Below, in pieces: positions 1-64,000 of a stretch of DNA of 64,000 bases (position 1 is its first letter; every line of letters starts with the position of its first letter). The DNA lies in the NCBI RefSeq assembly GCF_014195485.1, contig NZ_JACIBU010000001.1:3472001-3536000 (forward strand). The letters run 5' to 3'. The notes below the pieces were generated by a model. The model made no database searches and was not told the origin of the DNA. It worked only from the letters and a program-made list of their open reading frames with translations. This DNA comes from Modestobacter versicolor (GTDB lineage Bacteria; Actinomycetota; Actinomycetes; Mycobacteriales; Geodermatophilaceae). The translations under genes were made by a program, and so were the position numbers.

Positions 1-220
1 CCGGAGCGACCCGGACCAGGTGGCCGCGCCGTTCGCCGGGGTGGTCACCCTCTCGGTGGCGGAGGGCGACGAGGTCGCGGCCGGTGCGCAGGTCGGCACC
101 ATCGAGGCGATGAAGATGGAGGCCTCGATCACCGCGCCCAAGGCCGGCACGGTGAAGCGGGTGGCGATCAGCGCCGTCCAGCAGGTCGAGGGCGGCGACC
201 TGCTCGTCGTCCTGGGCTGA
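1..220 (+). CDS. pyc: Pyruvate carboxylase, C-terminal end (partial)
   Basis: Only the last 72 or so residues are in the window; the gene begins upstream. They form a biotinyl/lipoyl attachment domain with the biotin-accepting lysine in the motif EAMKMEA, preceded by AAPFAGVVTLSV and followed by APKAGTVKRVAI. This run, ending almost directly at the stop, is typical of the carboxyl end of actinobacterial pyruvate carboxylase, the ATP- and biotin-dependent cytosolic enzyme that makes oxaloacetate from pyruvate. Another biotin carboxylase such as an acyl-CoA carboxylase alpha chain cannot be excluded from so short a piece. The next gene starts 57 bases later on the same strand. Confidence 0.8.
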   Translation, partial: RSDPDQVAAPFAGVVTLSVAEGDEVAAGAQVGTIEAMKMEASITAPKAGTVKRVAISAVQQVEGGDLLVVLG

Positions 221-277
221 GCCCGGCCGCCGGGGGGCGTTTCCCAGGCGACACACAGGCGAGGTAGGAAAGTCCGC

Positions 278-2935
278 GTGAGCGCACCTGCACCACGGAC
301 CACCACCCGGTCGGCGTCCAGCCACCTCATCGCCCAGCTGTCCGCGCAGGCCCGGCGGGTGCTGCAGACCGAGGCGGCCTCCGCCGGGCTGCTCGTCGCC
401 GCGACCGTGCTGGCGATGGTCTGGGCCAACTCGCCCTGGGGCGACTCCTACGACCGGTTCTGGCACACCGAGCTGTCGCTGAGCTTCGGGTCGACCGGCG
501 TCGCGATGGACCTGCGGCACTGGGTCAACGACGGCCTGATGTGCTTCTTCTTCTTCCTGATCGGCATGGAGGTCCGCCGCGAGCTGCAGATGGGCGAGCT
601 GACCCAACGCAGCCGGCTGTCGGTCCCGGCGATCGCGGCGCTGGCCGGCCTGGTGCTGCCGGCGGCCGTCTACCTCGCCTTCAACGCCGGCGGGCCGGGC
701 GCCAACGGCTGGGGCATCCCGATCGCCACCGACACCGCCTTCCTGCTCGGTGCCCTGGCGCTGGCCGGTCCGCGGGCCTCCACCCAGCTGCGGGTCTTCC
801 TGCTCTCCCTGTCGGTGGTCGACGACATCGGGGCGCTGACCGTGATCGCGGTCTTCTACTCCGAGGAGATCGACCTGACCGCGCTGGCGATCGCGGCGCT
901 GTGCATCCTCGCCTTCCAGGTGCTCGCCCGGCTGCAGGTGTGGCGGGGGCCGGCCTACTTCGCCGTCGGCGTGGCGATGTGGCTGGCGATGAACGCCTCG
1001 GGGGTGCACGCCACCATCGGCGGTGTCGTCCTCGGCCTGCTGGTCAGCGCCTACCCGCCGCGGCGGGAGGAGGTCGAGTCGGCCGGGGTGCTGGCCCGCG
1101 CGTTCCGGCAGTCGCCGCAGGTCTCGCTGGCGCGGCAGGCGAAGCTGTCGGTGGAGCGGGCCATCTCGCCCAACGAGCGGATCGGCGCGCTGCTGGTGCC
1201 GTGGAGCGGGTACGTCGTCGTCCCGGTGTTCGCGCTGGCCAACGCCGGGGTGCACTTCAGCAGCGACCTGGTCGCCCGCGCGGTCACCTCGCCGGTGACC
1301 ATCGGGGTGTTCCTCGCCCTGGTCGTCGGCAAGCTGGTCGGCGTCGGTGGTGCGGCGACGCTCGCGGTCCGGGTGGGGATGGGCAAGCTGCCCCCGGGCG
1401 TCCCGCTCAGCAGCGTGTGGGGTGGGGCGGCGCTGTCCGGGCTGGGCTTCACCGTCTCGCTGTTCGTCGCCGACCTGGCCTTCCCGGACACCGACCTGCG
1501 CGACGAGGCGATGGTCGGGATCCTGGCCGCCGCCGTGGTCTCCGCGGCGCTGGGCATGGGCCTGTTCCGGCTGCTGGCCCGGCGCGACCCGGTGCAGCAG
1601 CCGATGGGCGCCCGGCGGCTCGACCCGCCGGTCGACCCGGAGCGCGACCACGTCCGCGGCCCGGTCGACGCCCCGCTGGAGCTCGTCGAGTTCGGCGGCC
1701 TGGAGTGCCCGTTCTGCGGCCGGGCCACCGGCGTCGTCGAGGAGCTCCGCCACCGCTTCGGCGACGACCTGCGCTACGTCTTCCGGCACCTGCCGCTGCC
1801 CGAGGTGCACCCGCACGGCGAGCTGGCCGCGGAGGCGACCGAGGCCGCCGGCGCGCAGGGCGCCTTCTGGGCGATGCACGACCGGCTCTTCGCCCACCAG
1901 GACCAGCTCGAGGCCGGTGAGCTGCTCGACCACGCCGCCGCCCTCGGCCTGGACCTCGGCCGGTTCGCCCAGGACCTCGGCGACGGCACCTTCTCGGCCC
2001 GGGTCCGGGAGGACGTCGCCTCCGCCGAGGCCAGCGGGGTGGGCGGCACGCCGACCTTCTTCGTCAACGGCGTCCGGCACACTGGGCCCACCGACACCGA
2101 CGCGCTGGCCGCCGCCCTGCTGGACAGCGACCCGCGCGGCCCGCGGCACCAGGAGCTGCCGGCCCCGGTCGACGAGCCGGGTGCGCGGACGACGGTCGTG
2201 CTGTCGCCGCCGGCCCGGCTGCCGGGGATGACCAAGGTGCCCGGCCAGCACTTCGAGGAGTCGCCGGACGACGGCTCGACGCCGCGGCTGAGCGAGGAGC
2301 ACCTGCGGGAGTTCGCGCGGGTCGGGCGGCGGGTGCGCACCCAGCCCGGGCAGGTGCTGCTGCGGTCCGGGGCGGCCGAGTACGACTTCTTCGTGGTCCT
2401 GTCCGGGTCGATCGCGATCGTCGAGGGACCGCTGGAGGGCGTGGACGGCGCGGCACCCCGGGTGATCGCGGTGCACGGGTCGGGCCGGTTCCTCGGCGGG
2501 CTCAACCAGCTGGCCGGGCAGCGGCCGGTGCGGTCGCTGGTGGCCGCCGAGGCCGGCGAGGTGCTGGTGGTGACCCTGGAGCGGCTGCGCTCGCTGCTGG
2601 CCCGCAACCGCGAGCTGGGCGACCTGGTCACCCGGTCCTTCCTGCTCCGGCGGGCGATGCTGATCGGCCAGGCGAGCGGGCTGCGGGTGGTCGGCGACCG
2701 GCGGTGGCCGGCCAGCGTCGAGCTGCGCGCCCGGCTGGAGGAGGACGGCATCGCCCACCAGTGGCTCGACCCGGCCGACGACGCGGTGGCCCGGCGGCTG
2801 CTGGTCGAGGCCGGGGCCGACGCCGGGGAGGCCCCGATCGTGATCCGCGCCGACGGGCGGGTGCTGGTCGACCCGACCCGCGAGGACCTGCTGCAGGCGG
2901 CCGGCGCCGCGACCCGCGACCTCACCACCACCTGA
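278..2935 (+). CDS. nhaA: NhaA Na+/H+ antiporter fused to DsbA-like, cyclic-nucleotide-binding and thioredoxin-like domains
   Basis: 885 residues, more than twice the length of a simple NhaA (E. coli, 388). Residues about 25-440 are NhaA: CFFFFLIGMEVRREL, the discontinuous-helix segment ATDTAFLLGALAL, and the paired aspartates Asp182-Asp183 in SVVDDIGALTV that bind sodium and protons in the family. Residues about 450-620 are a DsbA/thioredoxin-like domain with Cys477-Pro-Phe-Cys480 and a cis-proline region GGTPTFFV. Residues about 670-795 resemble a cyclic-nucleotide-binding (CRP-like) domain (QPGQVLLRSGAAEYDFFVV). The last 85 or so residues resemble the thioredoxin-like linker found after such domains in actinobacterial cNMP-thioredoxin reductase hybrids, but without a CxxC pair. 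The GTG start follows AGGTAGGA. The NhaA and DsbA assignments are firm; the last two domains are inferred from sequence style. Confidence 0.88.
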   Translation: MSAPAPRTTTRSASSHLIAQLSAQARRVLQTEAASAGLLVAATVLAMVWANSPWGDSYDRFWHTELSLSFGSTGVAMDLRHWVNDGLMCFFFFLIGMEVRRELQMGELTQRSRLSVPAIAALAGLVLPAAVYLAFNAGGPGANGWGIPIATDTAFLLGALALAGPRASTQLRVFLLSLSVVDDIGALTVIAVFYSEEIDLTALAIAALCILAFQVLARLQVWRGPAYFAVGVAMWLAMNASGVHATIGGVVLGLLVSAYPPRREEVESAGVLARAFRQSPQVSLARQAKLSVERAISPNERIGALLVPWSGYVVVPVFALANAGVHFSSDLVARAVTSPVTIGVFLALVVGKLVGVGGAATLAVRVGMGKLPPGVPLSSVWGGAALSGLGFTVSLFVADLAFPDTDLRDEAMVGILAAAVVSAALGMGLFRLLARRDPVQQPMGARRLDPPVDPERDHVRGPVDAPLELVEFGGLECPFCGRATGVVEELRHRFGDDLRYVFRHLPLPEVHPHGELAAEATEAAGAQGAFWAMHDRLFAHQDQLEAGELLDHAAALGLDLGRFAQDLGDGTFSARVREDVASAEASGVGGTPTFFVNGVRHTGPTDTDALAAALLDSDPRGPRHQELPAPVDEPGARTTVVLSPPARLPGMTKVPGQHFEESPDDGSTPRLSEEHLREFARVGRRVRTQPGQVLLRSGAAEYDFFVVLSGSIAIVEGPLEGVDGAAPRVIAVHGSGRFLGGLNQLAGQRPVRSLVAAEAGEVLVVTLERLRSLLARNRELGDLVTRSFLLRRAMLIGQASGLRVVGDRRWPASVELRARLEEDGIAHQWLDPADDAVARRLLVEAGADAGEAPIVIRADGRVLVDPTREDLLQAAGAATRDLTTT

Positions 2936-2936
2936 C

Positions 2937-3932
2937 GTGCGCGCCCTCGACGAGGAGCTCGCCGACCTGGTCGACCACTACCGGTGGTTCGCCGAGGTCG
3001 AGGCGGCACAGGTGTCCCCGCGCTACGCGGAGCTGGCGGCGGCCGTCGCCGGGGACGCCGGCGTGCTGGCCTTCCTGGGCACCCTGCCGCGCCCCAAGCG
3101 CCAGGCGAACCTGCTGCTCGGGGCCCTGTCGTACCTGCACGGCGGCCCGCCGCGCGACGGCGCCGAGCTGCGCGACCGGGTGCTCGGCGACACCGGCCGG
3201 CTGCGGACGACGATGCTGGCCCGGGCCACCCAGACCAACGAGGCGGCCCGCTGCGCCGCGCTGCTGCCGGTGCTCGCCGGCCTGCCCGGGCCGCTGGCGC
3301 TGGTCGAGGTCGGCGCGTCGGCCGGGCTGTGCCTGTACCCGGACCGGTACGGCTACGACTACGACGGCGTCCGGGTCGGGCCGCCCAGCGCCGTCCAGCT
3401 GCGCTGCCGGGTGACCGGACCAGGGCCGGTGCCCCGCGCCGTGCCGGAGGTCGTCGCCCGCGCCGGGATCGACCTGAACCCGCTGGACCCCGCCGACCCG
3501 GACGACGTGGCGTGGCTGCAGGCGCTGATCTGGCCCGGCATGGACGAGCGCCGCGACCGGCTGACCGCGGCCGCCGCGATCGCCGCCCGGGAGCCGGCCA
3601 CGCTGGTGCGCGGCGACCTGCTGGCCGAGCTCCCCGCCCTGGTCGCCGGCCTGCCCGCCGGCTGCACCGTCGTCGTGCTGCACACCGCCGTGCTGGCCTA
3701 CCTGCCGGCCGACGCCCGGGACGCGTTCGTCGAGCTGGTCACCGGGCTGCCGGTGCGCTGGGTGTCGCAGGAGGGGGTCGGCGTGCTGCCCGGGGTCCGC
3801 GGCCGGCTGCCGGAGCCGCCCGCCGACGACGAGTCGCGGTTCCTGCTCGCCCTGGACGGTCAGCCGCTGGCGTACACCGCCCCGCACGGCGGCACGGTCG
3901 ACTGGCTGCCCGCCGCCGCTGCGCTGCGCTGA
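2937..3932 (+). CDS. DUF2332 family protein
   Basis: 331 residues starting with GTG one base after the stop of the antiporter gene, so probably co-transcribed with it. The pattern matches the DUF2332 family of actinobacteria: an N-terminal HYRWFAEVEA segment, a central GASAGLCLYPDRYGYDY block that looks like a degenerate nucleotide- or SAM-binding loop, and a later LVRGDLLAELPAL / VVVLHTAVLAYL stretch. The protein looks soluble, with no signal peptide or membrane segment. The biochemical role of the family is not known to me; the methyltransferase-like glycine loop is only suggestive. It ends four bases before the convergent stop of the next gene. Confidence 0.75.
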   Translation: MRALDEELADLVDHYRWFAEVEAAQVSPRYAELAAAVAGDAGVLAFLGTLPRPKRQANLLLGALSYLHGGPPRDGAELRDRVLGDTGRLRTTMLARATQTNEAARCAALLPVLAGLPGPLALVEVGASAGLCLYPDRYGYDYDGVRVGPPSAVQLRCRVTGPGPVPRAVPEVVARAGIDLNPLDPADPDDVAWLQALIWPGMDERRDRLTAAAAIAAREPATLVRGDLLAELPALVAGLPAGCTVVVLHTAVLAYLPADARDAFVELVTGLPVRWVSQEGVGVLPGVRGRLPEPPADDESRFLLALDGQPLAYTAPHGGTVDWLPAAAALR

Positions 3933-3936
3933 GCGG

Positions 3937-5199
3937 TCAGGCCGACCAGGTGGTGTTCGGCGGGCGGACGTAGTCGATGGTGTGCGGGACGAAGAAGGAC
4001 AGGTCGTCGGTGATCAGCCCGTCTGACTCCCGGATGCCCAGCCCGGCCGCCTCGCCGTCGACCACCCACGTCCCGAGCACCGGGTGGTGCGGGCCGTCGG
4101 GGCCGGCGAAGTCGGGCAGCGGGGCCAGCTGCTGCACGATCCAGCCCTCGGCGCCGTAGCGGCCGCCCAGCGCGGCCAGCGTCTCCCCACCGGGCGCGAT
4201 CAGCTCGACGTTGTTGCCCTCGCGGCCGAACAGCGGCTTGCGGGCGAAGCCGACCTCGGCCAGCTCGCCGGCCCGCGGGTCGTCGGCGAAGAACGCCGGC
4301 AGCAGGTGCCGGGAGATCACCGGGTCGTGCTCGTACCGCTGCCACAGCACCGGGAGCAGGCCCTTGTTCGACCAGAGCATCTTCCAGATCGGCTCGACCC
4401 ACGTCGTCCCGCCCGGCCGGCGGATGTCGGCGATCACCGACGGGCCGTACTCGTCCTGGACCAGCCACTCCCAGGGGTAGAGCTTGAAGACGACGTCGAG
4501 CCGGTTGCCCTTGGGGTCGTAGAACCGGGCGTCGCCGGTGTCCAGCCCCAGCTCCTCGGTGGTCAGCACGATCGCCTCGTAGCCGGCCCGCTGCACGCAG
4601 TCGGCCATGTAGGCGACGGTCATCCAGTCCTCGCCGCTGGTGTCGCCCTCGGTCCAGGCCAGGTGCACCTTCGGACGGCGCCGGTAGTGGGCCTCCCAGC
4701 GCGACAGGTTCCGCTGCCAGGCGGCCACCAGCCGGTCGTCGAGCTGGTTCCACTGGTCCTTGCCCTGGCCGGTCTCCAGGTGCCAGGCCCACTGCACGAC
4801 CGCGGCCTCGACCAGCGACGTCGGGGTGTCTGCGTTGAACTCGAGCAGCTTGGGCCGGCCCGTGCCGTCCCACCGCAGGTCGAACCGCCCGTAGACGCTC
4901 GGCGGCTCGTAGTCCCAGGTGGCCCGGATGACGTCGCGGGCGTCGTGCGGGATCCGCATCCGGTCCAGCAGCCGCTCGTCGGACAGCGCGAGCTCACCGG
5001 CCTCCACGCAGGCGGCGAAGAGCTGGTCGGTTGTCTCGGCCAGCTGGTCGACCTCGGCGCTGGTGAAGTCGTAGAAGACGTCCTCGCGCCAGTAGGACCG
5101 GCTGTCGCCGCCGGGCAGCGTCGTCTTGTTGTAGACCAGGCCCTGGGACTCGATCTCGGCCTCCCAGCCGAGCCGGGCCTTGCCGTACAGGCGCCTCAC
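3937..5199 (-). CDS. Glutathionylspermidine synthase family ATP-grasp protein (YgiC-like)
   Basis: 420 residues. The C-terminal synthetase fold of glutathionylspermidine synthase is clear: RATWDYEPPSVYGRFDL, KLLEFNADTPTSLVEAA, FKLYPWEWL, EPIWKMLWSNKGLLPVLW and FGREGNNVEL. These are the ATP- and magnesium-binding blocks of the YgiC/YjfC group, which lacks the amidase half. It should form an amide bond using ATP, but the substrate of this group is not established and actinobacteria do not normally make glutathionylspermidine. The GTG start overlaps the stop of the upstream gene (GTGA), which fixes the start and shows coupling. That partner, a small Gly-rich lipoprotein-like gene, mirrors ygiB next to ygiC in E. 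coli. Confidence 0.85.
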   Translation of the reverse strand: MRRLYGKARLGWEAEIESQGLVYNKTTLPGGDSRSYWREDVFYDFTSAEVDQLAETTDQLFAACVEAGELALSDERLLDRMRIPHDARDVIRATWDYEPPSVYGRFDLRWDGTGRPKLLEFNADTPTSLVEAAVVQWAWHLETGQGKDQWNQLDDRLVAAWQRNLSRWEAHYRRRPKVHLAWTEGDTSGEDWMTVAYMADCVQRAGYEAIVLTTEELGLDTGDARFYDPKGNRLDVVFKLYPWEWLVQDEYGPSVIADIRRPGGTTWVEPIWKMLWSNKGLLPVLWQRYEHDPVISRHLLPAFFADDPRAGELAEVGFARKPLFGREGNNVELIAPGGETLAALGGRYGAEGWIVQQLAPLPDFAGPDGPHHPVLGTWVVDGEAAGLGIRESDGLITDDLSFFVPHTIDYVRPPNTTWSA

Positions 5200-5615
5200 G
5201 AGCCGCCGCCGCCTCCGCCGGAGCCGATGCCGCCGGAGATCCGGCTGCCCGACGCCACCCGGCCGCTGCTGGGCAGGCCGGAGCGGGACCGGGCGCTGCT
5301 GTCCGAGGGGTTCACCCGGGTCGCCGCACCGGTGTACTGGCCGGGGATGGTCTGGCCGACCGAGTACCGGTTGCCGCCGAAGCCGCCGAGCAGGAAGAAG
5401 AAGGGCACGCCGCCGACGAAGCCGCCGTTTCGCTCGGCCTCCTCGCACATGTCGTCGTCGACGACCTGGTCCTGCTCGTCGACGCAGTAGACCTCGCGGG
5501 CGTCGTTCTCGTCCTCGCCGCTGGTGCCGCAGGCGGTCAGCCAGCCCATGGCGGCGCCGGTCAGGCTGACCGTGCTGAACACGGCCTTGACCCGGTTGCT
5601 CCTCGACGTGCTCAC
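5196..5615 (-). CDS. Small Gly/Ser-rich exported protein, YgiB-like by position
   Basis: 139 residues. The N-terminus has basic residues, a short hydrophobic run and a possible lipobox ending in LTAC, so it may be a lipoprotein. Next come an acidic cysteine-containing stretch (REVYCVDEQDQ, DDDMCEEAE), a hydrophobic glycine-rich patch GGVPFFFLLGGFGG and a Ser/Arg/Gly tail ending in six glycines and a serine. The layout, with two cysteines, a Gly-rich hydrophobic patch, a Ser/Arg tail and Gly end, is like E. coli YgiB (DUF1190), also encoded directly before an ATP-grasp of this kind. Sequence similarity is weak, so the family link is inferred from layout and gene order. The Gly-rich tail could be a substrate of the neighbouring ligase; that is speculation. 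Confidence 0.7.
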   Translation of the reverse strand: MSTSRSNRVKAVFSTVSLTGAAMGWLTACGTSGEDENDAREVYCVDEQDQVVDDDMCEEAERNGGFVGGVPFFFLLGGFGGNRYSVGQTIPGQYTGAATRVNPSDSSARSRSGLPSSGRVASGSRISGGIGSGGGGGGS

Positions 5616-5862
5616 CGTCAGCGCTCCTCACCTCACCGGCCACCAGAGGCGCGGCTGTCGCACATGCTGTCGGACCGGGGTGGCGTCTGACCACCCGGGC
5701 CCCCGTCCGATCATCCCAGGTCCTGGCCGGTGGCCGGTGGCGACGGGCGGCCGGCGGAGCGGGGCACCGATGACTTCCGCAGGGGCGGGCGGTCTGGTGG
5801 GCTGAGGGGACCCGCTGCGGTCTCGCCCGCCGGCCCGGCCGGCCCGTCCCGAGGAGTCCACC

Positions 5863-6264
5863 GTGCGCCACATCTTCGTCAACCTGCCGGTCACCGACCT
5901 CGCCCGCGCGAAGGCGTTCTACGGCGGCCTCGGCTTCGCCTTCAACGAGCAGTTCTCCGACGAGCGGACCGCCTCGGTGGTGATCGAGGAGAACATCGTG
6001 GTGATGCTGCTGACCCGGGACCGCTTCGCGGACTTCGTGCCCGGCACGGTCGGTGACCCCGCGCAGGCCACCTCGGTGCTCAACGGGCTGTCGGCGTCCA
6101 GCCGCGAGGAGGTCGACGAGCTCCACGCCCGGGCGATCGCCTCCGGCGGCAAGCCGTGGCAGCCCGCCCAGGACCACGGGTTCATGTACGGCACCAGCTT
6201 CACCGACCCCGACGGCAACGTCTGGGAGGCCATCTGGATGGACCCGGCCGCGGTCGCCGGCTGA
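5863..6264 (+). CDS. VOC family (glyoxalase-like) protein
   Basis: 133 residues, one vicinal-oxygen-chelate module pair. It starts FVNLPVTDLARAKAFYGGLGF, the usual first beta-alpha unit, and ends TSFTDPDGNVWEAIWMDP, the usual last strand with the metal-binding glutamate. It resembles the large group of uncharacterised VOC proteins annotated as lactoylglutathione lyase-like; the true substrate cannot be told. GTG was taken as start because it gives the family N-terminus directly and follows GAGGAGTCCACC. Its stop codon abuts the convergent stop of the next gene with no base between. Confidence 0.82.
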   Translation: MRHIFVNLPVTDLARAKAFYGGLGFAFNEQFSDERTASVVIEENIVVMLLTRDRFADFVPGTVGDPAQATSVLNGLSASSREEVDELHARAIASGGKPWQPAQDHGFMYGTSFTDPDGNVWEAIWMDPAAVAG

Positions 6265-6717
6265 TCAGCGCAGCGGGATGTCCGGCTCGCCGGGCTCGCG
6301 GGGCCCGGTGAGCCGCCGCTCAGCGGCCGTGATCAGGACGTCGTCGATGCTCGCCTCCCGCCGCCGCATCAGGCCGTGCCCGTCGAACTCCCACAGCTCG
6401 TTGCCGTAGCTGCGGGTCCACTGCCCGGCCGGGTCGTGCCACTCGTACTGGAAGCGGACGGCGATCCGGTCGTCGGTGAACGCCCACAGCGACTTGCGCA
6501 GCACGTAGTCCAGCTCGCGCTCCCACTTCGCGGTCAGGAACGCGACGATCTCGGCCCGCCCGGTGACGAAGGTGTCCCGGTTCCGCCAGACCGAGTCCTC
6601 GGTGTAGGCCAGCGACACCCGTCCCGGGTCGCGGCTGTTCCAGGCGTCCTCGGCGGCCTGCACCTTCTGGGCCGCCGTCGCGGCGGTGAAGGGCGGCAGC
6701 GGCGGGCGGTCGGTCAC
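6265..6717 (-). CDS. DUF1348 / NTF2-like protein
   Basis: 150 residues. The sequence [20 protein letters not shown] followed by [20 protein letters not shown] is diagnostic of the DUF1348 branch of the NTF2/SnoaL-like fold, small cone-shaped alpha+beta proteins of unknown substrate. [13 protein letters not shown] and [10 protein letters not shown] complete the family pattern. The GTG start overlaps the TGA of the upstream DUF2510 gene (GTGA), so the two are translationally coupled. No catalytic role can be assigned. Confidence 0.8.
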
Positions 6718-7175
6718 GCGATGAACCGCCAGATGACCAGGGCGATGCCGATGCCCAGCGCCGGCCAGGCCAGCGGCTCCTTCTTCTGCACCGCCTGCAC
6801 CGCGACGATCGCCGGGATGAAGGCGAAGACGATGTAGTCGGTCGTCGCCGCGATCAGCACGCAGACCAGCACCAGCCCCAGGGCGATGAGGCTGGCGGTG
6901 TTGCGCTTGACGAAGCTCTGCGGCCCTGCGGGCTCCGCCGCAGGGGTCCACGGCTGCGACCCGGTCGCGCCGGCGCCCCACTGCTGGCCGGTGGGCTGGC
7001 CGGTGGGCTGGGCGGCGCCCCACGGCTGGGCGGGAGCGGCGTCCCACGGCTGGCCGGGGGCGGCGACCGGCTGCTGCGCGGGCTGCACCTGGTCGCCCCA
7101 GGAGGCGCCGTCCCACCAGCGCTGGCCGCCGCTGCCGGCCGGGTCGGGGTACCAGCCGGCGGGGGTGGTGGTCAT
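6714..7175 (-). CDS. DUF2510 domain membrane protein
   Basis: 153 residues. It begins [20 protein letters not shown] followed by WDGASWG, the short WYPDP...WWDG motif of DUF2510, a module common at the N-terminus of actinobacterial membrane proteins. A Gln/Pro/Ala/Trp-rich low-complexity linker with repeated QPW units follows (about residues 35-85). Two hydrophobic segments come last ([17 protein letters not shown] and [13 protein letters not shown], then [15 protein letters not shown]), so the C-terminus is membrane-embedded. The ATG was chosen because GAGGAGCGCCCG lies just before it and it places the DUF2510 motif at the N-terminus. Function unknown. Confidence 0.8.
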
Positions 7176-7302
7176 CGGGCGCTCCTCGTGGTCGATGGAC
7201 CGCGCAACCAGTGCGGCCGGGTAGGAACGTAGGTCATCGGCCCGCACGGGGTGCGCTGACGCGGCGCCCGGGGGTCAGGAACCCGGCCGGGGCGCACACC
7301 GG

Positions 7303-7797
7303 TCAGGCGGGGAGCACCGCCTCGATCGCCGCGCGGACCTCCGCGGCGTCGGGCTCGGTGGCGGGGCGGAACCGGCCGACGACCGAGCCGTCGGCCGCCA
7401 GCACGAACTTCTCGAAGTTCCACTGCACCGGCCCCGCCTCGCCCGCCGCGTCGGGTGCCCGGGTGAGCTCCCGGTAGAGCGGCGCGGCGCCCGCGCCGTT
7501 GACCTCCAGCTTCCCGGTCATCGGGAAGGTGACGCCGTAGGTGGCCGAGCAGAAGGTGCTGATCTCCTCGGCCGTGCCGGGCTCCTGACCGGCGAACTGG
7601 TTGCACGGCACGCCGACCACGGTGAAGCCGCGGGCGGCGTACTCCTGCTGCAGCGCCTCGAGCCGGCCGTACTGCGGGGTCAGCCCGCACCGGCTGGCCA
7701 CGTTCACCACCAGCGCGGCGCGCCCGCCGGTGAGGTCGCCGAGCGTCGTCGGCTCGCCGTCCAGGGTGGTCAGGGGCAGGGCCAGCAGGTCGCTCAC
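7303..7797 (-). CDS. Glutathione peroxidase family thiol peroxidase
   Basis: 164 residues, usual length for a bacterial GPx-like enzyme. The peroxidatic cysteine is Cys37 in VASRCGLTPQY, and the partner motifs VGVPCNQFAGQEPG (catalytic Gln) and VQWNFEKFVL (Trp and Asn) are all present. It carries cysteine, not selenocysteine. Actinobacterial members usually take electrons from thioredoxin or mycothiol-linked systems rather than glutathione; that is family knowledge. Cytosolic, no signal peptide. The GTG start sits after GAGGAGCCCC. It lies 33 bases after a DUF2237 gene on the same strand, so the two may form an operon. Confidence 0.9.
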   Translation of the reverse strand: MSDLLALPLTTLDGEPTTLGDLTGGRAALVVNVASRCGLTPQYGRLEALQQEYAARGFTVVGVPCNQFAGQEPGTAEEISTFCSATYGVTFPMTGKLEVNGAGAAPLYRELTRAPDAAGEAGPVQWNFEKFVLAADGSVVGRFRPATEPDAAEVRAAIEAVLPA

Positions 7798-7830
7798 GGG
7801 GCTCCTCGGGGCAGGCGTAGGTGGGCTGGC

Positions 7831-8247
7831 TCAGTCCGCGGACTGATCGCCGAGGGACGAGAGGTCGTCGGGGACGTCGACGGCGTGGCTGCGCAGCGCC
7901 TCCAGCGGGATGACGTCCAGCGCCTTGGCGTTGGTCGCGGCGAGCACCACCCCGGTGGGCACGCCGGCCTGGAGGGCCTGCAGCCAGCGCACCGCGACGA
8001 CGCACCACCGGTCGCCGGGCCGCAGCCCGGGGAAGTCGTACTCCGGCCGCGGGGTGCTCAGGTCGTTGCCCAGCTGGCGCTGCACCTCCAGGAACTCCGC
8101 GGAGACGACGGCGCAGACGGTGTGGCTGCCCAGGTCGTCGGGGCCGCTGCGGCAGGAACCGTCCCGGGTGAAGCCGGTCATCGGGTCGACGCCGCACGGT
8201 TCCAGCGGGCCACCCAGCACGTTCCGTTCCTCGCCGGGGGTCGCCAT
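7831..8247 (-). CDS. DUF2237 family protein
   Basis: 138 residues with the pattern of DUF2237: RNVLGGPLEPCGVDPMTGFT at the N-terminus, DLGSHTVCAVVSAEFLEVQR, TPRPEYDFPGLRPGDRWCVV and RWLQALQAGVPTGVVLAATN. The conserved cysteines (GPLEPCG, GSC, HTVCA, RWCVVA) might bind metal or form redox pairs. The function of the family is unknown. Upstream of it is the GPx gene's likely shared promoter region, divergent from the NAD(P)-binding gene starting 91 bases away. Confidence 0.85.
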   Translation of the reverse strand: MATPGEERNVLGGPLEPCGVDPMTGFTRDGSCRSGPDDLGSHTVCAVVSAEFLEVQRQLGNDLSTPRPEYDFPGLRPGDRWCVVAVRWLQALQAGVPTGVVLAATNAKALDVIPLEALRSHAVDVPDDLSSLGDQSAD

Positions 8248-8338
8248 GCCCTGATCATCGCGCCGCGCCGCGCCCGGCGCCGGATGGATCGTGCACTTCC
8301 GGGTCGCGCGCGGCGGTCAGTACCGAGAGGGTGGGGGT

Positions 8339-9268
8339 GTGCGAGTACTGGTCACCGGGGCGTCGGGGTTCGTGGGCGGCCGGCTGGCGCCGGCCCTGGA
8401 GGAAGCGGGGCACGAGGTGCGGGCGATGACCCGCAACCCCGACCGGTACTCCGGCGCCGGGACGGCCGTGGCCGGGGACGTCGGCGACGAGGCCTCGCTG
8501 CGCACCGCGCTGGAGGGCTGCGACGCCGCCTACTACCTGGTGCACTCGCTGGACTCGGCCGACTTCCAGGAGCGCGACGCGAGGGCGGCCCGCTCCTTCG
8601 GCCGGGCCGCCGCGGACGCCGGGGTCCGCCGGATCGTCTACCTGGGCGGGCTCGGCGACGACTCCGACGACCTCTCCGCGCACCTGCGCAGCCGCCGCCA
8701 GGTCGAGCAGCTGCTCGCCGAGGGCGGCGTGCCGGTGACGGTGCTGCGGGCCGGGATCGTGGTCGGCCACGGCGGTGTCTCCTGGGAGATGACCCGGCAG
8801 CTGGTGGCGCACCTGCCGGCGATGATCACCCCGCGCTGGGTGCACACCCGGACCCAGCCGATCGCGGTGGCCGACGTCGTCCGGTACCTGGTCGGCGTGC
8901 TGGAGGCGCCGGAGGCCGAGGGCCGGGTGCTGGAGGTGGGCGGCCCGGAGGTGCTCGAGTACCTGGAGATGCTCACCCGGGTCGCGGAGATCCAGGGCCG
9001 GCGGCTGCTGATCGTGCCGGTGCCGCTGCTCAGCCCGCAGCTCTCCTCGCGCTGGCTGTCCCTGGTCACCAGCGTCGACCTGCAGACCGGCCGGTCGCTG
9101 ATCGACTCGATGACCAACGAGGTGGTGGTCCGGGACGACGCGATCCGCCGGATCGTGCCGTTCGAACCGATGTCCTACGACGAGGCGGTGCTCACCGCGC
9201 TGGGCGAGCGCGCGGAGGCCCGGCGGGCCGCTCGCGCGGAGAAGGCCACCGCGGGGCGGGCCCGGTGA
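8339..9268 (+). CDS. NAD(P)-binding, NmrA/atypical SDR family protein
   Basis: 309 residues. The GTG start was chosen because it places the Rossmann motif GASGFVGG directly after the first strand VRVLVT, as in the family; a purine-rich GAGAGGGTGGGG precedes it. The rest follows the NAD(P)H-binding epimerase-like pattern: DVGDEASLRTALEGCDAAYY, LVHSL, RIVYLGGLGDD (the family's Y/L-G-G-L variant), then a variable C-terminal half with VLRAGIVVGHGG. Classic YxxxK is not evident, so it may bind the cofactor or reduce an unknown substrate. Its stop overlaps the next gene's GTG (GTGA). Confidence 0.8.
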   Translation: MRVLVTGASGFVGGRLAPALEEAGHEVRAMTRNPDRYSGAGTAVAGDVGDEASLRTALEGCDAAYYLVHSLDSADFQERDARAARSFGRAAADAGVRRIVYLGGLGDDSDDLSAHLRSRRQVEQLLAEGGVPVTVLRAGIVVGHGGVSWEMTRQLVAHLPAMITPRWVHTRTQPIAVADVVRYLVGVLEAPEAEGRVLEVGGPEVLEYLEMLTRVAEIQGRRLLIVPVPLLSPQLSSRWLSLVTSVDLQTGRSLIDSMTNEVVVRDDAIRRIVPFEPMSYDEAVLTALGERAEARRAARAEKATAGRAR

Positions 9269-10056
9269 CCCGCGACCGGCGCCGGCTCGGGGAGGCGCTG
9301 ATCTCCGACGACGGGCTCAGCCGGCTGCTGGCCAAGGCGCCGTCCTGGCTGGTGGACAAGGTGCCGCGCGACCACCACGAGTCCGATGCCGCGTTCCGCC
9401 GGCGGCGGCGGGTGACCGCCGGGGTGTCGGTGGCCGGCGCCGGGCTGCTGGGCGTCTCGCTGTCGCAGAAGCCGGACTCCCCGTCGTTCTACGCGCTCAC
9501 CCTCGGGGTGGCCGGCACCTGGGTCGCCGGCGGGCTGGCGTCCGGGCCGCTGCACCTGGGCTGGGTGCAGACGCCCAAGGCCACGCTGCGCCGGCCGCTG
9601 CTGACCCCCGTGGCGGGGGGAGCCGCGGCGTTCGGGCTGTTCTACGCCGCCGCGCTGGTGGCCAGGAGGATCCCGCCGCTGGCGGCCGCCGTGACCCGGG
9701 TGCTGCGGTACGCCCAGCAGGGCAACCCGGCGCTGGTCACCACCACGACGCTGGCCAACGGCCTGGCCGAGGAGGTCTTCTTCCGCGGGGCGCTGTACGC
9801 GGCGGTCGGCGTCGACCACCCGGTGCTGAAGTCCTCGGCGGTCTACACGCTGGCCACGGTGGCCACCCGCAACCCCGCGCTGGTGCTCGCCTCGGTGCCG
9901 ATGGGCCTGCTGTTCGCCTTCCAGCGGCGGGTCACCGGCGGCATCCAGGCACCGGCGCTGACCCACCTGACCTGGTCGGTGCTGATGCTGCGCTACCTGC
10001 CGCCGCTGTTCGCCGACCGCCCGTCGATCGACGCACCGGTGCCCGCCGAGCCCTGA
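9265..10056 (+). CDS. CPBP family intramembrane metalloprotease
   Basis: 263 residues with several hydrophobic segments. The glutamate pair with arginine in NGLAEEVFFRGALYA is the first motif of the CAAX-protease/bacteriocin-processing (CPBP, Abi) family, and the later ALTHLTWSVLML carries the histidine of the final motif; NPALVLASVPMGLLFAFQRR is the middle one. A polar, basic N-terminal part (about residues 1-50) precedes the first membrane segment. It is coupled to the NAD(P)-binding gene by a 4-base overlap that fixes the GTG start. The substrate is unknown. It ends three bases before a convergent lipoprotein gene. Confidence 0.85.
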   Translation: MTRDRRRLGEALISDDGLSRLLAKAPSWLVDKVPRDHHESDAAFRRRRRVTAGVSVAGAGLLGVSLSQKPDSPSFYALTLGVAGTWVAGGLASGPLHLGWVQTPKATLRRPLLTPVAGGAAAFGLFYAAALVARRIPPLAAAVTRVLRYAQQGNPALVTTTTLANGLAEEVFFRGALYAAVGVDHPVLKSSAVYTLATVATRNPALVLASVPMGLLFAFQRRVTGGIQAPALTHLTWSVLMLRYLPPLFADRPSIDAPVPAEP

Positions 10057-10059
10057 GGC

Positions 10060-10668
10060 TCAGCCGTCCAGGAACGCCACCAGGTCCTCGGCGGCCGACC
10101 GCTCGTCGTAGCCGTCGAGCTCGTCGGCGCTGTCCACCTCGAGCTGGACCAGGCCCCGGGCGTCCTCGTCCAGCAGCGCGGCCGTGAACCGGGTGCCGGC
10201 CGCCGGGTTGGTCGGGAAGACGGTGCGCACGACGACGACGGTCCGCCCGTCGACCTCGACCTCCTGCTCGGTCTGCTCGTTGCCCCGCTGCTCGACCGCG
10301 CCGGTGCCCTCGACGAGCTCCGCGAACAGGTCGTCGTCCGGGGCCTGCGCGACCACCACCTGCACCGGGGTCTCCTCGTACCACTCGCACAGCACCGCCG
10401 GCACGTCGCCGCCGAGCCGCACCACGCCGTGACCGGACACGTCGGAGACCTCCTCGCCGGCCAGCGTCACCTCGTCGCGCAGCGGGCACGGTCCGCCGCT
10501 CTCGACCAGCGCGGTCGACCCGATGCCCGGCTCGTCGGCCAGGGCCTCCTCGACGGCGGTGTACCAGCGCTCGGGCACGCCGGCCGCGGTGCGGTCCTCC
10601 GGCTCGCCCGAGCACGCGGTCGTGCCGACCAGCACGGCGAACGTCGTGGCGAGGGTCCTGCGGCGCAT
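10060..10668 (-). CDS. Putative lipoprotein of unknown function
   Basis: 202 residues. The N-terminus MRRRTLATTFAVLVGTTAC has a twin-arginine-like basic head, a hydrophobic core and a cysteine positioned as in a lipobox, so export and lipid anchoring are likely. The mature part is acidic, with a cysteine pair (GGPCPLRDE and VLCEWYEE). It looks like the many small actinobacterial lipoproteins that lack a named domain; I do not recognise a family. It is transcribed away from the phosphatase operon. Confidence 0.7.
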   Translation of the reverse strand: MRRRTLATTFAVLVGTTACSGEPEDRTAAGVPERWYTAVEEALADEPGIGSTALVESGGPCPLRDEVTLAGEEVSDVSGHGVVRLGGDVPAVLCEWYEETPVQVVVAQAPDDDLFAELVEGTGAVEQRGNEQTEQEVEVDGRTVVVVRTVFPTNPAAGTRFTAALLDEDARGLVQLEVDSADELDGYDERSAAEDLVAFLDG

Positions 10669-10747
10669 GGGCTTCCTCTCGTGGGCGCGGGGTGGTCAAC
10701 GTACGGGCCGGCGGACGGCGGCCCTGCCGGGCGTCCCTGACCGCCCG

Positions 10748-10775
10748 CTCAAGCTCCTCCGTCCACCGGCCGATG
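10748..10775 (+). promoter_or_regulatory. Sigma-28 (FliA)-like promoter before the phosphatase/glycosyltransferase operon
   Basis: CTCAAG (10748-10753), 15 bases, then GCCGATG (10769-10775). This resembles the flagellar sigma factor consensus (in E. coli TAAAGTTT, 11 bases, GCCGATAA), with the strongly conserved GCCGAT core intact. It lies 84 bases before the GTG of the SpoIIE-type phosphatase. The match is by eye; a chance GCCGAT in such GC-rich DNA is possible. Confidence 0.45.
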
Positions 10776-10858
10776 CTGAACGGGAGAGGGCAGCAACCCA
10801 CGCGGTCCTCAGCTGTGCCGGGCCACCACCCGGCTCGCACCCGCGAGGAGAACCACCT

Positions 10859-12064
10859 GTGCCCACCGCCACCGAGCCCCGGCCAGCAGTGCTGACGGCG
10901 GTCGACGAGGCCGCCCGCCTGCGCGCGCTGGAGATGCTCGACGTCCTGCGCAAGGGGCCCGAGGAGCGCTTCGACCGCATCACCCGGATGGCCCAGCAGC
11001 TCTTCGGTGTCTCCGCCGCCGCCGTCACGCTGGTCACCGACCGGGTGCAGGTGCACAAGTCCCAGCACGGTCCGATGGCCCTCGGTGACGGCCCGCGGGA
11101 GACGGCCTTCTGCGACCACACGATCCGCGACTCGGAGACCCTCGTCGTGGAGGACGCGACCGTCGACGAGCGGTTCGCCCACTACCCCTCCGTCGTGGGT
11201 TCACCGCACATCCGGTTCTACGCCGGGCACCCCCTCGTGGGCACGGGCGGGCACCGGGTCGGCGCGCTGTGCCTGGTCGACGAGAACCCGCGCTCCTTCG
11301 GGGAGGCCGAGCAGGCCCTCCTGGCGGAGCTCGCCTCCTGGGTGCAGCGCGAGCTCGACCGCACCGCCGAGCTGGACAGCGCCGCCCGGGTCCAGCAGGC
11401 CCTGCTGCCCCGCTGCGTCCCGGAGGTCGCCGGCTACGAGGTGGCCGGCATGTGCCTGCCCGCGGGCAGCGTGGGCGGCGACTTCTTCGACTGGTACCAC
11501 GCCGCCGACGGCCAGCTCGTCCTGACGCTGGCCGACGTCATGGGGAAGGGGCTCCCGGCCTCGATCATCATGGCGACCGTGCGCGCGGTCATGCGCTCGA
11601 CCACCCGCCACGCCGATCCCGGGCAGGCCCTCACCCAGGCCGCGCTCACCCTGCACGAGGACCTGGAGCGCACCGGGCGGATGGTCACCCTGTGCCACGC
11701 GCGGCTCGACCCGGAGCGCGGCGACCTGCACTACGCCGACGCCGGCCACGGCCTGATGCTGCTGGTGCGCGCCGACGGCTCGGCGCACCGGCCGCGCGGC
11801 GGCGGTCTGCCGCTGGGCGTGCTGGCCGACCAGACCTGGACCGAGGAGGTCGTCCACCTGGGGCCCGGTGACACCGCGCTGGCCTTCAGCGACGGGCTGC
11901 TCGACCTCTACGACGGCACGATGGACTCCCTCGACCAGATCGCCGAGGTCGTCCGGGACTGCGTCGACGCCACCCACCTGGTCGACCGGTTCACCGTCCT
12001 CGCCCGTCGCCTGGGCGTCCGGGTCGACGACGTCACCGTGGTGGCGATCAGGCGCACGGCGTGA
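10859..12064 (+). CDS. GAF domain PP2C-type serine phosphatase (RsbU/SpoIIE-like)
   Basis: 401 residues. Residues about 30-160 are a GAF sensor domain (RITRMAQQLFGVSAAAVTLV, ...FYAGHPLVGTGGHRVGALCL). Residues about 175-400 are a SpoIIE-type PP2C phosphatase: VQQALLPRCVPEVAGYEVAG, SVGGDFFDWYH, LTLADVMGKGLPASIIMA and YADAGHGLMLL carry the metal-binding aspartates and glycines. Such enzymes remove phosphate from STAS-domain antagonists, and this operon encodes one three genes on. GTG follows CGAGGAGAACCACCT. The stop overlaps the glycosyltransferase start (GTGA). It should be cytosolic, sensing a small ligand or redox state through GAF; the signal is unknown. Confidence 0.9.
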   Translation: MPTATEPRPAVLTAVDEAARLRALEMLDVLRKGPEERFDRITRMAQQLFGVSAAAVTLVTDRVQVHKSQHGPMALGDGPRETAFCDHTIRDSETLVVEDATVDERFAHYPSVVGSPHIRFYAGHPLVGTGGHRVGALCLVDENPRSFGEAEQALLAELASWVQRELDRTAELDSAARVQQALLPRCVPEVAGYEVAGMCLPAGSVGGDFFDWYHAADGQLVLTLADVMGKGLPASIIMATVRAVMRSTTRHADPGQALTQAALTLHEDLERTGRMVTLCHARLDPERGDLHYADAGHGLMLLVRADGSAHRPRGGGLPLGVLADQTWTEEVVHLGPGDTALAFSDGLLDLYDGTMDSLDQIAEVVRDCVDATHLVDRFTVLARRLGVRVDDVTVVAIRRTA

Positions 12065-14040
12065 GCCGGCACCGCGCCCTGCGCGCCGTCTCCCCCGTGC
12101 GGCGGTTCCTCATCCGGGTGCTCGTCGTGCTCACCGTCGTCAGCGGCACCAACTACCTGGTGTGGCGGTGGATGGAATCGATCAACTGGCAGCACTGGTG
12201 GATCGGCGTGCCGCTGGTGCTGGCCGAGACCTTCAGCCTGGTCGACGCCTTCCTGTTCGGGCTCACCACCTGGCGGATCCGGCAGCGCACCGACGCGCCG
12301 CCCGCCCCACCGGACGCGACCGTCGACGTCTTCGTCACCACCTACGACGAACCGGTCGACCTGGTCATGGCCACCGCCCTGGCCGCGCAGGCCATCCGGC
12401 ACCCGCACCGCACGTGGGTGCTGGACGACGGAGCCCGCGCGGAGGTGCGCGCGGCCGCGGAGCAGGCGGGCATCGGGTACCTCACCCGCAGCACCGACTG
12501 GGCGGACCGCCCGCGGCACGCCAAGGCCGGCAACCTCAACAACGCGCTGCTGGTGACCGAGGGCGAGTTCCTGCTGGTCCTCGACGCCGACCAGGTGCCC
12601 TCGCCCGACATCCTGACCCGCACGCTGGGCTGGTTCGACGACCCCCGGGTCGCGCTGGTCCAGACCCCGCAGTGGTTCACCAACGTCGACGAGGCCGACG
12701 TCCTGGGCAGCCAGGCGCCGCTGTTCTACGGACCGATCCAGCAGGGCAAGGACGGCTGGAACGCCGCCTACTTCTGCGGGTCCAACGCGGTGGTGCGGCG
12801 CGAGGCCCTCATGCAGCTGGGGATCGTGGGCTACGTGCGCGACGTCGAGCGCGGCGTCGCCCGGGCGCTCCGGGCCGCCCGCTCGGTGGTGGCCGGTGCT
12901 CGCCGGGAGGCAGCGCAGCAGGGTCCGGCCGTGGTGGCCGCCCTGGACGCCGTCGACGTCGCCGTCGCCCGGGCCCGCACCGAGCTCGCGGCCGGGCAAC
13001 CGGTCTCCGAGATCACCCACCGCTTCCAGCAGCGGGTCGACGACGCCGGCCGCGGCGTCGTCTCCGACGACCTGGCCCGGCTGCAGGCCGACCTGGCCGA
13101 GATCGAGGCGATCCCCTCGCCGGTCCGGGGCGGCTCGACCGCGACCCTCACCGATGACGTGGTGCTGACCCGCCTGGCGCACCGCTCGTGGTCACCGCTG
13201 GGCGCGCTGGAGTCGATCAAGGCGCTGGTCGCGGCCGTGGAGGTGGACCGGGCCGACGAGGCGCAGCCGGTCATGCCACTGGCGACCATCTCGGTCACCG
13301 AGGACATGGCCACGGCGATGCGGCTGCACGTGCTGGGCTGGCGCACCGTCTACCACCACGAGGTGCTCGCCCGCGGTCTCGCCCCGGAGAGCCTGGGCGC
13401 GATGCTGCAGCAGCGGCTGCGCTGGTCGCAGGGCACCCTGCAGGTGATGCTCAAGGAGAACCCGCTGGTGCAGCGGGGCCTCAGCGTGGGCCAGCGGCTG
13501 ATGTACCTGGCCACCATGTGGAGCTACCTCGCCGGCTTCGCCGCCCTCGCCTTCCTGGCCGCGCCGGTGCTGTACCTGGTCGCCGGCGTGCAGCCCGTCG
13601 TCAGCTACGGCGACGAGTTCTGGCTCCACCTGGTGCCCTACCTCGTCGCCAGCCAGCTGCTGTTCCGCGCGGTGGGGCACGGCCTGCGGACCTGGCGCGG
13701 GCAGCAGTACAGCCTGGCGCTGTTCCCGCTGTGGATCCGGGCCTGCGTCACCGCGGTGGGCAACGTCTTCTTCTCCCGCGAGCTGGGCTTCGTCGTGACG
13801 CCCAAGACCGGTGGGGACAGCGGCCCGACCTGGCGGCTGATCCGGCCGCAGCTGGTCGCGATCACCGCGCTGGCCGTCGCCGCCGTGGTCGGCGTCGTCC
13901 GGCTGCACCAGGGGCTCGCCACCCCGGAGGGCACGTACGTCAACCTGGCCTGGGTCGCCTACGACCTGCTCGTCCTCAGCGTGGTGCTGCGGGCAGCGCG
14001 CTACCGGGGACCCCGGACGAACGAGAGGACCGGACGATGA
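12061..14040 (+). CDS. Cellulose synthase-like family 2 glycosyltransferase with a large insertion
   Basis: 659 residues, membrane-bound. Two N-terminal membrane segments precede a GT2 catalytic core with VLDDGA, HAKAGNLNNALL, LDADQVPS, the acceptor-side aspartate in VTEDMA (Asp415) and the processive-enzyme motif QQRLRWSQG (from Gln450). At least four membrane segments follow (for example LATMWSYLAGFAALAFLAA). These motifs match BcsA-like polymerising enzymes, but no PilZ domain follows. Between CGSNAVVRREAL (about 239-250) and the TED motif there are about 150 residues, against 20-25 normally; the extra part is largely helical and charged. Start and stop both overlap the neighbouring genes, so it is fully embedded in the partner-switching operon. 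The polymer made is unknown. Confidence 0.9.
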   Translation: MSRHRALRAVSPVRRFLIRVLVVLTVVSGTNYLVWRWMESINWQHWWIGVPLVLAETFSLVDAFLFGLTTWRIRQRTDAPPAPPDATVDVFVTTYDEPVDLVMATALAAQAIRHPHRTWVLDDGARAEVRAAAEQAGIGYLTRSTDWADRPRHAKAGNLNNALLVTEGEFLLVLDADQVPSPDILTRTLGWFDDPRVALVQTPQWFTNVDEADVLGSQAPLFYGPIQQGKDGWNAAYFCGSNAVVRREALMQLGIVGYVRDVERGVARALRAARSVVAGARREAAQQGPAVVAALDAVDVAVARARTELAAGQPVSEITHRFQQRVDDAGRGVVSDDLARLQADLAEIEAIPSPVRGGSTATLTDDVVLTRLAHRSWSPLGALESIKALVAAVEVDRADEAQPVMPLATISVTEDMATAMRLHVLGWRTVYHHEVLARGLAPESLGAMLQQRLRWSQGTLQVMLKENPLVQRGLSVGQRLMYLATMWSYLAGFAALAFLAAPVLYLVAGVQPVVSYGDEFWLHLVPYLVASQLLFRAVGHGLRTWRGQQYSLALFPLWIRACVTAVGNVFFSRELGFVVTPKTGGDSGPTWRLIRPQLVAITALAVAAVVGVVRLHQGLATPEGTYVNLAWVAYDLLVLSVVLRAARYRGPRTNERTGR

Positions 14041-14372
14041 TCGAGCTGGACACGACGCAGGCCGCCGACGTGGCGGTCGTCCGCCCGCTGGGGCGGCTGA
14101 CCATGGTGCACGCGGCAGACCTGCGCGAGGTGGTCAACGGGGCCGTCGAGGACGGCCGCACCCGCATCGTCGTCGACCTCGGCGACTGCGAGTTCATGGA
14201 CTCCTCGGGCCTGGGCGCGGTGATCGGTGGGCTCAAGCAGGCCCGCCAGGCCGGCGGTGACCTGCGCATCGCAGCGCTGCAGCCCCAGGTCATGACCGTC
14301 CTGCAGCTCACCAACCTCGACCGGGTCCTCCGCCCGTACGGCAGCGTGGCCGAGGCACTCCGTGGTGACTGA
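14037..14372 (+). CDS. STAS domain anti-sigma factor antagonist
   Basis: 111 residues, one STAS domain. The loop FMDSSGLGAVIGGLKQAR contains Ser56/Ser57, the position phosphorylated by the partner kinase in SpoIIAA/RsbV proteins. In that scheme the unphosphorylated form binds the RsbW-like kinase encoded next and frees its target, and the phosphatase encoded first in the operon reactivates it. The start overlaps the glycosyltransferase stop (ATGA), and the end overlaps the kinase gene by 11 bases. Confidence 0.92.
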   Translation: MIELDTTQAADVAVVRPLGRLTMVHAADLREVVNGAVEDGRTRIVVDLGDCEFMDSSGLGAVIGGLKQARQAGGDLRIAALQPQVMTVLQLTNLDRVLRPYGSVAEALRGD

Positions 14373-14778
14373 GCCGCCGCACAGCATCTGCGGCCCGGCG
14401 GTGCCGGCATCGCTGGACCTCGTGCACTCGCTGCTGGCGGAGGTGTGGGCCAGCCACGACGACGTGCAGCCCGAGGACCGGATGCGCTTCGAGCTCGGCG
14501 TCACCGAGATCGCCGGCAACATCGTCGAGCACGCGGCGGCGCCGGCCCCCATCGACTTCCACCTCGGCGTGGAGGTCTTCGACGACCGCCTGGAGGCGCG
14601 GTTCCGCGACCCCGGTCGCCGGGTGGAGATCGACTTCGACCGGGCGACCATGCCCGACGCGATGGCCGAGTCGGGCCGGGGACTGGCGCTGGTGCTGGCC
14701 GTGGTCGACGAGCTCACCTACCGGCACGACGGCTCGGACAACCACTGGCTGGTCGTGCGCCGGCGCACCCCCGCCTGA
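14362..14778 (+). CDS. RsbW-like anti-sigma/serine kinase (GHKL ATPase)
   Basis: 138 residues, the size of an RsbW/SpoIIAB-type ATPase. MRFELGVTEIAGNIVEHA carries the N-box with its Asn, and SGRGLALVLAVVDEL is the G-box; the ATP-lid region between is short, as in this family. It should phosphorylate the STAS protein encoded just before. Whether it also holds a sigma factor, or binds the glycosyltransferase or another output, is not shown; no sigma gene is in the operon. GTG at the first or second of two tandem GTG codons is the start. Confidence 0.9.
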   Translation: MVTEPPHSICGPAVPASLDLVHSLLAEVWASHDDVQPEDRMRFELGVTEIAGNIVEHAAAPAPIDFHLGVEVFDDRLEARFRDPGRRVEIDFDRATMPDAMAESGRGLALVLAVVDELTYRHDGSDNHWLVVRRRTPA

Positions 14779-14779
14779 C

Positions 14780-14817
14780 CTGCACGCCCTGACCGCCGCG
14801 GTGGTCAGGGCGTGCAG
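14780..14817. terminator. Bidirectional hairpin terminator
   Basis: A perfect 15-base inverted repeat, CTGCACGCCCTGACC (14780-14794) and its complement (14803-14817), with an 8-base loop. It lies between the kinase stop and the convergent glycosidase gene and includes the latter's stop codon in its stem. There is no T-run, as is usual in high-GC actinobacteria. Confidence 0.7.
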
Positions 14818-15989
14818 TGCGGCAGGTCGTCGGCCCACCGCGCCCAGCCGGGCAGGTCGGCGGTGACGGCGCTGCGCAGCGCGGGTTCGCCGAGGGCCCG
14901 CCAGTCGACCTCGGCGTCGACCTCGGCCTCGTGCTTGTCCCACTCGAACCAGTTCACCATCGCCAGCTGCGGCAGCGCCCGGTGCAGCTCCGGGGACAGC
15001 ACCTGCCGCCACCAGCCCTGCTTGACGGCCAGCTCGTCGGCGCCGCCACCCCCCGGCACGTACAGGGCCGCGGTCTCCGGGATGGCGACGGGCTTGCCGT
15101 ACCCGACGCCGTAGACGCCGTGGAAGTCCGGCACGGCCCGGTCGTCGCCACCGAGGCCGGCGTACTCGCCGGTCAGCTGGGCCACCAGCTTCCCGGCCTC
15201 CGGCACCTCGTTCTCCCCCCACGGGGCGGTGTCGCCCCAGTGGTAGAGGGACATCCCCACCCAGTCGACGGCGTCGGTGCCGGGCCAGTACGGGGCGTAG
15301 GGGTCGTCGAGTGCCGTGACGGTGCCGTCCCCGTCGGTGTCCAGCGCCGCGGCGTCGGGGCTGCCCGCCGGGGCCTGGTGCGGGCCCCCGGTGAACGGGT
15401 ACCCACCGCCGTAGTTCGGCGCCCACATCGTGGCCGAGCCCGGCGCGGTCGCGTGCACCGCCGTGGCCACCCTGCGGAACGCGGCGACGTAGGCGGCGGG
15501 CTGCTGCGCCCACGCGTACCAGGAGCCGTTCATCTCGTGGGCGAACCGGACGACCACCGGCACGCCGGCGCGGTTCCAGCCGTCCAGCCGCTCGGCCAGG
15601 TCGGCGGCGACCGCGTCGGTGACGGTCGCCAGGCCGCCGGACGGCTCGAGGGTCAGCAGCAGGACCCCGCCGTCGGCCCGCACCTGGTCGACCGCTCCGG
15701 CGACGTCCTGCAGGTCCTGGGCGGTCATCGGGAGGTCGGTGAAGCTGACCGCGACCGCTGGTCGGTGGCCCAGCGCGGCGCTGTACTCGGCCAGCGTCTG
15801 GTCGCCCCAGTCGACGTTCGCGCCGACGAGGACGCCGTCCGCCGGCACCAGCTCGCCGCGGGGCACCGGCACGCACTCCGCCGCTGCGTCGGCGGCCGCC
15901 TCCGACCCGGCGCACCCGGCCGTCGAGGCGACCAGCGCCACGCACAGCAGGACCGGCAGCGGGGGGGGGTCGCAGACGCACCGGACCAC
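14805..15989 (-). CDS. GH26-like secreted glycoside hydrolase (lipoprotein)
   Basis: 394 residues as read. The domain resembles glycoside hydrolase family 26 (beta-mannanase/endoglucanase type): RFAHEMNGSWYAWAQQP holds the acid/base glutamate, PVAIPETAALY the likely nucleophile glutamate, and WAPNYGG and MSLYHWGD are substrate-cleft segments. An insertion DTDGDGTVTALDD looks like a calcium-binding loop. A hydrophobic signal ending in ASTAGCAG suggests a lipoprotein. The N-terminus is awkward: the GTG start reads MVRCVCDPPPLPVLL across a run of nine G (15961-15969 on the + strand). One base fewer would join a GTG at 15999 and give a more normal basic signal peptide. It converges on the glycosyltransferase operon and may act on the same polymer (inference). 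Confidence 0.82.
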   Translation of the reverse strand: MVRCVCDPPPLPVLLCVALVASTAGCAGSEAAADAAAECVPVPRGELVPADGVLVGANVDWGDQTLAEYSAALGHRPAVAVSFTDLPMTAQDLQDVAGAVDQVRADGGVLLLTLEPSGGLATVTDAVAADLAERLDGWNRAGVPVVVRFAHEMNGSWYAWAQQPAAYVAAFRRVATAVHATAPGSATMWAPNYGGGYPFTGGPHQAPAGSPDAAALDTDGDGTVTALDDPYAPYWPGTDAVDWVGMSLYHWGDTAPWGENEVPEAGKLVAQLTGEYAGLGGDDRAVPDFHGVYGVGYGKPVAIPETAALYVPGGGGADELAVKQGWWRQVLSPELHRALPQLAMVNWFEWDKHEAEVDAEVDWRALGEPALRSAVTADLPGWARWADDLPHCTP

Positions 15990-16058
15990 GATCGGTCACC
16001 GGCAGCCGCCGGCCCCCGCGACGCGCCGCGCAGCGGTCGGGAGTGGCAGGCTCGGAGC

Positions 16059-18047
16059 GTGAGCGCTGACACGGGGGGCGGACCGGAGGTCCTCTGGCGT
16101 CCGACGCCGGAGTCGATCGCGGCCAGCCGGCTGGGCCGCTTCGCCACCTGGGTGGCCGGACGCCGCGGGATCGACCTGGGCAGCCCGCCGGACTACGACG
16201 CGATCTGGCGCTGGTCGGTCGAGCACCTCGACCAGTTCTGGGCCGACGTCGCCACCTGGGCCGACGTCTTCCCCGACGTCCCCGACGACCGGGTGCTCAC
16301 CCGGCGCGCGATGCCCGGCGCGGAGTGGTTCCCCGACGTCACCGTCAACTACGCCGAGCAGGCGCTGCGGCACGCCCCCGACGCCCACCCCGCGCTGATC
16401 GCCGTCGCGGAGGACACCGACCCGGTCGAGACCAGCTGGGCGGCGCTGCGCGGGCAGGTCGGCGCGTTCGCCGCCACGCTGCGCCGGCTCGGGGTGCAGC
16501 GCGGCGACCGGGTGGCCGGCTACCTGCCCAACGTGCCGGAGGCGGTGGTCGCCTTCCTGGGCGCGGCCTCGATCGGCGCGGTGTGGTCCTCGTGCGCCCC
16601 GGACTTCGGCACCCGCAGCGTGCTGGACCGCTTCGCGCAGATCGAGCCGGTGGTGCTGGTCGCCGTCGACGGGTACCGGTTCAACGGCCGGCCGCACGAC
16701 AAGCGCGAGGTGGTCGCCGAGCTGCGGGCCGCCCTGCCGAGCGTGCGGACGACGATCGCCGTCCCCCGGCTGTTCCCCGACGAGCTGCCGGACGGCGCGC
16801 TGCCCTGGGCCGACGCGGTCGCCGACGTGCAGGACCCGGTGTTCGAGCCGCTGCCCTTCGACGCACCGCTGTGGATCGTCTACTCCTCGGGCACCACCGG
16901 GCTGCCCAAGGGGATCGTGCACGGGCACGGCGGGATCGTGCTGGAGCAGCGCAAGCAGACCGGCCTGCACATCGACGTCGGGGTCGGCGACCGCTTCTAC
17001 TGGTACGCCTCCACCGCCTGGATCATGTGGAACATCGCCACCTCGGCGCTGCTGTCCGGTGCCACGGTGGTCGTGCACGACGGCGCTCCGGCGTACCCCT
17101 CGGTCGACGCCCAGTTCGCCCTGGCCGCGCAGGTCGGGATCACCTACCTGGGCACCAGCGCCGGGTACCTCTCCGCCTGCGAGAAGGCCGGCGTCCGGCC
17201 GGGGGAGGCCCACGACCTCTCCGCGCTCCGGGCGATCGGGTCCACCGGCTCGCCGCTGCCCGCGTCGGCCTACCGCTGGGTGCACGACGCCGTGGCGCCC
17301 GACGTCCCCCTCGGGTCGCTGTCCGGCGGCACCGACGTGGCCACCGGGTTCATCGGCAGCTCCCCGCTGCTGCCGGTCACCGCGGGCGAGCTGCAGCGGC
17401 CGATGCTCGGCGTCGCGGCGGCGTCCTGGGACGAGGACGGCCACCCGGTGGTCGGCGAGCTGGGCGAGCTGGTCGTCACCGAGCCGATGCCCTCCATGCC
17501 GCTGTTCTTCTGGAACGACCCCGACGGCAGCCGCTACCGGGAGGCCTACTTCGAGCCGTGGCCGGGGGTGTGGCGGCACGGCGACTGGCTGGAGGTCACC
17601 GAGCGCGGCACCTGCCTGATCACCGGCCGGTCGGACTCCACGCTCAACCGCGGCGGCGTGCGGATGGGCACCGCGGACATCTACGCCGCCGTCGAGGCGG
17701 TCCCGGCCGTCGTCGACTGCGTGGTGCTCGGCGTCGAGCAGCGCGACGGCGGTTACTGGATGCCGCTGTTCGTGCAGCTGGCCCCCGGTGCCGAGCTGAC
17801 GCCGGAGCTGACGGCGGAGATCACCGCGGCGATCCGGGCCGGCGCGAGCCCCCGGCACGTGCCCGACGAGGTCGTCGTCGTCCCCGGGGTGCCGCACACC
17901 CGCACCGGCAAGCGGCTGGAGGTGCCGCTCAAGCGGCTCTTCCAGGGGGTGCCGCCGGAGAAGGCGCTCAACGTCGGGGCCGTGGACGACGCCGCGGTGG
18001 TCGAGCACTACGTGGAGCTCGCCCGCGCCCGCCAGGCCGAGGCGTGA
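16059..18047 (+). CDS. Acetoacetyl-CoA synthetase
   Basis: 662 residues, the normal length. It has the ANL-superfamily P-loop IVYSSGTTGLPKGIVHGHGG, the family's YWYASTAWIMWNIATSALL and SLSGGTDVATGFIG blocks, the WRHGDW and GRSDSTLNRGGVRMGTADIY motifs, and the acyl-adenylate-forming C-terminal lysine region PHTRTGKRLEVPLK. The FATWVAGRRGIDL/YDAIWRWSVEHLDQFW N-terminus separates it from acetyl-CoA synthetase and marks acetoacetate-CoA ligase (AacS). It activates acetoacetate (or similar beta-keto acids) with ATP and CoA in the cytosol. It is coupled to the amidase gene by a GTGA overlap. The divergent glycosidase gene begins 70 bases upstream, so the promoters lie between. Confidence 0.92.
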   Translation: MSADTGGGPEVLWRPTPESIAASRLGRFATWVAGRRGIDLGSPPDYDAIWRWSVEHLDQFWADVATWADVFPDVPDDRVLTRRAMPGAEWFPDVTVNYAEQALRHAPDAHPALIAVAEDTDPVETSWAALRGQVGAFAATLRRLGVQRGDRVAGYLPNVPEAVVAFLGAASIGAVWSSCAPDFGTRSVLDRFAQIEPVVLVAVDGYRFNGRPHDKREVVAELRAALPSVRTTIAVPRLFPDELPDGALPWADAVADVQDPVFEPLPFDAPLWIVYSSGTTGLPKGIVHGHGGIVLEQRKQTGLHIDVGVGDRFYWYASTAWIMWNIATSALLSGATVVVHDGAPAYPSVDAQFALAAQVGITYLGTSAGYLSACEKAGVRPGEAHDLSALRAIGSTGSPLPASAYRWVHDAVAPDVPLGSLSGGTDVATGFIGSSPLLPVTAGELQRPMLGVAAASWDEDGHPVVGELGELVVTEPMPSMPLFFWNDPDGSRYREAYFEPWPGVWRHGDWLEVTERGTCLITGRSDSTLNRGGVRMGTADIYAAVEAVPAVVDCVVLGVEQRDGGYWMPLFVQLAPGAELTPELTAEITAAIRAGASPRHVPDEVVVVPGVPHTRTGKRLEVPLKRLFQGVPPEKALNVGAVDDAAVVEHYVELARARQAEA

Positions 18048-19270
18048 CCTCGGACGACGAGGTGCGGGCCGCCACGAACGCGGTGGTCACGGTCATCGAC
18101 CCGCCGCTGCCGCACGCGCCGGACGGTCCGCTCGCCGGGGTGCGGGTCGGGCTCAAGGACAACATCGACACCGCCGGCGTGCTCACCACCTGCGGGTCGG
18201 CCTTCTTCGCCGACCGGGTGCCCGACGTCGGCGCCGAGGTGGTCGCCCGGCTGGCCGCGGCGGGCGCGCTGGTCGTGGCCAAGCTGAACCTCAGCGAGTT
18301 CGCCATCGGCCTGACCAGCCAGAACTCCGCCTCCGGACCGGTGCGCAACCCCTGGGACCTGCGGCGGGTGCCCGGCGGGTCGAGCGGCGGCAGTGCGGCC
18401 GCCGTCGCCGCGGGCCTGGTCGACGTGGCGCTGGGCACCGACACCGGCGGGTCGGTGCGCGTCCCGGCCGCCGCCTGCGGGGTCACCGCGCTGCGCCCGG
18501 GCGTCTCCGTCGTCCCGGACGCGGGCACCTTCCCGGTCTGCGAGCTGGTCGACACCGTGGGCCCGCTGGCCCGCGACGTCGAGCTGCTGGCCCGCGCCTT
18601 CGCCGTGCTCGCCGGCCACGAGCCCCGGGACCTGCAGCCGGCGCCGCCGCGGCGGATCGGCGTCCCCGCGCTGTGGTTCGACGACCTGGACCCCGGCGTC
18701 GCCGAGGTGGTGGCCGCCGCCGGGCAGGTCTTCGCCGACGGCGGCGCCGAGCTCGTGCCCGTCGAGGTGACCGGCGTGGCCTCGGCGCAGCACGTGCTCT
18801 ACACGATCGTCTACGCCGGGATGGCCGAGCTGCACCAGCAGCGGCTGGCCCGACCCGAGCTCTTCCAGCCCGACACGCTCACCCGGATCCGGGTCGGCAT
18901 CGGGGTCTCGGAAGGCGACCGGGCGGAGGCGCTGGAGGCCCGGGCGGAGTTCCAGCGCGGGCTGGACGACGTCTTCGGCTCCGTCGACGCCCTGCTCACC
19001 CCGACCCTGCCGGTCGACGTCCCGGCGGCGCGCACGGACGACGACGTCCTCGCCGTCTCCCGCCGGCTGGCCCAGCTCACCGCGCCCTGGTCGCTGCACG
19101 CCGGGCCCACGCTGTCCCTCCCGGCCGGGCGGCACCCGGTCTCCGGCATGCCCGTCGGGCTGCAGCTCACCGCCGCCGTGGGCGGGGAGGACCTGCTGCT
19201 CGACGCCGGCGCCTGGTTCCAGCAGCGGACGCCGTGGCACACCCTGCGCCCGCCGTGCGCCGTCGGCTGA
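18044..19270 (+). CDS. Amidase signature family hydrolase
   Basis: 408 residues. The Ser-cis-Ser-Lys triad of the amidase signature family is visible: Lys in VGLKDNIDTAG (about residue 38), Ser in VPGGSSGGSAAAVAAGL (about 113) and the nucleophile Ser in GTDTGGSVRVPAAACG (about 137). It hydrolyses an amide to acid and ammonia; the substrate is not known from sequence. It is short for the family, close to AtzF/allophanate-hydrolase-like and GatA-like relatives, but it lies outside any gat operon. The GTG start overlaps the acetoacetyl-CoA synthetase stop, so both should be made together, though no pathway linking them is obvious. Confidence 0.88.
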   Translation: MTSDDEVRAATNAVVTVIDPPLPHAPDGPLAGVRVGLKDNIDTAGVLTTCGSAFFADRVPDVGAEVVARLAAAGALVVAKLNLSEFAIGLTSQNSASGPVRNPWDLRRVPGGSSGGSAAAVAAGLVDVALGTDTGGSVRVPAAACGVTALRPGVSVVPDAGTFPVCELVDTVGPLARDVELLARAFAVLAGHEPRDLQPAPPRRIGVPALWFDDLDPGVAEVVAAAGQVFADGGAELVPVEVTGVASAQHVLYTIVYAGMAELHQQRLARPELFQPDTLTRIRVGIGVSEGDRAEALEARAEFQRGLDDVFGSVDALLTPTLPVDVPAARTDDDVLAVSRRLAQLTAPWSLHAGPTLSLPAGRHPVSGMPVGLQLTAAVGGEDLLLDAGAWFQQRTPWHTLRPPCAVG

Positions 19271-19363
19271 CCGGTGTCGCGTCGGTCACGTAGGGGTGCG
19301 ACCGGGCCCTCGTCACCGGAGAGTAGGTCCGAGTCCGGACCGCCGACCCAGGAGGCACCGACG

Positions 19364-20617
19364 ATGACGTCGACCGCCAGCCGCTCCGCCGGGACCACCG
19401 ACCCCTGGCTCCCGCAGCCACCCGCGCTGCTCCCGCCGTGGCACACGCCGGCCCGGGCGGAGCTGCAGGAGCAGGCCCGCCGGTTCGCGATGGACGAGGT
19501 GCTGCCGGTCGCCAACGAGCTGGACCCGCAGAAGGGCGAGATCCCGCAGCGGCTCCTGGAGCGGCTCGGCGAGCTCGGGTACTTCGGCATCACCATCGCG
19601 GCCGAGGACGGCGGGTTGGGCCTCGGCGTCTTCGAGTACTGCACGGTCAGCGAGGAGCTGGCCCGGGCCTGGATGAGCGTGGCCAGCATCCTGGCCCGCT
19701 CCCAGGGGATGGGCACGTCGGTCGCCGACCCCGCGCGCCGCGCCGACCTGCTCCGCCGCAGCGCCGCGGGCTCCTGGATCGGCGCGGTCGCGCTGTCCGA
19801 GCCCGAGGCGGGGTCGGACCTGGCCAACGTGCAGACCCGCGCGGTGCGCGACGGCGACGAGTGGGTGGTGACCGGGCGCAAGCGCTGGTGCGGGAACGCC
19901 AAGGCCGCCGACTTCATCCAGGTGCTGGTGCGGGTCGCCGACCCGCAGCCCGGGGAGTCCCGCTCCCGCGGGCTGCGCAACCTGCTGCTGGTCAAGGAGC
20001 GCGGCACGTTCCCGCCGGGGCTCAGCGGCCACCCGATCGACAAGGTCGGGTACCACGGCTTCCTGACCTGGGACCTCACCTTCGACGGCGTCCGGGTCCC
20101 GGCCGAGGACCTCATCGTGGGCCCCGGCGAGGCCGGCGATGACCCGGGCGCCGGTTTCCGCGAGGCCCAGGCCTTCCTCAACACCGCCCGGGTGCACACC
20201 GCTGCCCGCGCGGTGGGCCTGGCCCGCGCGGCGGTCGAGGACTCGGTGCTCTACCTGCAGGAGCGGGAGCAGTTCGGCCACCCGATCGGCGACTTCCAGG
20301 CGCTGCGGTTCGCGCTGGCCGACATGGCCGCGCAGGTCGAGCAGGCCCGGGCGTTCTACCGCCAGGTGGCCCACCTGCTCGACGAGGGCCGGCCCTGCGA
20401 GCGGGAGGCGGCGATGGTGAAGCTGCAGGCCACGGAGATGGCGGTGCGGGTCACCAACCAGGCGATGCAGCTGCACGGCGGAAACGGCTACACCACCGAG
20501 CGCCAGGTCGAGCGGCACTGGCGCGACGCCCGGCTGACCACGATCTTCGAGGGCACCAGCGAGATCCAGAAGCGGATCATCAGCAACACGATGCTGCCCC
20601 GCAGCCCGCTGGGCTGA
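19364..20617 (+). CDS. Acyl-CoA dehydrogenase family flavoprotein
   Basis: 417 residues. ACAD signatures are complete: SEPEAGSDLANVQTRA and TGRKRWCGNAKAADFI for the FAD-binding middle domain, QEREQFGHPIGDFQALRFAL and QLHGGNGYTTERQVERHWRD, and the catalytic glutamate in IFEGTSEIQKRIISN. It should oxidise an acyl-CoA to the enoyl-CoA and pass electrons to ETF. The ATG follows CCAGGAGGCACCGACG. It is 93 bases after the amidase on the same strand, so co-transcription with the acetoacetyl-CoA synthetase/amidase pair is possible but less tight. Chain-length preference cannot be told. Confidence 0.92.
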   Translation: MTSTASRSAGTTDPWLPQPPALLPPWHTPARAELQEQARRFAMDEVLPVANELDPQKGEIPQRLLERLGELGYFGITIAAEDGGLGLGVFEYCTVSEELARAWMSVASILARSQGMGTSVADPARRADLLRRSAAGSWIGAVALSEPEAGSDLANVQTRAVRDGDEWVVTGRKRWCGNAKAADFIQVLVRVADPQPGESRSRGLRNLLLVKERGTFPPGLSGHPIDKVGYHGFLTWDLTFDGVRVPAEDLIVGPGEAGDDPGAGFREAQAFLNTARVHTAARAVGLARAAVEDSVLYLQEREQFGHPIGDFQALRFALADMAAQVEQARAFYRQVAHLLDEGRPCEREAAMVKLQATEMAVRVTNQAMQLHGGNGYTTERQVERHWRDARLTTIFEGTSEIQKRIISNTMLPRSPLG

Positions 20618-20626
20618 GCTGCCCGG

Positions 20627-20647
20627 CCGCTGCGGTCAGCGCAGCGG
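20627..20647. terminator. Short hairpin between convergent genes
   Basis: Inverted repeat CCGCTGCG (20627-20634) and CGCAGCGG (20640-20647) with a 5-base loop, between the convergent acyl-CoA dehydrogenase and IclR genes. It overlaps the IclR stop codon. Probably a bidirectional terminator. Confidence 0.45.
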
Positions 20648-21469
20648 GTGGTCCGACCGGATGCCGGTCAGCGCGAGGTCGCGCTCGAGCTGCTGCACGG
20701 CCCGGGTCAGCGGGTCGAGCGCGAGCGCCTGGAGCTGCTCGGGCGTGTGCCGGTTGGAGTGCGTGCCGACGTTCATCGAGCCGAACACCTCGCCCGAGGG
20801 CCCGTGCACCGGGACGGCGATGGAGGTGACGCCCTCCTCCAGCTCCTGGTCCACCAGGCTCCAGCCGCGCTCGCGGGCCTGGGCGACCCGCTCGCGGAGG
20901 ACGGTCGGGTCGGTGATCGTCCGGGCCGTGCGCGGCACCAGCGCGGCCTGCTCCAGGTAGGCGTCCAGCTCGTCGTCGGTCAGCCCGGCCAGCAGCACCC
21001 GGCCGTGCGAGGAGGCGTAGGCGGGCAGCCGGGTGCCGACGGTGATGCCGGTCGCCATCACCCGGCGACCACCGGACCGGGCGACGTAGACGACGTCCGG
21101 CCCGTCGAGCACGGCCACGCTGGCGGTCTCGTGCAGCTCCTCGGACAGCCCGACCAGGTAGGGCGTGGCCAGCTGGGGGAGGGTGAGCGTCGTCAGGTAG
21201 GTGAAGCCCAGCTCCAGCACCGTCGGGCGGAGCCGGAACCGGCGGTCGCTGACCGCCACGTAGCCGAGGTCGACGAAGGTGAGCAGGAACCGGCGGGCAG
21301 CCGCCCGGGTCATCCCGGTGCGGCGCGCGATCTCGCTGAGGGTCAGCTCCGGCTCGGCGGCGGAGAACGCCTTGATGACGGCGATCCCCCGCTCCAGGGA
21401 CTGCACGAAGTAGTCGCCGCGGGGGGCCGCAGCCCGGCCGTCGGCCGGCTCCTCGGCTCCGTGGTCCAT
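20636..21469 (-). CDS. IclR family transcriptional regulator
   Basis: 277 residues. The N-terminal winged helix is clear: YFVQSLERGIAVIKAFSAAE, LTLSEIARRTGMTRAAARRF, LLTFVDLGYVA. The C-terminal IclR effector domain follows (TASVAVLDGPDVVYVAR, LPAYASSHGRVLLAGLTDDE, EEGVTSIAVPVHGPSGEVFG). Its closest style is the PcaR/PobR branch that governs aromatic and other organic acid catabolism. It is the last gene on the strand of the nine-gene catabolic cluster, 78 bases after the aconitase-X small subunit, and is the natural candidate to control it. No cysteine-based switch is seen; the effector is unknown. Confidence 0.93.
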   Translation of the reverse strand: MDHGAEEPADGRAAAPRGDYFVQSLERGIAVIKAFSAAEPELTLSEIARRTGMTRAAARRFLLTFVDLGYVAVSDRRFRLRPTVLELGFTYLTTLTLPQLATPYLVGLSEELHETASVAVLDGPDVVYVARSGGRRVMATGITVGTRLPAYASSHGRVLLAGLTDDELDAYLEQAALVPRTARTITDPTVLRERVAQARERGWSLVDQELEEGVTSIAVPVHGPSGEVFGSMNVGTHSNRHTPEQLQALALDPLTRAVQQLERDLALTGIRSDHPLR

Positions 21470-21547
21470 CCGTCCCCGATCCTGCTCCGTGGTGCCCGCG
21501 CCGGGCGGCGACGACGGCCGGCGTCCTGCCCGCGTCGTCGGTCGACG

Positions 21548-21967
21548 CTACCCGTCGGCCCTGGTCACGGTGATCTCACCGCGGTCGGCGTCCACCCGCA
21601 CCCAGTCGCCGGTGCGGACGGTGGTGAGCGGGTCGGCGTCCAGGTCGGTGATCGCCGGCACCCGGGTGACCACCACGCCGAGCGCGATCTTGGTGTTCAT
21701 CGTGGTGAAGACCATCGCGGCCGGTGCGGTGCCCATCAGCCGGGACATGTGGAACATGCCCGACCACCCCGACGACCCCTTGGCGCCGGGGAAGACCAGC
21801 ACCTTGCCGGCGAAGGACTGGCCGACCAGCTCGTGCCGCAGTTCGATGACCCGCCCCCGGCGGGGCTCGACGCCGCCCCAGCCGGACAGCGCCTCGCTGG
21901 TGACCAGGGCCTCGCCCTCGGCCACGCCGCCCACCAGGCCACGGCCGTGCAGGGTGAACGCGCTCAT
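21548..21967 (-). CDS. Aconitase X small (swivel) subunit, DUF126
   Basis: 139 residues matching the small subunit of two-chain aconitase X enzymes: GRGLVGGVAEGEALVTSEAL, ELVGQSFAGKVLVFPGAKGS, SGWSGMFHMSRLMGTAPAAM and ITDLDADPLTTVRTGDWVRV. This part is the mobile domain that closes over the substrate, with the catalytic serine in the GSSG segment by family knowledge. The ATG overlaps the stop of the large-subunit gene (ATGA), as expected for a pair made in equal amounts. Characterised AcnX enzymes dehydrate cis-3-hydroxy-L-proline (bacteria) or mevalonate 5-phosphate (archaea); which, if either, applies here is unknown. Confidence 0.9.
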   Translation of the reverse strand: MSAFTLHGRGLVGGVAEGEALVTSEALSGWGGVEPRRGRVIELRHELVGQSFAGKVLVFPGAKGSSGWSGMFHMSRLMGTAPAAMVFTTMNTKIALGVVVTRVPAITDLDADPLTTVRTGDWVRVDADRGEITVTRADG

Positions 21968-23241
21968 CGCAGCGCCCCCTGCCAGGTGCCGGTGACCGCG
22001 GCGTCGACGCAGTCGCGCAGCGTGCCGAACCAGCCCTGCACGTCCATGATCGCCGGCAGGTAGTGCACCTGCTTGGCCGAGTCGGTGGCGATCACCCGGG
22101 TGCCCTCGGGCAGGAACTGGCCGATCGCCGGGCAGGTGTCGCTCATCAGCCGGGCGCCGGCGGCCTCCAGGGCGCGCGCGTAGCCGTTGGCCTCGGCGAC
22201 CTCCCGCAGCGCCCGCGGGGTGAACACCCACAGCTCGCTCTCCGCGTGCACCCGCCGGCCCTCGAGCAGCCGGACGACGTCGCGGATCTGGCCGAGGGTG
22301 GCGTGCGGGCAGCCGATCATCACCAGGTCGACGTGGGTGTCCCGGCCGGTGGAGTTCAGGTGCTCGTAGGTCTGCTGCCGCTCCGCCGGCCCGTAGTGCA
22401 GCCGCTCGGCCGGCCGGGCGCCGTCGAAGGCCTCCTCGACGGTGCGCGCCTCGGCCGTGATCCCCGGGACGTGGTACAGCTCGACCCCTCCCGAGGAGGC
22501 CGCGGCCGCTCCGAAGTGCTTGAGCTTCACCAGGTCCGGGGTGGTGGTGATGCCGTCGAGCACCGGCACGCCCTCGGCCACCTGCTCGCCGATCCAGTAC
22601 CCGAGCAGCCCCCAGTCCAGGGTGTCGGCCACCGGGACGCGGACGTCGACGAGGTGGCTGCCGAACCGGTTCTCCGGCAGGTGGTAGCCCCAGTAGGGGA
22701 TCTTGCCGGTGAGCATCGCGGCGCCGGTGCTCTCCCGGCCCTCCACGTTGGTGCGCGCCCCGAGCACGGAGTTGACGTAGACCACCGCCGAGGACTCCAT
22801 CCAGGCGCAGTGCTCGCCCTTCACCGGCACGTTGCCCACCTGGTACGGCGTGCAGGTGTTCATCAGGTGGATGCCGTGCTCGGCGCTGTACGCCTCGCTG
22901 GCCACCACGGCGTCCCGCTCCTCCGGCGAGACTCCCTGCACCTCCCAGTTCCGGGTGTCCATCGGGCCGATGAGCTGGTAGCTCTGCGCCCGCACCGGCG
23001 GGATGGGCAGCGCCACCGGGGCGTCGAGGCTGTGCTCGGAGAACGCGGCGTCCAGGCCGGGGGAGCCGCAGACCATGGTGTGCCGGGAGCCGAAGAGGTT
23101 GGCGCCGCAGACGTTGTCGGTGTCCACCAGCCGCTCGGCGCCCAGCACCTCGCCGTACCGGACGAGCAGGTCCATCGCGGCCTGCACCGCCTCGCCCTGC
23201 TCGCCGTCGAGCATCGCCTGCTCGTCGGGGGCCAGCCTCAT
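21964..23241 (-). CDS. Aconitase X catalytic (large) subunit, DUF521
   Basis: 425 residues. Family segments include NTCTPYQVGNVPVKGEHCAW, the SSAVVYVNSVLGARTNVEG loop, MIGCPHATLGQIRDV and LMSDTCPAIG. The cysteines in NTCTPY, IGCPHA and SDTCPA are where the family's iron-sulfur ligands fall. It should be an FeS-dependent hydro-lyase removing water from a hydroxy acid, working with the small subunit encoded next. The start overlaps the stop of the FAD oxidoreductase gene (ATGA). An IlvD-type dehydratase is also in the operon, so the pathway appears to use two unrelated FeS dehydratases, which is unusual. Confidence 0.9.
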   Translation of the reverse strand: MRLAPDEQAMLDGEQGEAVQAAMDLLVRYGEVLGAERLVDTDNVCGANLFGSRHTMVCGSPGLDAAFSEHSLDAPVALPIPPVRAQSYQLIGPMDTRNWEVQGVSPEERDAVVASEAYSAEHGIHLMNTCTPYQVGNVPVKGEHCAWMESSAVVYVNSVLGARTNVEGRESTGAAMLTGKIPYWGYHLPENRFGSHLVDVRVPVADTLDWGLLGYWIGEQVAEGVPVLDGITTTPDLVKLKHFGAAAASSGGVELYHVPGITAEARTVEEAFDGARPAERLHYGPAERQQTYEHLNSTGRDTHVDLVMIGCPHATLGQIRDVVRLLEGRRVHAESELWVFTPRALREVAEANGYARALEAAGARLMSDTCPAIGQFLPEGTRVIATDSAKQVHYLPAIMDVQGWFGTLRDCVDAAVTGTWQGALR

Positions 23242-24602
23242 GCGCCGTCCTCCCCGCCCAGCCACGCGCCGTCCTTCTCCAGCCGCCGCTGCAGCTCCGG
23301 CACGTCGATGTCGCCGACGGCGACCCCGGCGGCCAGCGCCAGGTCGGCGGCGGTGCCGGCGGCCTGGCCCATCTCGAAGCACGGCCCGGTCACCCGGGCG
23401 CTGGACTGCCCCTCGTGGGTCATCGAGGCGCACCGACCGGCGACGTAGGTGTTGGTCAGCAGCTGCGGCACGATCATCCGGAACGGCAGCTGGTTGTAGC
23501 CGCGGTTGTCCTCGCCGCGCTGCCAGCGCAGCTCGACGTCACCGGCCACGTGCGCCTCCACCGGCCAGCCGTTGACGCCGATCGAGTCCTCGAAGTCGAC
23601 GCAGTCGAGGATGTCGTCCTCGGTGACCTGGTACGCGCCGACGATGCGGCGGGTCTCCCGGATGCCGATGGACGGCGCGATGTCGACGACGTAGGAGTCG
23701 GCGAAGCCCGGCACCGACTCCTGGAAGAACGGGAAGACGTCGCGGACCTGGCGGCGGCCCTGCAGCTCGCCCCGGCTCAGCTGCCGCACGTCGGTGCCGT
23801 CGATCGCGCTGCCGTCGGGGTTGCTCAGCTGGGTGATGTTGGCCCGCCACTCCAGCGGGTTGCGCTGCGGCCGGACGATCGGCCGCTTGCGCGGGAAGGC
23901 GTAGCGGCCGGACCGCTCGGCCTCCTCCATCAGCTCCGGGATCAGCCGCTGGGCGCCGGCCGCGGCCGCGGCGTCCACGCCGTTCACCCGGAACATCAGC
24001 GAGGGGTAGAGCATCCCGTGCGCCGGGTCGGTCTTCTCGTAGGGCGCCCCGGCCCACGCGGCCAGGTCGCCGTCGCCGGAGCAGTCGATGAACACCTCGC
24101 CGGTGACCGCGCCGCGGCCGGACTTGGACTCGACCAGGAGCGCCCCGACGGTGTGCTCGTCGCGCATCAGCACCCCGACGCCGAGGGCGTGGAAGAGCAC
24201 GTCGACGCCGGACTCCACCAGCATGTCGTCCAGGGCGATCTTGTAGGCGGAGATGTCGTAGGCCTGGGCCATGATCCGGTCGGCGAAGCTCAGGTGCGGC
24301 GGGTTCAGCCCACCCAGCCGGTCCACCCGCTCGAGCACCTCGTCGGCCAGCCCGTGCACGACCTGCTTGTGCTCGCCGTGCACGTTGGCGTGCAGCCCGC
24401 AGAAGGTGCTCAGCCCGCCCGCGCTGCCCGCGCCGCCGCTGTAGCCGTAGCGCTCGACCAGCACCGTGGACCGGCCGGAGCGGGCCGCGGCCACCGCCGC
24501 GGTCACCCCGGCGGGGCCGCCGCCGACGACGACCACCTCGTAGGAGCCGAGGACGGGGGTGCTCCGGGCCGGCTCGTCCAGCGACCTGGGTGTCGGGTTC
24601 AC
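23238..24602 (-). CDS. FAD-dependent oxidoreductase (FAD_oxidored type)
   Basis: 454 residues. The dinucleotide-binding motif VVVVGGGPAGVTAAVAAARS is near residue 25, followed by VLVERYGYSGGAGSAGGLST. The FAD-contacting FIDCSGDGDLAAWAGAPYEK and the C-terminal TNTYVAGRCASMTHEGQSSA, VTGPCFEMGQAAGTAADLAL complete the pattern of the FAD_oxidored family often found in sugar-acid, amide or hydroxy-acid catabolic clusters. It probably oxidises a carbon-oxygen or carbon-nitrogen bond in an operon intermediate; the exact reaction is unknown. The GTG start overlaps the dehydratase stop (GTGA), which fixes it. No membrane segment or signal peptide. Confidence 0.9.
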   Translation of the reverse strand: MNPTPRSLDEPARSTPVLGSYEVVVVGGGPAGVTAAVAAARSGRSTVLVERYGYSGGAGSAGGLSTFCGLHANVHGEHKQVVHGLADEVLERVDRLGGLNPPHLSFADRIMAQAYDISAYKIALDDMLVESGVDVLFHALGVGVLMRDEHTVGALLVESKSGRGAVTGEVFIDCSGDGDLAAWAGAPYEKTDPAHGMLYPSLMFRVNGVDAAAAAGAQRLIPELMEEAERSGRYAFPRKRPIVRPQRNPLEWRANITQLSNPDGSAIDGTDVRQLSRGELQGRRQVRDVFPFFQESVPGFADSYVVDIAPSIGIRETRRIVGAYQVTEDDILDCVDFEDSIGVNGWPVEAHVAGDVELRWQRGEDNRGYNQLPFRMIVPQLLTNTYVAGRCASMTHEGQSSARVTGPCFEMGQAAGTAADLALAAGVAVGDIDVPELQRRLEKDGAWLGGEDGA

Positions 24603-26344
24603 GGGGTGCTCGTCTCCTGGGGGGTCGGGCCGGCGGGGCCGCCGGTCCGGGTGTGCGGGGGAGGGGTCAGCACGGCGCCGGCCGCGACCGGGGAGACCAG
24701 CTGCCGGTAGATCGACAGCCAGCCGGTGTCGGGCTGCACCTGGGTGCGCTGCGCCCAGGCCGCCGCCCGGCGCTCCAGCTCGTCGGCGGGCACCTCGAGG
24801 TCGACCCGGCGCCGGACCAGGTCGATCACGATCGGGTCGCCGTCCTCGACCAGGCCCAGCGGGCCGCCGACGGCCGCCTCCGGGTTGACCTCGCCGACGA
24901 CGGTGCCGGTGTTGACCAGGCCGGACATCTGCCCGTCGGTGACCAGCGCGACGGTGTCGCCGAGCCCGGCGCCGTCCAGGGCGAAGACCAGGGCCGAGCC
25001 CAGCGCCATCCCCGGGCCGCCGACCGGGCCGAGACCGCCGAGCACGACCACGTGCCCGGGCCGGATCTCCCCGGCCGACAGCCCGGCCAGCGCCTCGTCG
25101 CGGGTGCCGTAGCAGATCGCGGTGCCGCGGAAGACCTGCGCGCCGGTGTCGTGCACCGGCCGCTTCACCACGGCGCCACCGGGGGCGAGCGAGCCGTGCA
25201 CCATGACGATGCTCGGTCGTTCCCCGAACGGCCGGCTGACCGGCCGGACCACCTCGGGGTCGGCCACGGTGACCCCGGCCAGCACGTCGCCCAGCGTGCC
25301 GCCGGCCACCGTGCGGGCCGACAGGTCGAGCAGGTCGGCGAGCTGGCTCATCACCGCGAGGGTCCCGCCGGCGGCCTCCAGGTCCTCGATCGAGTCCGGG
25401 CCGTTGGGGCGCACCGAGCAGAGCAGCGGCACCCGGTCGGCGAGCTCGGCGAAGAGCCCCGGGACGTCGACGTCGCAGCCGGCCTCGTGCGCGATGGCCT
25501 GCAGGTGCTTGATGCTGTTCACCGAGGCGCTGGTGGCGAGCATGACGGTCACCGCGTTGGCGAAGGCCGCCGGGGTGAGCACCTCCCGGGGCCGCACCCC
25601 CTCGGTGACCAGCTCGACGATCCGGGCACCGGCCCGCCGCACGCCGTCCCACATGGCCGGGCTGTTGGCCAGCACCGGGGTGGTGCCCGGCAGCGCGATG
25701 CCCAGCGCCTCGCAGGCCATGTGCATCGAGTTCGCGGTGCCCATGCCCGCGCAGACCCCCGGCCCGCGGATCGCGTTGTCGCTCATGCCGGTGAGGTGCT
25801 CCAGCGTCATCCGGCCGGCGGCCACGTGCCCGGCGGCCAGGAACACCTCCTCGATGTCGACGTGCTCGCCCTCGTACCGGCCGCTGGGCTGGTAGCCGCA
25901 GCCGACGATGATCGTCGGGATGTCCAGCCGGGCGGCGGCCATCACCTGCCCGGGGGCGGTCTTGTCGCAGGAGGCGAGGCAGACCATCCCGTCGAGCTGG
26001 GCGCCCTCGACGGCCACCTCGATGTCGTTCACGATCAGGTCGCGGCTGGGCAGGATGTAGCGCCCGTCGCGGCCGGCGCTGGTGATGAAGTCGCTCGGCG
26101 CCGCGGTGCGCACCTCGAACGGCAGCCCGCCGGCCGCCCGGATCGCCTCCTCCATCGGGCCGACGACGTCGTCCAGGTGGCTGAAGCAGATGGCCAGCTT
26201 CGACGAGGAGTTGACGATGGCGATCTTCGGCTTCGTCATGTCCTCCTCGGCGATGCCGAGCGCCCGCCACTGGGCCCGGCGGACCGCCCACCGCGAGCTG
26301 CCGACCGCCAGGTTGCTCCGCAGCACGACCGGCTCCGGCGTCAC
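24599..26344 (-). CDS. IlvD/Edd family dehydratase
   Basis: 581 residues, normal length. Iron-sulfur ligand motifs are present in LASCDKTAPGQVMAAARLDI and GPGVCAGMGTANSMHMACEA, with VTDGQMSGLVNTGTVVGEVN near the C-terminus holding the catalytic serine loop. SVNSIKHLQAIAHEAG matches the family's substrate lid. IlvD acts in branched-chain amino acid synthesis and Edd or sugar-acid dehydratases in catabolism. Here the lack of other ilv genes and the transporter and ThDP neighbours point to catabolism of a sugar acid or other polyhydroxy acid (inference). Both ends overlap neighbouring genes. Confidence 0.92.
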   Translation of the reverse strand: MTPEPVVLRSNLAVGSSRWAVRRAQWRALGIAEEDMTKPKIAIVNSSSKLAICFSHLDDVVGPMEEAIRAAGGLPFEVRTAAPSDFITSAGRDGRYILPSRDLIVNDIEVAVEGAQLDGMVCLASCDKTAPGQVMAAARLDIPTIIVGCGYQPSGRYEGEHVDIEEVFLAAGHVAAGRMTLEHLTGMSDNAIRGPGVCAGMGTANSMHMACEALGIALPGTTPVLANSPAMWDGVRRAGARIVELVTEGVRPREVLTPAAFANAVTVMLATSASVNSIKHLQAIAHEAGCDVDVPGLFAELADRVPLLCSVRPNGPDSIEDLEAAGGTLAVMSQLADLLDLSARTVAGGTLGDVLAGVTVADPEVVRPVSRPFGERPSIVMVHGSLAPGGAVVKRPVHDTGAQVFRGTAICYGTRDEALAGLSAGEIRPGHVVVLGGLGPVGGPGMALGSALVFALDGAGLGDTVALVTDGQMSGLVNTGTVVGEVNPEAAVGGPLGLVEDGDPIVIDLVRRRVDLEVPADELERRAAAWAQRTQVQPDTGWLSIYRQLVSPVAAGAVLTPPPHTRTGGPAGPTPQETSTP

Positions 26345-27213
26345 TGCTGTCCTGCGACGGAGTCGTGCCAGGGGATGACCAGGCGTTTGGTGGTGGTGAC
26401 GGCGAGATACAGCAGGGAGCCCATCAGGGCGAGCAGGATGATCACGGCGAACAGCTGGGGTGCATCGAGTGCGTTGAGGCTGGAGACGACGAGGTGGCCG
26501 AGGCCTTCGCTGCCACCGAGGTACTCCCCGACGATGGCGCCGATGACGGCGAAGACGATGGCGACCTCGGCGCCGGCGAACACGTAGGGCAGCGTGGAGG
26601 GCAGTTCCAGGTTGCGGAAGGTGGCCCAGCGGGTCGCACCCAGCCCGCGCATGACGTCGCGGTGACCGCGGTCGACCGACCGGACCCCGAGCATCACGTT
26701 GAGCATGATCGGGAAGAACGCCAGGATCGCCGCCATGATGATCTTGGAGGTGGTGCCGAAGCCGAACCAGATCACGAAGATCGGGATGAACGCGACCTTG
26801 GGCACGACCTGGAAGGCGACCATCGCCGGCTGCACGGCGCGCTCGAGCCAGACGACCCGGCCCAGCACCGCGCCGATCGCGACCCCGGCGATGAGTGCCA
26901 CGGCGAAGCCGATGAGGACCTCGGTGAGGGTGATCCAGATGTCGTGGTAGACCGCCGACCCGGACAGCAGGGTGACCAGGGAGTCCCAGACGGCAGAGGG
27001 GGCGGGGAGGATGAACTCCGAGACCCCGACCACCGAGACGGCGAACTGCCAGCTGCCCAGCAGTAGGAGCAGCAGGATGGGGCTGGAGATCCAGGGCAGC
27101 ACCTTCATCAGCCGTTCCCGGTCCCCGAACAACCCCGACCTGCGCGCGCCACCATCGGTGGCGCTGGCGGGGGTGGCGTCTTCGCTGATCGGGTGGTTGC
27201 TGGTGGTGGTCAT
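26341..27213 (-). CDS. ABC transporter permease, NitT/TauT (SsuC) type
   Basis: 290 residues with about six membrane segments. A polar N-terminal tail of about 35 residues comes first, then VLPWISSPILLLLLLGSWQF. The cytoplasmic EAA-type coupling loop VMRGLGATRWATFRNLELPS and the VPKVAFIPIFVIWFGFG segment are typical of permeases for taurine, sulfonates, nitrate and aromatic or pyrimidine precursors. It forms the import channel with the ATPase and binding protein encoded just upstream. The ATG shares one base with the ATPase stop (TGATG). Confidence 0.93.
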   Translation of the reverse strand: MTTTSNHPISEDATPASATDGGARRSGLFGDRERLMKVLPWISSPILLLLLLGSWQFAVSVVGVSEFILPAPSAVWDSLVTLLSGSAVYHDIWITLTEVLIGFAVALIAGVAIGAVLGRVVWLERAVQPAMVAFQVVPKVAFIPIFVIWFGFGTTSKIIMAAILAFFPIMLNVMLGVRSVDRGHRDVMRGLGATRWATFRNLELPSTLPYVFAGAEVAIVFAVIGAIVGEYLGGSEGLGHLVVSSLNALDAPQLFAVIILLALMGSLLYLAVTTTKRLVIPWHDSVAGQQ

Positions 27214-28160
27214 CAGTCCTCCTCGTCCAGCTCGCTGCGCAGCACCCGGACGACGTCTTGGAACTCCTGGCTGGTCTCGGTGACCAGCGAGCGGGGGCGG
27301 GCCAGCGAGACGGGGGTGACCGACCGGATCCGCCCGGGTCGGGGGGTGAGCAGCACCACCCGGTCGGCCAGGAACACCGCCTCGGGGATGGAGTGGGTCA
27401 CGAACACCACGGTGGCCCCGGCCTGGGCGTGGATGTTCTGCAGCTCCAGGTTCATCTTGTCCCGGGTGAGGGCGTCCAGGGCGCCGAAGGGCTCGTCCAT
27501 CAGCAGGATGGTCGGGTCGTAGGACAGCGCGCGGGCGATCGCCGCCCGCTGCCGCATCCCACCCGACAGTTCCCGGGGGTAGGCGTTCTCGAAGCCGGGC
27601 AGCCCGACCAGCTCGCACAGCTCCCCCGCCCGGGCCAGGCGGGCCTTCTTGCCCATCCCGCGCAGCTTCAGCGGCAGCGACACGTTCTCCGCCACGGTGT
27701 ACCAGGGGAACAGGTTGGCGTCCTGGAACACCAACCCGAACTGCTTGAACGCCTCGTCGTTGCGTTTGCCGTTGCGCCAGATGCTCTCCCCGTCGGCCTC
27801 CACCACCCCCGAGGTGGGGGGCAGCAGCCCGGCCAGGATCCGCAGCAACGTCGTCTTCCCGCAGCCTGAGCGGCCGACCAGGGAGATGAACTCCCCCCGC
27901 CCGATGGTCAGGTTCACGTCGCTGAGGGCGTGCACCTCACCCCGGCGGGCCTGGTAGGTCTTGTTCACCCCGCTCACCTGGAGCTGGGCCGGGAGGTCAC
28001 CGGCCGGGCCGACAGCGGTGGCGCCGGGCCGTGCGGCGGGCTCCTCGCCCGCGCGCACGGCCGGTGCCGGGTCGACCCGGTCGGCGTCCGTCGCGCCGTG
28101 GTGGGTCAGCGCGGTGTGCGTCCCCGTCCCGGGGGCCGGGGTGGTCCCGGGCAGCCGCAT
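27213..28160 (-). CDS. ABC transporter ATP-binding protein, NitT/TauT (SsuB) type
   Basis: 315 residues. Walker A SLVGRSGCGKTTLLRILAG, Q-loop GLVFQDANLFPW, signature ELSGGMRQRAAIARAL, Walker B ILLMDEPFGALDALTR and the switch histidine in VFVTHSIPEAVFLAD are all intact. Residues 1 to about 58 are an Ala/Pro/Gly-rich extension not seen in typical SsuB/TauB proteins. The TGATG overlap with the binding-protein gene supports the long start, but an internal start cannot be ruled out. It powers the importer encoded by its neighbours. Confidence 0.93.
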   Translation of the reverse strand: MRLPGTTPAPGTGTHTALTHHGATDADRVDPAPAVRAGEEPAARPGATAVGPAGDLPAQLQVSGVNKTYQARRGEVHALSDVNLTIGRGEFISLVGRSGCGKTTLLRILAGLLPPTSGVVEADGESIWRNGKRNDEAFKQFGLVFQDANLFPWYTVAENVSLPLKLRGMGKKARLARAGELCELVGLPGFENAYPRELSGGMRQRAAIARALSYDPTILLMDEPFGALDALTRDKMNLELQNIHAQAGATVVFVTHSIPEAVFLADRVVLLTPRPGRIRSVTPVSLARPRSLVTETSQEFQDVVRVLRSELDEED

Positions 28161-29269
28161 CAGTTGCTCCCGGGCTGGAAGTCGTTGGAGTACCACTCGG
28201 ACGGGTCGAGGCCGTCCTCGATGAAGCCGGAGTCCACCATCTCCTGGTAGACGGCCTCCCACTGGTCGGGAACCATCGTGCCGATCTCCTCCTCGCCGGC
28301 CGCGGTCCACGACTCGACGTAGGTCGACAGGCTCTCCTTGGCGATCTCGGGCGTCGCCAGCGCCGGGATCTCGACGGAGGAGAGGCACTCGAGCGTCTCG
28401 GCGAAGCCGTTCGCCTCGTCGGCGATGATGAACTTCAGCGTCTCGTCGATCGCCGCGAGGTACTTGCGCAGCTGCTCCTGCTTCTCCGGGTCCTCGGTCT
28501 GCTCCTGCGAGGTGACGTAGACCTGGCCGCCGCTGGAGATGGCGTCGTTCGGGGCGTAGACGACCGCGTCGGGCTGCTGCTGCTCCAGCGCGACCGCGGT
28601 GTCCAGCGAGACGATGTACCCGCCGATCCGGCCGGAGGAGACCAGGTCGAACACGCCCGGGGCCAGGCCGACCACCTGGGTCTGCACCTCGTCGGGCTCG
28701 ATCCCGGCCGAGGCCGCGACGAGCTTGAGCAGGATCTCGCTGGTGCCGCCCTCCGACGGGGTGCCCATCAGCCGCCCCTCGAGGTCCTCGGCGCTCTCCA
28801 GCGGGTCGTTCTCGCCGGAGATGAAGCGGATGGTGCCCTGCTTGGTGGGCTGGCCGACCGCGACCAGCGGGGCGTTGCGCTCGGCCACGGCCAGCTGGGT
28901 CTCCAGGTCGCCGACCCGGGTGATGAGCGCGGAGCCGGCGAGCACGGTCTGGATCGCCTGCGCCGAGCCCTGGGTGGTCTCGAAGCTGACGTCCAGCCCC
29001 TGGTCCTCGAAGTAGCCGCAGTTGTCCGCGACCAGCTCCGGGGCGAAGGAGAGGCTCTCCAGCGGGAGGATGTTCAGGAAGGTGACCTCCTGGACGGCGT
29101 CGCTCCCGCCGCCTCCCTCGGTGCTGCCGGAGCCGGCGGACCCCTCGTCGTCCGAGCCGCCGCAGGCGGCCAGCAGGACTGCGGCGAAGCAGAGCGAGAG
29201 CGGGGCGCGGACCGCGCGGAGCGGGGACCGGCGCGCTGCCGGGCGGCTGCTTCGGGTGCCTGCGTTCAT
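28160..29269 (-). CDS. ABC transporter substrate-binding lipoprotein, NMT1/SsuA-like
   Basis: 369 residues. The signal LSLCFAAVLLAACGGSDD has a clear lipobox with Cys36, followed by a Gly/Ser/Asp linker that keeps the domain off the membrane. The mature part follows the NMT1/THI5-like and SsuA pattern: FAPELVADNCGYFEDQGLDV, QTVLAGSALITRVGDLETQL, GTPSEGGTSEILLKLVAASA. This family binds sulfonates, thiamine precursors, nitrate, aromatic acids and other small anions, so the ligand is open. The ATG overlaps the stop of the ThDP enzyme gene (ATGA). Confidence 0.92.
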   Translation of the reverse strand: MNAGTRSSRPAARRSPLRAVRAPLSLCFAAVLLAACGGSDDEGSAGSGSTEGGGGSDAVQEVTFLNILPLESLSFAPELVADNCGYFEDQGLDVSFETTQGSAQAIQTVLAGSALITRVGDLETQLAVAERNAPLVAVGQPTKQGTIRFISGENDPLESAEDLEGRLMGTPSEGGTSEILLKLVAASAGIEPDEVQTQVVGLAPGVFDLVSSGRIGGYIVSLDTAVALEQQQPDAVVYAPNDAISSGGQVYVTSQEQTEDPEKQEQLRKYLAAIDETLKFIIADEANGFAETLECLSSVEIPALATPEIAKESLSTYVESWTAAGEEEIGTMVPDQWEAVYQEMVDSGFIEDGLDPSEWYSNDFQPGSN

Positions 29270-31068
29270 GGACGATCTCCTCGGGGTCGAGCGGATGGGT
29301 GGGCAGGAGCAGGGGCGGCCGGGGTGGCCCGGTCGATCCAGGGCGAGTCGACGTGCGCGACGACGACGGCGCAGCGGCCCTCGGCCACGGCGGCCAGGCC
29401 GCGGCGCAGGGCGGGCACCAGGTCCGCGGGGGCGGTGACGTCCTCGCCGAAGGCACCGCAGGAGCCGGCCAGCAGGGCGGCGTCGGGCGGCTCGGGGAAC
29501 AGCGTCCCGACCACCTCGCCGCTGCGGGCGGACGCGCCGTCGGGGAAGAGGTCGAAGACCGGGCGGCGGCTGGCCGCGTAGCCGCCGTTGGCCAGCACCA
29601 CGATCAGGAACGGGGTGCCGGCGTCCCGGGCGGTGAGCAGCGTCGCGGTCGGGCCGGAGAACAGGAACGTCCCGTCACCGACCACCGCGACGACCCGCCG
29701 GTCGGGCGCGGCGAGCTTCGCCCCGATCGCCCCCGGCACCGCCCAGCCGAGGCCGGAGCCGCCGCACTGGAAGGCCGTGCCGGGCAGGGTGCGGGCCAGC
29801 CCGGTGCGGACGGTCTCGATGTTGGTGACCGACTCGTCGAGCAGCAGGTCCTCGGGCGCGAGCAGCGAGTCGAGGGCGGCGACCACGGCGGCGGTGCTCA
29901 GCGACCCGGCCGCCGGCGGGCCCGGCGGCGGGACGGCGGCCGGCAGCGCGCGGGCGGCGAGCGCGCCGGTGTCCACCAGCCGCTCGAGCTCGTCGGCGAG
30001 CGCGCGCAGCCCGAGCCGGGGGTCGGCCTGCAGGCACAGGTCGACCGGGAAGTCCCACCCGGGCATGGACAGCTTGAGCGGGTCGGCGTCCAGCTGGACG
30101 ACGGTCGCCGAGGCCGGCGGTGCGGCGACCGAGGGCACCCACGGGACGTCGCAGTCGACGACCAGGACGGCGTCGGCGGCCCGCAGCAGCTCCGCCGTCC
30201 GGCGGGTGTCGGGCACGGAGCAGGGGTGGCCGGAGGGCAGGTTGACCCGTTCCCGGCGCTCGAGCACCGGGGCGCCGAGCAGCTCGGCCACCCGGGCCAG
30301 CTCGGGGACCGCTGCCTGGTCGCGGCCCAGCCGGCTGGTGACCACGACCGGGCGCTCGCCGCGGGCCAGCGCCGCGGCCGCCTCGGTCACCGCGGCCGGG
30401 TCGGGTGCGGTCCGGGCGGGGACGGCGCGGCGCGGCGCGGGGGCGGGAGGTGCCGGCACCGGCTCCATGAGCACCTCGCGGGCCACCGTGACGTACACCG
30501 GGCCGGGCGGTGTGGCGCTCGCGGCCTGGAACGCGCGGGCCAGCTGCTCGTCGGCGGTGGCGGCGCCGTGCAGGTCCGCGGACCACTTCACGTACCCGCG
30601 GACGATGCCGGCCTGGTCGGGGACGTCCTGCATCCAGTGCACCAGCGTGTCGCGCCCGCCCGGCACCTGCCCGCTGCTGGTGCGCGGGGTCAGCCCGGCG
30701 ATGACGACCACCCCGGCCTCCGCGCGGGCCGCGTTGTGCAGCATGGCGCCGAGGTTCTGGGTGCCGACGTCGACGTGCACCATCACCACCTGGGGGCGGC
30801 CGCTCACGGCGAAGTGCGCGTGCGCGGCGGCCAGCGCGACCGCCTCGTGCCGGCAGAGCACCACCCGCGGGGTGGGCCGGCCGGCCTCCCGCAGCGCGAC
30901 GACCGCCTCCTGCACCGGGGCGGTGTCGGTGCCCGGGTTCAGGAAGACGACGTCCACCTGGTGCCGGACCAGCGCGGAGACCAGCAGCTCGGCGACGTTC
31001 CCGGCCAGTCGGTCGGCCGCGACCTCGTCCGGACCGTCGTCGAGGGACACGTGCGGCGGTGCGGTCAC
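29266..31068 (-). CDS. Thiamine diphosphate-dependent enzyme (acetolactate synthase/decarboxylase-like)
   Basis: 600 residues. The cofactor-activating glutamate is Glu75 in LCRHEAVALAAAHAH, and the ThDP/Mg motif runs from VVGDGTFLF (about residue 463) to VLANGGYAA. The three-domain layout (PYR, central, PP) is normal for acetolactate synthase, glyoxylate carboligase or benzoylformate-decarboxylase-like enzymes. The motif FLNPGTDTAPVQEAV is that of a poorly characterised subgroup often annotated only as ThDP-requiring protein. It could decarboxylate or ligate a 2-keto acid made by the dehydratases. GTG follows CCGGGAGACACC. It is the first gene of the operon, 226 bases downstream of the kinase gene. 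Confidence 0.9.
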   Translation of the reverse strand: MTAPPHVSLDDGPDEVAADRLAGNVAELLVSALVRHQVDVVFLNPGTDTAPVQEAVVALREAGRPTPRVVLCRHEAVALAAAHAHFAVSGRPQVVMVHVDVGTQNLGAMLHNAARAEAGVVVIAGLTPRTSSGQVPGGRDTLVHWMQDVPDQAGIVRGYVKWSADLHGAATADEQLARAFQAASATPPGPVYVTVAREVLMEPVPAPPAPAPRRAVPARTAPDPAAVTEAAAALARGERPVVVTSRLGRDQAAVPELARVAELLGAPVLERRERVNLPSGHPCSVPDTRRTAELLRAADAVLVVDCDVPWVPSVAAPPASATVVQLDADPLKLSMPGWDFPVDLCLQADPRLGLRALADELERLVDTGALAARALPAAVPPPGPPAAGSLSTAAVVAALDSLLAPEDLLLDESVTNIETVRTGLARTLPGTAFQCGGSGLGWAVPGAIGAKLAAPDRRVVAVVGDGTFLFSGPTATLLTARDAGTPFLIVVLANGGYAASRRPVFDLFPDGASARSGEVVGTLFPEPPDAALLAGSCGAFGEDVTAPADLVPALRRGLAAVAEGRCAVVVAHVDSPWIDRATPAAPAPAHPSARPRGDRP

Positions 31069-31129
31069 GGTGTCTCCCGGTGGTTGGACGGCGGTGTCCG
31101 ACGGTGGAGCGAGGCACCGTGTGCGCTAT

Positions 31130-31185
31130 CCGTACACGTGTGCTTCTTCCGTACATGTGTAGGGGGTCACAGTGCCGCCTGTCAA
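31130..31185 (-). promoter_or_regulatory. Promoter with repeated operator-like sites for the catabolic operon
   Basis: On the minus strand a perfect -35 TTGACA (31185-31180) is followed after 18 bases by TACACA (31161-31156). A 13-base site, CCGTACATGTGTA on the + strand (31149-31161), covers the -10. A near copy, CCGTACACGTGTG (31130-31142), lies 19 bases downstream. Each contains the inverted repeat TACA-NN-TGTA (one mismatch in the second). The spacing of about two helical turns and the position over the start site suggest a repressor site, perhaps for the IclR protein at the end of the operon. The element is AT-rich for this genome. Confidence 0.6.
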
Positions 31186-31294
31186 CGGTCAGGTCCACGG
31201 GCGGGAAGCCCGGCGCGGGCAGCGGCCACCCGGGCCGGGTGTCCCGGGGGCGTGCAGGGGTGACCGGCGGGCGCGCGGACGGCGCCCGGGAGGG

Positions 31295-33988
<2,694 letters not shown>

Positions 33989-34205
33989 GCACACCTCCAG
34001 CCGGTCCGTCCGCACGAGCGTGGTCCGTGCCGCGGCGGTCCGGACCGTGGCCGGTCCGCCGGACCGCCCGACGGTGCAACCTACCCGGGCCGGGTGTGCG
34101 GTGTGCGGTCGAGTCGTGGGCGGCGGTCGGGTCGGCCGCCGTCCCGGTGTTGGATGGGGCGCAGCCCCGCCGGGAGAGCCCCGGCGGCGAACCGAGGAGA
34201 GTCCC

Positions 34206-34583
34206 GTGGCAGAGCTGACCCGCCCCGACGTCGAGCCGCCCACCGGCCCCGCACCCGACGACCTGGTGATCGAGGAGCTGGTGGTCGGCGACGGCCCCGA
34301 GGCCACCGCCGGCAGCCTGGTGAGCGCCCACTACGTCGGCGTCACGCACGACGGCGGCGAGCAGTTCGACGCCTCCTGGGACCGCGGTGACCCGCTGGAG
34401 TTCCGGCTCGGCGTGGGCATGGTCATCCAGGGCTGGGACGAGGGCATCGCCGGCATGAAGGTCGGCGGCCGCCGCCGGCTGACCATCCCGGCGCACAAGG
34501 CCTACGGCGACCGCGGCGCGGGCGGCGTCATCAAGCCCGGCGCGACGCTGGTCTTCGTCGTCGACCTGGTCGGCGTCCGCTAG
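34206..34583 (+). CDS. FKBP-type peptidyl-prolyl cis-trans isomerase
   Basis: 125 residues, one FKBP domain. AHYVGVTHDGGEQFDASWDR, EFRLGVGMVIQGWDEGIAGM, KVGGRRRLTIPAHKAYGDRG and IKPGATLVFVVDLVGV are the complete fold, with the active-site Tyr, Phe, Asp and Trp positions kept. No signal peptide, so a cytosolic folding helper. GTG follows ACCGAGGAGAGTCCC. The stop is followed by a strong hairpin. Confidence 0.93.
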   Translation: MAELTRPDVEPPTGPAPDDLVIEELVVGDGPEATAGSLVSAHYVGVTHDGGEQFDASWDRGDPLEFRLGVGMVIQGWDEGIAGMKVGGRRRLTIPAHKAYGDRGAGGVIKPGATLVFVVDLVGVR

Positions 34584-34590
34584 GACGGGT

Positions 34591-34619
34591 GACCCCGCTG
34601 CCCGCTCGGCAGCGGGGTC
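34591..34619. terminator. Bidirectional hairpin terminator
   Basis: Perfect 12-base inverted repeat GACCCCGCTGCC (34591-34602) and GGCAGCGGGGTC (34608-34619), loop CGCTC, between the convergent FKBP and SDR genes. No T-run. Confidence 0.75.
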
Positions 34620-34625
34620 CGCTCC

Positions 34626-35330
34626 TCAGGCCGCGGGCTGGCTGTAGAACGCCCGCGGGTCGGCGGCCAGCGAGGCCTTGACCCCACGGCTCCAGTCGTC
34701 GACCAGCACCTCCCAGTCGCCGGCCTGGACGCCGTCGAGCGCCACCCGGACGACGTCGGCCGGGTCGGTCATCGGGCCGGTGTAGCCGGCCATCATGTCG
34801 GTGTCGGCCGCGCCCAGCACCACCCCGGTCACCTGCGTGCCCTGGCCGGTGAGCTCGATCCGGACACCGTTGGTGAGGCTCCACGCCGCCGCCTTGGCCG
34901 CCGCGTAGGCGTTCGCGCCGTCGGTGGAGAACCAGGAGAGCGCCGACAGCACGTTGACGATCCCGCCGCCGCCGTTGCGGGCCAGCACCGGCGCGAACGC
35001 CCGGACGACGCCCAGCGTGCCGTAGAAGTGGGTGTCCATCTCCCGGCGGACGTCCGCCAGGTCGCCGGTGACGAGGTTGGCCCCCGTGGTGATGCCGGCG
35101 TTGTTGACCAGCAGGGTCACGTCGCCGGCGGCGGCCGCCGCGGCAGCGACCGACGCCGGGTCGGTGACGTCGACCCGCAGCACCTCGACGCCCGGGACGT
35201 CGACCAGCTCGGGACGCCGGGAGGTGGCGTAGACCCTGGCGGCACCGCGTTCGAGCAGCTGCTGGGCGAAGTGCCGGCCGAGGCCGCGGTTGGCGCCGGT
35301 GACGAGGGCCACCGATCCGGTGATGTCCAT
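34626..35330 (-). CDS. Short-chain dehydrogenase/reductase
   Basis: 234 residues, classical SDR. TGANRGLGRHFAQQLLERGA is the cofactor loop, LLVNNAGITTGA the structural motif, and the catalytic Ser and Tyr-Lys are in NVLSALSWF and NAYAAAKAAAWS. The substrate is unknown. It is divergent from a MerR-type regulator, and its promoter has the over-long spacer typical of MerR targets, so it is probably induced by that regulator. The ATG sits after AAGGAGAACACC. Confidence 0.92.
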   Translation of the reverse strand: MDITGSVALVTGANRGLGRHFAQQLLERGAARVYATSRRPELVDVPGVEVLRVDVTDPASVAAAAAAAGDVTLLVNNAGITTGANLVTGDLADVRREMDTHFYGTLGVVRAFAPVLARNGGGGIVNVLSALSWFSTDGANAYAAAKAAAWSLTNGVRIELTGQGTQVTGVVLGAADTDMMAGYTGPMTDPADVVRVALDGVQAGDWEVLVDDWSRGVKASLAADPRAFYSQPAA

Positions 35331-35365
35331 GGTGTTCTCCTTGCGCTCGGGATGTGCTGTGCGGG

Positions 35366-35397
35366 ACGCTAGGACCTGACGTTGACGTCAGGGTCAA
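35366..35397 (-). promoter_or_regulatory. MerR-type promoter/operator of the SDR gene
   Basis: A perfect inverted repeat CCTGACGTTGACGTCAGG (35375-35392: two 8-base arms, 2-base centre) lies between -35 TTGACC (minus strand, 35397-35392) and -10 TAGCGT (35371-35366), or CTAGCG one base away. The 19-20 base spacer filled by an 18-base dyad is the classic layout of MerR-family activated promoters such as that of SoxR. The MerR gene starts about 34 bases beyond on the other strand, so the site may also control the regulator itself. Confidence 0.75.
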
Positions 35398-35425
35398 GTG
35401 TGAGCCCGAACACCAAGGGGGTCCG

Positions 35426-35785
35426 GTGCTGCGCATCGGTGAGGTCGCTGCCCGTGCCGGCGTGAGCGTGCGCGCGCTCCGCTACTACGAGGAGCAGGGG
35501 CTGCTGGAGGCCGCGCGGACGCCCAGCGGGCAGCGCCGGTACCCGGAGAGCGCGGTGGGGCGGGTCCGGTTCGTGCAGCAGCTCTACGCCGCCGGGCTGA
35601 GCAGCAAGGACGTCCTCGAGGTGCTGCCCTGCGTGCACACCGGGGTGGCCACCCCGGCCATGCTGGCCCGGCTGACCAAGCAGCGCGACGGCATCGACCG
35701 GCAGATCGCCGAGCTCACCGCGGCCCGCGAGCGGCTGGCCGAGATCATCCGGATCGGGGAGCAGCACGTGCCGGCACCGGCGTGA
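35426..35785 (+). CDS. MerR family transcriptional regulator
   Basis: 119 residues. The winged helix LRIGEVAARAGVSVRALRYY followed by EEQGLLEAARTPSGQRRY is standard MerR. A dimerisation helix (TKQRDGIDRQIAELTAARER) and a short C-terminal part follow. A lone cysteine in VLPCVHTG might bind a ligand or metal, but there is no metal-site pair, so a small organic inducer is more likely. GTG at 35426 gives the usual N-terminus; an upstream ATG would place coding sequence over the operator. It is divergent from the SDR gene it probably regulates. Confidence 0.9.
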   Translation: MLRIGEVAARAGVSVRALRYYEEQGLLEAARTPSGQRRYPESAVGRVRFVQQLYAAGLSSKDVLEVLPCVHTGVATPAMLARLTKQRDGIDRQIAELTAARERLAEIIRIGEQHVPAPA

Positions 35786-35834
35786 CGCCGCCTGGCAGCG
35801 GAGAACCGTCGGTGGGCTGCGGCAGGCTGCCGCC

Positions 35835-36701
35835 GTGCCCCCGATGATCGGTGTCGCGACCTGCGCGGCCGTGCCGGACCTGGACGAGGACGGCGGCCTG
35901 CTGCTGGCCGCGCTGCACGAGGCGGGCGCCCGCGCTCGGCCGGTCGTGTGGGACGACCCGGCCGTCGACTGGGCCGCCTTCGACGCCGTGCTGGTGCGCA
36001 GCACCTGGGACTACCCGCTGCGCCACGCGGAGTTCCTCCGCTGGGCCCGCGGCTGCCCCCGCACGGTGAACCCCGTCGACGTCCTGGCCTGGAACACCGA
36101 CAAGCGGTACCTCGACGACCTCGCCCGGGCCGGGGTGCCCACGGTGCCGACCGTGCTGGTGCCCCCGGGCACCGCCTGGACGGCGCCCGACGGCGACCAC
36201 GTGGTCAAGCCCACCGTCAGCGGCAGCGCCGCGGACACCGGGCGGTTCCGCGACCGCGGCGACCCGGAGGCGGCGGCGCTGGTCGCCCGGCTGCACGCCC
36301 AGGGCCGCACCGCGATGGTCCAGCCCTACCTGCCCGGCATCGAGGCCGAGGGGGAGACCAGCGTGGTCTTCCTCGGCGGCGTCCTCTCGCACGCGGTGCG
36401 CCGGGCGCCGCTGCTCACCGCCACCGGGGTCCGCGCGGCCGTCGGCGTGGCCGACGTGCTGGCGGAGCTGCGCGCGGTGCCGGTCACCGGGGCCCAGCGC
36501 GCGGTGGCCGAGGCGGCGCTGGACGCCGTGCCCGGGGGGCGCGACCGGCTCAGCTACGCCCGCGTCGACCTGGTGCCCGGCCCCGCCGGGCCGGTGCTGC
36601 TGGAGCTGGAGGCGACCGACTGCTTTCTCTTCCTCTCCGTCGCCGCCGAGCCTGCCGCGGTGGCCCGGATGGCCGCGCACGTGGTGACCGAGGTCGGCTG
36701 A
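35835..36701 (+). CDS. ATP-grasp domain protein (RimK-like)
   Basis: 288 residues. VLVRSTWDYPLRHAEFLRWA and PRTVNPVDVLAWNTDKRYL are the entry segments; DHVVKPTVSGSAADTGRF holds the ATP-binding lysine and glycine loop; AMVQPYLPGIEAEGETSVVF and VLLELEATDCFLFLSVA hold the metal-binding acidic residues. This is a common actinobacterial ATP-grasp family of unknown substrate, sometimes called glutathione-synthetase-like. It probably forms a carbon-nitrogen bond via an acyl phosphate. It follows the MerR gene by 49 bases and may be transcribed with it. Confidence 0.82.
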   Translation: MPPMIGVATCAAVPDLDEDGGLLLAALHEAGARARPVVWDDPAVDWAAFDAVLVRSTWDYPLRHAEFLRWARGCPRTVNPVDVLAWNTDKRYLDDLARAGVPTVPTVLVPPGTAWTAPDGDHVVKPTVSGSAADTGRFRDRGDPEAAALVARLHAQGRTAMVQPYLPGIEAEGETSVVFLGGVLSHAVRRAPLLTATGVRAAVGVADVLAELRAVPVTGAQRAVAEAALDAVPGGRDRLSYARVDLVPGPAGPVLLELEATDCFLFLSVAAEPAAVARMAAHVVTEVG

Positions 36702-36744
36702 GCGGCGGGGTTGCCGATCAGCTGCGCGGGGAACCGGTCGGTGC

Positions 36745-37749
36745 ATGACGCAACCTGCCCCGGCGCCCCAGCACGCGCTCGTGGAGGAGGCCCAGGGCGG
36801 CGGTGGGGGCGGGGAGTCCACCGGCACCGTGGTGGTCGCCGGCCTGGCCAACCTCGCCATCGCCGTCGCCAAGCTCGTCGGCGGCATCATCAGCCACTCC
36901 TCGGCGATGCTGTCGGAGGCGGCGCACTCGCTGGCCGACACGGTCACCGAGGTGCTGCTGTTCATCGCGCTCAAGCGCGGCAACCGGGCGGCCGACGCCC
37001 GGCACCCGTTCGGCTACGGCCGGGAGACCTACTTCTGGGCCTTCCTCGCCGCGCTGTGCACCTTCGGCGTCGGCGCGGGGTTCTCGATCTACCAGGGCGT
37101 GACGACCATCCTGGAGGGCGAGGAGCAGGGTTCGCCGACCATCTCCTACGTCATCCTGGCGGTCTCCTTCGTGCTGGAGGGCAGCTCGCTGCTCAAGGCC
37201 GTGCGGCAGGTGCGCAGCGCCGCGCGCGAGCACGGGACGACGCCGCGGCGGTACCTGCGGCACACCACCGACACCACGGTGAAGGCGGTGACCTTCGAGG
37301 ACAGCGCCGCGCTCGTCGGCCTGGTGCTCGCGGCGCTCGGCCTGTTCCTGGAGGACGTCACCGGCGACCCGGTGTGGGACGGAATCTCGGCGATCCTGAT
37401 CGGCGTCCTGCTGATCGCGGTCGCGGGCTCGCTGGCCCGGGCCAACATCTCGCTGCTCATCGGCCAGTCCGTGCCCGGCACCACCCGGCAGGACCTGCAG
37501 GACGAGCTCGCCTCGCTGGACCAGGTCAGCGGGGTGCCCTTCCTGCTGACCACGGTGATCGGCCCCGGTCAGCTGCTGGTCGCGGCCAAGGTCGACTTCG
37601 CCGACACCGCCACGGTCGCCGACATCGAGCGGGCCTCCGACGAGGCCGAGCGCCGGCTGGTCGCCCGGCACCCCGGTGTCCGCTACGTCTTCCTCGACCC
37701 GACCCCCGGCGACGGCCGGGCCCAGGTGGCCGCCCCGCCCGCGGAATGA
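36745..37749 (+). CDS. Cation diffusion facilitator (CDF) family metal exporter
   Basis: 334 residues with about six membrane segments and a Gly-rich N-terminal tail. The second-helix metal site is in SEAAHSLADTVTEVLLFIAL and the fifth-helix site in AVTFEDSAALVGLVLAALG; the latter is the ExD variant seen in ZnT9-like members rather than HxxxD, so the metal may not be zinc. RNRAADARHPFGYGRETYFW-type signature residues are present (HPFGYGRE). A cytoplasmic C-terminal domain follows. The stop overlaps the start of the FrnE-like gene (ATGA). Confidence 0.9.
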   Translation: MTQPAPAPQHALVEEAQGGGGGGESTGTVVVAGLANLAIAVAKLVGGIISHSSAMLSEAAHSLADTVTEVLLFIALKRGNRAADARHPFGYGRETYFWAFLAALCTFGVGAGFSIYQGVTTILEGEEQGSPTISYVILAVSFVLEGSSLLKAVRQVRSAAREHGTTPRRYLRHTTDTTVKAVTFEDSAALVGLVLAALGLFLEDVTGDPVWDGISAILIGVLLIAVAGSLARANISLLIGQSVPGTTRQDLQDELASLDQVSGVPFLLTTVIGPGQLLVAAKVDFADTATVADIERASDEAERRLVARHPGVRYVFLDPTPGDGRAQVAAPPAE

Positions 37750-38471
37750 GCGGCGCCCGCTCCCGGTTGGGTCGGTTCATGCAGGTCGAGGTGTGGTCCG
37801 ACGTCGTGTGCCCGTGGTGCTACGTCGGCAAGCGCAAGCTGGAGACGGCGCTCTCCCGGTTCGCGCACGCCGACGAGGTCGAGGTGGTCTGGAGGTCGTT
37901 CCAGCTCGACCCGAGCGTGCCGGAGGGGCACACCGAGCCGACCCTCCCGGCGCTGGCGGCGAAGTACGGCCGCAGCGTCGAGGAGATGGCCGGTCAGATG
38001 CGCCGGGTCGAGGAGGTCGCCGCGGCCGAGGGGCTGCAGTACGACCTCGTCCAGGGCGTCAGCGGCAACACCCTGCTGGCCCACCAGCTGATCCACCTCG
38101 CCGCCGAGCACGGGCTGGGCGGGGCGATGAAGGAGCGGCTGCTGCACGCGCACTTCGAGGAGCACCGCTCGGTGTTCGACGTCGACGCGCTGGTGCCGCT
38201 GGCCGTCGAGGTGGGGCTGGACGAGGCGGAGGTGCGGGCCGCGCTGGGCGACCGCCGGTTCCTGCCCGCCGTCCACGAGGACATCCGGACGGCCCGCGCG
38301 CTCGGCGCGACCGGCGTCCCGTTCTTCGTCGTCGACCGCACCTACGGCGCCGCCGGCGCCCAGCCGGCCGAGCAGCTGCTGCAGCTGCTCGAGCGGGCCT
38401 GGGCCGACAGCCACCCGCTGGTCACCGTCCCCGCGGCCGAGGGCTGCGAGGACGGCACCTGCTCGGTCTGA
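37746..38471 (+). CDS. DsbA family oxidoreductase, FrnE-like
   Basis: 241 residues. The active site is the thioredoxin-fold SDVVCPWCYVGKRKLE (Cys-Pro-Trp-Cys), with VPFFVVDRTYGAAGAQPAEQ as the cis-proline and substrate segment, and a helical insert between; this is the FrnE/2-hydroxychromene isomerase-like group. A further CxxxxC pair is in AEGCEDGTCSV at the very end, seen in some FrnE proteins as a redox or metal site. Cytosolic. The ATG overlapping the exporter stop was taken; an ATG 33 bases on (MQVEVW) matches the family start better and is an alternative. Confidence 0.88.
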   Translation: MSGARSRLGRFMQVEVWSDVVCPWCYVGKRKLETALSRFAHADEVEVVWRSFQLDPSVPEGHTEPTLPALAAKYGRSVEEMAGQMRRVEEVAAAEGLQYDLVQGVSGNTLLAHQLIHLAAEHGLGGAMKERLLHAHFEEHRSVFDVDALVPLAVEVGLDEAEVRAALGDRRFLPAVHEDIRTARALGATGVPFFVVDRTYGAAGAQPAEQLLQLLERAWADSHPLVTVPAAEGCEDGTCSV

Positions 38472-38473
38472 TG

Positions 38474-38530
38474 GAGGACCCCGTCCCCCTCACGCCTCGC
38501 AGGCTCGGCGCGAGCCCCGGGACGGGGCCT
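38474..38530 (+). repeat. Intergenic hairpin repeat, copy A
   Basis: Starts GAGGACCCCGTCCC and ends GGGACGGGGCC with a core CTCGCAGGCTCGGCGCGAG. The outer arms CCCCGTCCC and GGGACGGGG pair, and so does the core. It lies between convergent genes, so it may serve as a terminator. Related copies are at 41605, 47513 and 48814. Confidence 0.7.
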
Positions 38531-38532
38531 GG

Positions 38533-39495
38533 TCAGCGGACCAGGCGCCCCGCGCGCTGGAGCGCCTTCTCGGCGTCGGCGGTCAGCCGGCGGACGACGT
38601 CGGTCGCCGACTCCTCGGTGGTGACCAGCCCGACGGACTCCCCGGCGTAGACCGGCGCGTTCTCCAGGTCGCCCTCCGCGCGGGCCCGGCGCACCAGCTC
38701 GGTGGCCGCGGTGTCGCCGCGCAGCTCGTCCTCCCGGCCGTGCCAGGTCTCGGTGAACTCGTTGGCCAGCGCCCGGCCCGGCCAGCGCGCCGGCCACGGC
38801 AGGCCCTGGGCGATGTCGAAGGCGCTGGTCAGCACGGTCCGGTCGCCGCCGGCGGCCCGCACCCGCTCGCGCGCCGCCGCGGAGTTCGTGGCCTCGGGGC
38901 AGGACAGCAGCGGGGTGCCGATCCACCCGCCCGCGGCGCCGGCGACCAGCACGGCGGCCAGACCCGCCCCGGTCGCCACCCCGCCGGCCGCGAGGACCGG
39001 CCGGTCGGTCGCGGCGAGCACCTCCTGCAGCAGCGGGAGGGTCGCCCGGTGCCCGGTGTGCCCGCCGGCCTCGGTGCCCTGCGCGACGATCACGTCGGCA
39101 CCGGCTCCCAGCGCCCGGTCGAGGTCGGCCAGCGTGTTGACCGGGGTGGCCACGGCGATCCCGGCGTCGTGCAGCGGCCCGACGAACGGGGCGGGGTCGC
39201 CGAACCCGACCGAGACCAGCACCGGCTCCGCGGCGATCGCCGCGGCGAGCAGCTCGGGTCGCAGCTCCAGCGCCCAGGCCATCAGCCCGATGCCGTAGGA
39301 GACGTCCGCCTCGGCCGGCACCCGCGCCTGCTCGACCACCCACTCGGCGGGCGTCTCCGAACCGACGCCGATCATCCCGAGGCCGCCCCCGAGCGAGACC
39401 GCCCGGGCGAGCTCCCCGCCGGCCACCCCGGCCATCGGTGCTCCGAACACCGGGGTGTCGAGGTCGAACCAGCGGGTCAGCGGGGTCGTGATCAC
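38533..39495 (-). CDS. Nitronate monooxygenase family FMN protein
   Basis: 320 residues, TIM-barrel. TPVFGAPMAGVAGGELARAV opens the fold; DVIVAQGTEAGGHTGH holds the catalytic His and FMN phosphate site, and VLAAGGVATGAGLAAVLVAG and GGWIGTPLLSCPEA follow. It should oxidise nitronates such as propionate 3-nitronate using FMN and oxygen, though members of this family have varied roles. The usual class I active-site pattern is only partly visible, so the substrate is open. Convergent with the FrnE-like gene across repeat copy A. Confidence 0.88.
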   Translation of the reverse strand: MITTPLTRWFDLDTPVFGAPMAGVAGGELARAVSLGGGLGMIGVGSETPAEWVVEQARVPAEADVSYGIGLMAWALELRPELLAAAIAAEPVLVSVGFGDPAPFVGPLHDAGIAVATPVNTLADLDRALGAGADVIVAQGTEAGGHTGHRATLPLLQEVLAATDRPVLAAGGVATGAGLAAVLVAGAAGGWIGTPLLSCPEATNSAAARERVRAAGGDRTVLTSAFDIAQGLPWPARWPGRALANEFTETWHGREDELRGDTAATELVRRARAEGDLENAPVYAGESVGLVTTEESATDVVRRLTADAEKALQRAGRLVR

Positions 39496-39532
39496 GGCGC
39501 CATCGTCCTCTGGCCGCTGCCGCCCGGCGCGG

Positions 39533-40036
39533 TCAGCGGCGCGTGACGTCGGCGGTGAAGGCGCGCAGCCGCCGGTGCAGGCCCGCCACCTGCTCCTGCA
39601 CCGCCAGCGCCTGCAGCTCCTCGTCCAGGTGCTGGGCCGACGGCGGCACCGCCCGCACCTGGTGCGCGCAGTCGAGGTCGGCGCAGATGTAGGTGCCCAC
39701 CGTGTTGCCGTTGCGCCCGGCCTCGCCGGTCCGCCGGGCGGTGAACAGCGAGACCTCGGCGGCCGACCGCACGGTCTGGCACAGCAGGCACATCGCCGAG
39801 CGGCGGCTGGACATCCGCGTGTCGGCAGCCCGCAGCGCGAGGCCGACGACGGCGCCGTCGGCGTCCTCGTGCACCAGGTACCCGCGCAGCTCCGCCTTCG
39901 GGTCGCGCCAGCCGAGCACCTCCAGCGACGCCCAGTCCAGCTCGTCGAGGTCGCGCGGCGGGGTCAGCGCGGCGGCCTCGCTGCGGGAGCAGTTGACCAG
40001 TGAGCGGCGGATCGCCGCCTCGGTCAGGGCGTGCAC
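39533..40036 (-). CDS. FBP domain zinc-finger protein (EF-G-binding, FusB-like)
   Basis: 167 residues. The C-terminal treble-clef zinc finger has cysteines in SAMCLLCQTVRSA and YICADLDCAHQVR, as in the FBP family (fibronectin-binding-like, related to FusB/FusC that free elongation factor G from the ribosome). The N-terminal half is helical. In actinobacteria the family is widespread, and whether it confers fusidic acid tolerance is not known. 38 bases after the nitronate monooxygenase start, same strand. Confidence 0.85.
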   Translation of the reverse strand: MHALTEAAIRRSLVNCSRSEAAALTPPRDLDELDWASLEVLGWRDPKAELRGYLVHEDADGAVVGLALRAADTRMSSRRSAMCLLCQTVRSAAEVSLFTARRTGEAGRNGNTVGTYICADLDCAHQVRAVPPSAQHLDEELQALAVQEQVAGLHRRLRAFTADVTRR

Positions 40037-40121
40037 GACAGGCCTCCGGGGCGTCGGGACGGGTGGCCCGCAGAGGTTACGGAACGCACCCGGCCCGGCG
40101 CAGCCGGGTTCCTGGCCGGGC

Positions 40122-40364
40122 TCAGCTGGTCGCCGGGCCGCCGTGCTCGGTGCCGGCGAGCTGCCGGAGCATCTCGTGGCAGCGCTGGGCGCGGTCGCTG
40201 TCCTGCTGCATCACCTCGCGGAAGAACGAGGCGACGTCGTCCAGGCCCGCGTTCTCGGCGTCCCGGACGTACTGGCCGTAGTCGTGCCCGGCCTTGAGCG
40301 AGTGGTACTGGACCGAGATCAGGTCGAAGGTGACGTCGGCGAAGCCGGTCTCGCCGGTGGCCAT
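40122..40364 (-). CDS. Small helical protein of unknown function
   Basis: 80 residues. The ATG follows GTGGAGGAGGCACCC, a strong ribosome site. The sequence DLISVQYHSLKAGHDYGQYV followed by RDAENAGLDDVASFFREVMQ suggests two or three amphipathic helices, reminiscent of a bacterioferritin- or ferritin-like helix pair, but the usual metal ligands are not complete. I do not recognise the family firmly. Confidence 0.65.
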   Translation of the reverse strand: MATGETGFADVTFDLISVQYHSLKAGHDYGQYVRDAENAGLDDVASFFREVMQQDSDRAQRCHEMLRQLAGTEHGGPATS

Positions 40365-40441
40365 GGGTGCCTCCTCCACGGGAACGGGTGTGACCCACGC
40401 CTCATTCCCGCCTGCGGGGGCGTGAAACGGACCGGTCCGGC

Positions 40442-40678
40442 TCAGGTCCGGTCGGCCGTCGGCGCCTCGCCGACCGCGCCGGCCGCGCCCCCCGTGACGT
40501 CCCCGCCTCCGGCCTCGTCGGCCTCGGTCCGGGACGACGCCAGCTCGTCCTCGCCGGTGCTGGTCGGGTCGTCCTCGGTGGACGCGAGGTCCTCGCCCTG
40601 GCCGAGCGCGCCGGGGTCTGCCTGCAGGGTGCGCGGGTCGTTGAGCGGGTCCGGGACGTCGGGATCGGTGACGGTCAT
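40442..40678 (-). CDS. Small acidic disordered protein
   Basis: 78 residues, rich in Asp, Glu, Thr, Ala, Gly and Pro, with no hydrophobic core, so probably unstructured. ATG start with a weak ribosome site. Many high-GC actinobacteria have such short acidic genes; a function cannot be given. It is divergent from the ArsR gene, whose operator lies between. Confidence 0.5.
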   Translation of the reverse strand: MTVTDPDVPDPLNDPRTLQADPGALGQGEDLASTEDDPTSTGEDELASSRTEADEAGGGDVTGGAAGAVGEAPTADRT

Positions 40679-40717
40679 GGGTCGACCGTGCCCCGGTCGT
40701 GCGCCGTCCGAACGTGC

Positions 40718-40749
40718 GTAACTGGACGCTTACGTAAGCTGTCTGTTAC
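40718..40749. promoter_or_regulatory. Nested dyad operator before the ArsR-type gene
   Basis: A perfect palindrome GCTTACGTAAGC (40728-40739) is flanked, exactly symmetrically, by GTAAC (40718-40722) and GTTAC (40745-40749). The site ends 11 bases before the ArsR ATG. A 32-base dyad here is what an autoregulating ArsR/SmtB dimer would bind. It is conspicuously AT-rich for this genome. Confidence 0.65.
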
Positions 40750-40759
40750 ACATGACGGC

Positions 40760-41089
40760 ATGGAGGCCCTCGCGGCGCTGGCCGACCCGACCCGGCGGGA
40801 GATCGTGGCCCTGCTCGCCACCGGTGAGCAGGGCGCCGGCGAGCTGGCCGGGCACTTCGCGGTCACCCGCCCGGCGATCAGCCGGCACCTGCGGGTGCTC
40901 CGCGAGGCCGGGTTGGTGCGCGTCCGGGCCGAGGGGCAGCGCCGCGTGTACGCGCTGGACCCCCGGCCGCTGTCGGAGATCGACGCCTGGCTGACCCCCT
41001 ACCGGCGGCTGTGGGCGCAGCGGCTGGACGCGCTGGACACCGAGATCGCCCGCGGACGGCGGGCCCGAGCACAGGAGGACGGTCGATGA
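40760..41089 (+). CDS. ArsR/SmtB family transcriptional regulator
   Basis: 109 residues. The winged helix LADPTRREIVALLATGEQGA, ELAGHFAVTRPAISRHLRVL, REAGLVRVRAEGQRRVYALD is typical. There are no cysteines, so metal sensing by a thiolate site is unlikely. This is the non-metal branch that is regularly paired with AHSA1/SRPBCC genes. It is coupled to such a gene by an ATGA overlap and preceded by a nested dyad. Confidence 0.93.
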   Translation: MEALAALADPTRREIVALLATGEQGAGELAGHFAVTRPAISRHLRVLREAGLVRVRAEGQRRVYALDPRPLSEIDAWLTPYRRLWAQRLDALDTEIARGRRARAQEDGR

Positions 41090-41586
41090 CCGCACCGGAC
41101 GAGCGGCTGGGCGAGGTCACCGAGGTGGCCGACGGCGTGCGGCTGCAGTTCCGCCGCAGCTGGCCGGACCCGGTCGAGGACGTGTGGGCCGCGCTCACCG
41201 AGCCCGACCGGCTGCTCCGCTGGATCGGCAGCTACGAGGGCGAGCGCCGGGTCGGCGGCTCGGGCACCTTCACCATGACCCACGAGGAGCAGCCGGTCGG
41301 CGAGCCGATGCGGATCGTCGAGTGCGACGCCCCCCGGCGGCTGGTGGTCGAGTGGGACACCGAGGAGGGCTGGCGGGTCCAGCTGGACCTGACCGAGGAG
41401 GACGGCCGCACCGTGCTGCTGTTCACCCAGCTCTTCGCCGCGGGCACGGAGGTCACCGACTACGTGCTGGGCTGGCACTGGTACCTGGACAAGTTCGCCG
41501 CCGAGGTCTCCGGCGGCACGCCCCCGGGCCACTGGGACGCGTTCTACGCCGAGCTCGGCCCCGCCTACGGCCGGCAGCCGGGCTGA
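41086..41586 (+). CDS. SRPBCC (AHSA1-like) domain protein
   Basis: 166 residues with the START/Bet v1-like fold: RSWPDPVEDVWAALTEPDRL, LRWIGSYEGERRVGGSGTFT, ECDAPRRLVVEWDTEEGWRV and LGWHWYLDKFAAEVSGG. The deep hydrophobic pocket of the fold binds small ligands, so it may deliver or hide a ligand that also controls the ArsR regulator (inference). The ATG overlaps the ArsR stop. Confidence 0.92.
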   Translation: MTAPDERLGEVTEVADGVRLQFRRSWPDPVEDVWAALTEPDRLLRWIGSYEGERRVGGSGTFTMTHEEQPVGEPMRIVECDAPRRLVVEWDTEEGWRVQLDLTEEDGRTVLLFTQLFAAGTEVTDYVLGWHWYLDKFAAEVSGGTPPGHWDAFYAELGPAYGRQPG

Positions 41587-41604
41587 GCCCGCCGCCCGCC
41601 TCCC

Positions 41605-41660
41605 GGGCCCCGACCAGAGGCTCGCCCCGAGCCTGCGAGGGGGAGGGGGTCGGGGTCCTC
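41605..41660 (-). repeat. Intergenic hairpin repeat, copy B
   Basis: Reverse orientation copy of the repeat at 38474. In repeat orientation it has outer arms CCCCGACC and GGTCGGGG, the core CTCGCAGGCTCGGGGCGAG, and begins GAGGACCCCGACC. The arms differ from copy A but still pair. It lies between the convergent SRPBCC and OYE genes. Confidence 0.7.
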
Positions 41661-41662
41661 GT

Positions 41663-42832
41663 TCAGGCGCGGGCGGAGTCCACGGTGCGCACCGGGTCCG
41701 GGCCGGTCCACGGGCCGAGCCGGTGCAGCAGCCGGTCGCGGGCGGCCAGCCGCGGGCCGGCCTGCACCGGGTAGGTGTCGTAGGAGCCGCCGGTGAGCTC
41801 GCGGGCCGCGTGCAGGGCGAAGTTCGGGTCGTCCTGCGCCTCGCGGGCCACCGCGACCAGGTCGGCCTGGCCGGTGGCGACGACCGCCTCGGCCTGCTGC
41901 GCGTCGACGACCAGGCCGACCGCCATGGTCGGGATTCCGGCCTGCTCCCTGATCGCCGCGGCGAAGGGCACCTGGTAGCCGTAGCCGATCGGGTGCTCCC
42001 AGCCGGCGCCGATGCCGCCGCCGGAGACGTCGATCGCGTCGACGCCGAGCGCCTTCAGCTCCCGGGTGAACGCGATCGTCTCCTCCAGCGTCGTCCCGTC
42101 GCGCTGGGCGTCGACGGCGGACACCCGCACGACCAGCGGCAGCTCCGCGGGCCAGGCGGCGCGCACCGCCTCGACCACCTCGAGCGGGAAGCGCATCCGG
42201 TTCTCCAGCGACCCGCCGTAGGTGTCGGTGCGCAGGTTGGTCAGCGGGGAGAGGAACTGGTTGAGCAGGTAGCCGTGGGCGGCGTGCACCTCGACGACCC
42301 GGAAGCCCGCGGCCAGGGAGCGCCGGGCGGCGGCCACGAAGGCCTCGCGGACGCCGGCCATCTCCTCGACGGTCAGCGGGTGCGGGGCCGGCCAGCCCTC
42401 GCCCATCGGCACGCCGCTGGGGGAGACCGTCGTCCAGGGCTCGTCGCCGGGGCGGGCGTTCTCCGCGGTCACCGGGCCGTGGCCGTCCCAGGGGCGCAGC
42501 GTGCTCGCCTTGCCGCCGGCGTGGGCCAGCTGGATCGCCGGGACGCTGCCGTGCTCGGTCAGGAAGGCGGCGACCCGGGCGAGCCCGGGCACCTGCGCGT
42601 CGTCCCACAGGCCGACGTCCGCCGGGCTGATCCGGCCGTCGGCGGTGACCCCGGTGGCCTCGACCATGACCAGCCCGAAGCCGCCCAGGGCGTACCGGCC
42701 CAGGTGCACCAGGTGGTAGTCGCCGACCACCCCGTCGGTCACGGAGTACTGGCACATCGGTGCGACGACCAGGCGGTTGGGGAGGGTGACCCCACGCAGG
42801 GTCAGGGGCTGCAGCAGCTGGGGCTCGGTCAC
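41663..42832 (-). CDS. Old yellow enzyme family NADH:flavin oxidoreductase (YqjM-like)
   Basis: 389 residues. VVAPMCQYSVTDGVVGDYHL has the YqjM-type cysteine that tunes the flavin, IQLAHAGGKAS and EVHAAHGYLLNQFLSPLTNL the substrate-binding histidines, and DTYGGSLENRMRFPLEVV the arginine and glycine signature. FMN-dependent; reduces activated C=C bonds with NADPH, probably for detoxification. The GTG at 42832 gives the family N-terminus (TEPQLLQPLTLRGVTLPNR); an ATG 33 bases upstream is possible. Confidence 0.93.
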   Translation of the reverse strand: MTEPQLLQPLTLRGVTLPNRLVVAPMCQYSVTDGVVGDYHLVHLGRYALGGFGLVMVEATGVTADGRISPADVGLWDDAQVPGLARVAAFLTEHGSVPAIQLAHAGGKASTLRPWDGHGPVTAENARPGDEPWTTVSPSGVPMGEGWPAPHPLTVEEMAGVREAFVAAARRSLAAGFRVVEVHAAHGYLLNQFLSPLTNLRTDTYGGSLENRMRFPLEVVEAVRAAWPAELPLVVRVSAVDAQRDGTTLEETIAFTRELKALGVDAIDVSGGGIGAGWEHPIGYGYQVPFAAAIREQAGIPTMAVGLVVDAQQAEAVVATGQADLVAVAREAQDDPNFALHAARELTGGSYDTYPVQAGPRLAARDRLLHRLGPWTGPDPVRTVDSARA

Positions 42833-43021
42833 GCCCCGGGCAACGACCGCAGCGGCCCCCGGCATCCCCGAGGGACGTACGTCACACTGCAGGTAGACGT
42901 CCTATACGAGTAGTCTGACGCGATCCCCCCGGCCTCAACGACGCGGCCGGGGCGGGCCTTGCCAGTCAGCGCCAGTGCCGGTGTCGCACCCCGCACTGCC
43001 GCACGCAGAGGAGGAGACGCC

Positions 43022-44836
43022 GTGACTTCCGTGGCCATCCCTGGTCTCGAGAACGCCCCCACCACGCACGCCCGACTCCTCGCCTGGGTGCAGGAGATGG
43101 CCGAGCTGACCATGCCCGACCAGGTGGTCTGGGTCGACGGCACCGACGCCGAGTGGGAGCGGCTGACCACGAAGCTCGTGGACGCCGGCACCTTCACCCG
43201 GCTGGAGAAGAAGCCCAACTCCTTCCACTGCGCCTCCGACCCCAGCGACGTCGCCCGCGTCGAGGACCGCACCTTCATCTGCTCGGTCGACGAGGCCGAC
43301 GCCGGACCCACCAACAACTGGATGGACCCGGGCGAGATGAAGGCGATCATGACCGAGCTGTACCGGGGGTGCATGCGCGGCCGGACGATGTACGTCATCC
43401 CGTTCTGCATGGGCCCGGTCGAGGCCGAGAACCCGATGTTCGGCGTCGAGCTGACCGACTCCGAGTACGTCGTGGTCTCGATGCGCGTGATGGCCCGCAT
43501 CGGCAGCCAGATCCTCGAGGCGATGGGCACCGACCGGCCGTTCGTGCCGGCCATGCACTCCCTCGGCGCCCCGCTCGAGCCCGGCCAGACCGACGTCCCG
43601 TGGCCGTGCAGCGACACCAAGTACATCGTGCACTTCCCGGAGGACCGGGCCATCTGGTCCTACGGCTCGGGGTACGGCGGCAACGCCCTGCTGGGCAAGA
43701 AGTGCTACTCGCTCCGGATCGCCTCGGTGATGGCCCGCGACGAGGGCTGGCTCGCCGAGCACATGCTGATCCTCAAGCTGACCAGCCCGCAGCAGAAGAC
43801 CTACTACGTCGCCGCCGCGTTCCCCAGCGCCTGCGGCAAGACGAACCTGGCGATGCTCGAGCCGACCATCCCCGGCTGGAAGGTCGAGACCCTCGGCGAC
43901 GACATCGCCTGGATGCGCTTCGGCGAGGACGGTCGGCTCTACGCGCTCAACCCCGAGTACGGCCTGTTCGGCGTCGCGCCGGGCACCGGCTGGGACACCA
44001 ACCCCAACGCGATGCGCACCATCGACCAGGGCAACTCGGTGTTCACCAACGTCGCGCTCACCGACGACGGCGACATCTGGTGGGAGGGCATGACCGACGA
44101 GCCGCCGGCGCACCTGACCAGCTGGAAGGGCGAGGACTGGACGCCGGGCAGCGACGAGCCCTCCAGCCACCCGAACAGCCGGTTCTGCACCCCGATCACC
44201 CAGTGCCCGATCCTCGCGCCGGAGTACACCGACCCGAAGGGCGTGCCGATCTCGGCCATCCTCTTCGGCGGCCGCCGGAAGACCACGATCCCGCTGGTCA
44301 GCGAGGCGCGTGACTGGAACCACGGCGTGTTCATGGGCGCCACGCTCTCCTCGGAGACGACCGCCGCGGCCACCGGCGCGGTCGGCGTCGTCCGCCGCGA
44401 CCCGTTCGCCATGCTGCCGTTCATCGGCTACAACGCCGGTGACTACTTCAAGCACTGGGTCGAGACCGGCAAGGCGCACGACTCGACGAAGCTGCCGCGG
44501 ATCTTCTACGTGAACTGGTTCCGGCGCGACGAGGACGGCGGCTTCCTGTGGCCGGGCTTCGGCGAGAACAGCCGGGTGCTCAAGTGGGTCGTCGAGCGCC
44601 TCGAGGGCACCGCCGCCGCCGAGGAGACCCCGGTCGGGCACGTCCCGACGCCGGACTCCCTCGACGTCTCCGGTCTGGGCATGACCCGCGACCAGGTCGA
44701 GCAGGCGCTTCGCGTGGACAGGGCCGAGTGGCAGGCCGAGGTCCCGCAGATCACCGAGTGGTTCGAGAAGTTCGGCGACAAGCTGCCCAGCACCATGTGG
44801 GACGAGCTGGAGATCCTCAAGAGCCGCCTCTCCTAG
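43022..44836 (+). CDS. pckG: Phosphoenolpyruvate carboxykinase (GTP)
   Basis: 604 residues, normal length for the GTP type. The kinase-1 P-loop with the hyper-reactive cysteine is in [37 protein letters not shown] kinase-2 residues (LGDDIAWM) and the PEPCK-specific [38 protein letters not shown] and [20 protein letters not shown] are all present. It interconverts oxaloacetate and PEP with GTP in the cytosol, for gluconeogenesis or anaplerosis; pyruvate carboxylase, the partner enzyme, opens this window. GTG follows GAGGAGGAGACGCC. A long hairpin follows the gene, which ends its transcription unit. Confidence 0.96.
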
Positions 44837-44884
44837 GACTGGGTCCAGCCGGCGGCAGCGTCGCCGCCGGACCGGTCCCGATGA

Positions 44885-44928
44885 CGAGGTCCCGCCTCCC
44901 GACAGCGTGGTCGGAGGGCGGGACCTCG
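44885..44928 (+). terminator. Hairpin terminator of pckG
   Basis: Long stem: CGAGGTCCCGCCTCC (44885-44899) pairs with GGAGGGCGGGACCTCG (44913-44928) with one bulged G. It lies 49 bases after the pckG stop. No T-run. Confidence 0.75.
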
Positions 44929-45027
44929 TGCTGTCGGGGCACCTCGGGTGCTCGGCCCGCGGGTCCCAGCCCGGTCGGTTAGCGTGGCCGAGGCACCTCT
45001 CTTCCCGTGACGGAGGCCTGTCCGCCC

Positions 45028-46242
45028 GTGCCCAACCCCTATCTGCACGTGCTGCGGACCCCGCACGCCCTGCCGATGGTGCTGGCGGCGTTCATCGGCC
45101 GGCTGCCGCTGTCGATGATCGGGCTGGGCAGCGTGCTGCTGGTGCAGGACTACACCGGGTCCTACGGCCTGGGCGGCGCGGTGGCGGCGGTCGGCGCGGT
45201 CGCCTCGGCGGTCTCCGGCCCGGTGATCGGGCGGCTGGCCGACGCCCACGCCCAGCGCCGGGTGCTGCTGTCGGTGCTCGCCGTCTTCGTCGTCTCCGGC
45301 TTCGTCTTCCTCACCTCGGTGCGCGAGGACTGGCCGCTGTGGACCGTCTTCCTCTCCGCCGGGGCCACCGGGGCCAGCCTGCCGCCGGTCGCCTCGATGA
45401 TCCGGGTGCGCTGGACCCACCTGCTGCGCGGCACACCCCGGCTGCCGACCGCGCTGGCGATGGAGTCGGTGGTCGACGAGTTCGTCTTCATCGTCGGCCC
45501 GGTGCTGGTCACCTTCCTGTCCACCACCGGGCACACCACCTCCGGCGTGGTCACGGCGTTCACCCTGGCCGCGGTCGGCACGCTGCTGTTCGCCGCGCAG
45601 TGCCGCACCGAGCCTCCCCCCGTGGCGCACGAGCACCGGCGCGGGCCCTCGGCGATGCGGGTGCCGGGGCTGCGGGTGCTCTTCGTCGTCGGGGCCGCGG
45701 TCGGCGCCATCCTGGGCACCCTGGAGATCGCCCTGGTCGCCTTCGCCGACGAGGCCGGCGCCCGGTCGCTGAGCGGGCTGCTGATCGCCGGGCTGGCGGC
45801 GGGCTCGATGGCCGCCGGGATCGGCTGGGGCACCGTGCACTGGCGGGTGCGGCTGCGGCACCGGCTGGTCTGCGTGCTCACGGTGCTGACGGTGCTGACC
45901 GTGCCGCTGATGCTGGTGGAGAGCTACTGGCTGATGCTGCCCCTGGTGGTGCTCGCCGGGGTGGCCGTCTCCCCCTCGCTGATCAGCGCGTTCACCCTGG
46001 CCGAGGTGCTGGTGCCCCGGTCGACGGTCACCGAGGCGTTCACCTGGATCGGCACCTCGCTGGCGCTGGGCGTCGCGGTCGGGGCGTCGGTGGCCGGCAA
46101 GATCGTCGACCACGCCGGCGCCAACGCCAGCTTCGTGGTGGCCACCGTCTCCGCCGCCGCCGCGACGGTCGTCGTCGCGCTCGGCCAGCGGCGGCTGCAC
46201 GTCCCCGCCGAGCACGCCCCGACCGCCGCCCTGGCGCACTGA
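45028..46242 (+). CDS. Major facilitator superfamily transporter
   Basis: 404 residues with about twelve membrane segments. VIGRLADAHAQRRVLL is the MFS cytoplasmic loop motif between helices 2 and 3. It belongs to a drug-efflux-like actinobacterial group; the substrate is unknown. GTG at 45028 was chosen because GGAGG lies ahead of it and NPYLHVLRTPHALPMVL is a typical family start; GTG at 45007 would add seven residues. The stop is six bases before the hydrolase gene. Confidence 0.88.
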   Translation: MPNPYLHVLRTPHALPMVLAAFIGRLPLSMIGLGSVLLVQDYTGSYGLGGAVAAVGAVASAVSGPVIGRLADAHAQRRVLLSVLAVFVVSGFVFLTSVREDWPLWTVFLSAGATGASLPPVASMIRVRWTHLLRGTPRLPTALAMESVVDEFVFIVGPVLVTFLSTTGHTTSGVVTAFTLAAVGTLLFAAQCRTEPPPVAHEHRRGPSAMRVPGLRVLFVVGAAVGAILGTLEIALVAFADEAGARSLSGLLIAGLAAGSMAAGIGWGTVHWRVRLRHRLVCVLTVLTVLTVPLMLVESYWLMLPLVVLAGVAVSPSLISAFTLAEVLVPRSTVTEAFTWIGTSLALGVAVGASVAGKIVDHAGANASFVVATVSAAAATVVVALGQRRLHVPAEHAPTAALAH

Positions 46243-46247
46243 CCGGC

Positions 46248-47513
46248 ATGGCCGTGCAGTACGAGGTCCCCGGCATGGTGGTGCGCGAGCACGCGCTGCC
46301 CGTGCCGCTGCACTGGGGCGCCGACGGCGGCGAGGAGATCCAGGTCTTCGCCCGGGAGCTCGTGCACCCGGACCGGCGGGACGACGACCTGCCGGTGCTC
46401 TGCTTCCTGCAGGGCGGCCCTGGTGGGAGGTCGCCGCGCCCGGTCGGCGGTGGTGACTGGATCGCCCGGGCGCTGCAGGAGTTCCGGGTGGTGCTGCTGG
46501 ACCAGCGCGGCACCGGGCGCAGCTCGCGGGTGACCGCCCGCCGGATCAGCGCCTTCGACGACCCGCGCGCGGCGGCCGAGCACCTGCTCGCCTTCCGCGC
46601 CGACTCGATCGTCGCCGACGCCGAGCACGTCCGGACGACGCTGTACGGCGGCCGGCCGTGGACGACGCTGGGGCAGAGCTACGGCGGGTTCGTCACCCTC
46701 ACCTACCTCTCGCAGGCGCCGCAGGGGCTGGCGCGCTGCCTGGTCACCGGCGGGCTGGCGAGCCTGCGCCCGGACGCGCGGGAGCTGTACCGCCGCACCT
46801 ACCCGCGGGTGGCGGCGCGGACCCGGCGGTTCTACGAGCGCTTCCCGGACGACGTCGCCCGGGTGGCCGCGGTCGCCGACGTCCTGGCCGCGACCGACGT
46901 CCGGTTGCCCGACGGCGACCGGCTGACGGTCCGCCGGCTGCAGACGCTCGGGCACGGCCTGGGCACGAAGACCGGGCTGGAGCAGCTGCACTGGCTGTTC
47001 GAGGAGGCCTTCGAGGAGGGCACCGACCAGCTCGCCGAGCCCTTCCTGGAGAGCGTCGCCCAGCGCACCTCCTACACGGAGAACCCCCTCTACGCCGTGC
47101 TGCACGAGAGCATCTACGCCAGCGGGCCGGGCGCGACGTCGTGGGCGGCCGAGGCCGAGCGGGGCGCGGGGTTCGACCCGGGGCGGCGGCCGCTGCCGTT
47201 CACCGGCGAGATGGTCTACCCCTGGATGTTCGACGAGATCCGGTCGCTGCGGCCCTTCGGTCCCGCCGCGCGGGCCCTGGCCGAGGTCGGGTCGTACCCC
47301 CCGCTCTACGACCGCGCCGTGCTGGCGGCCAACGAGGTGCCGGTCGACGCGGCGGTCTACTTCGACGACATGTACGTCGACGCCGGGCTCTCGCTGGAGA
47401 CCGCCGACGCGGTGGGCAACCTGCGGGTCTGGGTGACCAACGAGCACGAGCACGACGGGCTGCGCACCGGCGACGTCCTCGACCGGCTGCTCGGCTGGCG
47501 CACCCGCTGCTGA
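46248..47513 (+). CDS. Alpha/beta hydrolase, prolyl aminopeptidase-like (S33)
   Basis: 421 residues. CFLQGGPGGRSP is the oxyanion-hole HGGPG-type loop, LLDQRGTGRSSR the family's DQRG motif, TTLGQSYGGFVTLTYL the nucleophile Ser, and WVTNEHEHDGLRTGDVL near the end the Asp/His region. This is the tricorn-associated or proline iminopeptidase kind, which frees N-terminal proline or other residues from short peptides. No signal peptide, so cytosolic peptide recycling is likely. It is followed directly by repeat copy C. Confidence 0.9.
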   Translation: MAVQYEVPGMVVREHALPVPLHWGADGGEEIQVFARELVHPDRRDDDLPVLCFLQGGPGGRSPRPVGGGDWIARALQEFRVVLLDQRGTGRSSRVTARRISAFDDPRAAAEHLLAFRADSIVADAEHVRTTLYGGRPWTTLGQSYGGFVTLTYLSQAPQGLARCLVTGGLASLRPDARELYRRTYPRVAARTRRFYERFPDDVARVAAVADVLAATDVRLPDGDRLTVRRLQTLGHGLGTKTGLEQLHWLFEEAFEEGTDQLAEPFLESVAQRTSYTENPLYAVLHESIYASGPGATSWAAEAERGAGFDPGRRPLPFTGEMVYPWMFDEIRSLRPFGPAARALAEVGSYPPLYDRAVLAANEVPVDAAVYFDDMYVDAGLSLETADAVGNLRVWVTNEHEHDGLRTGDVLDRLLGWRTRC

Positions 47514-47570
47514 AGGACCCTCCTGCCCCCCACCGCTCGCACGTTCGCAGTGGGCCCCTGCAGGAAGGCC
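47513..47570 (+). repeat. Intergenic hairpin repeat, copy C
   Basis: Begins AAGGACCCTCCTGCC directly at the hydrolase stop and ends GCAGGAAGGCC. Outer arms CCTCCTGC and GCAGGAAGG pair with one exception, and the inner CCCAC and GTGGG pair around CGCTCGCACGTTCGCA. It is the most diverged of the four copies but has the same plan. Confidence 0.6.
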
Positions 47571-47594
47571 ATAAAGTGCATCAACCTGATGGAC

Positions 47595-47623
47595 TTGACG
47601 AACAATGCGGCGGCTGGTCTGAT
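47595..47623 (+). promoter_or_regulatory. Promoter of the cysteine-catabolism unit
   Basis: -35 TTGACG (47595-47600), 17-base spacer, -10 TCTGAT (47618-47623), in an AT-rich stretch that also holds ATAAAGTGCATCAACC upstream. The predicted transcription start falls at about 47630, so the leader-peptide GTG at 47631 would be translated without an untranslated leader. Confidence 0.5.
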
Positions 47624-47630
47624 CCCTGGC

Positions 47631-47711
47631 GTGTCCTACTCGCTGGAGCTGCACCGCCGCTGCGCGGTCGACCTGCTCCGGGTCGCCAGCGCGCTCTGTC
47701 CGGCGCGCTGA
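47631..47711 (+). CDS. Sulfur-metabolism leader peptide
   Basis: 26 codons from GTG, reading MSYSLELHRRCAV and then DLLRVASALCPAR. The RR(x)xVDLLRVASALC pattern is that of the short leader peptides found before cysteine and sulfur genes in Actinobacteria. By family knowledge, translation of the cysteine codons near the end senses cysteinyl-tRNA supply and tunes the downstream genes by attenuation. Two Cys codons are seen (TGC, TGT). It lies 71 bases before the cysteine dioxygenase gene, which fits. The start is consistent with a leaderless message. Confidence 0.75.
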   Translation: MSYSLELHRRCAVDLLRVASALCPAR

Positions 47712-47782
47712 CCCCCTCCCGACCGACACACCTCGCGCGCCCCCCTCCCGGGGAGAGCTGCGCCCTGCACCGAGGAACCCCC

Positions 47783-48328
47783 GTGACCCTGATCGCTGAA
47801 CCCGTCCTGCCCGGTGCCCCCGCCCGCCGGCCCAGCGGGGCGGCCGCCCTGGCCGTCGCCCTGACCCTGGCGACCGACCTGTGGGCACCCCTCGTCGAGT
47901 ACCGCGACGAGAGCCGCTGGACCCACCTGGTCGACCCGGCCGACGCCGCCGCCGTGCTCGACCCGTCGCTGCACGCCGAGCTGGCCGGCGCCCAGGTGTG
48001 GCTGCTGTCCTGGCTGCCCGGCCAGGGCACCGACCTGCACGACCACGGCAGCTCCGCCGGCGCCTTCGCGGTGGCCCGCGGCACGCTCACCGAGCGCGTG
48101 GTGGCCGCTCGCCCCCGGGCGGCCGCGCACCAGAGCACCACCGACCTGGCCGCCGGGCGGGTGCGGTACTTCGGGCCGCACTACGTGCACCAGGTGACCA
48201 ACTCGCTCACCGAGCCCGCGGTGAGCCTGCACGTCTACGCCCCGGCGCTGCGCTGGATGAACACCTACCGGGTCGAGCACGGCGCGCTCGTGCGCACCGG
48301 CACGGAGAAGGCGGGGGTGGACTGGTGA
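47783..48328 (+). CDS. Cysteine dioxygenase family cupin
   Basis: 181 residues. DLHDHGSSAGAFAVARGTLT carries the first cupin motif with the metal histidines (around residues 86-88), and RYFGPHYVHQVTNSLTEPAV the third, with PAVSLHVYAPALRWMNTYRV completing the fold. This is the short bacterial CDO: an iron enzyme that oxidises cysteine with oxygen to cysteine sulfinate in the cytosol. GTG after CGAGGAACCCCC. The stop overlaps the rhodanese start (GTGA), a pair commonly seen in Actinobacteria, with the leader peptide upstream. Confidence 0.9.
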   Translation: MTLIAEPVLPGAPARRPSGAAALAVALTLATDLWAPLVEYRDESRWTHLVDPADAAAVLDPSLHAELAGAQVWLLSWLPGQGTDLHDHGSSAGAFAVARGTLTERVVAARPRAAAHQSTTDLAAGRVRYFGPHYVHQVTNSLTEPAVSLHVYAPALRWMNTYRVEHGALVRTGTEKAGVDW

Positions 48329-48741
48329 GCACGCTGAGCCCCGCCCGCCCGGCCGGCGCCCGCACCGTCGACGAGCTGCTCGCCGACGCCCGGTCGCGGC
48401 TGCAGCGGATCGGCCCGCTGGAGGCCGCCACCCGGGTGGCCGACGGCGCGGTGCTGGTCGACATCCGGCCCGCCGCGCAGCGGGCGCTCGAGGGCTCCGT
48501 GCCCGGCGCCCTGGTCGTCGAGCGCAACGTGCTGGAGTGGCGCTTCGACCCGGCCAGCGACCACCGGCTGCCCGAGGCGACCGGCTACGACGTCGAGGTG
48601 ATCGTGCTCTGCTCCGAGGGCTACACCTCCAGCCTCGCCGCCGACGCGCTCCGCTCGCTGGGCCTGCACCGGGCGACCGACGTGGTGGGCGGCTTCGTCG
48701 CCTGGGTGGCCGTCGGGCTGCCCGCCGAGCTGCCCCGGTAG
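48325..48741 (+). CDS. Rhodanese-like sulfurtransferase domain protein
   Basis: 138 residues, one rhodanese domain. LVDIRPAAQRALEGSVPGAL and the active loop VIVLCSEGYTSSLAADALRS, with the persulfide-carrying Cys at about residue 95, are clear. The loop CSEGYTS is the short type seen in GlpE-like single-domain enzymes. Together with the coupled dioxygenase it may handle sulfane sulfur released in cysteine breakdown. Followed by a strong hairpin. Confidence 0.9.
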   Translation: MSTLSPARPAGARTVDELLADARSRLQRIGPLEAATRVADGAVLVDIRPAAQRALEGSVPGALVVERNVLEWRFDPASDHRLPEATGYDVEVIVLCSEGYTSSLAADALRSLGLHRATDVVGGFVAWVAVGLPAELPR

Positions 48742-48744
48742 CCC

Positions 48745-48795
48745 GCACCCGGCCCGGTCGTCGTCCGACGGAGGGACGGCGGCCGGGCCGGGTGC
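48745..48795 (+). terminator. Hairpin terminator of the cysteine unit
   Basis: Perfect 13-base inverted repeat GCACCCGGCCCGG (48745-48757) and CCGGGCCGGGTGC (48783-48795), loop of 25 bases. It begins just after the rhodanese stop. Confidence 0.65.
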
Positions 48796-48807
48796 GACCC
48801 TGTCGGG

Positions 48808-49527
48808 ATGTCAGAGGACCACTCTTCCCCCCGTGCCTCGCACGCTCGGCGCGGGTCCCTGAAGGGTGGCCAGCCGGCCGCCGGCGGTGGCCGGGTGCTG
48901 GGCGTCGCGCCCGAGCGGCTGGCCCGCTGGCTGGACGGCGTGGCGCAGCGGCACGGCGAGTTCACCGACGTGCACGTGGACGACGGCGGCGCGGTGCACG
49001 TGCGGTGCGCGGACTCCACGGCGGTCGTGCTGACCGCGCCCTACGGCTGGACGCCGGGGCCGGCCCCGCTGACCACCCTCGGTGCTGCGGTGAAGGCACC
49101 GCACCGGACGGCGGTGCTGCTGGTGCGCCGCGGCCGCTGGGCGGTCGGGGTCTTCGACGGCCCGCAGCTCGTCGTCTCCAAGGTCGACGCGCGGCAGGTG
49201 CAGGGCCGCACCGCCGCCGGAGGCTGGTCCCAGCAGCGGTTCGCCCGGCGGCGCGGCAACCAGACCGACGCCGTCGTCACCCACGCGGCCGACACCGCGG
49301 CCCGGGTGCTGCTGCCGCACGTGGCCGGGACGGAGGCGCTGGCCACCGGCGGGGACAGGGGTCTGGTCGCCGAGGTGCTCGCCGACCCCCGGCTGCGGGC
49401 GCTGGACGCGCTGCCCCGGCTCGGCCCGCTGGACGTCGGGGAGCCGACCAAGGCGGTGCTGCTGGAGACCCCGGCCCAGTTCCGCGCGGTGCGGGTGCAC
49501 ATCGTCGAGCCCGGCGACCGGGGCTGA
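48808..49527 (+). CDS. acVLRF1 family peptidyl-tRNA hydrolase
   Basis: 239 residues as read from ATG 48808. The release-factor-like core has GGWSQQRFARRRGNQTDAVV, in which the Q residue of the GWSQQR loop takes the place of the GGQ motif; HVDDGGAVHVRC, KAPHRTAVLLVRRGRWAVGV and FDGPQLVVSKVDARQVQGRT surround it. By family knowledge VLRF1-type proteins free stalled peptides from peptidyl-tRNA on split ribosomal subunits. The first 20 or so residues (from about 48814) coincide with repeat copy D, and the family core begins at about VLGVAPERLARWL, so the real start may be downstream, for instance a GTG near 48896. No ribosome site is visible before 48808. Confidence 0.85.
   Translation: MSEDHSSPRASHARRGSLKGGQPAAGGGRVLGVAPERLARWLDGVAQRHGEFTDVHVDDGGAVHVRCADSTAVVLTAPYGWTPGPAPLTTLGAAVKAPHRTAVLLVRRGRWAVGVFDGPQLVVSKVDARQVQGRTAAGGWSQQRFARRRGNQTDAVVTHAADTAARVLLPHVAGTEALATGGDRGLVAEVLADPRLRALDALPRLGPLDVGEPTKAVLLETPAQFRAVRVHIVEPGDRG
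48814..48871 (+). repeat. Hairpin repeat, copy D, inside the annotated acVLRF1 N-terminus
   Basis: Starts GAGGACCACTCTTCC and ends GAAGGGTGGCC with a core CTCGCACGCTCGGCGCGGG. Arms CCACTCTTC and GAAGGGTGG pair (one G-U). The core is nearly identical to copy A. If the coding start at 48808 is right, the repeat is translated. Confidence 0.65.
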
Positions 49528-49531
49528 CGGT

Positions 49532-49663
49532 TCAGCGCCGGTGGGTCCGCCGCGCGCGGGCAACGGCGGCCGGCCGGTCCCGGGCCTCCTGCGCCAGCTG
49601 GCGGGCGGCGACCACCGACGCGGGCTCGGGGCGGGCCGGGGGAGCCGGCTCGGCGGGGGACAT
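49532..49663 (-). CDS. Small coupled ORF of unknown function
   Basis: 43 residues, Ala/Pro/Arg-rich, ending in a basic tail. The ATG shares one base with the TGA of the anti-sigma-like gene (TGATG), so it would be translated by re-initiation. Composition alone is weak evidence; the overlap is the main support. Confidence 0.4.
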   Translation of the reverse strand: MSPAEPAPPARPEPASVVAARQLAQEARDRPAAVARARRTHRR

Positions 49664-50682
49664 CAGTAGCCCAGCTGGTCGCGGCACCGGGTGATCAGCG
49701 CCTCGGTCTCGGCGTCCTCGGCGGAGCTCAGCGGGCCCGTGCCGTAGGGGCCGCTGAGGATCTCCGAGGAGGTGCCGTCCGGCCCGATCCGGACCTGGAA
49801 GCCCAGCGGCTCCAGGCAGCCCGCCATCAGCTCGGCGAACCGGGCGGGGTCGCCGGTCTGCTGCTGCGGCGCGGGGACGGGCTCCTCGGTGAAGGGCGTC
49901 GTGGGGACCGCCTGGTCGACCCGCACGCCGTCCCGGAGAACGTGCAGCTCGCCCGCGCCGAAGACGATCGGGGTGGTCACCTCCCCCAGCGGCACGCCGT
50001 CCACGACCGGGAGCGCCGTGAAGGTGCGGGTGAGCACGCCGGCCGCGTCCCGGTCCAGGCTGGCGGAGTACTCCGCCTCGTCCCCGGGCCGGCTGAGCAC
50101 CAGCAGCGGGCCGGTGGCGCTCCGGTCGTCGAGCAGGGCGATCGGCGTGTCGGTGCCGCCGCGGGCGGGCGGCGCCGCCAGCTCCAGGTCCTCCGCTGCA
50201 GCGCCGGCCGGGCCGACGTACCAGGCCCAGGCGTGCTGGGCGCCGACCTTGCCCATCACCACCGCCCAGCGCTGACCACCGGGGACGTCGCCGGCGAAGA
50301 GCACCCGCCTGGTGTCCTCCGCCGGGTGCAGGTCCGCGCCGTTGACCCCCAGCGGGCCCGACCACTCGAGGGCCCGGACGCCGGCCACGAACTCCTCGTC
50401 GCCGGCCAGCGAGCCCCGGGTCGGGGCGGCGTACAGGCCCACCGGCCCAGCCGTCGACGGCGCCGCCGTCTGGCCGGGGTCACCGCTGGCGGGCAGCACC
50501 TGCGGCACGGTCACGCCCAGGACCACCGCGGTGAGGGCGGCTGCCGCCCAGCCCGCGGTCCGGCGGCGCTGCCGTCGGCCGAGCGCGATGGCGCGCTCTG
50601 CGGTCTCCGGGCCGCGCGGGCCGGCGGCCCGGTCGGCGAGCTGGTCGAACGCGGTGCGGATGTCGCGGTCCAGGTCGGTCAC
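49663..50682 (-). CDS. Putative membrane-anchored partner (anti-sigma candidate) of SigE-family sigma factor
   Basis: 339 residues. The N-terminal 45 or so residues are cytoplasmic and charged (DRDIRTAFDQLADRAA, ETAERAIALGRRQRRR), then one membrane segment AAALTAVVLGVTVPQVLPAS, then a large extracytoplasmic part without a recognised domain. This layout, and the GTGA overlap with the sigma factor gene just upstream, suggests the sigma factor's regulator. A zinc-binding HxxxCxxC anti-sigma motif is not present, so the mode of inhibition, if any, is unclear. Confidence 0.7.
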   Translation of the reverse strand: MTDLDRDIRTAFDQLADRAAGPRGPETAERAIALGRRQRRRTAGWAAAALTAVVLGVTVPQVLPASGDPGQTAAPSTAGPVGLYAAPTRGSLAGDEEFVAGVRALEWSGPLGVNGADLHPAEDTRRVLFAGDVPGGQRWAVVMGKVGAQHAWAWYVGPAGAAAEDLELAAPPARGGTDTPIALLDDRSATGPLLVLSRPGDEAEYSASLDRDAAGVLTRTFTALPVVDGVPLGEVTTPIVFGAGELHVLRDGVRVDQAVPTTPFTEEPVPAPQQQTGDPARFAELMAGCLEPLGFQVRIGPDGTSSEILSGPYGTGPLSSAEDAETEALITRCRDQLGY

Positions 50683-51203
50683 GACGGCCTCCGGTGGGTG
50701 AGGTCTGCGGGGGTGGGGGTCGCCGGCCGCAGCTGGGCGCGCAGGGTGGCGAGCCCGCGGGTGGCGTGGGTGTTGACGGTGCTGGCCGAGCAGCCCAGCA
50801 CCCGGGCGGTCTCGGCCTCGGTGAGGTCCTCGTAGAACCGGAGCACCAGCACGGCGCGGACCCGGGGCGACAGCGTCCGCAGCGCCTCGCGGAGCTCGTC
50901 GCCGATCGCGTGGGCGAGCTGCGGGTCGTCGCCGGGGCGCTCCGGGAGCGTCTCGATCACCTGCTCCGAGGTCATCAGCCGGCGGCGCCAGCTGACGTGC
51001 GAGGTGACCAGCACCCGGCGGACGTAGGCCAGCGGCGAGTCCGCCTGCTGCACCCGCGCCCAGTGCCGGTGCGCCTTGGCCAGCGCCGTCTGCACGAGGT
51101 CCTCGGCGTGCCCGTGGTCGCCGGCCAGCAGGTACGCGGTGCGCAGCAGCTGCCGCTCGTGCGCGACCACGAAGTCGGTGAACTGGTCGTCCACGGTGCT
51201 CAA
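50679..51203 (-). CDS. SigE-family ECF RNA polymerase sigma factor
   Basis: 174 residues. Region 2: LLRTAYLLAGDHGHAEDLVQ and TALAKAHRHWARV; region 4: RTLSPRVRAVLVLRFYEDLT and EAETARVLGCSASTVNTHAT, RGLATLRAQL. This is the actinobacterial SigE-type ECF group that is often encoded with a membrane protein of unknown fold. TTG at 51203 was taken as start because GGAGGAGGCCCG lies just ahead of it; GTG at 51194 is the alternative. Coupled to the next gene by GTGA. Target promoters unknown. Confidence 0.9.
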   Translation of the reverse strand: MSTVDDQFTDFVVAHERQLLRTAYLLAGDHGHAEDLVQTALAKAHRHWARVQQADSPLAYVRRVLVTSHVSWRRRLMTSEQVIETLPERPGDDPQLAHAIGDELREALRTLSPRVRAVLVLRFYEDLTEAETARVLGCSASTVNTHATRGLATLRAQLRPATPTPADLTHRRPS

Positions 51204-51328
51204 CGGGCCTCCTCCCTGTGCTCCCACCCAGGAGACGCGGCGGGACCGGCCGATCACCGACAGCGGACGATCACGTTTCGGCAACGGCGCCGCCGTGCAC
51301 GACCGCGCGACGCGGGTAGGGGAGAGGC

Positions 51329-52009
51329 GTGCCAGCTCCCTCCCGCGCGGCGGACGGCCGCCTCGACGCCCGTCCCGTACCGGCCCCGGCCGGCCCACCA
51401 CCACCGCCGGGCACCTCGGCGCTGGACCTCGGGCCGGGTGCCGACGTGCTCCTGGCCGTCCCGGCGGGGGAGGTGCGGGCACTGCTGGTCTTCTTCCACG
51501 GCGCCGGTGGGACGGCGGCCGACGCGCTGGGGGCCGTCGCCGACCTGGCCACCGCCCGCGGGGTGGCGGTGCTGGCGACGGGCTCGGCGGCCGCGACCTG
51601 GGACCTCGTCGCCGGCGGGCTGGGCCGCGACGTTGCCGCGCTGGACGCGGCGCTGAGCTGGGTGTTCGACCGGCTCCCGGTGCAGCGGGTCGCCCTGGGC
51701 GGCTTCTCCGACGGCGCGTCCTACGCGCTGTCGCTCGGCGTCGCCAACGGCGACCTGGCCGAGGCCGTGCTCGCCTTCTCACCGGGGTTCGTGGCCGCGC
51801 CGGGACGGTACGGCCGGCCGCGGTTCTGGATCGGTCACGGCACCGAGGACCGGGTGCTGCCGGTCGACCGCTGCGGACGGCGGGTCGCCGGTGAGCTGCG
51901 CACCGACGGCTACGACGTGACCTACGAGGAGTTCACCGGGGGTCACGTGATCACCCCCGACCTGGTCACCACCGCCCTGGGCTGGTGGCTGGCCGCCGGT
52001 CCCGGGTGA
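51329..52009 (+). CDS. Alpha/beta hydrolase, phospholipase/carboxylesterase-like
   Basis: 226 residues. The triad is visible: Ser in VALGGFSDGASYALSLGVAN, Asp in WIGHGTEDRVLPVDRCG and His in EEFTGGHVITPDLVTT; LVFFHGAGGTAAD is the oxyanion loop. This is the small YpfH-like esterase group (carboxylesterase/lysophospholipase). A Pro-rich N-terminus of about 30 residues lacks a signal peptide. Monocistronic and divergent from the sigma factor gene. Confidence 0.85.
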   Translation: MPAPSRAADGRLDARPVPAPAGPPPPPGTSALDLGPGADVLLAVPAGEVRALLVFFHGAGGTAADALGAVADLATARGVAVLATGSAAATWDLVAGGLGRDVAALDAALSWVFDRLPVQRVALGGFSDGASYALSLGVANGDLAEAVLAFSPGFVAAPGRYGRPRFWIGHGTEDRVLPVDRCGRRVAGELRTDGYDVTYEEFTGGHVITPDLVTTALGWWLAAGPG

Positions 52010-52037
52010 GCCGTCCCGGCACCGGCGGCCGGTCGCC

Positions 52038-52829
52038 TCAGAGGTGCGGGGTCGTGGTGGTGGTCAGCTCCACCTGCTCCTTGCGCAGCTCCTGGGTCAC
52101 GGTGGTCTCCTCGGTGGCCCAGCCGGTGGCCAGCCGCACCCGCTCGACCGGCCGTCGCTCCAGCGTCACCGACGGCTCCTCGGCGTAGAGGGTCACCCAC
52201 CCCGAGGTGCTGGTGGCCCGCTGGACGCCCGGCTCGGCGGTCTCACCGGCCGTGCGCGCGGAGTCGGTCGTGCTGAGCGGCAGGTACTCGATCCGGGCCT
52301 GCTGCCGGGTGATGGTCACCGGAACCAGGACCTCCTCGGTGACCTCCTCGATCCGCAGCACCGCCCGGGTCCAGGGCTCCACGACCGTGCTGACCGCCAG
52401 CCGCTCCTCCGTGCGGGTCATCGCCGAGTCCGCCGCCGTCCCGACGGTCGGCCCGTTCGCCGGCGGCACGGGCGGCAGCGTCGTCGTCCGCTGGGGTGCC
52501 CCGACGGCCGGGGTGCCGCGGTAGTGCGCCAGCAGGCGGGCCTCCTCGTCGGGGCTCAGCCGGTCGGCCTGGGACACCCGGGGCGCCGCGCGGACCGCCT
52601 CGGCCGGGACGCCCAGCCGCAGCCGGCCGTCGGCGTAGTCGGCGTCGGCGATCGGCGCGATCACCGGGACGTCGTCCGAGGAGGCGTGCAACCCGTCGGT
52701 CAGGCCGACCCAGGTGGGCTGCTCGGTCACGTCGTCGAGGAAGACGGTGGTGACCGTGCCGAGGGCGTTCCCGTCGCGGTCGTCGGCGATCGCCCCGATG
52801 ACCGGGGGCAGAGCTGAGTCACTGGCCAT
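52038..52829 (-). CDS. PRC-barrel/DUF2382 stress protein
   Basis: 263 residues. The N-terminal 75 residues look like a PRC-barrel (PPVIGAIADDRDGNALGTVT, TVFLDDVTEQPTWVGL). A linker follows, and the last 110 residues are DUF2382 (EERLAVSTVVEPWTRAVLRI, RIEYLPLSTTDSARTAGETA, GWATEETTVTQELRKEQVEL). Both modules are common in actinobacterial stress proteins of unknown mechanism, often multiplied in desiccation- and radiation-tolerant members. Soluble. ATG start with no clear alternative. Confidence 0.85.
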   Translation of the reverse strand: MASDSALPPVIGAIADDRDGNALGTVTTVFLDDVTEQPTWVGLTDGLHASSDDVPVIAPIADADYADGRLRLGVPAEAVRAAPRVSQADRLSPDEEARLLAHYRGTPAVGAPQRTTTLPPVPPANGPTVGTAADSAMTRTEERLAVSTVVEPWTRAVLRIEEVTEEVLVPVTITRQQARIEYLPLSTTDSARTAGETAEPGVQRATSTSGWVTLYAEEPSVTLERRPVERVRLATGWATEETTVTQELRKEQVELTTTTTPHL

Positions 52830-52929
52830 GCCTGTGGATGATCCGGAACCGGCCGGTCTACACATCGGGACGGCCGCCCGGGAGAACTCGGTTGAGCCGG
52901 AACACGGTCACGCGTAGCGTCCTCCGACC

Positions 52930-54987
52930 GTGTCTCCCCCTGCTGCAGCACCCGAGACCACCACCCCCGATCCCGTCCTCGCCGCCGAGCGCGCCCACCT
53001 GGCGCGTGCGGCCGACTGCCTCACCCAGATGCGCACCGCCGCCGTGGCGGTCACCGACGCCGGCGTCGACGCCTGGGCCTCCGAGCGGCTGGGTGCCGCC
53101 CGCGCCGAACGGCTGGCCGCGCTGGCGCACGACCCCGGCGTGCCGGCGTTCTTCGGGCGCACCGACACCGCGCCCGACGCCGGTGCCGAGACCTTCCACA
53201 TCGGCCGCCGGCACGTCCGCGACGCCGCCGGCGACCCGGTCGTCATCGACTGGCGGGCACCGATGAGCCGGCCGTTCTACCAGGCCAGCGCCGCGGACCC
53301 GCAGGGTCTGGCGCGTCGCCGCAGGTTCGGCTTCGCGGCCGGCGAGCTGACCAGCTACGAGGACGAGCGCCTCGCCGAGGGCGAGGACGACGGCGGCGCC
53401 GGCGAGCTGCTGCGGCAGGAGATCGAGCGGCCCCGCAGCGGCCCGATGCGCGACATCGTGGCGACCATCCAGCCCGACCAGGACGACATCGTCCGCGCCC
53501 CGCTGACCGAGTCGATCTGCGTGCAGGGCGCCCCGGGCACCGGGAAGACGGCGGTCGGGCTGCACCGGGCGGCCTACCTGCTCTACACGCACGGCGGGCA
53601 GCTGGCGCGCACCGGCGTGCTGGTGGTCGGCCCGAACCGGGCGTTCCTGCGCTACATCGAGCAGGTGCTGCCCGCGCTGGGCGAGGTGGAGGTCGACCAG
53701 GCCACCGTCGCCGACCTGACCGCGCGGGTGCCGGTGCGGGCCGACGACGACCCCGCGGTCGCGGTGCTCAAGGGCGACGCGCGGATGGCCGAGGTGCTGC
53801 GCCGGGCGCTGTGGGGCGGGATCCGCAAGCCCGAGGACTCGGTCCAGGTCGCGCTCTCGGGGCGGAAGTACCGGATCAGCGTGGAGCGGCTCAAGCGCTT
53901 CGTCGACGACCTCCGCCGGGCCGGCACCAGCGGGGTCGACGACCAGCAGCTGGTGCACTACGCCGCGGGACGGGAGCGGCTGGCGATGAGCCTGGCCGAG
54001 TACGCCCGGCGGCTCAAGGAGGCCGGCGGCGGGAGCCCGACCGACGCCGAGACCCGCCGGACCGCCCGGAGCGCGGAGGTGCGCGCCTTCTGCGACGCGG
54101 TGTGGCCCGCCGTGGACGCCGCGGGGCTGGTCTGCGCGCTGTTCTCCGATCCCGCGCTGCTGGCCCGGGCCGCCCGCGGGGTGCTCACCGAGGAGGAGCA
54201 GGCGCTGCTGAGCTGGCCGGTGCCGCCGCGCTCGGTGCGCGCCGCCCCCTGGACGCCGGCCGACGCGGTGCTGGTCGACGAGGTCGCCGGGATGCTCGAG
54301 CGCACCCCCGGCTACGGGCACGTGGTCGTCGACGAGGCGCAGGACCTCTCCCCGATGCAGTGCCGGGCCGTCGCCCGCCGGCTGGCCGCCGGGTCGCTCA
54401 CCGTGCTGGGCGACCTCGCGCAGGCCACCAGCCCGTGGTCGGCGGCGGACTGGGCGCAGACCCTCACCGGCCTGGGGCGCCCGGGCACCACCGTGCGCCC
54501 GCTCACCCGCGGCTACCGGGTGCCCGGTGAGGTGCTCGACTTCGCCAACCGGCTGCTCCCGCTGATCGCGCCCGGGCTGCCCGCGGCCACCGCGGTGCGC
54601 CGGGAGCCCGGCTCGCTGCAGCTGCGGCCGGTGGCGGTGCTCGCCGAGCCGCTGGCCGAGGTGGTGCGGGAGCTGGCGGCGACCGAGGGCTCGACCGGGG
54701 TGGTCTGCGCCGACGCCGCAGTGGCCGACGTCGTCGCGCTGCTCACCGACGCCGGGCTGGACGTCGCCGCGCTGGCCGACGACGGGTCCGAGCCGACCCG
54801 GGTCTCGGTGGTGCCCGCGACGCTGGCCAAGGGGCTGGAGTTCGACCACGTGGTCGTCGTCGAGCCGGCCGAGATCGTCGCCGCGGAGCCGCGCGGGCTG
54901 CACCGGCTCTACGTCGTGCTCACCCGGGCGGTCAGCAGCCTGGTGGTGCTGCACCGCGGCGAGCTGCCCGAACTGCTCGCCGGGTGA
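52930..54987 (+). CDS. HelD-like RNA polymerase-recycling ATPase
   Basis: 685 residues, UvrD/Rep-like superfamily I helicase fold. The N-terminal coiled coil (LAAERAHLARAADCLTQMRT) and FFGRTDTAPDAGAETFHIGR, VIDWRAPMSRPFYQA are the HelD-specific arm; Walker A is SICVQGAPGTGKTAVGLHRA (about 196-206); Walker B VVVDEAQDLSPMQCRAVARR; later motifs GDLAQATSPWSAADW, LTRGYRVPGEVLDFAN and VVPATLAKGLEFDHVVVVEP. The actinobacterial class removes stalled or rifampicin-bound RNA polymerase from DNA by family knowledge. It has no leader gene and starts at GTG 100 bases from the divergent DUF2382 gene. Confidence 0.88.
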   Translation: MSPPAAAPETTTPDPVLAAERAHLARAADCLTQMRTAAVAVTDAGVDAWASERLGAARAERLAALAHDPGVPAFFGRTDTAPDAGAETFHIGRRHVRDAAGDPVVIDWRAPMSRPFYQASAADPQGLARRRRFGFAAGELTSYEDERLAEGEDDGGAGELLRQEIERPRSGPMRDIVATIQPDQDDIVRAPLTESICVQGAPGTGKTAVGLHRAAYLLYTHGGQLARTGVLVVGPNRAFLRYIEQVLPALGEVEVDQATVADLTARVPVRADDDPAVAVLKGDARMAEVLRRALWGGIRKPEDSVQVALSGRKYRISVERLKRFVDDLRRAGTSGVDDQQLVHYAAGRERLAMSLAEYARRLKEAGGGSPTDAETRRTARSAEVRAFCDAVWPAVDAAGLVCALFSDPALLARAARGVLTEEEQALLSWPVPPRSVRAAPWTPADAVLVDEVAGMLERTPGYGHVVVDEAQDLSPMQCRAVARRLAAGSLTVLGDLAQATSPWSAADWAQTLTGLGRPGTTVRPLTRGYRVPGEVLDFANRLLPLIAPGLPAATAVRREPGSLQLRPVAVLAEPLAEVVRELAATEGSTGVVCADAAVADVVALLTDAGLDVAALADDGSEPTRVSVVPATLAKGLEFDHVVVVEPAEIVAAEPRGLHRLYVVLTRAVSSLVVLHRGELPELLAG

Positions 54988-54997
54988 CGGGGGAGCC

Positions 54998-55174
54998 GTG
55001 CGCGCACCGGCCCGGGTGAACGCGACGCTGGTCCCCGGGGCTGCGGCGGTGCTGCGCGGCCGGGTGGCTGCGCCGGGCCGGGGTGCTGCGTTCGCCGCCC
55101 TGGTCGTGGTCGCCCTGCTCGCGATGCGGGTCCTCCCGGACGTGCCGTCGACCGCCGCCCGAGCCGGTCCCTAG
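54998..55174 (+). CDS. Small single-membrane-segment protein
   Basis: 58 residues starting GTG after GACGGGGGAGCC, 10 bases after the HelD stop. One hydrophobic segment, FAALVVVALLAMRVL, near the C-terminus, with a basic N-terminus. Too short for a family call; the ribosome site and position favour a real gene coupled to HelD. Confidence 0.45.
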   Translation: MRAPARVNATLVPGAAAVLRGRVAAPGRGAAFAALVVVALLAMRVLPDVPSTAARAGP

Positions 55175-55183
55175 GCTCCCGTC

Positions 55184-56035
55184 ATGGCGGACTCCCTGCG
55201 TGACCTGCTGCGCACCCCGGCGGCGCCGGTGAAGCTCTCCGAGCTGGACCCCCGCGCCACCCCGATGGCGCCCGGCCAGAAGGAGCGCACCCGCGAGGTG
55301 ATGATCGCGGAGGGGCAGCGGCTGGCCGAGCTGCAGGAGCGGCTCTACGCCGAGGGCGTCACCGGTGGTCGGCGCCGGGTGCTGCTGGTGCTGCAGGGCA
55401 TGGACACCAGCGGCAAGGGCGGCGTCGTCCGGCACGTCGTCGGCTCCGTGCAGCCGCAGGGCGTGCAGTACACCGCCTTCAAGAAGCCCACGCCCGAGGA
55501 GCTGCGGCACTCGTTCCTGTGGCGGGTGCGGCGGGCCGTGCCCGGCCCGGGCCTGATCGGCGTCTTCGACCGGTCGCACTACGAGGACGTGCTCATCGGC
55601 CGGGTCCGTGAGCTCGCGACCCCGCAGGTGATCGAGCGCCGGTACCGGGAGATCGTCCGCTTCGAGCAGCAGCTGGCCGACGAGGGCGTCACGATCGTGA
55701 AGTGCTTCCTGCACCTGTCGCCGTGGGAGCAGAAGGAGCGGCTGCTGGCCCGGCTGGACGACTCGGCCAAGCGGTGGAAGTTCAACCCCGGCGACATCGA
55801 CGAGCGCGAGCTGTGGCCGGCCTACAGGCGCGCCTACGAGACGGTCCTGGAGCGCACCGACAGGGACACCGCGCCCTGGTACGCCGTCCCGGCCGACCGC
55901 AAGTGGTACCGGAACTGGGCCGTCGGCCGGCTGCTGCTGGAGACGCTCACCGACCTGGACCCGCGGCTCCCGGAGCCGACCTACGACGTCGCCGAGCAGC
56001 GCGACCGGCTCATCGAGGAGCACCCGATCAGCTGA
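55184..56035 (+). CDS. Polyphosphate kinase 2 (PPK2) family protein
   Basis: 283 residues, one PPK2 domain. Walker A QGMDTSGKGGVVRHVVGSVQ (about 70-80), lid arginines in HSFLWRVRRAVPGPG, Walker B GVFDRSHYEDVLIGRV, and the WKFNPGDIDERELWPAYRRA and APWYAVPADRKWYRNWAVGR blocks. It transfers phosphate between polyphosphate and nucleotides (usually NDP or NMP to NTP) in the cytosol. The PPK2 subclass cannot be fixed by eye. Its end overlaps the convergent YihY gene by 8 bases. Confidence 0.92.
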   Translation: MADSLRDLLRTPAAPVKLSELDPRATPMAPGQKERTREVMIAEGQRLAELQERLYAEGVTGGRRRVLLVLQGMDTSGKGGVVRHVVGSVQPQGVQYTAFKKPTPEELRHSFLWRVRRAVPGPGLIGVFDRSHYEDVLIGRVRELATPQVIERRYREIVRFEQQLADEGVTIVKCFLHLSPWEQKERLLARLDDSAKRWKFNPGDIDERELWPAYRRAYETVLERTDRDTAPWYAVPADRKWYRNWAVGRLLLETLTDLDPRLPEPTYDVAEQRDRLIEEHPIS

Positions 56036-56870
56036 CCGGTGCCGGTGCGGGGTCGCCCCGGCGCAGCCGCGCGTCCAGCGCCTCGGTGCACAGCCAGCCG
56101 GCGAGCAGCACCAGGTGCAGCAGGAACAGCCAGAACCCGACGGCGACCACCCCGCCGACCACGGTGAGCCCGCCGAACGGGGCCCCCAGCTCGAGCGGCA
56201 GGGACAGGAACAGCACGAACCCCTGCAGGAACCCCGACAGCGACGCCGCGGTGAACAGCGCACCGGCCAGCACCGCCCGCCAGCGCAACCGGCCGGCCGC
56301 GACCACCCGGAACACCCAGATCAGCGGCACGGTGAGCCCGAGGAGAACCGAGTAGTAGCCGGCGGCGAACCCGCCGATCGCCGCACCCACGCCCGGCCGC
56401 TCGGCCAGCTCGGCGAGCAGCCGCCCGACCAGCAGCAGCGGGTAGAGCAGCAGGGGCGCGACCAGCAGCAGCGGCAGCGACAGCAGCCTCCCCCGCCAGG
56501 CGGTGAACCGGTCGGAGGCCGGGCTGAACCGCAGCAGCGCCCGGCGGAGGCCCTCCCCGTAGAGCGAGATCGGCAGCAGGGTGAGCACCGCGCCCAGCGG
56601 GCTCAGCCCGGTGCCGGCCTCGGCGAGCCGCTCCAGCGCGTCGGGGGCGCCGAGCTCGGCCGGCAGCACGTCGGCCAGCCGCCCGGTGAGCTCGCGGACC
56701 GTGGCCGGGCTGGTGAGCCAGCTGGTCAGCCCCAGGGCCAGCACCAGGGCCGGGACGACGGCGATCCCGGCGTAGAAGGTGAGCCCGGCGGCGATCAGCG
56801 CGGTGTCCCGGCCACGCAACCGCTCCCGGATCGTCGCCAGCAGGCCACGCGCCTCCCTCGCCACCTGCAC
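56028..56870 (-). CDS. YihY/BrkB family membrane protein
   Basis: 280 residues with about six membrane segments. DTALIAAGLTFYAGIAVVPA is the first helix pattern of the family, SLYGEGLRRALLRFSPASDR the conserved loop, and LRWRAVLAGALFTAASLSGF the later helix. Once mis-called ribonuclease BN; actual function unknown, possibly transport. GTG start. Confidence 0.85.
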   Translation of the reverse strand: MQVAREARGLLATIRERLRGRDTALIAAGLTFYAGIAVVPALVLALGLTSWLTSPATVRELTGRLADVLPAELGAPDALERLAEAGTGLSPLGAVLTLLPISLYGEGLRRALLRFSPASDRFTAWRGRLLSLPLLLVAPLLLYPLLLVGRLLAELAERPGVGAAIGGFAAGYYSVLLGLTVPLIWVFRVVAAGRLRWRAVLAGALFTAASLSGFLQGFVLFLSLPLELGAPFGGLTVVGGVVAVGFWLFLLHLVLLAGWLCTEALDARLRRGDPAPAPVS

Positions 56871-56926
56871 CCGGTCATGTGACCAGGTGCGGGCCGGTCG
56901 CGCGCGGCGGATCGCCGACAGCGCGC

Positions 56927-57073
56927 TCAGCCCAGCGCGCTGACCAGCAGCATGTAGCCGAAGACCAGCACCAGGACCAGCACGAAGACGGCGATCACCA
57001 CGACCCGGAACCGGTTGCGGGGCAGCTGCCGCTGCGCGCGGGCCTCGCGGTCGTCGTCGGACGGCGTGCTCAT
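56927..57073 (-). CDS. Small single-membrane-segment protein
   Basis: 48 residues. ATG follows CCTGGAGGCCCC, a strong ribosome site. An acidic then basic head (STPSDDDREARAQRQ, LPRNRFR) precedes one membrane segment, VVVIAVFVLVLVLVFGYMLL. The clean layout and ribosome site make a real gene likely. It lies 57 bases before the YihY gene on the same strand. No family recognised. Confidence 0.75.
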   Translation of the reverse strand: MSTPSDDDREARAQRQLPRNRFRVVVIAVFVLVLVLVFGYMLLVSALG

Positions 57074-57142
57074 GGGGCCTCCAGGGTCGGGCGGCACCCG
57101 TCCGCCGGGTGCACGATCAGGTCGTGCCCACTCCAGTCGTGC

Positions 57143-58699
57143 TCACGCCTCGCCGAGGCCGAGGAGGTGCTGGGCCGCGGCGAACCCGCCCAGCCCGCTG
57201 ACGGCACCGCCGCGCACCGTCCCGCCGGAGGAGGCGGCGACCACCCGCGGGTGCGCCGTCGCGACGCCCCAGGTGCCGGCCTCGCCGTCGGTGCGGGCCA
57301 CCGGCCAGGAGAGGTCGCCGTGGAAGATGTGCCCGCCCGGCATGGCCAGCGAGGCCTCGACGTCCAGCGGTGAGGACGCCTGCAGGCACGGCCGGCCCTC
57401 GGCGTCCCGGGCCAGGCAGTCGGCCAGCGGCTCGGTCAGGTGCTCGTCGAGCTGGGCGACCACCCGGCGCACCGCCTCCTCCCGGGTGCCCACCGGGTCG
57501 GCGGCGTACAGCTCGGCGGGGGTGTGCAGCCCGAAGAGGGTCAGGGTGTGCAGCCCGGTGCCGCCGACGATCGACGGGTCGGTGAGCGAGTGGCAGTACA
57601 CCTCGAACGGGACGACGTCGGGCAGCTGCCCGGCGGCCGCCTGGGCGTACGCGGCGTCGATCCGGGCAGCGCCCTCGTCGACGTGCACCGTGCCGCTGAA
57701 CACCTGGCGCGGGTCGGCGCCCGAGCGCAGCCCCGGGAGCCGGCGCAGCACCATGTTGACCTTCAGCTGCGACCCCGACGGCCGGGCGCCCGGCGCTGCC
57801 CCGACCAGCTCGTCGAGCACCGCGGGCGCCGCCCCGCTCACCGCGTACCCGCCGTCCGCGGCGGCCGCGGTGCCCTCGGCGTCGGTCCAGTGCACCGTGA
57901 CGCCGTCGGCCCGGGTCTCGATGCGGGTGACCGTGGCGCCGGTGACCAGCTCCGCGCCGGCCGCCCGGGCAGCGGTGGCGAGCGCCCCGCTCACCGATCC
58001 CATGCCGCCCACCGGCACCCGCCAGCGGCCGGTCCCGTTGCCGACGAGGTGGTACAGGAAGCAGCGGCCGGCCAGCCCGTCGGCGGCGTGCACGTCGGCG
58101 AACGTGCCGATCAGGCCGTCGGTGAGCGCGATGCCGCGCACCTCGTCGTCGGCCAGGTGGTCGGCGACCACGTCGGCCAGCGGGCGCTCGCGCAGGTCGT
58201 GCCAGATACCCGGGTCGCGCAGCCGGGCCGCCAGCTGCGCCGCGCTGGGCAGCGGCTCGGTCAGCGTCGGGGCCAGGTCCTCGGCGAGGGTGGCCAGCCG
58301 GCCGTAGAACCGCTGCCACCCGGCCAGCTCGGCGTCGGAGCCGGTGAGCTCGCGGAACGACGCGGCGGTGGCCGGCCCCTCGTCCCGTTCCACCAGCAGC
58401 GTGCGGTGCCGGCCGTCGCGCACCAGCGGGGTGGCCGAGGCGACCGACCGGTCCAGCAGCCGCACCGGCAGGGCCAGGTCGCCGACGATCCGGTCGGGCA
58501 GCAGGCTGACCAGGTAGGAGTACGCGGACAGCCGGACGTCGACCCCCGGGAACACCTGCTGGCTGACCGCCGCGCCACCGAGCACGTCGCGCCGCTCCAG
58601 CACCAGCACCGACCAGCCGGCGCGGGCCAGGTAGGCCGCCGCGGTCAGGCCGTTGTGGCCGCCGCCGACGACCACGGCGTCGTACCGGGCGGCGGTCAC
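57143..58699 (-). CDS. FAD-dependent phytoene-dehydrogenase-like oxidoreductase
   Basis: 518 residues. DAVVVGGGHNGLTAAAYLAR and LERRDVLGGAAVSQQVFPGV are the FAD site of the CrtI/NAD(P)-binding desaturase-like superfamily; FLYHLVGNGTGRWRVPVGGM, PVGGMGSVSGALATAAR and AMPGGHIFHGDLSW are typical of the pyridine-nucleotide-oxidoreductase group found across actinobacteria. The carboxyl end lacks a clear carotenoid-enzyme signature, so a role in carotenoid metabolism is not assumed. GTG overlaps the GNAT stop. Confidence 0.85.
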   Translation of the reverse strand: MTAARYDAVVVGGGHNGLTAAAYLARAGWSVLVLERRDVLGGAAVSQQVFPGVDVRLSAYSYLVSLLPDRIVGDLALPVRLLDRSVASATPLVRDGRHRTLLVERDEGPATAASFRELTGSDAELAGWQRFYGRLATLAEDLAPTLTEPLPSAAQLAARLRDPGIWHDLRERPLADVVADHLADDEVRGIALTDGLIGTFADVHAADGLAGRCFLYHLVGNGTGRWRVPVGGMGSVSGALATAARAAGAELVTGATVTRIETRADGVTVHWTDAEGTAAAADGGYAVSGAAPAVLDELVGAAPGARPSGSQLKVNMVLRRLPGLRSGADPRQVFSGTVHVDEGAARIDAAYAQAAAGQLPDVVPFEVYCHSLTDPSIVGGTGLHTLTLFGLHTPAELYAADPVGTREEAVRRVVAQLDEHLTEPLADCLARDAEGRPCLQASSPLDVEASLAMPGGHIFHGDLSWPVARTDGEAGTWGVATAHPRVVAASSGGTVRGGAVSGLGGFAAAQHLLGLGEA

Positions 58700-59166
58700 G
58701 CCAGCTCCCGGGCGAAGAAGACCGCGTACGGGTCGTCGGCGCCGACGTAGTGCCCGAAGGCCTCGACCGGCCGGTAGCCCGCCGACGTGTAGAGCGCGAC
58801 CGCCTCCGGCTGCCGCACCCCGGTCTCCAGCCGCACCGTCGTCCACCCCCGGCGCAGCGCCTCGGCCTCCAGACCGGCCAGCAGCAGGCGGGAGACGCCG
58901 CGGCCGCGCGCGGCCGGGACGACGTACATCCGCTTCACCTCCGCCTCGCTGCCGCCGAGGGGGCGCAGCGCACCGCAGCCGATCGGCGTGCCGTCGTCGT
59001 CCCGGGCCACGAGCACCACCGCGACGTCCGCGGCGGAGGGCGGCACGCCGGGCTCGCCGGCGCCGTCGTAGCGGAGGCGCACCTCGGCCTGCTGGGCGGC
59101 GGTCAGCTCCTGGACGGCGGGGTCGTCCCACGCGGCGGTGGTGAGGTGCGGCACACGCCCGATCAT
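58696..59166 (-). CDS. GNAT family N-acetyltransferase
   Basis: 156 residues. [20 protein letters not shown] holds the acetyl-CoA loop (RGRGV), and [20 protein letters not shown] the second signature. Acetyl-CoA dependent; substrate unknown. The ATG overlaps the stop of the upstream unknown gene (ATGA), so three genes are coupled in a row. Confidence 0.92.
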
Positions 59167-59702
59167 CCAGGGGCGGGGTGCACCTGCTGCAGCAACCCCC
59201 AGACGAAGCAGGCACGGGTGCCGTCGGGGAGGTGGACCTCCCAGCGGGTCACCACACCGGGGTCGACGTCGACCGCCCCGTCCAGCGCGGAGACGTCCTC
59301 GACGACGTGCTCCCACACCCGGAGCCCGGCACCCGCAGGCGGCACCGGTGAGCCCGGGGCGCGGACCAGCTGCTCGTGCAGCACCGGCCCCGCGGGGTCG
59401 GAGAGCACCTCCCACCACAGGTGCGGCCACAGCGGCAGCGGCCACCGCCGGACCTCGAGGTCCAGGTCGCCGAAGCGACGGTCCTCACGTTCTTCCGGCG
59501 GGCCGAGCACCGCGGTGCGCAGATCGACCCCGCGCGGCGCTCGCTGTGCGTGGTGGAGTGCTTGCCAACGAGTGTGGGCGGCATGGGCCTCGGCGCGGTC
59601 GGCACCCAGCCTGGGCAGCGCGTCCGCGACCAGGTCAGGTCGCGTGTCGGCCATCCGGCGCAGCAGCACGAGGCAGAACTCCCGCCGCGCCAGGCCACGC
59701 AC
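59163..59702 (-). CDS. Protein of unknown function
   Basis: 179 residues. Trp- and Pro-rich in the middle ([20 protein letters not shown]) with an acidic, [21 protein letters not shown]-terminal half; no membrane segment. I do not recognise the family. The coupling to the GNAT gene is the main support that it is expressed. GTG at 59702 or ATG at 59654 could be the start. Confidence 0.55.
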
Positions 59703-59777
59703 CCGGCGAGCCTGTCACGCCGCGTGAGCGTGTCGGAGCACACGCCAGGAGTTTCTGCACAAATCCCACCGAGCCGT

Positions 59778-59806
59778 TTGTCATCTCCAGCTACCCCACC
59801 TACGGT
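59778..59806 (+). promoter_or_regulatory. Promoter of the riboswitch-controlled NlpC/P60 gene
   Basis: -35 TTGTCA (59778-59783), 17-base spacer, -10 TACGGT (59801-59806). The predicted start at about 59813 lies about 50 bases before the riboswitch. The strand, spacing and AT-rich -35 fit a housekeeping sigma promoter. Confidence 0.55.
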
Positions 59807-59860
59807 GGGCGACGGTCCGGACGGGCAACGCAGCCACCCACCCGGGTGACGACCGTCAGG

Positions 59861-60011
59861 ACCGCCGCCGAACCACACCGCCCCGCAGCGTCACCGCGGG
59901 CCGTGGACCGGGGACCCACCGCAGCACTGGGGTGAAGCAGCAGACCCTCCCAGGGGGGCGCGCCGCCGGGTGTCTTCCCACCCGAACCCGTCAGCTAACT
60001 CGGTAGGCGGC
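59861..60011 (+). ncRNA. Cyclic di-AMP riboswitch (ydaO/yuaA type)
   Basis: The gene-free 338 bases before the NlpC/P60 gene hold this element and its promoter. Conserved c-di-AMP riboswitch blocks are present: GGGGACCCA (59910-59918), CTGGGGTGAA (59927-59936) and the 3' signature CCCGAACCCGTCAGCTAAC (59981-59999) followed by TCGGTAGGCGG. The 5' ACCGCCGCCGAACC (59861-59874) pairs with GGTAGGCGGC at the end to close the P1 stem. In actinobacteria this class precedes cell-wall hydrolase genes and turns them down when c-di-AMP binds (family knowledge). Confidence 0.92.
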
Positions 60012-60040
60012 AGGTGGAAGAAAGGACACACCCGCCGAAC

Positions 60041-61153
60041 ATGGCGAGTTCGCACCGCTCTGCCCGTCGTGGCCGCACCGGCCGTCGGGCCCTCCTCACG
60101 CTCGCCGTCGCCGGCGGCGTCGTCCTGGCTCCGCTGCCGGCCGCTGCCGCGCCGGACCAGCCCACCACCTCGCAGGAGGCCGCCGCGCTCGTCGCCGAGC
60201 GCGCCCACGAGCTCGAGGTCGTGACCGAGCGCTTCAACGACGCCCGCGTCCAGTTGGCCGACGCGCAGACCGCCGCCGAGGAGGCCGGCCAGCAGGCCGA
60301 GACCGCCAAGGCCACCGTCGCCACCGCCCGCGGCCAGGTCGTCGAGGTGGCGCGCAGCGCCTACACCGGCGACAGCCTGAGCACCCTGCAGGCGATGCTG
60401 AGCAGCGACTCCGCCGACGAGCTGCTCGACCGGGTCGGCACCCTCGGCACCATCGCCGACCACAACAACGAGCTGCTCGCCGCGGCGCAGCAGGCGACCG
60501 AGGACGCCGAGGCGGCCGAGGCCGCCGCGGCCCGGTCGACCGCCGACGCCCAGGCCCTCGTCGACCAGGTCACCGCGCAGCAGGCCGACCTGAACTCCCA
60601 GATCGCGGAGTACCAGGCGCAGTACGACCGGCTCTCGGCGCAGGAGAAGGAGGCGGCCCTGGCCGCCGCCGCAGCCGCGCACGCCGCCGAGGCCGCCCAG
60701 GCCACCGAGCGGTCGACCCCGGCCGCCTCGCGGGCCGACCGCCCGCAGGCCGCCGGCTCCGCCCCCGCCCCGGCCGCCGCGGCTCCGGTCGTGGCCGGCA
60801 GCGGCGCCGCCGCCACCGCGGTCAGCACGGCGATGGCGCAGATCGGCAAGCCCTACGTCTGGGCGGCAGCCGGTCCGAACAGCTTCGACTGCTCCGGCCT
60901 CGTGCAGTACGCCTACGCCGCCGCCGGCGTCTCGCTGCCGCACTCGAGCCGGTCGCAGGCCGCCGCCGGTCAGGCCGTCTCCCGCGACCAGCTGCAGCCG
61001 GGCGACATCCTCGCCTTCTACAGCCCGGTCAGCCACGTCGGCATCTACATCGGCAACGGCCAGATGGTGCACGCCCCGACCTCCGGTGACGTGGTCAAGG
61101 TCGTCGACATCGACTACATGGGCTCGATCACCGCGATGCGCCGCGTCGGGTAA
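60041..61153 (+). CDS. NlpC/P60 family cell-wall hydrolase with coiled-coil N-terminus
   Basis: 370 residues. A basic head and signal sequence (RRALLTLAVAGGVVLAPLPA, cut after AAA) precede a long coiled coil (about residues 40-225; VTERFNDARVQLADAQTAAE, ARSTADAQALVDQVTAQQAD), then an Ala/Pro linker, then the NlpC/P60 peptidase: Cys284 in FDCSGLVQYAY, His332 in SHVGIYIGNG and His344 in MVHAPTSGD. This is the RipA/RipC-like arrangement for cleaving peptidoglycan stem peptides. ATG was preferred over an upstream GTG because it follows GAAAGGACACACCC and gives the usual signal. Controlled by the c-di-AMP riboswitch upstream; terminator downstream. Confidence 0.93.
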   Translation: MASSHRSARRGRTGRRALLTLAVAGGVVLAPLPAAAAPDQPTTSQEAAALVAERAHELEVVTERFNDARVQLADAQTAAEEAGQQAETAKATVATARGQVVEVARSAYTGDSLSTLQAMLSSDSADELLDRVGTLGTIADHNNELLAAAQQATEDAEAAEAAAARSTADAQALVDQVTAQQADLNSQIAEYQAQYDRLSAQEKEAALAAAAAAHAAEAAQATERSTPAASRADRPQAAGSAPAPAAAAPVVAGSGAAATAVSTAMAQIGKPYVWAAAGPNSFDCSGLVQYAYAAAGVSLPHSSRSQAAAGQAVSRDQLQPGDILAFYSPVSHVGIYIGNGQMVHAPTSGDVVKVVDIDYMGSITAMRRVG

Positions 61154-61178
61154 GACCCAGCACGTCGCACGTCGCACG

Positions 61179-61209
61179 GTGCCCCGGTCGCCCCTGGTGA
61201 CCGGGGCAC
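61179..61209 (+). terminator. Hairpin terminator of the NlpC/P60 gene
   Basis: Perfect 11-base stem GTGCCCCGGTC (61179-61189) and GACCGGGGCAC (61199-61209), 9-base loop. Confidence 0.75.
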
Positions 61210-61294
61210 GGTGCTGCCCGGGGCGCGAGCCAGCTCACACAGGCCGGCCCGGCACCATGGACCCACCCCGCCGGACGCCTGACCGAGGAGCGCC

Positions 61295-61642
61295 ATGCCC
61301 GCCGCCCTGACCGACTCGCGCACCGTCGCCCGGGTGTTCCGCGTCGTCGCGATCGCCGAGGCGGTGTCCTGGGTGCTCCTGCTGGCCGGGATGTTCGTCA
61401 AGTGGGTGCTGAAGACCACCGAGGTCGGCGTGCAGGTGGCCGGTCCGGTGCACGGGGCGGTGTTCGTCGCCTACGTCGTCGTCGCGCTCGTCGCCTGGCG
61501 GGTGCTCGGTTGGTCCCTCGGCACCGCGTTCCTCGCGCTCGCCGCCTCGGTGCCGCCGCTGTGCACCGTCTGGTTCGAGCGGTGGGCCCAGCGCACCGGC
61601 CGGCTCCCGGTCGGCGCGACCGCACCCGCCGCGGCTGGCTAG
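61295..61642 (+). CDS. DUF3817 integral membrane protein
   Basis: 115 residues with about three membrane segments (VFRVVAIAEAVSWVLLLAGM, VHGAVFVAYVVVALVAWRVL, SLGTAFLALAASVPPLCTVW). AEAVSWVLLLAGMFVKWVLK and GPVHGAVFVAYV are the DUF3817 pattern. Function unknown. ATG after CGAGGAGCGCC. Confidence 0.85.
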   Translation: MPAALTDSRTVARVFRVVAIAEAVSWVLLLAGMFVKWVLKTTEVGVQVAGPVHGAVFVAYVVVALVAWRVLGWSLGTAFLALAASVPPLCTVWFERWAQRTGRLPVGATAPAAAG

Positions 61643-61651
61643 CCTCCGCGC

Positions 61652-62974
61652 ATGGCCGAACCGGTGCTGCCCTCCACCGCGCGCACGCTGCTCGCCCGCA
61701 CCGCGCGGGTGCAGCGCGACGGGCGCGCGCCCAGCCTGGTCGCCGGCGTCGTCCGCGACGGCGGGCTGGCCTGGTCCGCCGGGCGCGGGGACGTGGCCGA
61801 GCCGCACACCGACGTCCAGTACCGGCTCGGTTCGATCAGCAAGACGGTCACCGCCGTCGCGGTGATGCGGCTGCGCGACGAGGGCCGGCTGGGCCTCGAC
61901 GACCCGCTCGAGGAGCACGTCCCGGGCACCCCGCTCGGCGACCGCACCGTCGGCCAGCTGCTGTCGCACCTCGCCGGCGCCACCTCGGAGAGCCCCGGCG
62001 GCTGGTGGGAGCGGGTGCCCGGCGGGTCGCTGGAGGAGCTGCGGCTCACCGGCGACGACGTGGTGCTGGGCGCCGCGCGCCGCTTCCACTACTCCAACCT
62101 CGGCTTCGGACTGCTCGGCGAGCTGGTGGCCCGGCACCGCGGGGTCCCGTGGACCGACGTCGTCCGCGACGAGGTGCTCGCCCCGCTCGGGATGACCCGC
62201 ACCGACCCGCGGCCCACCGGCCGCGCCGCGCAGGGCTCGGCGGTGCACCCGTGGGCCGACGTCGTGCTGCCCGAGCCCGAGCACGACGCCGGCGTGATGG
62301 CCGCCGCCGGCCAGCTCTGGGCGACCCTGGCCGACCTGGGCCGGTTCGGCTCGTTCCTGCTCGGCGACACCGGCGACGTGCTGTCCCCCGCGACGCTGGA
62401 GGAGATGGCCGTGCCGGCCGGCGTCGACTCCTCGGCCCCCGGCTGGTCGGCCTACGGGCTCGGGCTGCAGGTGCTCCGCGTCGACGGGCAGGTGCTCGTG
62501 GGGCACGGCGGCTCGATGCCCGGGTTCCTCGCCGGCGTCTTCGTCGACCGGTCCGAGCAGGCCGGCGCGGTGCTGCTCGCCAACACCACCAGCGGGCTGG
62601 ACCCGCTGCTGCCCGGGCTGCTCGCCGACCTGCGGGCCGCCGAGCCCCGGGTGGTCGAGGCCTGGACGCCGTCCCCGCCGCCGGTCCCGCTGGACGTGCT
62701 CGGCGTCTGGTTCTGGGGCCCGGCGCCGCACGTGCTGCGCGCGCAGGCCGGCGGGCTGCTGCACCTCGGGCCGCTGCCGGGGCGCGGCGGGCGGGCCAGC
62801 CGGTTCGCCCCGCGGGAGGACGGCACCTGGGTCGGGTTGGACGGCTACTACGCGGGCGAGACGCTGCGGATCGCGCCGGACCACCTGGACCTGGCCACCT
62901 TCGTGTTCACCCGCACGCCCTACGACCCCGAGGCCCCGGTGCCGGGCGGGGTCGACGAGCGCGGCTGGGCCTGA
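61652..62974 (+). CDS. Serine hydrolase, beta-lactamase/AmpC-like fold
   Basis: 440 residues. The serine-lysine motif is in RLGSISKTVTAVAVM (SxxK), the Tyr motif in RFHYSNLGFGLLGELVARH (YxN) and the third in VGHGGSMPGFLAGVF (HGG). Such proteins act as esterases, D-aminopeptidases or carboxypeptidases. No signal peptide is seen. The C-terminal 90 or so residues form an added beta domain. It overlaps the convergent PPOX gene by 55 bases. Confidence 0.88.
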   Translation: MAEPVLPSTARTLLARTARVQRDGRAPSLVAGVVRDGGLAWSAGRGDVAEPHTDVQYRLGSISKTVTAVAVMRLRDEGRLGLDDPLEEHVPGTPLGDRTVGQLLSHLAGATSESPGGWWERVPGGSLEELRLTGDDVVLGAARRFHYSNLGFGLLGELVARHRGVPWTDVVRDEVLAPLGMTRTDPRPTGRAAQGSAVHPWADVVLPEPEHDAGVMAAAGQLWATLADLGRFGSFLLGDTGDVLSPATLEEMAVPAGVDSSAPGWSAYGLGLQVLRVDGQVLVGHGGSMPGFLAGVFVDRSEQAGAVLLANTTSGLDPLLPGLLADLRAAEPRVVEAWTPSPPPVPLDVLGVWFWGPAPHVLRAQAGGLLHLGPLPGRGGRASRFAPREDGTWVGLDGYYAGETLRIAPDHLDLATFVFTRTPYDPEAPVPGGVDERGWA

Positions 62975-63588
62975 GCCGGGTACAGCCCGGCGGCGTACTG
63001 CTCGCCGTAGTACCGCTCGAGCTCCTCGAGGGGCTCGTCCGGCCGCTCCTGCCGCTGCGCGATCCGCGGGCGGGACGGCGCCGCGTCCGGCGTCCAGGTG
63101 CCGGCGTCCCACAGCCGGGACCGCATGAACGCCTTGGCGCAGTGGTAGAAGACCGACTCGATCTCGACCACCATCGCCAGCAGCGGCCGGGAGCCCTCGA
63201 CGACCATCCGGTCCAGCAGGTCGGCGTCGCGCACCAGCCGGGCCCGGCCCTGCACCCGGAAGGTGTCGTCGCGGCCGGGCAGCAGGTAGACGAGCCCGAC
63301 GTGCGGGTTGGTCAGGATGTTGCGGAAGCCGTCGGCGCGGCGGTTGCCGGCCCGCTCGGGCAGCGCGATCGTCCGGTCGTCGAGCACCACGGTGAACCCG
63401 GGCGGGTCGCCCTTGGGTGAGACGTCACAGCTCCCGTCGCCGTGCGACGTGGCCACCAGGCAGAACGGCGAGGCGGCCAGCCACTGCCGGTCGATGTCGT
63501 CCAGGCGCGGCCGGTCCTTGGTGGCGACCCGGGGGAGCGGCTCGCCGATGACCTCGCGCAGCTGCGCCTCGGTGGTGATCTCGTCCAC
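62920..63588 (-). CDS. Pyridoxamine 5'-phosphate oxidase-fold flavoprotein
   Basis: 222 residues. FCLVATSHGDGSCDVSPKGD, TIALPERAGNRRADGFRNIL, TNPHVGLVYLLPGRDDTFRV and QGRARLVRDADLLDRMVVEG are the split-barrel pattern of the MSMEG_1061-like PPOX group, which binds FMN or F420. No transit or signal peptide. The C-terminal tail (about residues 185-222) is Gln/Pro-rich and overlaps the neighbouring gene's end. Confidence 0.88.
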   Translation of the reverse strand: MDEITTEAQLREVIGEPLPRVATKDRPRLDDIDRQWLAASPFCLVATSHGDGSCDVSPKGDPPGFTVVLDDRTIALPERAGNRRADGFRNILTNPHVGLVYLLPGRDDTFRVQGRARLVRDADLLDRMVVEGSRPLLAMVVEIESVFYHCAKAFMRSRLWDAGTWTPDAAPSRPRIAQRQERPDEPLEELERYYGEQYAAGLYPAQAQPRSSTPPGTGASGS

Positions 63589-63600
63589 CAGCGCAGTGTG

Positions 63601-63984
63601 TCAGCGGTCGAAGGCGTCCAACGTCGTCCGGACGACGGCGGCGTAGGCCAGGTGCGGCACGACGTCGCTGACCCAGTCGGTGGCCGACCAGGTGCGCGGG
63701 TCGGTGATGCCCAGCGCCGTCATGGGCCCGTTCGTCCCGACCAGCACACCGGCCGTGGTCAGCGCGGTGCCGACCAGCGGCGACGTGCGGAACCCGGCGG
63801 CCCGGGCGAGCCCGGCGAGCACGCCGATGCCCAGCCCGGCGGCGATGCCGGTGAGCGGGCCCAGGCCCTGCACCCGGTTCTGCCGCGTCTCGCCGTCGCC
63901 GGGGATCTGCACGTGCGCCTTCCCGGCGAGCGCCTCCACCGTCTGCTCGGGCGTGGAGCTGCTCGCTCGGCCGCGGCCGGCCAT
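63601..63984 (-). CDS. Small membrane protein of unknown function
   Basis: 127 residues. Hydrophobic segments GPLTGIAAGLGIGVLAGLAR and VGTALTTAGVLVGTNGPMTA are in the middle; head and tail are polar. No family recognised. ATG lies 16 bases from the window edge, so an upstream start outside the window is possible. Same strand as the PPOX gene. Confidence 0.55.
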   Translation of the reverse strand: MAGRGRASSSTPEQTVEALAGKAHVQIPGDGETRQNRVQGLGPLTGIAAGLGIGVLAGLARAAGFRTSPLVGTALTTAGVLVGTNGPMTALGITDPRTWSATDWVSDVVPHLAYAAVVRTTLDAFDR

Positions 63985-64000
63985 GTCCAGGTAGGTGACG

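Follow-up and report, generated by a model that had tools for sequence, protein, structure and literature searches.

The 64,000-nucleotide stretch of Modestobacter versicolor DNA analyzed here (the window) carries a nine-gene set that probably imports and degrades a hydroxylated organic acid. More specifically, we favor, with moderate confidence, the view that these genes form a regulated operon for the catabolism of a hydroxylated carboxylic acid, which would be imported and undergo two Fe-S dehydrations and one flavin step. The gene set itself is real: genes of all nine families named in an earlier, sequence-only reading of this DNA were found where that reading had placed them (Table 1), no internal stop occurs in any of the nine, and third-position GC is 93 to 99% throughout. 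The conserved core is smaller than nine genes, consisting of an FAD oxidoreductase, a heterodimeric AcnX and, in most loci, an IlvD-type dehydratase.

Table 1. Positions of the operon and its genes in the window
Feature	Position	Strand	Details
Whole gene set	20636-31068	minus	Nine genes
IclR-type regulator, PcaR/PcaU/PobR group	20636..21469	minus	277 aa; TIGR02431, 302.4 bits
AcnX small (swivel) subunit	21548..21967	minus	139 aa; stop codon TAG; PF01989, 90 bits (cut-off 27)
AcnX large subunit	21964..23241	minus	425 aa; PF04412, 386 bits (cut-off 31.5)
FAD oxidoreductase	23238..24602	minus	454 aa; PF12831, 373 bits (cut-off 27)
IlvD/Edd-family dehydratase	24599..26344	minus	581 aa; PF00920, 326 bits; PF24877, 173 bits
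ABC transporter permease	26341..27213	minus	PF00528
ABC transporter ATPase	27213..28160	minus	ATG start 1 bp inside SBP stop; PF00005
Substrate-binding lipoprotein (SBP), NitT/TauT type	28160..29269	minus	369 aa; PF09084, 85 bits
ThDP-dependent enzyme, first gene of operon	29266..31068	minus	600 aa; GTG start; PF02776, PF00205, PF02775
Leader/possible promoter region, partly conserved with G017	31069..31185	minus	blastn versus locus L006

The overlaps between eight of the minus-strand genes were 4, 1, 1, 4, 4, 4, and 4 bases (i.e., 4 bp for ThDP/SBP; 1 bp each for SBP/ATPase and ATPase/permease; and 4 bp each for permease/IlvD, IlvD/FAD, FAD/AcnX-large, and AcnX-large/AcnX-small), the same run of seven 1- or 4-base junctions that the sequence-only reading had counted. 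Its description of the cluster as fully overlapping applies to these eight genes and fails for the IclR gene, which lies 78 bp after AcnX-small. Spanning the leader, window positions 31030-31185 matched locus L006 of genome G017, a member of the same genus, at 70% over 161 columns (blastn).

To describe conservation of the gene set, we used the best 80 of 355 AcnX-encoding stretches from a collection of 84,980 species genomes; these are the closest ones, and the sample hence leans to near relatives. As automatic gene calls include antisense and merged ORFs, core-gene counts were taken from BLAST with the window proteins. A neighborhood comparison, which had been suggested as a check, bore out part of the set: among these best 80 of 355, the AcnX small subunit was detected in 79 loci, PF12831-type FAD oxidoreductase relatives in 74, and IlvD relatives in 46 (blastp over half its length; 47 by tblastn), whereas the ThDP enzyme had no relative in any of the 80. 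SBP relatives occurred in only 6. In the 59 loci with flanks of 6 kb or more on each side, FAD was present in 57 (the gene was not found in L078 and L086) and IlvD in 35. Given its absence from 34 of the 80 loci, including 24 of the 59 well-flanked ones, IlvD may not be obligatory or may be encoded elsewhere. On a 7.2-kb Frankia contig (L014), transporter genes directly adjoin AcnX, with neither IlvD nor FAD present.

The order SBP-ATPase-permease-IlvD-FAD-AcnXL-AcnXS-IclR, on one strand and without the ThDP gene, was found in all four fetched Blastococcus/Geodermatophilus loci (L009, L010, L011, and L021) and in G017, and this repetition places the gene order beyond chance. Scattering of the genes in close relatives had been named as grounds for abandoning the cluster; in G017 they lie together. 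The 4.59-Mb genome of the strain itself holds three PF12831 matches at E 1e-20 and three IlvD_N genes, so that the expectation of a chance neighbor within 10 kb is near 1%; a stronger IlvD_N match (458 bits) lies on contig 2. Each genome search scored a limited number of the candidates from its first look: up to 22 per genome in one search, 28 in a second, and 4 in a third. With up to 28 scored per genome, the FAD protein was found at E 1e-90 in three of the 59 genomes searched (counting the strain's own), and these three are also the ones with the window AcnX clade. No relatives of the window FAD and IlvD were detected near AcnX genes of other clades (L096, L099, and L008). A Paroceanicella plasmid also carries the core, as LysR-IlvD-FAD-AcnXL-AcnXS, with TRAP transporter genes ~0.9 kb further on, on the opposite strand. 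Transporter classes differ between loci, and the compound may therefore differ between lineages. The FAD enzymes of related loci fall into two groups that are 24 to 31% alike, so their reaction may differ as well.

This lineage has added the ThDP enzyme, which stands outside the conserved core. Its gene comes first in the operon and overlaps the SBP gene by 4 bp, in keeping with the earlier proposal that all nine genes form one obligate pathway with an integral ThDP step; we regard that proposal as quite unlikely and reject the ThDP step as part of the core, since no such gene occurs at the equivalent place in G017 or in the four other Geodermatophilaceae loci, nor in any of the 80. At E 1e-100, with four candidates scored per genome, a relative was found in three of the 296 class members, counting the strain itself; in the other two, the 18 kb read contained no AcnX. 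The enzyme reaches 549 bits with NCBIfam PRK08327 (cut-off 456), and its best-scoring solved relatives are benzoylformate decarboxylases. It reads NPGTDTAP where benzoylformate decarboxylase has NPGTNELP, and the canonical activating Glu of ThDP enzymes is absent, being Thr in this motif and Ser in the NPGTDSAP of the two relatives read.

Both AcnX subunits scored above their Pfam cut-offs, and we read their active-site residues against Watanabe 2021. Cys130, Cys311, Cys370, Glu149, Ser150, Lys390, and Tyr394 of the large subunit are kept in 46/46 aligned rows, the three cysteines being the equivalents of Tk Cys110, Cys283, and Cys342 of the type II cluster site; thus, the carboxylate contacts and the cluster cysteines are retained, as is the base (Ser65 of the small subunit), and a three-Cys [4Fe-4S] cluster is predicted. 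In the small subunit, Ser65, Ser66, and Gly67 are found in 80/80 rows, position 68 is Trp (74) or Tyr (6), and Trp30 is found in 79/80, yielding a signature, GSSG[W/Y], that replaces landmark residues. Of the type I/IIa landmarks, the amine-binding Thr72 equivalent is absent (Gly67 in 80/80), Asp203 has an equivalent in 0/46 (Cys 26, Ala 15, Ser 3, Gly 1, and Val 1, in a gapped part of the alignment), and Cys510 of the type I [2Fe-2S] site is Ala in 44 and Ser in 2 of 46. As for type IIb, Asn79(L) is replaced by Leu 44, Phe 1, and Thr 1 of 46 (alignment gapped nearby; Gln/His/Lys occupy the adjacent column), and the Thr63-Val64 pair of the small subunit by Ser-Gly in 80/80. Arg53-His54 was considered as a conserved AcnX anion site and rejected (Arg in 11 and His in 10 of 46).

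The sequence-only reading had suggested a dehydration like that of cis-3-hydroxyproline or mevalonate phosphate. With the landmark residues replaced and hydroxyproline-type AcnX falling outside its clade, the window AcnX is predicted to dehydrate neither cis-3-hydroxyproline nor mevalonate 5-phosphate, and the mevalonate-phosphate assignment is rejected on residues and context. Catabolism of cis-3-hydroxyproline or another hydroxyproline is very improbable. Among NCBIfam models, that for cis-3-hydroxyproline dehydratase ranks first for the large subunit and second, after a DUF126 model, for the small one, but the scores of 243 and 76 compare with a cut-off of 700 set for a fused protein, the residues at the Thr72 and Asp203 positions do not fit, and the cluster cysteines are of the other type. 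Moreover, the operon lacks genes for proline racemase, pyrroline reductase, and trans-3-hydroxyproline dehydratase; S. meliloti L096, by contrast, carries genes for an epimerase and for a trans-3-hydroxyproline dehydratase. The window AcnX falls among the AcnX types that have no assigned function: PMC8184944 describes types IIc-IIf as lacking both landmark sets and still awaiting characterization, and PMC10040528 lists bacterial types IIc-IIf as of unknown function, with the cluster type of other AcnX subfamilies unclear.

IlvD/Edd membership is evident from both Pfam domains and from Cys53, Cys126, Cys198, and Ser474, which are found in 46/46 aligned rows. Apart from the enzymes of valine synthesis, most members of the IlvD/Edd family dehydrate sugar acids, and L-arabinonate and related NCBIfam models match the window protein, below cut-off. 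The substrate could then be an aldonic or aldaric acid, with AcnX and IlvD each dehydrating one 2,3-diol, the FAD enzyme oxidizing a secondary alcohol, and a diketo acid end product open to decarboxylation by the ThDP enzyme. We hold this to be possible though rather doubtful: SDR genes in 20/80 and TRAP permeases in 8/80 loci (automatic families; Pfam of representatives) agree with it, but the dihydroxy-acid dehydratase model scores higher (505 bits, cut-off 644) than the L-arabinonate dehydratase model (339), both below cut-off; no sugar kinase or aldolase appeared among the annotated neighbor-family representatives, which cover part of all neighbors; and AcnX retains Trp30 and gains an aromatic residue at position 68.

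Those two positions (aromatic in 79/80 and 80/80 small subunits) would suit an aromatic-derived or alicyclic acid (e.g., an arylglycerate or 3-hydroxy-3-arylpropionate), from which AcnX and IlvD would form cinnamate- or arylpyruvate-type products and the ThDP enzyme would decarboxylate an arylpyruvate. Consistently, the IclR protein exceeds the PcaR/PcaU/PobR cut-off (284.75), the ThDP relatives named above are benzoylformate decarboxylases, and single lineages have an aromatic-acid-type MFS transporter, a catechol-dioxygenase-type gene, Rieske-type genes, and a phenylacetaldehyde-dehydrogenase-like gene as neighbors, the MFS and phenylacetaldehyde-dehydrogenase-like matches being below their cut-offs. 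Such neighbors are not widely common to the loci, however; TRAP and TctC-type transporters point to small polar acids; and the ThDP enzyme is missing from 80/80 loci, all of which make an aromatic-derived or alicyclic substrate unlikely.

For the favored hydroxylated carboxylic acid, the gene families suggest uptake by the SBP, whose sequence reads as a lipoprotein (lipobox LAAC with Cys36), and the ABC transporter. By analogy with solved AcnX enzymes, AcnX would dehydrate a beta-hydroxy acid: the C2 proton would go to Ser65 of the small subunit, the carboxylate would be held by Lys390, Tyr394, and Ser150, and the predicted cluster would take the C3 hydroxyl. IlvD would convert a 2,3-dihydroxy acid to a 2-oxo acid via its three-Cys cluster and Ser474, and the FAD enzyme, a predicted Rossmann-type flavoprotein fold (pLDDT 90), would carry out one redox step on the carbon skeleton; in this lineage, the ThDP enzyme may act on the resulting 2-oxo acid. 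The order proposed earlier (uptake, oxidation, two dehydrations, and carbon-carbon cleavage) is a matter of inference only. The analysis supports a coherent operon, linked to import and apparently catabolic, that combines a flavin enzyme with two Fe-S hydro-lyases unrelated to each other, and the suggestion that the system is undescribed agrees with our targeted literature search, in which no described operon with such a gene set was found.

A second, paralogous operon lies in the same genome (G000:C1 ~794-802 kb), its transporter DNA 98.8% identical; the ATPase matches the copy at ~794.4 kb with 100% identity over 257 aa, and the permease likewise matches its second copy over 290 aa. This operon keeps the transporter and its own FAD and IlvD paralogs. 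In place of AcnX it has a gene for a UGSC selenoprotein, whose Sec site is TAG, together with one for a protein that matches no Pfam family ('W[ST]DGLPV'). This replacement suggests that specificity for the substrate or its stereoisomer may lie in the AcnX step. The tRNA-Sec family search was unspecific: a tRNA-Ser gene also scored above the cut-off (48 bits), as did hits in 5/14 control genomes. Tentatively, one importer could serve two parallel dehydrating branches—namely, an Fe-S branch (AcnX, IlvD, and FAD) and a selenium branch (UGSC and the 'W[ST]DGLPV' protein)—the selenoprotein pair standing in for AcnX as a new Se-dependent lyase that might act on the other stereoisomer. If so, UGSC selenoproteins would gain a catabolic role.

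The window and its relatives make the function of AcnX types IIc-IIf testable, because of the following handles: (i) constant gene partners (an FAD oxidoreductase and, in many cases, IlvD); (ii) the GSSG[W/Y] and Trp30 signature; (iii) the predicted three-Cys [4Fe-4S] site; (iv) a binding protein for ligand screening; and (v) many carriers (355 encoding stretches in 84,980 species genomes). In addition, the sister operon ties UGSC selenoproteins to the same kind of operon as the window AcnX.

Compared with known systems, the importer shares a PF09084 SBP, an ATPase, and a single permease with NitT/TauT-type ABC importers (SsuA/TauA/Thi5-like), but its SBP and permease reach no NCBIfam cut-off. 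IlvD shares two Pfam domains, three cluster cysteines, and the Ser taken as catalytic with dihydroxy-acid dehydratases (PDB 6nte and 6ovt), yet stays under the NCBIfam IlvD cut-offs (505 vs 644; 472 vs 618 for the biosynthetic model TIGR00110). PMC5330540 reports both Sec-UAG and UGSC selenoproteins from Geodermatophilaceae, and PMC13188914 describes UGSC selenoproteins as functionally uncharacterized; relative to these reports, the UGSC gene here, outside the window, is associated with FAD, IlvD, and transporter genes. With AcnX cis-3-hydroxyproline dehydratase (PDB 7cnp, 7cnq, and 7d2r), the window AcnX has in common the fold family and the equivalents of the catalytic Ser, Glu292, Ser293, Lys530, Tyr534, and Trp35; it differs in Thr72 (Gly), Asp203 (Cys/Ala/Ser/Gly/Val), Ser449 (Cys), and Cys510 (Ala/Ser), in its separate subunits, and in gene context. 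Type IIb mevalonate 5-phosphate dehydratase (PDB 7cnr and 7cns) shares the two subunits, the Ser/Lys/Tyr set, and the three cysteines carrying a [3Fe-4S]/[4Fe-4S] cluster, whereas the window clade has Leu (44/46) at Asn79(L), Trp (79/80) at Leu27(S), and Ser-Gly for Thr63-Val64, and the window AcnX sits in a bacterial, apparently catabolic operon. With types IIc-IIf, as PMC8184944 and PMC10040528 describe them, it shares being heterodimeric, bacterial, and free of either landmark-residue set.

The sequence-only reading had described a nine-gene, fully overlapping catabolic cluster in the window, which lies at 3.472-3.536 Mb on contig 1 of the 4.59-Mb host genome and has a GC content of 75%. 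All nine genes are present on the minus strand, in the order ThDP enzyme, NitT/TauT-type substrate-binding lipoprotein (SBP), ATPase, permease, IlvD/Edd dehydratase, PF12831 FAD oxidoreductase, AcnX large subunit, AcnX small subunit, and IclR regulator, and the seven successive junctions from the ThDP gene through AcnX small overlap (by 4, 1, 1, 4, 4, 4, and 4 bp, respectively), but the regulator gene is set off from AcnX small by a 78-bp gap. The regulator belongs to the PcaR/PcaU/PobR group (302 bits versus a cut-off of 285).

Locations of the operons, their neighbors, and related genes (L numbers denote stretches around related genes; C1, contig 1 of the host genome)
Feature	Location	Observation
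AcnX operon	window 31068 to 20636	
ThDP enzyme gene	window 29266-31068	
Stop codon of AcnX small	window 21548-21550	TAG
Acyl-CoA-dehydrogenase-like gene	window 19274-20617	by eye; convergent with the IclR gene, 18 bases apart; counterpart in genus member G017 sits beyond a 6.9-kb block missing from the window
Large sensor-kinase-like ORF	window 31295-34306	by eye; operon strand, upstream of operon
Sister operon	L107:6397-14039	C1 about 794.4-802.0 kb, outside the window
UGSC gene, sister operon	L107:12571-13104	Sec codon TAG
UGSC gene, Geodermatophilus	L010:15300-15970	Sec codon TAG
UGSC gene, G017	L006:18100-18818	Sec codon TAG
UGSC gene, Plantactinospora	L012:11776-12540	Sec codon TGA
Further UGSC-F25 pairs (three in all)	L108	C1 394-410 kb
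	L109	C1 84-98 kb
Amidohydrolase_2 gene	L082:12718-15152	member tested
Amidohydrolase_2 gene	L055:13490-15792	by clustering
Amidohydrolase_2 gene, Paenibacillus	L025:7127-8604	by clustering
AcnX of a different clade	L099:8312-11697	on a Pseudomonas plasmid of conjugative type; neighbors include genes for SDR and class II aldolase

A search of 84,980 species genomes, with three aligned AcnX large subunits as the query, gave 355 encoding stretches, of which the best 80 (5.0-21.3 kb each) were all examined, a gene being counted as present if its match spanned at least half of the window protein. Among these best 80 of 355 loci, AcnX small was present in 79, a relative of the FAD oxidoreductase in 74, and a relative of IlvD in 46, each of the latter at 50% identity or more; of the other window proteins, the ATPase was matched in 25 loci, IclR in 21, the permease in 16, and the SBP in 6. 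Likewise, the 59 loci with at least 6 kb on either side carried the FAD gene in 57 cases (missing from L078 and L086) and IlvD in 35. The FAD gene and AcnX share one strand in 72 of the 74 loci, and the aligned end of the former lies no more than 200 bases from AcnX in 49 of the 74. Two groups of FAD proteins were distinguished, one (19 loci) 60-82% identical to the window protein and the remainder ~30% identical; the single tested member of the latter group, from L082, is a PF12831 protein, too. Both families are sparse in the host genome (three PF12831 matches at E 1e-20; three IlvD_N genes), so that the probability of adjacency by chance is ~1% per gene. A reduced set, LysR-IlvD-FAD-AcnXL-AcnXS, was found on a Paroceanicella profunda plasmid, with TRAP genes ~0.9 kb beyond. 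The catabolic cluster holds as an AcnX/FAD core with IlvD in more than half of the loci sampled, but it is narrower than had been claimed. At some of the loci, Amidohydrolase_2 genes are found next to FAD and AcnX, as is the gene of a Rieske-domain protein in L025 of Paenibacillus; such neighbors possibly provide a feeder step.

BLAST relatives of the window FAD or IlvD protein (E 1e-6) were not found near AcnX of other clades, i.e., in the Sinorhizobium hydroxyproline cluster (L096), Pseudomonas MPC6 (L099), and genome G052 (L008); L096 does have FAD-dependent oxidoreductase genes, of other kinds than the window gene. Intermediate cases are Sporomusa L097, with a distant FAD gene (32%) and a gene (27%) resembling F25, a Pfam-less protein of the sister operon, and Cupriavidus L095, with a 56% FAD gene 16 kb off. 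Inside the window AcnX clade, Burkholderia L098 encodes IlvD (60%) and FAD (30%) relatives. Among 59 genomes (own and relatives up to order), the FAD protein was detected at E 1e-90 in three, namely the host and genus members G016 and G017, and these are exactly the genomes with the window AcnX clade. AcnX was detected in one more genome, G052; it belongs to a different clade (36% identity), and the FAD search gave no match there at E 1e-90. Within the genus, the window clade was present in 3 of the 23 members searched (own included, some genomes being incomplete). The AcnX operon is an accessory trait, the genes of which are gained and lost jointly.

The ThDP enzyme, previously taken as a member of the set, falls outside it. 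G017 is otherwise collinear with the window from the leader through IclR, and the ~1.7 kb that the window has in addition, between the leader and the SBP gene, is the ThDP gene. ThDP relatives were found in none of the best 80 of 355 loci and, at E 1e-60, were lacking from 57 of the 58 other genomes searched; at E 1e-100, 3 of 296 class members had one, the host being among the three, and no AcnX was present within the 18 kb read around each of the two outside copies. Most plausibly, the operon acquired the ThDP gene recently. Together with L113 and L114, it represents a rare PRK08327-like family with the motif NPGTD(T/S)AP, in which the Glu of NPGTNELP in benzoylformate decarboxylase is replaced by Thr (window) or Ser (the two outside relatives). 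In this respect it resembles glyoxylate carboligase, which is known to be likewise without the usual ThDP Glu.

Outside the window, the host genome harbors a sister operon, a selenoprotein counterpart to the AcnX operon. Its ATPase and permease genes are 98.8% identical to those of the window over 1,669 bases of DNA, and the proteins are 100% identical over 257 and 290 aa, respectively. Downstream of these ABC genes follow F25 (368 aa, no Pfam match), a 93-aa ORF, paralogs of FAD (66%) and IlvD (65%), a UGSC gene, and an IclR paralog (54-56%), such that F25 and the UGSC selenoprotein gene occupy the place of AcnX. The ORF upstream of the ATPase gene is NmrA-like, and no relative of the window SBP was found in the 19 kb around the operon. 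In G017, the FAD and IlvD paralogs are located beyond the AcnX operon, together with F25 and UGSC, on the opposite strand; in four Blastococcus/Geodermatophilus loci, F25 and adjoining FAD and IlvD relatives lie upstream on the opposite strand, and a second F25 lies downstream with UGSC. In total, F25 or UGSC was found in 9 of the best 80 of 355 loci; among the 9 are three MAGs, two betaproteobacterial and one acidobacterial, in which the forms are distant or fused. A fold search with F25 gave no significant match. As the transporter common to both operons is near-identical and the enzyme pair is swapped, our data suggest that AcnX and F25/UGSC work at equivalent points in one pathway, perhaps on different isomers. 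Three further UGSC-F25 pairs in the host genome are neighbored by SDR and IclR genes or by an NMT1-type binding protein, and no FAD or IlvD relative is among the neighbor genes listed; UGSC-F25 is therefore perhaps a general catabolic pair that extends beyond IlvD/FAD operons.

Selenocysteine (Sec) encoded by UAG and UGSC selenoproteins in Geodermatophilaceae were reportedly first described by Mukai et al. in 2016. The UGSC genes read here share the motif [stop]GSCSAAS, and that of the sister operon has TAG at the selenocysteine site. An anticodon-CTA tRNA of the host matches the tRNA-Sec family (64 bits), although this family search is not specific and ARAGORN labels the tRNA as Pyl. Reading of UAG as Sec at this site is consistent with the CTA tRNA and with the consulted part of PMC5330540, according to which Geodermatophilaceae have Sec-UAG and UGSC selenoproteins. 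The last codon of AcnX small is TAG as well, and some UAG codons of the host are probably read as Sec; we took this TAG as a plain stop, because homology to solved homologs extends to about the same point.

In the pathway that we propose, the SBP-ABC system would import a hydroxylated carboxylic acid, AcnX would dehydrate a beta-hydroxy acid, IlvD would yield a 2-oxo acid, the flavin enzyme would perform one redox step, and the IclR regulator may sense the acid or a pathway intermediate. Transporters in the related loci vary (TctC-type in 14/80, MFS in 10/80, TRAP in 8/80, and others; automatic family assignments, hence rough lower bounds), and all are compatible with an organic acid as substrate. 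Between a sugar acid and an aromatic-derived acid, we lean slightly toward the former. The earlier suggestion of an undescribed degradation system found support, in that no description of AcnX, IlvD, and a PF12831 enzyme together was found in titles and abstract openings of the papers listed by searches of the open-licence PMC literature; one may exist elsewhere. The catabolic core is genuine and occurs widely, and within the scope of these searches it is undescribed.

AcnX landmark residues were taken from part of the text of Watanabe et al. 2021 (PMC8184944) and located in alignments of the large subunit (46 rows: window and 45 of the 80 loci) and the small subunit (80 rows: window and 79 loci). 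The general base Ser (Ser65 of the small subunit) is kept in 80/80 rows, Trp30 in 79/80, and Glu149, Ser150, Lys390, and Tyr394 of the large subunit in 46/46; position 68 of the small subunit bears a clade-specific aromatic residue (Trp68 in 74/80, Tyr68 in 6/80). The sequence-only reading had hinted at cis-3-hydroxyproline or mevalonate phosphate as substrate, and the landmark residues of both are replaced. More specifically, a cis-3-hydroxyproline dehydratase is made unlikely by loss of the amine contacts (Thr72 is Gly in 80/80, and the Asp203 position is Asp in 0/46), and a mevalonate-phosphate enzyme by the residue aligned with contact Asn79 (Leu in 44/46, although Gln or His occupies the preceding column) and by the Thr63-Val64 pair (Ser-Gly in 80/80). 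In a 54-row tree, 48 rows including the window separate from AtAcnX and the S. meliloti enzyme (support of 97/94 for the 48 rows and 99/97 for the split, with a long-branch warning). Judged by sequence, the window clade should be one of AcnX types IIc-IIf, for which the consulted part of PMC10040528 gives the functions as not known, and these residues predict a third specificity, distinct from the two known ones. Compared with archaeal AcnX, the window enzyme has the same set of three cluster ligands (Cys130, Cys311, and Cys370, in 46/46) but has other residues aligned with the mevalonate-phosphate contacts; compared with cis-3-hydroxyproline AcnX, it lacks both amine contacts as well as the type I Cys510, the position of which is Ala or Ser in 46/46.
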